23,558 nt of DNA from a virus. Both the position numbers and the translations under genes were made by a program. The stretch covers positions 1-23,558 of IMG/VR virus record IMGVR_UViG_3300038854_000097. One strand, 5' to 3'. The notes under the pieces were generated by a model that was given only the letters and a program-made list of their open reading frames with translations, searched no databases and was not told the origin of the DNA. Below, in pieces: positions 1-23,558 of this stretch. Within the stretch, counting starts at the first letter, position 1. Every line of letters starts with the position of its first letter.

Positions 1-1128
1 GGTTCATACAACCTGATATTCTTAGATGAGTTCGCATTCGTTGGTATGAACTTGGCTGAAGAGTTTTTCGCATCCGTGTATCCTACGATTTCATCTGGTA
101 CCACATCAAAAATTATCATCGTTTCAACACCCAACGGTCTAAACCATTTCTATAAAATGTGGACCGATGCGATGGAACATCGTAGCAATTATATTCCTAT
201 CGAGGTACATTGGCGCGACGTTCCTGGACGAGATGATAAATGGCGTGAAGAAACAATAAAAAATACTAGCGAAGATCAGTTTAGACAAGAGTTTGAATGT
301 GAATTCATAGGTAGCGTAAATACATTGATCGCTCCTACTAAACTTCGAAGTCTCGCATTTACTGAGTTCAAAAAGGAAGAGTGGGGGTTAGATTATTTAG
401 AACAGCCTCAGAAAAACCATGCATATGTTATATCTGCCGATGTTTCACACGGTGTAGGATTAGATTACTCTGCTTTTTCTGTATTTGATGTGACCCAAAT
501 ACCATATCGGCAAGTGGCTAAATACAGAAATGCTGAAATATCACCGATGCTTTTGCCCGAAGTGATACACAGATATGCTAGATGGTATAACGACGCTTTC
601 GTTTTGGTAGAAAATAATGACATAGGAGGCACCGTCGCTGAAACACTACATAATGAATTAGAGTATGATAATATGTTGTCCACTGTCATGAAAGGCAGGG
701 CAGGACAACAAATCAGTGGTGGATTTGGGGGTGGCACCAATTTAGGTGTCCGAATGTCTAAACAGGTAAAAAGAATCGGCTGTCAGACATTAAAAGATAT
801 GATTGAGTCTGATAAGTTGTTAGTACAAGATTTCGAAACTATACAGGAACTGTCTACATTTGTAGCAAGAAGGCAGTCCTATGAAGCCGAAGAAGGCGCA
901 CATGATGATGTCGTTATGACAATGGTAGCATTTGCTTGGCTCACACGGCAACCATTTTTTAGAGAACTGACAGATACTGATATCAGGGCAAGACTGGCTG
1001 AGGAAAAATATCATGCAATGTTAGATGATTTGACACCTCCAGGATTTATAGACGATGGTCAGAGTGAGGATGCTCTCAGTATAGAACGTGGCAGAGCTGA
1101 TGAGGGATTTTGGACATCGGGTTTGTAA
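1..1128 (+). CDS. 17: Terminase large subunit gp17, 5' partial
   Basis: The reading frame is open from base 1, so the gene starts upstream of the window and the first ATG (46) is internal. About 375 C-terminal residues are visible; T4 gp17 has 610. The fragment opens in the ATPase Walker B segment (LIFLDEFAF, bases 13-39) and continues with the coupling-type motif STPNG (near 124-138). The RNase H-like nuclease domain follows, with acidic residues in SADVSHG (from about 433), VENND (from about 607) and AHDDVV (898-915). These match the places of the three metal-binding acidic residues in T4 gp17. The protein powers DNA packaging at the portal and cuts concatemers at headful. It precedes sheath gene 18, as in T4. 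Identification is secure; the start cannot be seen. Confidence 0.96.
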   Translation, partial: GSYNLIFLDEFAFVGMNLAEEFFASVYPTISSGTTSKIIIVSTPNGLNHFYKMWTDAMEHRSNYIPIEVHWRDVPGRDDKWREETIKNTSEDQFRQEFECEFIGSVNTLIAPTKLRSLAFTEFKKEEWGLDYLEQPQKNHAYVISADVSHGVGLDYSAFSVFDVTQIPYRQVAKYRNAEISPMLLPEVIHRYARWYNDAFVLVENNDIGGTVAETLHNELEYDNMLSTVMKGRAGQQISGGFGGGTNLGVRMSKQVKRIGCQTLKDMIESDKLLVQDFETIQELSTFVARRQSYEAEEGAHDDVVMTMVAFAWLTRQPFFRELTDTDIRARLAEEKYHAMLDDLTPPGFIDDGQSEDALSIERGRADEGFWTSGL

Positions 1129-1139
1129 GACGCGATTTT

Positions 1140-1147
1140 TATAAATA
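1140..1147 (+). promoter_or_regulatory. T4-type late promoter box upstream of gene 18
   Basis: TATAAATA lies just after the end of gene 17 and 62 bases before the gene 18 start, in an AT-rich leader. It matches the T4 late promoter -10 motif exactly. A gp55-type sigma factor that would read it is encoded at 15833-16372. Confidence 0.8.
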
Positions 1148-1209
1148 ATCCCGTGATAATAAAAAACAGATAACTTTTAACAGGTTATAAGAGAAGAGGA
1201 GATTGAATT

Positions 1210-3156
1210 ATGCCATTTCAGGTTTCTCCTGGCGTTAATGTCAGTGAAATTGACCTAACGACCATTGTGCCTGCAGTAGCAACCACGACTGGTGCTATCG
1301 CAATGCACTCGATTTGGGGTCCGTCAAATACACGTGTTCTTGTAGATAGCGAGGATACTTTGGTAAACCAGTTTTTCGTAACTGGTCCAAACTCTAATAC
1401 AGCTTCAGACTTTTTCACCGCAGCGAACTTTCTCGCATACGGTAACTCACTACAAGTTGTTCGTGTTGTTTCTAAATCAACTGGAACGCAAGCTCAAAAT
1501 GCTCACGGGAACTCAGCCAACACCGCAAGAACCTTTATCGAAAACGATGATGATTACGACGAAAACTATTCCTCAGGGATTTCTAACGTGGGTGGCTGGG
1601 TAGCCAAATATCCAGGCGAACTTGGAAATAATATTAGAGTTTCAGTTTGCCCAAGTTCCTCTGCGTTTGAAAGCACTTTGACAGGTAATGTCGCATTTAC
1701 AAATAACAGTGTCACGGTTACAGGTAACGGAACAGCGTTTAGCACTGAATTGGTAGTCGGTGATGTTATTCTTGCTGGACCAGATAGAACACCACGTAAG
1801 GTTGCAACGATTACTAACAACTTCCTGCTCACGCTTCAAACGAAATATGTTGGTAACAATGTGGTTGCTAATACGACCACTGGTGTTTCGCCAACTCGTC
1901 GCTGGGAGTTCTTTGATCAGTTTGACACTGCTCCTGGAACCTCGGACTTTGCTAGCAAGTTTGGCTCTAGCACAGATGAGATGCATATTGTCGTTGCTGA
2001 CGAAGACGGTGGTATCTATGGAACTGCGAACTCTGTAATCGAAAGGTTCAGTAAAGTTTCAAAAGCGAGCGATGCGAAAACAGATGACGGCAGCAATAAC
2101 TACTATGTCGATGTTATCAACAATCAATCACAGTGGGTTTGGTGGGCTGCTCATGTCGGCACTACAACCAACTGGGGATCGCGTGCTGAACTAGGTAATA
2201 CATTTGGTGCTGCTGCTACAGTCAATAATGTTTCTCTCGTTTACGGTAGAGACGGTCAGGGTCCATCGGATTCAGATTACATCAATGCTCTGGATGAGTT
2301 TAAGGATCCAGAAGTTGTAGACGTTTCCTTCATTCTAAACTCTGCAGGTGGTGCGACTCGTGCGCTTCACGCGATCGATAATATCGCCGAGTTTAGGAAG
2401 GACTGTATCGTATGTATTTCACCAGAACGTGCCGATGTTGTCAACAACTCCAGTTACGTTGGCAAAGAAGTTGTGGATACAATTGCTTTCCGCAATACTC
2501 TAAGGTCAACTTCTTATGCGGTTATGGACAGCGGTTTCAAATATCAGTATGACAAATATAACGACGTTTTCAGGTATGTTCCGCTAAATGGTGACACCGC
2601 TGGTCTTATGGTTCGCACCGATAATACTCGCGACCCTTGGTACTCACCAGCTGGATTTAATCGCGGTATTATGAAAAATGTAGTCAAGCTGTCGTTTAAT
2701 CCTAATAAAACTCAGCGTGATGAACTTTATAAAAACGGAATTAATCCTGTTATCACTCAGGCTGGTCAAGGAACCTTGCTCTTCGGTGATAAAACTTTGC
2801 TCGATAAGCCGAGTGCCTTTGATCGTATCAATGTGCGTCGACTGTTTATCGTTCTCGAAAAAGCGATTGCAACTGCAGCTAAGTTTACGCTCTTTGAGTT
2901 CAATGATGAGTTTACGCGAGCACAGTTTAGAAACTTGGTCGAGCCTTTCCTTAGGGATGTTCAGGGTCGTCGTGGTATATTTGATTTCCGTGTTGTATGT
3001 GACGAAACTAATAACACTGGCGAGGTAATAGATAGAAACGAGTTTGTCGGTGATATCTTCATCAAACCTGCTCGAGCAATCAACTTTATCCAACTCAACT
3101 TTGTTGCAGTTCGGACTGGTGTTGATTTTTCTGAAATCGTTGGTCAGTTCGGCTAA
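1210..3156 (+). CDS. 18: Contractile tail sheath protein gp18
   Basis: 648 residues, close to the 659 of T4 gp18. The N-terminus (MPFQVSPGVNVSEIDLT) is the typical opening of phage sheath proteins, the strand that threads into neighbouring subunits. The C-terminal part (IFDFRVVCDETNNTG, then DIFIKPARAINFIQLNF) is the conserved sheath core. The middle, roughly residues 160-230, is Thr/Val/Asn-rich beta sequence and probably forms the variable protruding domain. The protein polymerises around the gp19 tube and contracts during infection. AGGAG (1197-1201) sits 8 bases before ATG, and a late promoter lies upstream. Gene 19 follows 26 bases downstream. Longer minus-strand open frames inside it are shadows. 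Confidence 0.96.
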   Translation: MPFQVSPGVNVSEIDLTTIVPAVATTTGAIAMHSIWGPSNTRVLVDSEDTLVNQFFVTGPNSNTASDFFTAANFLAYGNSLQVVRVVSKSTGTQAQNAHGNSANTARTFIENDDDYDENYSSGISNVGGWVAKYPGELGNNIRVSVCPSSSAFESTLTGNVAFTNNSVTVTGNGTAFSTELVVGDVILAGPDRTPRKVATITNNFLLTLQTKYVGNNVVANTTTGVSPTRRWEFFDQFDTAPGTSDFASKFGSSTDEMHIVVADEDGGIYGTANSVIERFSKVSKASDAKTDDGSNNYYVDVINNQSQWVWWAAHVGTTTNWGSRAELGNTFGAAATVNNVSLVYGRDGQGPSDSDYINALDEFKDPEVVDVSFILNSAGGATRALHAIDNIAEFRKDCIVCISPERADVVNNSSYVGKEVVDTIAFRNTLRSTSYAVMDSGFKYQYDKYNDVFRYVPLNGDTAGLMVRTDNTRDPWYSPAGFNRGIMKNVVKLSFNPNKTQRDELYKNGINPVITQAGQGTLLFGDKTLLDKPSAFDRINVRRLFIVLEKAIATAAKFTLFEFNDEFTRAQFRNLVEPFLRDVQGRRGIFDFRVVCDETNNTGEVIDRNEFVGDIFIKPARAINFIQLNFVAVRTGVDFSEIVGQFG

Positions 3157-3160
3157 ATAT
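3153..3160 (+). promoter_or_regulatory. Degenerate late-promoter-like box before gene 19
   Basis: CTAAATAT overlaps the gene 18 stop codon and ends 22 bases before the gene 19 ATG. It keeps the TAAATA core of TATAAATA. The same 9-mer GCTAAATAT recurs before gene 20. It may be a weak late promoter or chance AT-rich sequence; base matching alone does not decide. Confidence 0.35.
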
Positions 3161-3182
3161 AGGTAAAGAGGAGATATAGGAT

Positions 3183-3740
3183 ATGCCATTTAATGTAACA
3201 GAGTTCGCCTCTGCTGGTCTACCGTTCGGCGGTGCTCGCCCCTCACTATTCAGTGTGACGGTCGATACTCCAGCTGGGGTTCCCGCAATCGGTGAAAGAA
3301 TGTCTTTTACCTGCCGTTCTGCTCAGATTCCTTCCAGTATCTTGAGCACTATCCCCCAAAGATATTTTGGGCGTGAAGTTAAAATGGCTGGTACAAGAAC
3401 TTTTGAACCATGGACAGTAACAGTTCTCAATGACGAAGATTTTGTAATTCGTCAGGCAATGGAACAGTGGAGTAATGCTATCAACGCGCATCAAGCTAAC
3501 TTGCGCGATGGTGGTCTCTCAACACTAGCAAGTTATCGTACGACTGCTACAGTCAGTCAATACAATAAAACTGGCGGTGTAGTTCGTACATACGAATTTA
3601 TCAACATCTTCCCAACTAATGTCAGTGCGATTGACCTTGATTGGGATAATGCTGATGCGATAGAAATTTTCACTGTCGAGTTTCAGTATGATTACTGGCA
3701 AACGGTTGCTCCAACGACAACTGGTACTATAGTCGTTTAA
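3183..3740 (+). CDS. 19: Tail tube protein gp19
   Basis: 185 residues, slightly longer than T4 gp19 (163). The N-terminus (MPFNVTEFASAGLPFGGARP) and the segment RYFGREVKMAG followed by TFEPWTVTVLND are characteristic of T4-like tube proteins. The beta-rich fold ends with EFQYDYW. Subunits stack as hexameric rings to form the rigid inner tail tube, inside the gp18 sheath. AGAGGAG (3167-3173) gives a ribosome site 9 bases before ATG. It lies directly behind gene 18 and is followed by a hairpin terminator, which may help set how much tube mRNA is made relative to portal mRNA. Confidence 0.95.
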   Translation: MPFNVTEFASAGLPFGGARPSLFSVTVDTPAGVPAIGERMSFTCRSAQIPSSILSTIPQRYFGREVKMAGTRTFEPWTVTVLNDEDFVIRQAMEQWSNAINAHQANLRDGGLSTLASYRTTATVSQYNKTGGVVRTYEFINIFPTNVSAIDLDWDNADAIEIFTVEFQYDYWQTVAPTTTGTIVV

Positions 3741-3744
3741 TTGA

Positions 3745-3792
3745 AGCGGTCTATCGATCGGAACACACAGATTCGCTTGCGTGGAGACCGCT
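3745..3792 (+). promoter_or_regulatory. Alternative stem competing with the 3782-3813 terminator
   Basis: AGCGGTCT (3745-3752) is the exact reverse complement of AGACCGCT (3785-3792). The latter is also the 5' arm of the terminator hairpin next to it. The two pairings exclude each other, so the leader holds three segments (A 3745-3752, B 3783-3792, C 3804-3812) with A and C both able to pair with B. This resembles an antiterminator/terminator layout. Function is inferred from complementarity only. Confidence 0.5.
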
Positions 3793-3820
3793 AAATATCT
3801 TTGGCGGTCTCCATTTCTAT
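3782..3820 (+). terminator. Hairpin terminator between genes 19 and 20
   Basis: TGGAGACCGC (3782-3791) pairs perfectly over 10 bp with GCGGTCTCCA (3804-3813), with a 12-base loop, and is followed by TTTCTATT. The stem is GC-rich. The U-tract is interrupted, so termination may be partial. Confidence 0.7.
3791..3798 (+). promoter_or_regulatory. Degenerate late-promoter-like box in terminator loop before gene 20
   Basis: CTAAATAT starts in the last base of the 5' stem arm and runs through the hairpin loop, ending 34 bases before the gene 20 ATG. It repeats the GCTAAATAT seen before gene 19. A late promoter here would let gene 20 be transcribed after upstream messages are stopped by the same hairpin. 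Weak evidence: six of eight bases match TATAAATA. Confidence 0.33.
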
Positions 3821-3832
3821 TAGGAAGAAGAT

Positions 3833-5503
3833 ATGGCAGTTGAATTATTTGGATTTAGAATCGGTCGTGCTGACGAGGAAGCGCAACGTGCCGAGGCGAT
3901 ACCTTCCTTTGCACCACCACCTAACGAGGATGGTGCGATTGAAGTTGCCTCTGGCGGCGTTTATGGTCAGGTTCTTGATGTTGAAGGCACAGCGAAAAAT
4001 GAGGCAGAACTCGTTACAAAATATCGAGAGCTTTCAATGCAACCTGAGTGTGAGCGTGCGATCGAAGATATAGTTAATGAAGCCATTGTAACTAATGAAC
4101 GTTCGGTTCCTGTTGAATTAGATTTAGATCAGGTGAAACAGCCAGAGCGTGTCAAAAATCGTATCCGCGAAGAGTTTTATAAGATTGGCGAAATGCTCGA
4201 TCTTTCTAATATTTCGTACGATATATTTAAACGATGGTATATTGATGGGCGTTTGTACTATCACATAATGATAGATGAAACGAAACCTCGCGAAGGAATA
4301 AAAGAGTTGCGTTATATCGATCCTCGTAGGATACGAAAGGTTCGTGAACCAGCTAAAAAAATCAATAACAAACCACCGCCACCACGTGGCTTAAAGCCTG
4401 CACCTGCATACAATGAGTACTACTTATACAATCACTCAGGCATTGGTGCACAACAGGCGTCACAAGGTATTAAAATTTCACCAGATAGCATATGCCATAT
4501 TCATTGTGGTTTGATGGATGGTCGCAATAAAATGATCCTCGGTCATTTGCAAAAAGCAATCAAGCCAATGAACCAGTTGCGTATGCTTGAGGATGCTGTT
4601 GTAATCTATCGTCTCGCGCGTGCGCCTGAGCGAAGAATATTTTACATTGATGTGGGTAACTTACCGAAGATGAAAGCCGAGCAATATTTGCGCGACATGA
4701 TGACGAAACATAAAAATAAACTCGTCTATGATGCAAATACAGGTGAGGTCAGAGACGATCGTAAGTTTATGACGATGCTCGAAGATTACTGGTTGCCTCG
4801 TCGTGAGGGTGGTCGCGGAACCGAAATTACCACACTTCCTGGCGGTCAGAACCTCGGTGAAATGGAAGATGTAGATTACTTCCGCAAAAAACTTTATATG
4901 TCTCTGAATGTTCCAGTGTCGAGACTTGAGGCTGATAATGCATTCAACCTTGGTCGAGCCAGTGAAATATCGCGTGATGAGCTGAAGTTTACTAAGTTCG
5001 TCAGCCGTTTACGAAATAGATTCAGCATGTTATTTGACGAGTTGCTTGAAATACAACTTGCTCTAACTGGTGTTATGTCTCGTGCAGAGTGGCGTTCGAT
5101 AAAAAATAGTGTGAAATATGACTTTATGAAGGATAATTATTTCACCGAACTTAAAGAGCAGGAACTTATCAACTCACGTCTTTCCATACTTCAGCAAGCA
5201 GAAGCATTTGAAGGAAAGTTTTTCTCAGCTGAGTGGATCCGTAAACATGTTCTTCGTTTCACCGAGGATGAGATAGCAGAAATCGATGCTCAGATGAAGA
5301 GCGAGGCAGGTGATACAGATCAGCCTGAAGAGGAGCCGCCTCAAGAGGAGGAATACAAGCCAGACTCTAATAATCAAATTGTTGAAATACATAGTTCAGT
5401 TGAACCAGAAAAACCTCTTTCTGAAGAAGATAAATTACTCATAGAGAGCATGACTAAAGCTCTAGATAAAGTGACAAAAGACGAGATTAAGGATGATCTA
5501 TGA
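3833..5503 (+). CDS. 20: Portal vertex protein gp20
   Basis: 556 residues against 524 in T4 gp20. Conserved portal stretches include [20 protein letters not shown] with [11 protein letters not shown] (about residues 61-90), [17 protein letters not shown] (about 159-175) and [18 protein letters not shown] (from about residue 344). The C-terminal about 75 residues are very acidic ([10 protein letters not shown]). The dodecameric portal starts prohead assembly at one vertex, docks the gp17 packaging motor and later joins the tail. GGAAGAAG lies just before the ATG. Its stop overlaps the start of the collagen-like gene by four bases (ATGA), suggesting coupled translation. Confidence 0.96.
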
Positions 5504-7476
5504 GTGTCGTCAGCGAATTAAAGGAAGCTAAACTTCTTGCTGCAGCTCTCAAGTTAGCAAAGCAGCACTCGAGTGAAATTATTACTGAGGAGATAGAACT
5601 TCTCCGCGAATCGCTCGAAACGCAAATAAAAAATATCGAAAAAATCCATGAAGGTAGTATTTTTACTGGACCGAAAGGCGATCCTGGTTTAACTGGACCA
5701 CAGGGAGAGGTTGGACCACAGGGTATTAAAGGTGATACTGGCGCACGTGGTCCAAGAGGCGAGCGTGGCTTAATAGGTGAGCAGGGCTATCAGGGTGAAA
5801 CTGGACCGAAAGGCGAAAAGGGAGATCCTGGTCCACAAGGTGAGCGTGGTTTTATAGGCGAACAGGGTGAGCAAGGTGTGCAGGGTCCAGTTGGACCTAT
5901 CGGGGCAAGAGGCGAGCGCGGTTTACAGGGCGAAAAAGGTGAAAAAGGCGAACGTGGTTTGCTTGGGGAACAAGGGGTTCCTGGACCGGAGGGTCCACAA
6001 GGTCCACAAGGTGAACAAGGTTTGCTTGGCGAACAAGGTCCACCAGGACCTGCAGGTGCAGTCGGACCTCAAGGAGTTCAAGGTAAAACTGGACCGAGAG
6101 GTGAAATAGGACCTACTGGACCGAGAGGAGAAAAGGGTGATCCTGGATCCGATGCTGATGTAACTAAATTAGAAGAGCGACTCGAGGTAACTGTCAAACA
6201 AATCAATGACAGAATTTCTAAAGTTGCTGCAGGAAGCGGCGGCGGTGGTGGTAGCGGTGAGGTCAGATTAGAATTTTTAGATGATATTGACAGAGCGACT
6301 GCCTTAGTAAACGGAAAGTTCCTCAAATATGACTCTGCATCTGGCACGTTCGTTGGTGCTGATGCTGGCGGCAGTCTTACTATAAAAGAAGAGGGAACCA
6401 ATGTAGGAACTAATATTACAACTCTTGATTTTATTGGATCGACTGTAACCGCGTCAGGCAACTCAACTTTTGTAACTATCAACTCTAATCCAGATGCTAC
6501 TTTTATATCAAACACAGCAGCTAGACTGTTAATAAATGATCGCGCGCAAGTAGCCAACGTTGCAGCATTAGCTGCTCTCGCTAATACAAACTCAGCTATC
6601 AGCAATCTCAATACAAATTTGACTGGTACAAACACTGCTATTAGAACTTTGGTCAGCGACCGATTACAGGTTGCCAATGCTGTAGTAAACCTACGAGATT
6701 TGAGCGATGTTGCTAACATAACACCCAGTGATGGTCATTTTTTAAAATTTAACAATGCTAATTCAACTTTCACTTTCGCTGCTGCATCTGGTGGTGGGAC
6801 AGATACCTTGGCGAGAAGTGGGATAACGGCGACGAACACTGCTCTTCGTTTATTGATAAGTGATAGAGCTCAAGTTGCGAATGTAGTTCTCAAAACTGGC
6901 GGCACAATGAGTGGGGACTTGGTCCTTTCGGGTGCTGATGTACAATTAAATTTGGGTGCTAATACCGCGATTAAACAAGGCTCTGCGAATACTATAGTGT
7001 TTCAAACAGGGAAAGCAGCTGGTTTAACCACTACGCTGACTCTCGATTCAGAACAAGATTCTACATTTACAGGTGGAATCGTGATGAACGGTAGCAGTAA
7101 ATCATTGACTCTCAATAATAATATGCTCGATGAATTTACTGAATTTGCTCGAGCTTTAGAAAACTCAGGAACTTCGAAAACGCTCGATGTTAGTGACAAC
7201 ACACAACTATATACTCTCACTGGTAATGTTACATTTACACTTCCTGCGTTATCCACTTATCCTGATAACAGCGTCAAAACTATTACGATCGTTGTCAAAC
7301 AGGATGGCACAGGTTCACGAACTGTTGATTTTAGTGCAACCGATGGATTTTCGATCAATAACTCAGCCTCTGTGCCTGATCCAACCGCAGGTGCGAATAA
7401 GGTTTCTATGTATACATGTGTTGGGATTAAAGAACTAAGCGAGTGGTTCATTTCACTCTCTTATATTGATGACTAA
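5500..7476 (+). CDS. Collagen-like fibre protein
   Basis: 658 residues, with no T4 counterpart at this position. The order is a helical N-terminus (residues 1-50), 53 uninterrupted Gly-X-Y triplets (57-215), a short coiled-coil-like segment (about 219-241) and a glycine linker (SGGGGGSG). Beta-rich fibre modules follow, including three copies of a 13-residue motif like [13 protein letters not shown], then a C-terminal domain with [12 protein letters not shown] and [14 protein letters not shown], a type common at fibre tips. A trimeric fibre is likely, with the collagen helix as shaft and the C-terminus as knob or receptor-binding tip. Overlap with gene 20 and a place before gene 67 suggest a head or portal-region fibre, but it could be a tail fibre. 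Assignment as a fibre rests on domain architecture; its location on the virion is inference. Confidence 0.8.
5668..6144 (+). repeat. Collagen Gly-X-Y coding repeat (53 triplets)
   Basis: Every third codon is glycine for 159 codons without a break. X/Y positions are dominated by Pro, Glu, Lys, Gln and Arg (GPQ, GEQ, GEK, GER, GPR). Near-identical DNA units such as ggtgaacaaggtttgcttgg recur, so the tract could change length by slippage or recombination. Confidence 0.95.
6523..6885 (+). repeat. Three copies of a 13-residue fibre motif
   Basis: Copies lie at about 6523-6561 ([13 protein letters not shown]), 6643-6681 ([13 protein letters not shown]) and 6847-6885 ([13 protein letters not shown]). 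They are separated by Asn/Thr-rich sequence within the collagen-like protein. Spacing of about 120 and 204 bases suggests repeated fibre-shaft modules. Confidence 0.7.
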
Positions 7477-7490
7477 GAAAGGATTTCAAA

Positions 7491-7670
7491 ATGGATAAAG
7501 AACATGTTCTTGGTATGATTAATGTGATTGATGTGTGTGCTAAACGAGGTGCGTTCGAAGGTTCCGAACTCGGTAGGATTGCAACTTTACGTGCTGTGCT
7601 TGTAGCAGAAGCTGAGCCGCCTAAAGAAAAAGATCAGCCGCAGGGCGAACTAGAAGTGAAAGAATTATAA
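7491..7670 (+). CDS. Small 59-residue protein, function unknown
   Basis: ATG at 7491 opens a frame of 59 residues ending in TAA at 7668-7670, with AAAGGA (7478-7483) 7 bases before ATG. The N-terminal half (MINVIDVCAKRGAF, then SELGRIATLRAVL) is likely helical. The C-terminal half is rich in Glu, Lys and Pro. I have a general impression of similar short RGAF-containing proteins next to structural genes in environmental phages, but I cannot name a function. It sits between the fibre gene and gene 67, and a late promoter overlaps its stop codon. It may be a chaperone or accessory for the preceding fibre, which is speculation. Confidence 0.72.
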   Translation: MDKEHVLGMINVIDVCAKRGAFEGSELGRIATLRAVLVAEAEPPKEKDQPQGELEVKEL

Positions 7671-7673
7671 ATA
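7666..7673 (+). promoter_or_regulatory. T4-type late promoter box upstream of gene 67
   Basis: TATAAATA overlaps the TAA stop of the 59-residue gene and ends 33 bases before the gene 67 ATG. Exact match to the T4 late -10 motif, with a spacing like the boxes before genes 22 and 23. Confidence 0.78.
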
Positions 7674-7706
7674 ATCGTGAAATTTTAGATAGCAAGGAGA
7701 TACTTT

Positions 7707-7925
7707 ATGAGCGACATTGAACAAGCGATCGCGGCTGCTAAAGTTGGTAACGCTGCCGATTTTCAGTCAAGTATACAGTCCGCTCTCATGGATCGTCTAG
7801 GTGACGCAATCGATGCGAGAAAGACGCAGGTTGCTGCTTCATATCTCCAGCCTGAAGAAGAACCTGAAGAACTCGAGGTCGAAGTAGACGAACCAGAAGC
7901 AGAGGAACCTGAGCCTGATGTCTAA
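7707..7925 (+). CDS. 67: Prohead core protein gp67
   Basis: 72 residues against 80 in T4 gp67. The plan is the same: a helical first half (IEQAIAAAKVGNAADFQSSI, MDRLGDAIDARKTQVAASYL) and a strongly acidic tail of Glu, Asp, Val and Pro. In T4, gp67 is an internal scaffold component that helps set head shape and is degraded by the gp21 protease. Position after a late promoter and before genes 21 and 22 supports the call. AAGGAG (7694-7699) lies 7 bases before ATG. Its last 8 bases overlap the next gene. Confidence 0.85.
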   Translation: MSDIEQAIAAAKVGNAADFQSSIQSALMDRLGDAIDARKTQVAASYLQPEEEPEELEVEVDEPEAEEPEPDV

Positions 7926-8541
7926 ATCTTTTTCGCAGCTTGTAGAGCAGCTCAACAAACGCTCAAAATTAGAGGAACGTCGGTCGGAGGCTGACGATCC
8001 ATACTCATATGACCCAAAGGATGATGAGACTAAATCACTTGAGCCACGTGCGAAGGGTGAACGCGACTTCAAAGGCAAGCACAGTGTCGAAAAGAAAAAG
8101 CATCCTGTTGCTAGTGACGATGTGTTTCAAGGAGCCACTAAACCTACAACACCAAAAGGAAAAGGTGGTGCAGGTGAAGGTGTAATCAAGCAAGGTTCTA
8201 GTGACGTAAAGGTAAATCACGACGGTTCTAAAAATCCTGACAAGAGCAAAGCTATACCGAAACGATTCGGTGATCTTCGGATAGTAAATCCTGTCAAGGA
8301 GGGTGTTGAGCTAGAAGAAACTGCGTTTCAAGATATTCAAAAGATAGCCAAAAGCAAGCGCGAAGGGCGTGTTCGCTTTTCTAATGGTCGTTTCGAATCT
8401 GTCGATCCTGATACGGCTAAAGCTCTCGTTTCGGCTCATGGCAAATTGAACTCTGGTAATAAACAAAAATTTGAGCAAACCGTCAACAAAGATTTCACAG
8501 GAATGATGAAGATGGTTGACTTCGCCATGGGAAACAAATAG
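7918..8541 (+). CDS. Probable prohead core protein (gp68-like position)
   Basis: 207 residues; T4 gp68 has 141. The first about 120 residues are charged, low-complexity and probably disordered (many Lys, Asp, Ser, Gly, Pro). The last about 70 residues are ordered: FQDIQKIAKSKREGRV, then SVDPDTAKALVSAHGKL and an end with MMKMVDFAMGNK. The place between 67 and 21 is that of gp68, a minor scaffold protein in T4. Similarity to T4 gp68 itself cannot be confirmed by eye, so the function is assigned mainly by order. It starts inside gene 67 (8-base overlap), suggesting coupled translation, and a minus-strand frame over it is a shadow. Confidence 0.6.
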   Translation: MSKSFSQLVEQLNKRSKLEERRSEADDPYSYDPKDDETKSLEPRAKGERDFKGKHSVEKKKHPVASDDVFQGATKPTTPKGKGGAGEGVIKQGSSDVKVNHDGSKNPDKSKAIPKRFGDLRIVNPVKEGVELEETAFQDIQKIAKSKREGRVRFSNGRFESVDPDTAKALVSAHGKLNSGNKQKFEQTVNKDFTGMMKMVDFAMGNK

Positions 8542-8551
8542 GAGTTCATAG

Positions 8552-8836
8552 ATGCGCGTTAGACCCATATCGAACACAGTTCAACTTAATTCAGCGAAAA
8601 ATGTTTTCCTAGCAACTTCTGTGTTGGTGGTTAACACAGGTTCCACAGATAGAACCTTAACCATAGCAAATACAGCCTCTATCATAAATGGTGGTGGTGA
8701 TTATGGTGGCGCGAGTCAGGCTCAAGTGTTTCTCAATGCAGGTGAAATGATCATAATCGAAAAACAACCAACAGATACGATCAATGCAGGTAACACAGAT
8801 ACAGTTGGCACGAAAGTTGCGAAGGGGAGCGGATAA
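8552..8836 (+). CDS. Small beta-rich protein, function unknown
   Basis: 94 residues, no cysteine, rich in Thr, Asn, Val and Ala with alternating polar/hydrophobic strands (NVFLATSVLVVNTGS, RTLTIANTASI, AQVFLNAGEMIIIEKQP). It looks like a small beta-sandwich. No catalytic motif is visible. AGGAG (8540-8544) overlaps the stop of the preceding gene and lies 7 bases before ATG. Gene 21 begins directly after its stop codon. Among head genes, a capsid decoration or cementing protein is a reasonable guess, but nothing in the sequence proves this. Confidence 0.7.
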   Translation: MRVRPISNTVQLNSAKNVFLATSVLVVNTGSTDRTLTIANTASIINGGGDYGGASQAQVFLNAGEMIIIEKQPTDTINAGNTDTVGTKVAKGSG

Positions 8837-9493
8837 ATGAAACTGATCTGCGAAGTCAACGAAGATATTCAATGCCTAGTTGAAGACGATCTTAATGAAG
8901 AAGGAAAGAAAAATTACTTCATTGAAGGCGTTTTCATGCAAGGTAATATCAAGAACAAAAACGGTCGAGTCTATCCCGTTGATGTTCTGAAGAAAGAAGT
9001 CGACCGTTATAATAAACAATATATTGCGGAGAACCGTGCTTATGGTGAGCTCGGTCATCCTCAAGGTCCAACGATCAACCTCGAACGTGTTTCACACATG
9101 ATTAAAGAGTTGCGCCAAGACGGTGATAACTTCAGAGGAAAAGCTAAGATTATGGATACGCCATATGGCAATATTGTAAAAAATCTCATGAACGAAGGCG
9201 CAAAACTTGGTGTTTCCTCTCGAGGTATGGGAACGCTCGCTAAGAAAGGTGACTCGATGGAGGTTGGTAAAGACTTTCATCTCGCAACCGCTGGCGACAT
9301 CGTTGCTGATCCCTCCGCACCACAGGCGTTCGTTGAAGGTATTATGGAAGGCAAAGAATGGGTTTGGGATAATGGCATCCTTCATGAGGTTGACATTGCT
9401 TCAGCCAAACAACAAATCGAGGAAGCTGCTTCGGCGAGACGCACTGAGGCTGAGGTTCTTAAGGTTTGGGAAAAATTAGTGAAGGGTCTATAG
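8837..9493 (+). CDS. 21: Prohead core protein protease gp21
   Basis: 218 residues, close to 212 in T4. It is a herpesvirus-protease-like serine protease that sits in the prohead core, cleaves scaffold and capsid proteins and then degrades itself. The N-terminal half has the family signature NKNGRVYP (about 41-48) and ELGHPQGPTINLERVSH (71-87), with H74 or H87 as candidate catalytic histidine. GVSSRGMGTL (125-134) carries the candidate catalytic serine. The ATG immediately follows the stop of the preceding gene, with GGGGAG a few bases before. A likely target is the LGE/AA site in gp23. The identification is firm; the exact catalytic residues are assigned by motif only. Confidence 0.94.
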   Translation: MKLICEVNEDIQCLVEDDLNEEGKKNYFIEGVFMQGNIKNKNGRVYPVDVLKKEVDRYNKQYIAENRAYGELGHPQGPTINLERVSHMIKELRQDGDNFRGKAKIMDTPYGNIVKNLMNEGAKLGVSSRGMGTLAKKGDSMEVGKDFHLATAGDIVADPSAPQAFVEGIMEGKEWVWDNGILHEVDIASAKQQIEEAASARRTEAEVLKVWEKLVKGL

Positions 9494-9502
9494 ATCCATT
9501 TT

Positions 9503-9510
9503 TATAAATA
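9503..9510 (+). promoter_or_regulatory. T4-type late promoter box upstream of gene 22
   Basis: TATAAATA preceded by a T-run lies 10 bases after the end of gene 21 and ends 42 bases before the chosen gene 22 ATG (9553). Exact match to the T4 late motif. Confidence 0.82.
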
Positions 9511-9539
9511 AGACGTCAAGAAATTTCAATGAGGAAATT

Positions 9540-9544
9540 AGGAG
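9540..9544 (+). promoter_or_regulatory. Ribosome binding site fixing the gene 22 start
   Basis: AGGAG lies 8 bases before ATG 9553. The earlier in-frame ATG at 9529 has no comparable site upstream, so 9553 is the preferred start. Confidence 0.75.
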
Positions 9545-9552
9545 ATAGAAAT

Positions 9553-10686
9553 ATGTCTGAAGAACTAGAAAAAATCGTCGAGGACGAAGTGCTCGAAGAT
9601 GCTCAAGATGAGAGCATTGATGAGGCAAAGAAAGCGTCCGCTGGCGATCCCTCCGAAATTCCTGAGCCAACAGCAGCTACTGCGAAAGCTCCAGGAAAAT
9701 CGAAAAATCAGGGAGATAAAGCTCCTCCGGCTCAAGGCTCCTCAGTAAAACCTGCAACTAAGATGGCTATGCTCAATGCTGCTATGGCATATATGGGCAA
9801 CATGAAAAAAGCCGATCTTCAAGCTATGATGCAAAAGAGTGGTATGATGGGTACTGAGGGCATGCACAAAGAGGGTATGCACAAAGATAAGATGAAAAAA
9901 GAGGGCATGCATAAAGAAGAAGTCGTGCTCGAAAAAGTAACTCGCGAAGATTTTGATATCACTGATGATGTCGCAGCAATTTTCGCTGGTTCCGAAGTTT
10001 CAGAAGAGTTCGTAGCAAAAGCAACCGAAATTTTCGAAACAGCTGTTGTTGCTAAAGTCAACGATAAGCTCGCCGAAGTTGCTGAGGTTGCTGAGTCAGA
10101 ACTCGCTGAGTCTACTGAAGTATTCAATAAAGAGCTTGTTGATAAAGTCGATAGCTATCTCGACTATGTTGTTGAGTCTTGGATGGAAGAAAACAAACTT
10201 GCTGTAGATAGCGGTTTGCGTGGCGAAATTGCTGAGTCTTTCATCGGCGGTCTTAAAAACTTGTTTGAAGATCACTACATTGACATTCCTGAAGAGAAGG
10301 TTGATGTTGTTGAAGAACTCGCTAACAAAGTTGAAGAGCTCGAGGCAAAACTCAACGAGTCGATTGAAGAGACGATTGAACTCAAAAAGAAAAACGAGGA
10401 GTTCGAGCGTGCTGTAGTTTTCGCTGAAGAAATCGATGGTTTGACCGAAACTCAAATCGCTAAGATGGAATCTCTATCTGAAGCAGTCGAGTTCGATAGT
10501 GAAGAGGATTTCCGTGATAAACTCAAGACGATCCGCGAAAATTATTTCGATGGTCCGAAAGAAGTAATCACCGAAACGGCTGGTCTTGATGACGAGCCAA
10601 TTGAAATTGATGATGAGGAACCTGCGACCCCCAAGGGTGCCATGGGTGCCTATGTCGCAAGCATTTCACGACAAGTTAAGAAATAG
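9553..10686 (+). CDS. 22: Prohead scaffold core protein gp22
   Basis: 377 residues from ATG 9553; the in-frame ATG at 9529 would add eight residues without a good ribosome site. T4 gp22 has 269 residues, so this is long. The sequence is acidic and largely helical, with extended coiled-coil potential (VDVVEELANKVEELEAKL, about residues 246-300), as expected for the main scaffolding protein. Residues 1-70 are low-complexity (Ala, Pro, Lys, Glu). A Met/His/Lys repeat with three GMHK units lies at 103-121. The C-terminus holds IEIDDEEPATPKGAMGAYV and a basic end. It forms the prohead core and would be cut by gp21 before packaging. It has its own late promoter and lies directly before gene 23. Confidence 0.9.
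   Translation: MSEELEKIVEDEVLEDAQDESIDEAKKASAGDPSEIPEPTAATAKAPGKSKNQGDKAPPAQGSSVKPATKMAMLNAAMAYMGNMKKADLQAMMQKSGMMGTEGMHKEGMHKDKMKKEGMHKEEVVLEKVTREDFDITDDVAAIFAGSEVSEEFVAKATEIFETAVVAKVNDKLAEVAEVAESELAESTEVFNKELVDKVDSYLDYVVESWMEENKLAVDSGLRGEIAESFIGGLKNLFEDHYIDIPEEKVDVVEELANKVEELEAKLNESIEETIELKKKNEEFERAVVFAEEIDGLTETQIAKMESLSEAVEFDSEEDFRDKLKTIRENYFDGPKEVITETAGLDDEPIEIDDEEPATPKGAMGAYVASISRQVKK
9859..9918 (+). repeat. Met/His/Lys tandem motif in gp22
   Basis: Codons 103-122 encode three GMHK units (GMHKEGMHK, then GMHK after KDKMKKE), preceded by a Met-rich stretch (AMMQKSGMMG). The DNA units ggcatgcacaaagag and ggtatgcacaaagat are near copies, pointing to local duplication. Confidence 0.8.
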
Positions 10687-10691
10687 CATTT

Positions 10692-10699
10692 TATAAATA
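10692..10699 (+). promoter_or_regulatory. T4-type late promoter box upstream of gene 23
   Basis: TATAAATA lies 5 bases after the end of gene 22 and ends 37 bases before the gene 23 ATG. Downstream, GGAGAAGGAGAG (10721-10732) gives a very strong purine-rich ribosome site, fitting the high output needed for a capsid protein. Confidence 0.84.
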
Positions 10700-10736
10700 T
10701 TGTTTGAAATAATCTCGAAAGGAGAAGGAGAGTAAA

Positions 10737-12125
10737 ATGTCTGATAACCTAATGGAAAAGTGGGGTCCCGTTCTTGATCATCCAGATCTAGATAAGATCG
10801 GTGACTCTCACAAACGCCACGTTGTCGCACAGCTTTTGGAAAACCAGGAGCAATCGGCTCGTGAACAGGGCGTTGGCTCTGGTGGATATAACGCTCCGTC
10901 ACTACTGGGCGAGGCTGCACCTACGAACGCGATGGGTGCTTCTTCCTCGACCGCTTCTGACGGTGCTGTTGATATCTTCGACCCAGTGCTAATTAGCCTC
11001 GTTCGTCGTTCTATGCCTAACCTGATCGCCTATGACGTATGCGGCGTTCAGCCTATGACTGGTCCGACTGGTCTAATCTTTGCGCTTCGTTCACGCTTCA
11101 GCAGCCAGTCCGGCGACGAAGCTCTGTTCAACGAAGCCAATACCACGTTCTCGCGCTCTGCTGTTGCTAACACGGCTTCTCAGCTCGTTGTTGCTAACGC
11201 AACTGGTGGTAAAACTCAAACCAGCAATGATCCGACGACTCGTGCTGCTGATTCAGCTGTCACTGGTTATAGCGTATCAACTGGTGTTTCGACTGCGGAT
11301 ATGGAAGCTCGTGGCGATGGTGCTACGAATGCTTTCCAAGAAATGGCATTCAGTGTCGAGAAAGTTGCTGTCACGGCAGTATCTCGTGCTCTGAAAGCTG
11401 AGTACACGATGGAATTGGCTCAAGATCTTAAGGCAGTTCATGGTCTTGACGCTGAAACCGAACTCAGCAATATTCTTTCTGCTGAGATCCTTGCGGAAAT
11501 CAATCGCGAAGTCATTCGTACGATTAATTATTCTGCAACTCCTGGTGCTCAGGAAAATGTCACTTCCGCTGGTACTTTCAACCTTGACACCGACTCTAAC
11601 GGTCGTTGGATGGTTGAGAAGTTCAAAGGTCTGTTGTTCCAGATTGAGCGTGACGCCAACGAAATTGCGAAGGCAACTCGTCGGGGTAAAGCTAACGTCA
11701 TGATTTGCGATTCGGATGTAGCATCCGCGTTGTCGATGGCTGGCGTTCTTGACTATAGCCCTGCGATGTCGACGAACCTCAATGTAGACGACACGGGTAA
11801 CACCTTTGCTGGTGTTCTCAATGGTCGGATCCGCGTTTACATCGATCCGTACTTCAGCTCCAATGCTGGCAACCGCTATTACACGGTTGGCTACAAAGGT
11901 GCGAGTGCTTTCGATGCGGGTCTGTTCTATTGCCCATACGTGCCTCTGCAAATGGTCCGCGCCATTGGCGAAGATACCTTCCAGCCAAAAATTGGCTTTA
12001 AAACTCGGTACGGAATTGTCGCGAATCCGTTCGCTACGACCGATGCCGATGGAGCTATTGGTGGCTTCGACGGAAACAAAGCCAACAAATACTATCGTTT
12101 GGCTGCCGTTTCGAACCTTATGTAA
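10737..12125 (+). CDS. 23: Major capsid protein gp23
   Basis: 462 residues; T4 gp23 has 521 before cleavage. The N-terminus (LMEKWGPVLDHPDLDKI) and the segment FDPVLISLVRRSMPNLIAYDVCGVQP are hallmark T4-like capsid sequence, followed by PTGLIFALRSRF. The HK97-fold core continues to the FKTRYGIVANPF region near the C-terminus. A prohead-protease site is visible at LLGE/AAPTN, so gp21 would probably remove residues 1-59. Codon use is richer in C-ending and GC-rich codons than in the neighbours, as in many highly expressed phage genes. It has its own late promoter, a strong ribosome site and a strong terminator just downstream. A 321-codon minus-strand frame lying largely across this gene is a shadow. 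Confidence 0.97.
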   Translation: MSDNLMEKWGPVLDHPDLDKIGDSHKRHVVAQLLENQEQSAREQGVGSGGYNAPSLLGEAAPTNAMGASSSTASDGAVDIFDPVLISLVRRSMPNLIAYDVCGVQPMTGPTGLIFALRSRFSSQSGDEALFNEANTTFSRSAVANTASQLVVANATGGKTQTSNDPTTRAADSAVTGYSVSTGVSTADMEARGDGATNAFQEMAFSVEKVAVTAVSRALKAEYTMELAQDLKAVHGLDAETELSNILSAEILAEINREVIRTINYSATPGAQENVTSAGTFNLDTDSNGRWMVEKFKGLLFQIERDANEIAKATRRGKANVMICDSDVASALSMAGVLDYSPAMSTNLNVDDTGNTFAGVLNGRIRVYIDPYFSSNAGNRYYTVGYKGASAFDAGLFYCPYVPLQMVRAIGEDTFQPKIGFKTRYGIVANPFATTDADGAIGGFDGNKANKYYRLAAVSNLM

Positions 12126-12151
12126 TAATAACCATAAGGCGAGCAAAAACT

Positions 12152-12183
12152 GGGGAGGGCGAAAGGCTCTCCCCTTTTTTTTT
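12152..12183 (+). terminator. Intrinsic terminator after gene 23
   Basis: GGGGAGGGC (12152-12160) pairs with GCTCTCCCC (12166-12174) over 9 bp with one G-U pair and a GAAAG loop. Nine T residues (12175-12183) follow. This is a textbook Rho-independent terminator that closes the capsid operon. Confidence 0.95.
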
Positions 12184-12191
12184 AATTTCCA

Positions 12192-12220
12192 TTTACAATT
12201 AACGATTGTGACGCTATTAT
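12192..12220 (+). promoter_or_regulatory. Sigma70-like (early-type) promoter after the capsid operon
   Basis: TTTACA (12192-12197) and TATTAT (12215-12220) are 17 bases apart, optimal for host sigma70. The 12-mer tccatttacaat (12188-12199) that contains the -35 recurs at the promoter before uvsY. It would drive the tail-tube-fold gene and the oxygenase gene early. The -10 overlaps an inverted repeat. Confidence 0.6.
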
Positions 12221-12246
12221 GAGTAATGTCACGAGGGGTCATAATA
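12215..12246 (+). repeat. 8-bp inverted repeat overlapping the -10 element
   Basis: TATTATGA (12215-12222) and TCATAATA (12239-12246) are perfect reverse complements with a 16-base spacer. A second, smaller pair GTGAC/GTCAC (12208-12212, 12228-12232) is interleaved. The left arm contains the -10 hexamer, so the site could be an operator or a 5'-leader hairpin. Confidence 0.5.
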
Positions 12247-12249
12247 TAT

Positions 12250-12257
12250 TATAAATA
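12250..12257 (+). promoter_or_regulatory. T4-type late promoter box upstream of the 12280 gene
   Basis: TATAAATA ends 22 bases before ATG 12280. With the sigma70-like promoter just upstream, the gene seems to have both early and late start sites. Confidence 0.75.
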
Positions 12258-12279
12258 GAGTACACGATAGGATAGACAT

Positions 12280-12837
12280 ATGAGTACTCAAGAACAGCCA
12301 GATAATCTAAATTATCTTTCACCACTCGGCTTTCGTTTTCAGTTAAAGCGACTTCCGAATGTAAATTATTTTACACAATCCGTTACTCTACCGACTCTCA
12401 CACTCAATCCTATAGAACAGCAAACTTCTCCATTCGGTATCATACCTAGACCTGGAGATAGATTACAATATGATCCATTTACACTCAGGTTCCGAGTCGA
12501 TGAAGATCTGACTAATTATATTGAAATCGAAGACTGGCTGGTTGGCTTGGGTCACCCTGAAAGTTTTGAGCAAACGAAAGAGTTCGCTGAGGCTAATCCT
12601 TCACCCTTCGTAACTAAAGCACGTGGAGGCGGTGCTGCACAAGCATCTAACTATGTTTCTGACGCCACTCTTACTGTGTTGACGAGCCATAAAAATCCTC
12701 ATATAAATATATTTTTCCAGGATGTATTTCCTATATCACTAACAGAGTTGACGTTCGATGTAACTCAACCTGATTTAGAATATCTTGAGGCATCTGTAAC
12801 ATTTAGATATAGGAAGTTCAAAACAGAAAGGATATAG
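12280..12837 (+). CDS. Tail-tube-fold protein (gp19/gp54-like; gp3 by position)
   Basis: 185 residues. The opening (NYLSPLGFRFQLKRLPNVNYF, about residues 10-30), the phrase FTQSVTLPTLTL and the C-terminal pattern FPISLTELTFDVTQPD with LEASVTFRYR are typical of T4-like proteins with the tail-tube fold. It differs clearly from the true tube protein at 3183. The family includes tube initiators (gp54/gp48-like). In related marine phages, as I recall, the gene after 23 is often labelled gp3, the tail completion protein. I cannot choose between these. AGGA lies 7 bases before ATG. It is separated from the capsid operon by a terminator and has its own early-type and late promoters. Confidence 0.75.
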   Translation: MSTQEQPDNLNYLSPLGFRFQLKRLPNVNYFTQSVTLPTLTLNPIEQQTSPFGIIPRPGDRLQYDPFTLRFRVDEDLTNYIEIEDWLVGLGHPESFEQTKEFAEANPSPFVTKARGGGAAQASNYVSDATLTVLTSHKNPHINIFFQDVFPISLTELTFDVTQPDLEYLEASVTFRYRKFKTERI

Positions 12838-12838
12838 T

Positions 12839-13516
12839 ATGTTTCCTGATGATCTTATTATTGAACGTGTGAATGAATCGAAACCTTGGTTTGAAAAGAA
12901 CTGCTTCAACCCCGATGAAATATTCACTATGGATGAGTTCAAAAATCACATCAACTTTCGCCCCAACCTGAGACAAGAACGAATTAACTGGATAGGTGAT
13001 ATCGGTGAATTAAGTTGGGGAGGTGAAGAATGGTGTTGCGATCAGAACAACTGGCCAATAGGTTTGTTTGATCGATTGTTAGATAAGCATGCTGTTTGTC
13101 TCGAGGATAGTTCGCGTATCAACAAAAACATAAATGAAATTTGCAAAAAGCTCGAGCTCTCCTCAGGCTCACCGACTGATGCGCATATTTTCTTTTCGCG
13201 CCAATCAGAAAGTAAAAGTTTCAGTGCTCACTGGGACTGGTCATCTAATATCATATGCCAGTTCTACGGAACTGCTCATATCAAAGTTTATGCAAATATT
13301 CCAGAAAAGATAGACAACGAACATAGAACATGGGAAAAACAAGAGGAAGATTTAGAGCTTGTATATGAACAAGATATGGATCCTGGAGATATAGCATATG
13401 TTCCTGATCAAACGTATCACTTCTACAACCCAAAGTCTAAACGACTGAGCATTAGTTTTCCCATGAATGCCAACTCACAAGATAAACGTCAACAAAGACA
13501 ATGGATTGAGCCATAG
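12839..13516 (+). CDS. JmjC/cupin-like 2-oxoglutarate Fe(II) oxygenase
   Basis: 225 residues. The core matches the cupin-4/JmjC oxygenase pattern: DAHIFFSRQSESKSFSAHWD (114-133) gives the H131-x-D133 metal pair, GTAHIKVY follows (144-151), and DMDPGDIAYVPDQTYH (179-194) gives the third ligand H194. Members of this superfamily, such as bacterial RoxA/YcfD, hydroxylate protein side chains (ribosomal protein L16 arginine in E. coli). The substrate here is unknown; a virion or host translation protein is possible. The gene follows the tail gene after one base and shares its promoters. The start at 12839 is preceded by AAAGGA. No membrane segment or signal is seen. The fold call is good; the activity is inference. 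Confidence 0.75.
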   Translation: MFPDDLIIERVNESKPWFEKNCFNPDEIFTMDEFKNHINFRPNLRQERINWIGDIGELSWGGEEWCCDQNNWPIGLFDRLLDKHAVCLEDSSRINKNINEICKKLELSSGSPTDAHIFFSRQSESKSFSAHWDWSSNIICQFYGTAHIKVYANIPEKIDNEHRTWEKQEEDLELVYEQDMDPGDIAYVPDQTYHFYNPKSKRLSISFPMNANSQDKRQQRQWIEP

Positions 13517-13520
13517 TCCA

Positions 13521-13549
13521 TTTACAATCGTTGAGTTTTAATATAGAAT
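13521..13549 (+). promoter_or_regulatory. Sigma70-like (early-type) promoter of the uvsY operon
   Basis: TTTACA (13521-13526) and TAGAAT (13544-13549) lie 17 bases apart and only 6 bases before the uvsY ATG. The 12-mer tccatttacaat (13517-13528) is identical to that at 12188-12199. A start a few bases after the -10 would give a nearly leaderless uvsY message. Confidence 0.6.
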
Positions 13550-13555
13550 GATCTC

Positions 13556-13990
13556 ATGATTAACATTGATGAAATAGTTGAAAGCTGGCGTGAAGACTCT
13601 AAGATTGATGATCTCAATTTAGATAAGGAAAACGTTCGGATACCGTCACTACACTCTAAGTATGTTGGTATGATGGTTGATGAAAATAAATCTTTGCGCA
13701 CTTTGATCCGCGACCGCGCTATACTGCGCAGACTGCTGAGATCATATTATTTGGGCAAGGCAGATACTGACGATTTAGAAAAACTTGGTCGCGATCAGTT
13801 CTATGAAAAAATATTGAAGAATGAACTCAACGAGTATATGGATACAGATGAGCTGATGATTCGGATCAATGCTAGAATATCAACCCAAGAAGAAAAGATC
13901 GATGTTCTAAAAGAAATCATAAGATCGATAAACAGCAGAGGATATCAACTAAAAAATGCGATTGACTGGCACAGGCTGACGATGGGTTAA
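13556..13990 (+). CDS. uvsY: UvsY recombination mediator
   Basis: 144 residues; T4 UvsY has 137. The plan is an N-terminal IDEIVESWREDSKID helix, then RIPSLHSKYVGMM, an all-helical middle with YYLGKADTDDLEKLG, and a C-terminal RSINSRGYQLKNAIDWHRLTMG, corresponding to the SRGFAIK region of T4 UvsY. UvsY loads the UvsX recombinase onto gp32-coated single strands. The neighbour uvsW and the 47/46 nuclease downstream make a recombination operon. The ATG sits just after an early-type promoter, with no clear ribosome site. The TAATG junction overlaps uvsW by one base. Confidence 0.88.
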   Translation: MINIDEIVESWREDSKIDDLNLDKENVRIPSLHSKYVGMMVDENKSLRTLIRDRAILRRLLRSYYLGKADTDDLEKLGRDQFYEKILKNELNEYMDTDELMIRINARISTQEEKIDVLKEIIRSINSRGYQLKNAIDWHRLTMG

Positions 13991-15447
13991 TGCTCAAGAT
14001 CAAGAAGTTAGATGAAGTGTGGGCGTTTGTTGAGTGTGAGCCAGGTCAGTGTCAAGAAATATCTGACTTACTCACGTTCGAGGTTCCTGGCGCAAAATTT
14101 ATGCCATCCTATCGTAAAAGATATTGGGACGGCAAGATCCGCTTATATGATGCAAAGAAAAGTCGTATCTACACAGGTCTGCATACAAAAATGCGTGACT
14201 TCGCCCTGTCTAACAACTATGACATAGAAGTTGATGAGGCACTCTTAGATACTGATGAGATATCAATCGCTGAAGCACGTGGCTTTGCTAAAAGTTTACA
14301 TATGCCGATAGAGCCACGTGATTATCAGCTACAAGCATTTTCTTTCGCTGTGCGCAATCGCCGTGCTGTTTTAGTTTCGCCGACTGGTAGTGGTAAATCG
14401 TTGATCGCTTATCTGATCGCTCGCTGGTATAATCAAAAAACACTTATCGTTGTTCCTACTGTTTCCCTCGTCATGCAGATGGCAAAAGATTTTGAGGAGT
14501 ATGGCTACGATAAAGAAGTGCACGGTATCATGGCAGGTGTAGAAAAAACTTCTGCGACTGATATAACTGTTTCAACTTGGCAATCTATTTACGAACAGAA
14601 GAAACCATTTTTTAAGAACTACAAGGTTATCATCGGTGACGAAGCTCACTTGTTCAAAGCAAAAAGTTTGACCTCTATTATGACGAAGATGCCAGATACA
14701 CCATATCGTTTCGGTATGACTGGTACACTCGATGGCGCGGAGGTGCACGAGCTGGTGCTTGAAGGTTTGTTCGGTCCGATAGAAAAAGTTGTAGATACAA
14801 GCACTCTCATAGATGATAAGAACTTGGCTGATCTTAAGATTAAGATACTTGTACTGAGTCACCCAAAAGAACTACGCAAAGATGTGCTTGATGGTGATTA
14901 TCAGAACGAACTCGAGGCAATCGTAACTAGCGATGCGCGAAACAAGTTTATCAAAAACCTTGCGCTGTCACTCAAAGGTAATACACTGATTCTTTATGCG
15001 CTGGTTGAAAAACATGGCAAGCAGCTATTTGAAATCATAAATGATGCGACAGAGCAAAATGTATTTTTCGTTTCGGGTGGTGTCGAAGCGCAAGAGAGGG
15101 AACGTGTTCGACAGATAGTTGAGCAATCAGATAACAGCATAATTGTTGCCTCATACGGAACCTTTTCGACTGGTATAAATATAAGGAATCTTCATAATGT
15201 CATTTTTGCGAGTCCTACAAAAAGTAGGATCAGAACGCTACAGTCTATCGGGAGAGGTTTGAGAACGAGTGATACGAAATCGTCATGCACTTTATTTGAT
15301 ATCGCGGATGACTTTTCTACTAAGAATAGGAAAAACTATACACTCAATCATCTAATGGAACGTGTGAAGATGTATAACTCTGAAGCGTTCCCATATAAGT
15401 TGTACAATATAAAACTGAGGGCAACAGATGAAACCGTTCTATTTTAA
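13990..15447 (+). CDS. uvsW: UvsW superfamily 2 DNA/RNA helicase
   Basis: 485 residues, close to the 503 of T4 UvsW. After an N-terminal DNA-binding region with YRKRYWDGKIRLY (41-53) come motif I PTGSGKS (131-137), motif II DEAH (217-220), motif III TGTLDG (244-249) and motifs V/VI near the C-terminus (STGINIRN and QSIGRGLR). UvsW unwinds branched DNA and R-loops, and in T4 shifts replication from origin-dependent to recombination-dependent mode. The start overlaps the uvsY stop by one base. The last 20 bases overlap the following gene. An internal TATAAATA (15174-15181) encodes part of motif V and may be coincidental. Confidence 0.95.
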   Translation: MLKIKKLDEVWAFVECEPGQCQEISDLLTFEVPGAKFMPSYRKRYWDGKIRLYDAKKSRIYTGLHTKMRDFALSNNYDIEVDEALLDTDEISIAEARGFAKSLHMPIEPRDYQLQAFSFAVRNRRAVLVSPTGSGKSLIAYLIARWYNQKTLIVVPTVSLVMQMAKDFEEYGYDKEVHGIMAGVEKTSATDITVSTWQSIYEQKKPFFKNYKVIIGDEAHLFKAKSLTSIMTKMPDTPYRFGMTGTLDGAEVHELVLEGLFGPIEKVVDTSTLIDDKNLADLKIKILVLSHPKELRKDVLDGDYQNELEAIVTSDARNKFIKNLALSLKGNTLILYALVEKHGKQLFEIINDATEQNVFFVSGGVEAQERERVRQIVEQSDNSIIVASYGTFSTGINIRNLHNVIFASPTKSRIRTLQSIGRGLRTSDTKSSCTLFDIADDFSTKNRKNYTLNHLMERVKMYNSEAFPYKLYNIKLRATDETVLF

Positions 15448-15823
15448 ACTTGTTAATGGCGATGAGATAATGGCGAATGTTATCGATGAAGATGAGAACC
15501 ATTATACTATTGATTATCCATTTAAATTCATAGCCCAGCAACATCCTGTATCAGGATACGTTACAACGAGCCTCGTTCGTTGGGTTCCTATGCAAAATTT
15601 TATGATGCAACCACTACGTGTTAAAAAATCTACCATCATCACTGAGGGCAAACTCGCAGATGATATCACAGATTATTATGCGCATGTTCGCTTACAAACC
15701 ACTCGAGAAATAGAAAGTGATGACGAGCAAATAGTTTACGAAGATGATGAAGAGATGACCGAAGAGGAACTCGATGCTCTCGATGAGCTAACGAATCCGG
15801 ATGCAAATACAACGATCCATTAG
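15428..15823 (+). CDS. Small acidic protein with Sm-like N-terminus, unknown function
   Basis: 131 residues. The first about 75 residues look like a small beta-barrel (FYFKLVNGDEIMANVIDEDE, HYTIDYPFKFI, SLVRWVPM), reminiscent of LSm-like domains. The rest is acidic, ending with DDEQIVYEDDEEMTEEELDAL. TGAGGG (15416-15421) lies 6 bases before ATG, so the 20-base overlap with uvsW is plausible. It sits between uvsW and the late sigma gene. A role in RNA binding or transcription is suggested by the fold guess and location only. I do not recognise a named family. Confidence 0.72.
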   Translation: MKPFYFKLVNGDEIMANVIDEDENHYTIDYPFKFIAQQHPVSGYVTTSLVRWVPMQNFMMQPLRVKKSTIITEGKLADDITDYYAHVRLQTTREIESDDEQIVYEDDEEMTEEELDALDELTNPDANTTIH

Positions 15824-15832
15824 GAGATCATT

Positions 15833-16372
15833 ATGGCGAAGAAAAAGAAACAGCACTATGTGAACAACGCAGATTTATTTGATGCGATGGTCGAGTATAA
15901 AAACTCTGTCGCTGAGGCAGAAAAGTTAGGAAATAAAAAACCAAGAGTTCCTATGTTTGTTGGTGAATCTATAATGAAGATCGCTACACACCTTGCGTTT
16001 AGACCGAACTTTGCTAATTATACTTTTCGCGAGGAAATGATTTCTGATGGTATCGAAAACTGTTTACAGTATATCGATAACTTCGATCCGAATAAATCGA
16101 AAAATCCCTTTGCATATTTCACACAGATTATATACTATGCTTTCATACGACGTATACAGAAAGAAAAAAAATATCTGTACACGAAATATGCAGCTATAGA
16201 AAAAGCTAATTTTTTGGATGAGACTAGTGCGCTTCACGACTCAGAAAAAAATTCAGGTGTTAAGTATAACTCCGACATACAATATGGTGAGTGGTCTCAG
16301 GAACAGATGGAACAGTTTATGGCAGACTTCGAAGAAAGTCGTAGGAAAAAACGGAAGAAGAGGGTTGCCTAA
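15833..16372 (+). CDS. 55: Late transcription sigma factor gp55
   Basis: 179 residues, against 185 in T4. Close matches to T4 gp55 include YVNNADLFDAMVEYK (9-23), REEMISDGIENCL (66-78), NFDPNKSKNPFAYFTQI (83-99) and FIRRIQKEKK (104-113), the sigma region 2-like core that reads the late -10 box. T4 gp55 ends with a hydrophobic/acidic motif that binds sliding clamp gp45. Here a similar patch, QFMADFEE (161-168), is followed by a basic tail RRKKRKKR (170-177) absent from T4. It would direct host RNA polymerase to TATAAATA, of which five well-placed copies occur in this window. AGGAG (15822-15826) lies 6 bases before ATG. Confidence 0.93.
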   Translation: MAKKKKQHYVNNADLFDAMVEYKNSVAEAEKLGNKKPRVPMFVGESIMKIATHLAFRPNFANYTFREEMISDGIENCLQYIDNFDPNKSKNPFAYFTQIIYYAFIRRIQKEKKYLYTKYAAIEKANFLDETSALHDSEKNSGVKYNSDIQYGEWSQEQMEQFMADFEESRRKKRKKRVA

Positions 16373-16375
16373 AAT

Positions 16376-17449
16376 ATGAAGATTGCTGTTATAGGTGACC
16401 TACACTGGGGCGCACGTAATGACAATCAAGAGTTTCTAAATTATTTTCAGAGATTCTTTGATAATGTTTTCTTTCCTGAGTTGGAAGAGCGTGGTATCAG
16501 TAATGTTTTACAAGTCGGTGACTTCGTTGATCGTCGTAAATTTATTTCGTTCGTCACGCTAAACCATGTGCGCGAAAAGATATTCGGTGAGTCGCATAAG
16601 CGTGGTATCACTTGGGATATCTTAGTTGGTAATCACGATACACCATACAAAAATACAAATGAAATAAATTCATTACAAGAGTTGTTTTCTCAATATAAAG
16701 GAATCAGCTTTTATCCAGATCCAACTGAAATTAATTTAGATGGTCTTGATATCTTACTGCTGCCTTGGATCAATGCTAGCAACCAAGCAACAAGTATGAA
16801 AGCGATAAATGAAACGAAAGCTCAGGTTGCCTTTGGTCATTTAGAAATCAACGGATTTGAGATGCATCCTGGTGCAGTATGTGACCACGGCATTGAGGCT
16901 TCGATATTCAACAAGTTCGATATGGTTTGCTCAGGTCACTTTCATAAAAAATCAAACTCATCAAATATATTCTACCTCGGAACACCATATCAAATTATGT
17001 GGACCGATTATAATCAGGAAAAAGGATTTTACATCTTTGACACTGATACTCGTGACCTAGAATTTATTCCGAACCCATACACTTTATTTCACAAAGTTTG
17101 GTATGATGATGCAGGTAAAACATTAGAGAAGATACTATCGACCGATCTCGGGCACCTAAGCAAAGCATATGTTAAAGTGATTGTCAAATCAAAGGAGAAC
17201 CCATATTGGTTTGATCTCTTTATGAGCAAGATATATAATCTTGCACCGATTGATGTTTCTATAGTAGACGACCATTATCATTTAGATGAAATATCAGAAG
17301 AAGATCTTGTCTCAGAGGCAGAGGATACATTGACAATCTTATCGAAATATATTAATGAACTTGATTACAGTGTAGATAAGAAAGAACTAGATAATTTGAT
17401 GCGTGGATTATATAATGAAGCTCTGACTCTGGAGACAATATATGATTGA
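16376..17449 (+). CDS. 47: Recombination endonuclease subunit gp47 (SbcD/Mre11-like)
   Basis: 357 residues; T4 gp47 has 339. The metallophosphoesterase motifs are in order: GDLHWG (7-12), GDFVDRR (48-54), GNHD (85-88), GHLE (154-157) and GHFH (187-190). With gp46 it forms the Mre11/Rad50-type complex that resects DNA ends to make 3' tails for recombination-dependent replication and host DNA breakdown. The start lies 3 bases after the gp55 stop, with a purine-rich site (AGAAGAGGG) upstream. Its stop overlaps the gene 46 start by 8 bases, supporting balanced production of the two subunits. Confidence 0.95.
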   Translation: MKIAVIGDLHWGARNDNQEFLNYFQRFFDNVFFPELEERGISNVLQVGDFVDRRKFISFVTLNHVREKIFGESHKRGITWDILVGNHDTPYKNTNEINSLQELFSQYKGISFYPDPTEINLDGLDILLLPWINASNQATSMKAINETKAQVAFGHLEINGFEMHPGAVCDHGIEASIFNKFDMVCSGHFHKKSNSSNIFYLGTPYQIMWTDYNQEKGFYIFDTDTRDLEFIPNPYTLFHKVWYDDAGKTLEKILSTDLGHLSKAYVKVIVKSKENPYWFDLFMSKIYNLAPIDVSIVDDHYHLDEISEEDLVSEAEDTLTILSKYINELDYSVDKKELDNLMRGLYNEALTLETIYD

Positions 17450-19148
17450 GTTCCACTTCGTTCGCTGGAAAAATTTTCTATCAACTGGTAATGTTTTCAC
17501 TGAGGTTGATCTCCACCTCCATGATACCACTCTGATAACAGGAGAAAATGGTGCAGGAAAATCTACCATACTCGATGCACTATGTTTCGGGTTGTATGGT
17601 AAACCTTTCAGAAAAGTCAAAAAGAACCAACTCATAAACTCTGTCAACAATGGTGGTACAGTTGTAGAAGTTGAGTTTATGATAAATGGTAATGATTATA
17701 AAATTGTGCGTGGTATAAAACCTGCAATCTTAGACATATATCAAAATGGTAAACCTAAAGATCAAGCTGCTAATGTTCGTGACTCACAAGAGGATATCGA
17801 AAAAAATATATTGAGAATGAATCAGAAGTCATTCACTCAAATGGTCATATTAGGATCCTCATCATTTATACCTTTCATGCAGCTTTCTACACATGTTCGG
17901 CGCGAGGTTATCGAGGACTTGTTAGATATCGGTGTGTTTTCTACTATGTCTGCATTACTGAAAGATAGAACGAGTGATAACAAACAAACACTCGCACTAA
18001 CAGAAAAAGAAATACATGGTATCGACTCGATGATCGATATGCAAAAAGAGCAAAGCAAGTTCGACGAGGAGCGGCGAAAGTCCGAACTAGAAAGATGCGA
18101 AACGCGCATAGGTGAGATCGACTCAAACATAAAAAAAGTCGATGAGGATATTGAGGATATCAACAGCCAGATCACTGAACTCTATAACCAAATATCTGAT
18201 GAGTCTAAGGTACATAAAAAATCAGATCGAATTTTAAAGCTCGAAACTGATTTAGATAAAAAGAAAAAGAACGCATTAAAGGTAATAGATTTTTATAATA
18301 ATAATGATAACTGCCCAACCTGCACTCAAAAGATTAGTGATGAAATCAAATTAGAAAAAATTAAGGAACGAAACGATACTATCGCTGAGCTTGATGATGG
18401 TATTGAAAAGCTAGCAAAAGAAATCGAAAAGATAAATGTTAGGACAAATGAAATTAAGAAACTGCGTGAGGTTATCGAAAATAAAGAAACCGATCTTGTT
18501 AGAAGCAAACAAGCTAAGACGGCAGATGAGCGTGAGCGTTCTCTACTGTTTGGTAAAATCAAAGATCTTAACAACGAAGAGTTTACGCATACTGCAGATA
18601 AGCTGCTCGAACTCAATGAACAAAAATCAAAAAAGCTATCGGAGAAGGAGGGTCTTCTCAATAAGAAACAGATGTTCGAAATAGCTACATTGATTTTAAA
18701 AGACAGTGGGATCAAAGCGAAAATCATTAAGCAGTATGTACCAATCATAAATCAGCTGGTCAACAAATATCTAGCAGCTATGGACTTCTTCGTCAAGTTT
18801 GAACTTGATGAAAACTTCAGTGAAAAGATTCTATCACGGCATCGCGATGATTTTAGTTATGATTCTTTCAGTGAGGGTGAAAAGATGCGTATCGACTTGT
18901 CATTACTTTTCACTTGGCGCACCATAGCTAAAATGAAAAACAGTGCTAGCACGAACCTCTTGATTCTCGATGAGGTGTTTGATGCATCACTCGATACTAA
19001 TGGTTGTGATGAGTTCCTTAAAATACTAGAAAAGCTCGAAAGCTCAAATGTATTCGTGATATCTCACAAAGCAGATATTATGCAAGATAAGTTTCATAAT
19101 CACATAAGGTTTGAAAAATATAAAAATTTCTCGAGGATAGCAGCATGA
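17442..19148 (+). CDS. 46: Recombination endonuclease subunit gp46 (SbcC/Rad50-like ATPase)
   Basis: 568 residues, close to 560 in T4. Walker A is GENGAGKS (34-41). Long coiled coils flank a zinc hook CPTC (291-294), where Rad50 dimers join. The ABC signature SEGEKMRIDL (near 475) and Walker B LLILDEVFDASLD follow. It pairs with gp47, and ATP hydrolysis controls access of DNA to the nuclease. GGAG (17431-17434) precedes the ATG by 7 bases. Its stop overlaps the start of the first accessory gene (ATGA at 19145), so the cassette downstream appears to be translationally coupled to a core replication gene. Confidence 0.96.
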   Translation: MIEFHFVRWKNFLSTGNVFTEVDLHLHDTTLITGENGAGKSTILDALCFGLYGKPFRKVKKNQLINSVNNGGTVVEVEFMINGNDYKIVRGIKPAILDIYQNGKPKDQAANVRDSQEDIEKNILRMNQKSFTQMVILGSSSFIPFMQLSTHVRREVIEDLLDIGVFSTMSALLKDRTSDNKQTLALTEKEIHGIDSMIDMQKEQSKFDEERRKSELERCETRIGEIDSNIKKVDEDIEDINSQITELYNQISDESKVHKKSDRILKLETDLDKKKKNALKVIDFYNNNDNCPTCTQKISDEIKLEKIKERNDTIAELDDGIEKLAKEIEKINVRTNEIKKLREVIENKETDLVRSKQAKTADERERSLLFGKIKDLNNEEFTHTADKLLELNEQKSKKLSEKEGLLNKKQMFEIATLILKDSGIKAKIIKQYVPIINQLVNKYLAAMDFFVKFELDENFSEKILSRHRDDFSYDSFSEGEKMRIDLSLLFTWRTIAKMKNSASTNLLILDEVFDASLDTNGCDEFLKILEKLESSNVFVISHKADIMQDKFHNHIRFEKYKNFSRIAA

Positions 19149-19804
19149 AATTTGTAGATTTAAAAAGAGAAGGATATTTGTTTGGGCAGATTCCGATAAA
19201 CCTATACAAAGAAATAGATGCTGAAATACAAGAACTTCTCGATACCAACTTTAATGGGGCAGAAACATTTGCCGATAGATTAGCTGGTGCGCTTGAGCAT
19301 GAGTACCTTTTATGGAAATCACACGTAGCAATGGAAGAATTTATAAACTCTGTTGCCGGAGAATATTTCAAAAACAGTATGTGGTTTGACCCTATAGGTA
19401 AAAAATTAAACTTAGATAGATATTGGTGTAACTTTCAAAAGAAAAATGAATACAACCCCATACACACCCACAGTGGACATTTGAGTTTTGTCATTTGGCA
19501 TAAAATTCCTTATGATGCTGCAGAAGAAGCGATGGCACCGAACAGGCGGCAGATAAACGGGAATCCTCTAGATTTATTTCAGTTCGTATTTCCAGATGCA
19601 CATGCGAAGGGTGGTGTGAATAATCACAACCTACAGATAGACAAATCTTTTGAGGGAATGTTTGCACTATTTTCAAATGATCTCTCTCATGTTGTTTACC
19701 CATTTTACACAAGTGATGAATGGAGGATATCTCTCTCGGGGAACTTAACTGTCAGAGATGAGAGCAATGAAATAATTAGATATGTTGGGAGATCTGAGCA
19801 ATGA
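19145..19804 (+). CDS. Putative 2OG-Fe(II) oxygenase
   Basis: 219 residues. The central segment RYWCNFQKKNEYNPIHTHSGHLSFVIWHKIP (92-122) resembles phage 2OG-Fe(II) oxygenases, whose consensus is an Asn/Tyr-rich strand followed by H-x-H and a hydrophobic strand. Candidate metal ligands are H107, H109 and the distal H182 in FSNDLSHVVYPF. R194 in WRISLSGN would bind 2-oxoglutarate. Such enzymes are common in marine T4-like phages; substrates are mostly unknown. The ATG overlaps the gp46 stop, and its own stop overlaps the cupin gene by 4 bases. Being first in the sugar cassette, it may tailor the sugar or a protein. The exact ligand set is uncertain because an H-x-D pair is not obvious. Confidence 0.65.
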   Translation: MKFVDLKREGYLFGQIPINLYKEIDAEIQELLDTNFNGAETFADRLAGALEHEYLLWKSHVAMEEFINSVAGEYFKNSMWFDPIGKKLNLDRYWCNFQKKNEYNPIHTHSGHLSFVIWHKIPYDAAEEAMAPNRRQINGNPLDLFQFVFPDAHAKGGVNNHNLQIDKSFEGMFALFSNDLSHVVYPFYTSDEWRISLSGNLTVRDESNEIIRYVGRSEQ

Positions 19805-20229
19805 TTGAAATAAAAGGTCATGACCGTAAACTATTACACATCGTGTATAGGCTATTTGATTTGAAAGTAGCGAAACGGCACGAGGTCATAGATGCAAATA
19901 ATTTTCTACAGCTTGCTGCTTTAAATATGCCAAAGGGTAAAACATTTGAGCCTCATAAACATATTTGGAAAGACGGTGAGAGAGAAGTTATAGCGCAAGA
20001 AGCGTGGGTGGTTATAAAGGGAAAGGTCGAGGTTTCTTATTTCAATGAGCTAGGATACCCCATACAGAAAGAAATACTCGAGGAGGGTGATGTATCGATA
20101 ACACTTCATGGTGGTCACACATATACTATTCTCGAAGATGCATTAGTTTATGAGTTCAAAACAGGTCCATATACTGGCCAAGAAAATGATAAGATATTTT
20201 TGAAAGAGCTAGATTATCCAATATTATGA
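19801..20229 (+). CDS. Cupin-domain protein of sugar cluster type
   Basis: 142 residues forming a single cupin barrel. PHKH (51-54), E67 in AQEAWVVIKGKVEV and H106 in LHGGHTYTI are the expected metal ligands. The end carries YEFKTGPYTGQENDK (117-131), a pattern I associate with cupins in bacterial surface-sugar clusters. Possible roles are a sugar-nucleotide isomerase, as in FdtA-type cupins, or a metal-dependent binding protein. No substrate can be named. It is joined by ATGA overlaps to the oxygenase gene before it and the glycosyltransferase gene after it. Confidence 0.72.
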   Translation: MIEIKGHDRKLLHIVYRLFDLKVAKRHEVIDANNFLQLAALNMPKGKTFEPHKHIWKDGEREVIAQEAWVVIKGKVEVSYFNELGYPIQKEILEEGDVSITLHGGHTYTILEDALVYEFKTGPYTGQENDKIFLKELDYPIL

Positions 20230-20921
20230 CAAACGTGACTATTCGAGGTGGTATAGGAACTCAGGTTCTTGGCTTTGTTATAAACTTAGCAAGGTATGGT
20301 GATAAGATAACTTCCGTGTCGTACAACACTGGTAACTATCCTGCTGAGCAAAAAAAGATAATGAAAGCTGGTTCAGTTCAGGAATATATAGACAAGTGTT
20401 TGGATATTATATTTCCGATAGAATACAATAATGTTCCGAATGGTAAAACTATTTTGAATGATGAATCTATAGAGCATGCGCTGAAGAACATTACAAGAGC
20501 CATATTTTTTGCAGGTCCGAAAAGAGCTGAGGGTTTTGATAGACCCATTCTACATGTGCGTAAACACGATTATGATACATTATCAGACCAAAGTTATTTT
20601 GATTTGATAACAAAGTATGATTGCGAAAATATAGTCACAGACAGTGTCGACCACTGCAAAAAGTTCGGTCTGAACTACACAGATGAACCTGAAAATACTA
20701 TCGGTGACTGGCTTAAACTCGCCAACTCTCGCACTACTTGTGTTGGACCGTTTTCTACATTTACTCTCATGGCAGCATATTTTAATCCAGCACTCGAACT
20801 AAAGGTTGTCGAACCTCAAGAGGCGAACGGTCATGTTTGGGGTGGGAACGAGCGTATTGAGTCAGGTAAGAGGCATCTTGCTTTATTTGTTAAACATCTA
20901 TCGAATGTGAGCTACGCATGA
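20226..20921 (+). CDS. GT11-like (fucosyltransferase-related) glycosyltransferase
   Basis: 231 residues; GT11 enzymes are usually about 290. The N-terminus TIRGGIGTQVLGF (5-17) parallels the GGLGNQ-type start of alpha-1,2-fucosyltransferases. LHVRKHDY (109-116) parallels their HxRRGDY nucleotide-binding motif, with K-H replacing R-G. The C-terminal GDWLKLANSRTTCVGPFSTF (160-179) parallels the conserved region ending in the SSFSWW motif. These enzymes take GDP-6-deoxyhexoses, which fits the GDP-mannose dehydratase two genes on from its partner formyltransferase. It is linked by 4-base overlaps to the cupin and formyltransferase genes. The family call rests on three short motifs, so it is moderate; acceptor and donor are inferred. 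Confidence 0.6.
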   Translation: MTNVTIRGGIGTQVLGFVINLARYGDKITSVSYNTGNYPAEQKKIMKAGSVQEYIDKCLDIIFPIEYNNVPNGKTILNDESIEHALKNITRAIFFAGPKRAEGFDRPILHVRKHDYDTLSDQSYFDLITKYDCENIVTDSVDHCKKFGLNYTDEPENTIGDWLKLANSRTTCVGPFSTFTLMAAYFNPALELKVVEPQEANGHVWGGNERIESGKRHLALFVKHLSNVSYA

Positions 20922-21538
20922 AAATATTATTTTTTGGTGGTCGTTGTGATTTTTCGAAAGAAGCATATAACCACCTGACAGCTAAAGGTCACGATGTGAA
21001 GAGTGAGTGGGCTGCGAAACGTGGACAAAAAGTATCACAGGCTGCTCTCGAGTGGGAAGGTGATCTAATCATCTCTTTTCTGAACTATACTATTTTGCCG
21101 AAAGAAATACTGGAAAAAGCACCTGCTATAAATTTTCATCCCGGACCGCCTGAACATCCGGGAAGTGGCTGTATGAGCTGGGGATTATATGAAGGTCAAA
21201 AAATATATGGTGTCACTGTTCATGAAGTAAATGAAAAAGTCGACGCTGGCAAAATATTGAAGGTTCGGCGGTTTGATATTTCCGACTGTGAATCAAGAGA
21301 ACAACTCGAACACAGAGCTAAAACTGAGTTGCTCACACTTTTCTATGAGCATACTGAGTACACAAAGTGGCCACGTGAGGCGAGGAAGATTAGTGAAATA
21401 GACGAAATGGCTGAAATAGATAGTGATGAAAGGTATACAGAAGTTCTCAGTAGGATTCGAGCTTTTCATACAGAAAAACATCCAGTTCACATAATGATTG
21501 GTGATAAGAGGTTTGAATATGTTCCAGAAAGTGACTGA
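20918..21538 (+). CDS. N10-formyl-THF-dependent formyltransferase, probably sugar N-formyltransferase
   Basis: 206 residues. The formyl_trans_N fold is recognised by AINFHPGPPEHPGSG (70-84), MSWGLYEG (86-93) and YGVTVHEVNEKVDAGKIL (97-114). The usual catalytic Asn-His-Asp set maps to N72, H74 and D109. It is too short to be a methionyl-tRNA formyltransferase (about 310 residues), which also has a C-terminal tRNA-binding domain. Similar single-domain enzymes formylate amino sugars, for example Brucella WbkC in N-formylperosamine synthesis. The DegT-like and GMD genes follow directly, giving a coherent pathway. ATGA overlap with the glycosyltransferase gene. Formyltransferase is well supported; the sugar substrate is inferred. 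Confidence 0.8.
   Translation: MKILFFGGRCDFSKEAYNHLTAKGHDVKSEWAAKRGQKVSQAALEWEGDLIISFLNYTILPKEILEKAPAINFHPGPPEHPGSGCMSWGLYEGQKIYGVTVHEVNEKVDAGKILKVRRFDISDCESREQLEHRAKTELLTLFYEHTEYTKWPREARKISEIDEMAEIDSDERYTEVLSRIRAFHTEKHPVHIMIGDKRFEYVPESD
21506..21511 (+). promoter_or_regulatory. Ribosome binding site fixing the aminotransferase start
   Basis: AAGAGG lies 7 bases before ATG 21519. An upstream in-frame TTG (21498) has no such site and would need a rare start codon, so 21519 is chosen. Confidence 0.65.
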
Positions 21539-22109
21539 GTTTGAAAAAAGGGTCGCCGAGTTCTTCGGTGCGCCATATGCTGTCGCAGTGGATTCATGCA
21601 CCCATGGGGTAGAACTTTGCCTGAGGTATAAAAACTCATCATACATGTTCGTTCCTGTTCACACATACCTATCAATCCCTATGTTAGCTAAAAAACTCAA
21701 CATACAGTTTTATTGGTCTAATGAGCCATGGGAAAACTATTATGAAATTATAGATAAAATATACGACGCTGCAGTTTTATGGGAGCGCGATAGCTATATT
21801 CCAGGAACGATGATGTCACTCAGTTTTCAATTTCAAAAACATCTCAGCCTTGGCAGAGGTGGTATGATACTGCTTGATGATAAAGAAGCTCATGAAGAGC
21901 TGATTCGTATGAGTTATGATGGTCGTGACCGCGATATGCCTTGGCGTGATCAGAATGTCAAAACACATGGATATCATTATTATATGACACCTGAAACTGC
22001 GATCACCGGAATAGAACGATTGGAAGATGCTATAAATAGAAAGCCGAAACAGTGGGTCATGAGTGATTGGCCAAATTTATCTTTGATGGAGGTATTTCGT
22101 AATGGCTAA
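21519..22109 (+). CDS. Shortened DegT/DnrJ/EryC1 (PLP) aminotransferase
   Basis: 196 residues from ATG 21519; family members have about 370. The N-terminal pattern FEKRVAEFFGAPYAVAVDSC (8-27) is the phosphate-binding start of the family. DAA at 83-85 gives the PLP-pyridine aspartate, and SFQFQKHLSLGRGG (102-115) carries K107 as the Schiff-base lysine. TPETAITGIERLEDA (157-171) matches the region before the small domain. The stretch between the Asp-binding strand and DAA is compressed, and the C-terminal about 100-120 residues of the small domain are missing, with no frameshift visible. A sugar C4-aminotransferase role like perosamine synthase fits the neighbours, but activity of so short a form is unproven. 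It overlaps both neighbours (20 and 8 bases). Confidence 0.75.
   Translation: MFQKVTEFEKRVAEFFGAPYAVAVDSCTHGVELCLRYKNSSYMFVPVHTYLSIPMLAKKLNIQFYWSNEPWENYYEIIDKIYDAAVLWERDSYIPGTMMSLSFQFQKHLSLGRGGMILLDDKEAHEELIRMSYDGRDRDMPWRDQNVKTHGYHYYMTPETAITGIERLEDAINRKPKQWVMSDWPNLSLMEVFRNG
22031..22038 (+). promoter_or_regulatory. Possible internal late promoter before gmd
   Basis: TATAAATA lies within the aminotransferase gene and ends 63 bases before the gmd ATG, the same spacing as the box before gene 18. It also encodes residues AIN of the protein, so chance in AT-rich coding DNA cannot be excluded. Confidence 0.35.
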
Positions 22110-23067
22110 AGCATTAATCACAGGTATCAGTGGACAAGATGGGAGTTATCTAACCGAGTATCTTCTAGAACTAGGATACGATGTCTACGGTATAGTTCGC
22201 CGCCATAGTGTCGCAGAAAATCAAAGCGCAAGGTTGGTTGATACCAATCACAAAATTAAAACATTCTATGGTGACCTGACCGATGAGTTATCTCTTTATC
22301 GGATTGTTGAAGAGGTAAAGCCAGACGAGGTTTACAATCTCGCTGCTATGAGTCATGTGCGAATCAGCACCGATATGCCAGCTTTCACGATAAAAACTAA
22401 CTCGCTGGGTGTTCTAAATATGCTAGAGGTGGTGCGAACAGTTGTACCGAAAGCAAGGTTCTATCAAGCATCATCAAGTGAGATGTTTGGTAACTCTATC
22501 GAGCCAGGAGGTATGCAAACTCTAACGACTCCGATGCATCCTGTCAGCCCATACGGTTGTTCAAAGGTATTAGGATACAATTTGGTTCGGCATTATCGTA
22601 ATGGTTTCAAAATGCATGCTTGTAATGGTATCTTGTTCAATCACGAGTCACCTCGTCGGGGAACGAACTTCGTAACTAACAAGGTTGTAAAAACTGCGGT
22701 TCAGATCAAGAAGGGTATGGTCGACAAACTCGAGCTAGGAAATATGGATAGTTGCCGCGATTGGGGTCACAGTTATGATTACGTTCGGGGAATGCATAAG
22801 ATAATTAATCACGAGGTTCCAGATGACTTCATTATCGCCACTGGTGACACTTACTCTGTTAGAGATATGTGTGATCATGTTTTTTCTCGTCTCGATATGG
22901 ATTATAAAGATTACGTGGTCCAAAATCCGAAGTATATGCGACCGGAAGAGCTGAAGTATCTTCGGGGCGATTCGTCTAAGATTCGTGAAACTTTGGGTTG
23001 GGAGCCGACTTATACGTTTGCCTCTATGCTAGATGAGATGATTGAACATTGGATGGAAAAGATATGA
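22102..23067 (+). CDS. gmd: GDP-mannose 4,6-dehydratase
   Basis: 321 residues; the family is usually about 345-370. It is an extended short-chain dehydrogenase. ITGISGQDGSYL (6-17) binds NADP, SSEMFG (125-130) is the GMD-specific active-site strand, and Y151 and K155 in PYGCSK form the catalytic pair. FNHESPRRGTNFVTNKV (179-195) is the signature of GMD substrate binding. It converts GDP-D-mannose to GDP-4-keto-6-deoxy-D-mannose, the precursor of GDP-fucose, GDP-rhamnose and GDP-perosamine. No fucose synthase (fcl) is seen here, so amination by the preceding DegT protein is the likelier next step. GGAGG (22088-22092) precedes the ATG, which overlaps the aminotransferase stop by 8 bases. Confidence 0.95.
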   Translation: MAKALITGISGQDGSYLTEYLLELGYDVYGIVRRHSVAENQSARLVDTNHKIKTFYGDLTDELSLYRIVEEVKPDEVYNLAAMSHVRISTDMPAFTIKTNSLGVLNMLEVVRTVVPKARFYQASSSEMFGNSIEPGGMQTLTTPMHPVSPYGCSKVLGYNLVRHYRNGFKMHACNGILFNHESPRRGTNFVTNKVVKTAVQIKKGMVDKLELGNMDSCRDWGHSYDYVRGMHKIINHEVPDDFIIATGDTYSVRDMCDHVFSRLDMDYKDYVVQNPKYMRPEELKYLRGDSSKIRETLGWEPTYTFASMLDEMIEHWMEKI

Positions 23068-23558
23068 GCATTGTCACGAAGATTGCAGATCTTCGGGTCA
23101 AATCAGAAAGGTTTGACTTCGAAACTGATAGCGCGACTGAGTTATACGAAAAGCTCCGAGACGCTATGTGCGAAAATAATGGGATAGGGTTATCGGCGAT
23201 ACAGCTCGGGATACCCAAAAGAGTGTTTGTGATAGGTAATCCGGATCAGCCCGATGAGGTAATGCCGTTCTTCAATCCGATTATAGTTGACACATATGGT
23301 GAAAAGATACAGTATGAGGAGGGTTGTTTATCGTTTCCTGGTCTTTTTCTGAGAGTGAATAGGTTGGATAAATGTCGGGTTCGATATGCTAATATTAACG
23401 GTGAGGTCGCCACTAATCAGTTTAGAGGGATCACATCGAGGGTAATACAGCATGAATATGACCATTTAGATGGTATTTTATACACCTCGAGGACTAATAG
23501 GGTCTATTTAGATCAGGCACGCCGAAAACAGAAAAAAATGAACAGAATTAGGAAAAAA
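23064..23558 (+). CDS. def: Peptide deformylase, 3' partial
   Basis: 165 residues are visible; the frame is open at the window end. Three deformylase motifs are present: GIGLSAIQ (40-47; the usual form has Ala where Ser44 is), EEGCLS (85-90, metal ligand C88) and QHEYDH (129-134, ligands H130 and H134, catalytic E131). The enzyme removes the formyl group from new N-terminal methionine. Phage deformylases are known in marine myoviruses, where they are thought to support phage protein maturation in infected cells. The ATG overlaps the gmd stop by 4 bases. The visible C-terminus is very basic (RRKQKKMNRIRKK). The call is secure for the family. Confidence 0.94.
   Translation, partial: MSIVTKIADLRVKSERFDFETDSATELYEKLRDAMCENNGIGLSAIQLGIPKRVFVIGNPDQPDEVMPFFNPIIVDTYGEKIQYEEGCLSFPGLFLRVNRLDKCRVRYANINGEVATNQFRGITSRVIQHEYDHLDGILYTSRTNRVYLDQARRKQKKMNRIRKK

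Follow-up and report, generated by a model that had tools for sequence, protein, structure and literature searches.

Pelagimyophages and cyanomyophages carry a variable fibre cluster for host recognition within their structural region, between VrlC and gp14, and collagen repeats and major tropism determinant domains have been found among their unidentified structural proteins (PMC7029224). In the Synechococcus phages S-SM2 and Bellamy and the Prochlorococcus phage P-TIM68, which are related Kyanoviridae, a gene for a tail-fibre-like protein lies between gp16 and gp17 and overlaps a packaging gene. Gly-X-Y stalks are built into mycobacteriophage minor tail proteins and E. coli prophage fibres (PMC3368898). 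Fibres are also positioned at the head–tail junction, as in the T4 whisker fibritin and in Shigella virus Sf14, whose whisker genes gp30 and gp31 directly follow the portal gene and whose whiskers attach to the adaptor (PMC11821841). Neck whiskers can thus be the products of fibre genes that immediately adjoin a portal gene, as Sf14 illustrates.

Here, we describe a collagen fibre gene in a 23.6-kb virus record from a T4-like phage (the window), in which the gene order is terL, gp18, gp19, gp20, fibre, a 59-aa ORF, gp67-like, gp68-like, a 94-aa ORF, gp21 (Peptidase_S77, 8837–9493), gp22 and gp23. The initial annotation had placed the fibre gene between portal gene 20 and gp67, overlapping the portal stop codon, and this position is borne out; the fibre ATG overlaps the portal stop by 4 bp in the sequence ATGA, and the gp67-like product is a weak match to phrog_1064 (Table 1). 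The locus resembles the gp16–gp17 arrangement in its overlap with a packaging gene and in the LDD linker module of the fibre, which is about 50% identical, and differs in lying next to gp20 rather than gp16, in possessing a collagen tract, and in the N-terminus of the fibre. The existence of the gp16–gp17 fibres in S-SM2, P-TIM68, and Bellamy implies that fibres beside packaging genes arose more than once. Like the pelagimyophage cluster, the locus is a variable fibre cluster in the structural region, but it is located between gp20 and gp67, and the two can co-occur. With other phage collagen-like tail fibres the homology is limited to the collagen repeat, the N- and C-termini and the gene context being different, while the likeness to the Sf14 whiskers is one of gene position. 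We propose, with a probability of roughly 60%, that the gene encodes a late-expressed trimeric collagen-stalk virion fibre leading a second host-recognition cassette that is exchangeable and immediately follows the portal gene; we infer the virion location, trimerization, and binding of the fibre.

Table 1 Features of the portal–fibre locus and its flanks in the window
Feature	Position	Strand	Evidence
Late promoter-like box of T4 type before gp18, where the unit ending with the fibre gene likely starts	1140..1147	+	TATAAATA match
Portal protein gp20, 556 aa	3833..5503	+	Portal_T4, 3e-176
Portal residues 493–525, acidic/Pro/Gln-rich linker, predicted disordered, extending past the T4 gp20-aligned region	5309..5407	+	
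Portal C-terminal helix motif, residues 530–547, in every relative with the fibre gene	5420..5473	+	
Collagen-stalk fibre protein, 658 aa	5500..7476	+	
Fibre N-terminal region, residues 1–56, with family-specific helix	5500..5667	+	
54 perfect Gly-X-Y triplets, residues 57–218	5668..6153	+	
Post-collagen helix, residues 222–244, probable trimeric coiled coil/registration motif	6163..6231	+	Predicted helix, pLDDT about 70–80; family motif
Gly-rich linker module, common to tail-fibre proteins of S-SM2, P-TIM68, and Bellamy	6244..6360	+	
Long predicted helix, NTNxAI/DRxQVAN repeats, residues 339–393	6514..6678	+	Model
C-terminal beta-rich head domain, residues 541–658; on a separate Mtd_N protein in L012	7120..7473	+	
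59-aa ORF, between fibre and gp67	7491..7670	+	
Late promoter-like box before gp67	7666..7673	+	TATAAATA match
gp67-like prohead core protein	7707..7925	+	4e-5

The collagen assignment is immediately apparent from the Pfam Collagen family (PF01391; E=5.1e-27, 93.9 bits against a cut-off of 27.2). The Gly-X-Y tract, initially counted at 53 triplets, is perfect as claimed and one triplet longer; in 2,000 residue-shuffled copies of the fibre, runs reach at most 6. In the AlphaFold model, the tract is followed by a helix, a Gly-rich module, NTN/QVAN repeats that are predicted to be helical, and finally a C-terminal domain rich in beta structure. As the portal and fibre models are monomeric and poor (mean pLDDT 58–60; 58 overall for the fibre), we draw no geometric claim from them and for the fibre use local features alone, such as the predicted post-collagen helix and C-terminal beta domain. 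A fold search with the fibre returned mostly phage fibre, Mtd_N, YadA, and collagen proteins, all at weak TM-scores. The C-terminal parts match phage tail-fibre proteins, and the full-length protein matches phage sequences in the collagen repeat and short terminal modules only. Together with adhesin neighbours in relatives, this collagen, coiled-coil, and beta-head architecture upholds the earlier description of the protein as fibre-like. Pfam matches in the window fibre did not include the T4 long tail fibre families (gp34–gp37), and the gene lies between gp20 and gp67, outside the conventional cluster; fibritin (wac) was likewise not matched by Pfam. No anti-phage defence match was obtained, and bacterial genomes, scanned once with a single family member as query, yielded no relative.

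The fibre and four portals served as queries in scans of IMG/VR. In the portal-diversity neighbourhood of the window, gp20 is almost invariably followed by a gene for a collagen protein, whose start lies at −37 to +7 nt relative to the portal stop. Most other portals have a gp67-like ORF closely downstream, and the longer gp20–gp21 distance in several relatives of locus L120 reflects long gp68-type core proteins, not fibres. Across a large uncultured group of T4-like viruses, the fibre gene heads a cassette that occupies the interval from portal to gp67. The gene place, flagged at the outset as unusual, is kept in about 30 non-redundant relatives, some of the loci being overlapping fragments of the same contigs, and is without a fibre in the four cultured Kyanoviridae checked (S-H38, S-RIM14, P-RSM4, and HTVC008M); when 50,697 phage records were searched by tblastn, two family members used as queries returned no match.

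Family members possess an N-terminal helix, a collagen stalk, a post-collagen coil (FKxxISAQVTRLA), a GGG/LDD module, and variable C-termini. They have one or two collagen segments, with a main run of 21–22, 36–40, or 52–59 triplets, and some carry a small beta insert. The window fibre has the AKLL-type N-terminal helix, a start no more than about 40 nt from the portal stop, and the portal C-terminal helix motif that characterize the portal-adjacent family. A profile of the fibre N-terminus found convincing matches in portal-adjacent fibres only among the loci searched, the unlabelled strong matches lying in re-fetched pieces of the same contigs. Collagen per se is not a family marker, as in some relatives that lack the fibre, collagen proteins are encoded at other places and do not have the N-terminal helix. 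The apparent quantization of tract lengths (about 22, 37–40, and 52–59 triplets) seems to track architectural groups. At L310:2022–2552 and beyond, the fibre reading frame is broken inside the collagen tract by a frameshift in the contig.

Downstream of the fibre gene, the cassettes of relatives encode proteins with Mtd_N, LamG, and DUF7483 domains. Judged by gene content the cassette is modular, since in L012, whose portal is 88% identical to that of the window, the collagen protein has only 315 aa and the C-terminal domain of the window fibre is instead part of a distinct Mtd_N protein, encoded 4 kb downstream and immediately preceding the 59-aa ORF and gp67. Among collagen proteins with a terminal D[YF]G joint, an Mtd_N gene comes next in 9 of 10 cases, against 1 of 17 without the joint (Fisher 2e-5); the sole miss, L077, nevertheless has an Mtd_N gene further downstream. 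This association can be read as a shaft with a separately encoded tip, as opposed to self-tipped forms such as that of the window. Positions 6803–8554 of L011 encode a protein of 583 aa that consists for the most part of glycine-rich GxxGNxG repeats, which recall T-even gp38 adhesins; a protein carrying the C-terminal domain of the window fibre is encoded close by. Two long contigs (G003 and G004) possess, besides the portal-adjacent cassette, large adhesin-type genes between VrlC and gp13, a region that belongs to the host recognition cluster described in PMC7029224; the portal-adjacent set is therefore an additional, second one in these viruses.

Taken together, a model for the fibre can be outlined. 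Three chains would join via the collagen tract and the post-collagen coil, and the N-terminal helix would serve as the virion anchor. The stalk may act as a spacer which, at the collagen rise of about 0.86 nm per triplet, would measure about 46 nm for 54 triplets if fully helical. The tip would be the protein's own beta-head in the window or, in relatives ending in D-Y/F-G, the Mtd_N proteins encoded next.

The timing of expression was read from late-promoter-like TATAAATA boxes, of which the window has eight, compared to a mean of 1.3 in shuffles. All are on the plus strand (1140, 7666, 9503, 10692, 12250, 12702, 15174, and 22031) and precede gp18, gp67, gp22, gp23, and others; the window scan found none before gp20 or the fibre gene. 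From this distribution, a new late unit probably begins at gp67 and the fibre gene probably closes the preceding one, which makes late production of the fibre, along with sheath, tube, and portal, probable. The head-assembly operon setting of the initial annotation is qualified in one respect, the fibre gene being the last of the gp18–gp19–gp20 stretch. Positions 3781–3814, between gp19 and gp20, contain a hairpin of 15 pairs with a T-rich stretch after it, a possible attenuator or RNA processing site.

This transcriptional arrangement bears on the idea that the fibre is a Hoc-like decoration of the head surface, bound to the shell and not to portal or tail. The adjoining head genes and a phage capsid spike to which the structural match is weak (Pa223, E=6e-4, TM 0.16–0.23) are consistent with this idea. 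Yet Pfam detected no Hoc-like capsid-binding domain in the window fibre, the gene probably belongs to a unit transcribed upstream of the gp67 late promoter, and the fibre co-varies with the portal, the head protein compared; we consider shell decoration improbable.

Unexpectedly, the portal itself differs in fibre-bearing viruses. Fibre-adjacent portals extend about 45 residues past the T4 gp20-aligned region, with an acidic/Pro-rich linker and a terminal helix of amphipathic pattern; in the window model the helix is predicted at residues 531–550 and the linker has pLDDT <50. The helix motif is present in 87/87 records with a fibre and absent in 225 records without one, one further fibre-less record (L158) having it; these records are redundant (30 fibre-bearing and 96 fibre-less portals entered the tree), and the motif pattern was widened once to take in two diverged copies in L310. 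A motif profile matched convincingly only portals of fibre-bearing loci, and the Kyanoviridae portals checked, from phages other than S-SM2, P-TIM68, and Bellamy, do not have the motif. The Leu at −4 is invariant across 34 distinct sequences and uses five different codons. By this codon evidence the motif is conserved as protein, and a nucleotide-only constraint such as a ribosome site is rejected because many different codons encode the invariant residues. Comparison of profiles gave no sign of a common origin for the portal tail and the N-terminal helix of the fibre (hhalign probability 0.1). In L158, a gp67-like ORF is next to the portal and the 16.6-kb contig contains no collagen match, and the L310 portal tail seems to hold the two diverged helix-motif copies.

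On a portal-core tree built with the tail left out, the fibre state changes four times and the motif follows in each; these amount to 3–4 independent pairs, for which a sign test is not significant. Portal cores that are 97–99% identical carry swapped tail and fibre types (L120/L121, L063/L064, L074/L080, and L049/L052), demonstrating joint exchange of tail and fibre. Taken by itself, such co-transfer is weak support, as the portal tail and the fibre start are contiguous in the DNA and may move passively. As far as the sequences tell, motif retention in long-separated fibre-bearing lineages is the stronger point.

The contiguity also underlies the most serious competing explanation, in which the fibre is an ordinary baseplate- or tail-attached fibre whose gene was merely relocated beside the portal, and the portal motif serves head assembly, by scaffold binding, and is passively carried with the cassette; recombination in the conserved portal core would then shift both. 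Its C-terminal modules are common to conventional tail-fibre proteins, one cassette Mtd_N protein is related to HTVC008M gp064 of the conventional cluster, and the C-terminus of the T4 portal is internal. Relocation leaves unexplained why 225 fibre-less records do not have the motif and why the motif is under protein-level selection in each fibre-bearing lineage, including the long-separated L123/L236 and L310; moreover, the fibre N-terminal helix occurs on no other fibre in the loci searched. We judge relocation to be unlikely overall.

For the proposed second-cassette fibre, the pairing of fibre N-terminus and portal tail suggests a paired anchor, and the portal C-terminal helix would be the best candidate partner of the fibre anchor, during assembly or in the virion, a partnership that we put forward tentatively. 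Its most explicit form is that twelve flexible portal C-terminal docking helices bind the N-terminal helices of the collagen fibres, so that the portal vertex, and not the baseplate or neck adaptor, holds the second host-recognition fibre set, with tail and fibre exchanged as one cassette; this form we find doubtful. In T4, no part of the portal is more internal than the crown (residues 451–524, C-terminus), which lies, as do C-terminal GFP fusions, within the capsid (PMC4493910, PMC3012670), which argues against external docking of a fibre on the portal tail. The head or portal anchoring first suggested from gene location gains suggestive evidence in the strict pairing with the portal helix and is at odds with T4 topology. 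The tail could reach out between portal and shell, contact could precede shell closure, or the tail could have some other role.

The same topology could place the fibre inside the prohead, bound to the portal crown via the two helices as an internal head component that is packaged or ejected. The portal tails should face the interior, and P22 has an internal C-terminal portal extension (PMC4493910). Against an internal location, the fibre N-terminus seems, in a by-eye comparison, not to have a T4-like capsid targeting sequence resembling the MKxFxxF-like start of the core proteins of relatives, 13 L/I-x-E sites would be open to gp21 (cleavage motif from PMC9026906), and the adhesin and lectin domains of the cassette would be senseless inside a head. 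We regard an internal fibre as very improbable.

For the large group of uncultured T4-like viruses, the second-cassette reading would define a second host-recognition locus, and host prediction from the conventional fibre cluster alone would miss part of the machinery. The portal findings hint at a previously undescribed way of anchoring fibres; if the portal tail does hold the fibre, the mode of anchoring would be new, the portal would bear a natural docking tag, and where a T4-type portal C-terminus can reach would need rethinking. If it does not, a tail kept almost only in fibre-bearing viruses still needs explaining.

Finally, we considered the residue chemistry of the stalk. In the window tract, X is chiefly Pro or Glu and Y chiefly Gln, Arg, or Lys, with 11 K/R-G-E/D charge pairs, in agreement with the abundance of Glu, Lys, and Arg pointed out initially; such a make-up with charge pairs is that of unmodified bacterial collagens. 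Hydroxylation of proline or lysine had been suggested on account of putative 2OG oxygenases, and the window does encode JmjC_2 and 2OG-FeII_Oxy_5 proteins, 5–12 kb from the fibre gene. Proline occupies the Y position in only 5/54 triplets of the window fibre and in 6% across the family, and HTVC008M has several 2OG oxygenases of the same broad kind and no fibre at the gp20–gp67 locus. On these sequence grounds proline hydroxylation is not supported, and we set aside a hydroxylated collagen. At 19145–23067, the window carries genes of surface-sugar type, all assigned below NCBI equivalog cut-offs: a 2OG oxygenase, a WbuC-like cupin, a formyltransferase-like protein, a short PseC/LegC-like aminotransferase, and a GDP-mannose 4,6-dehydratase-like protein. 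The JmjC_2-type oxygenase gene (12839–13516) is located between gp3 and uvsY, and it occupies the same place in the close relatives L004, L006, and L019.
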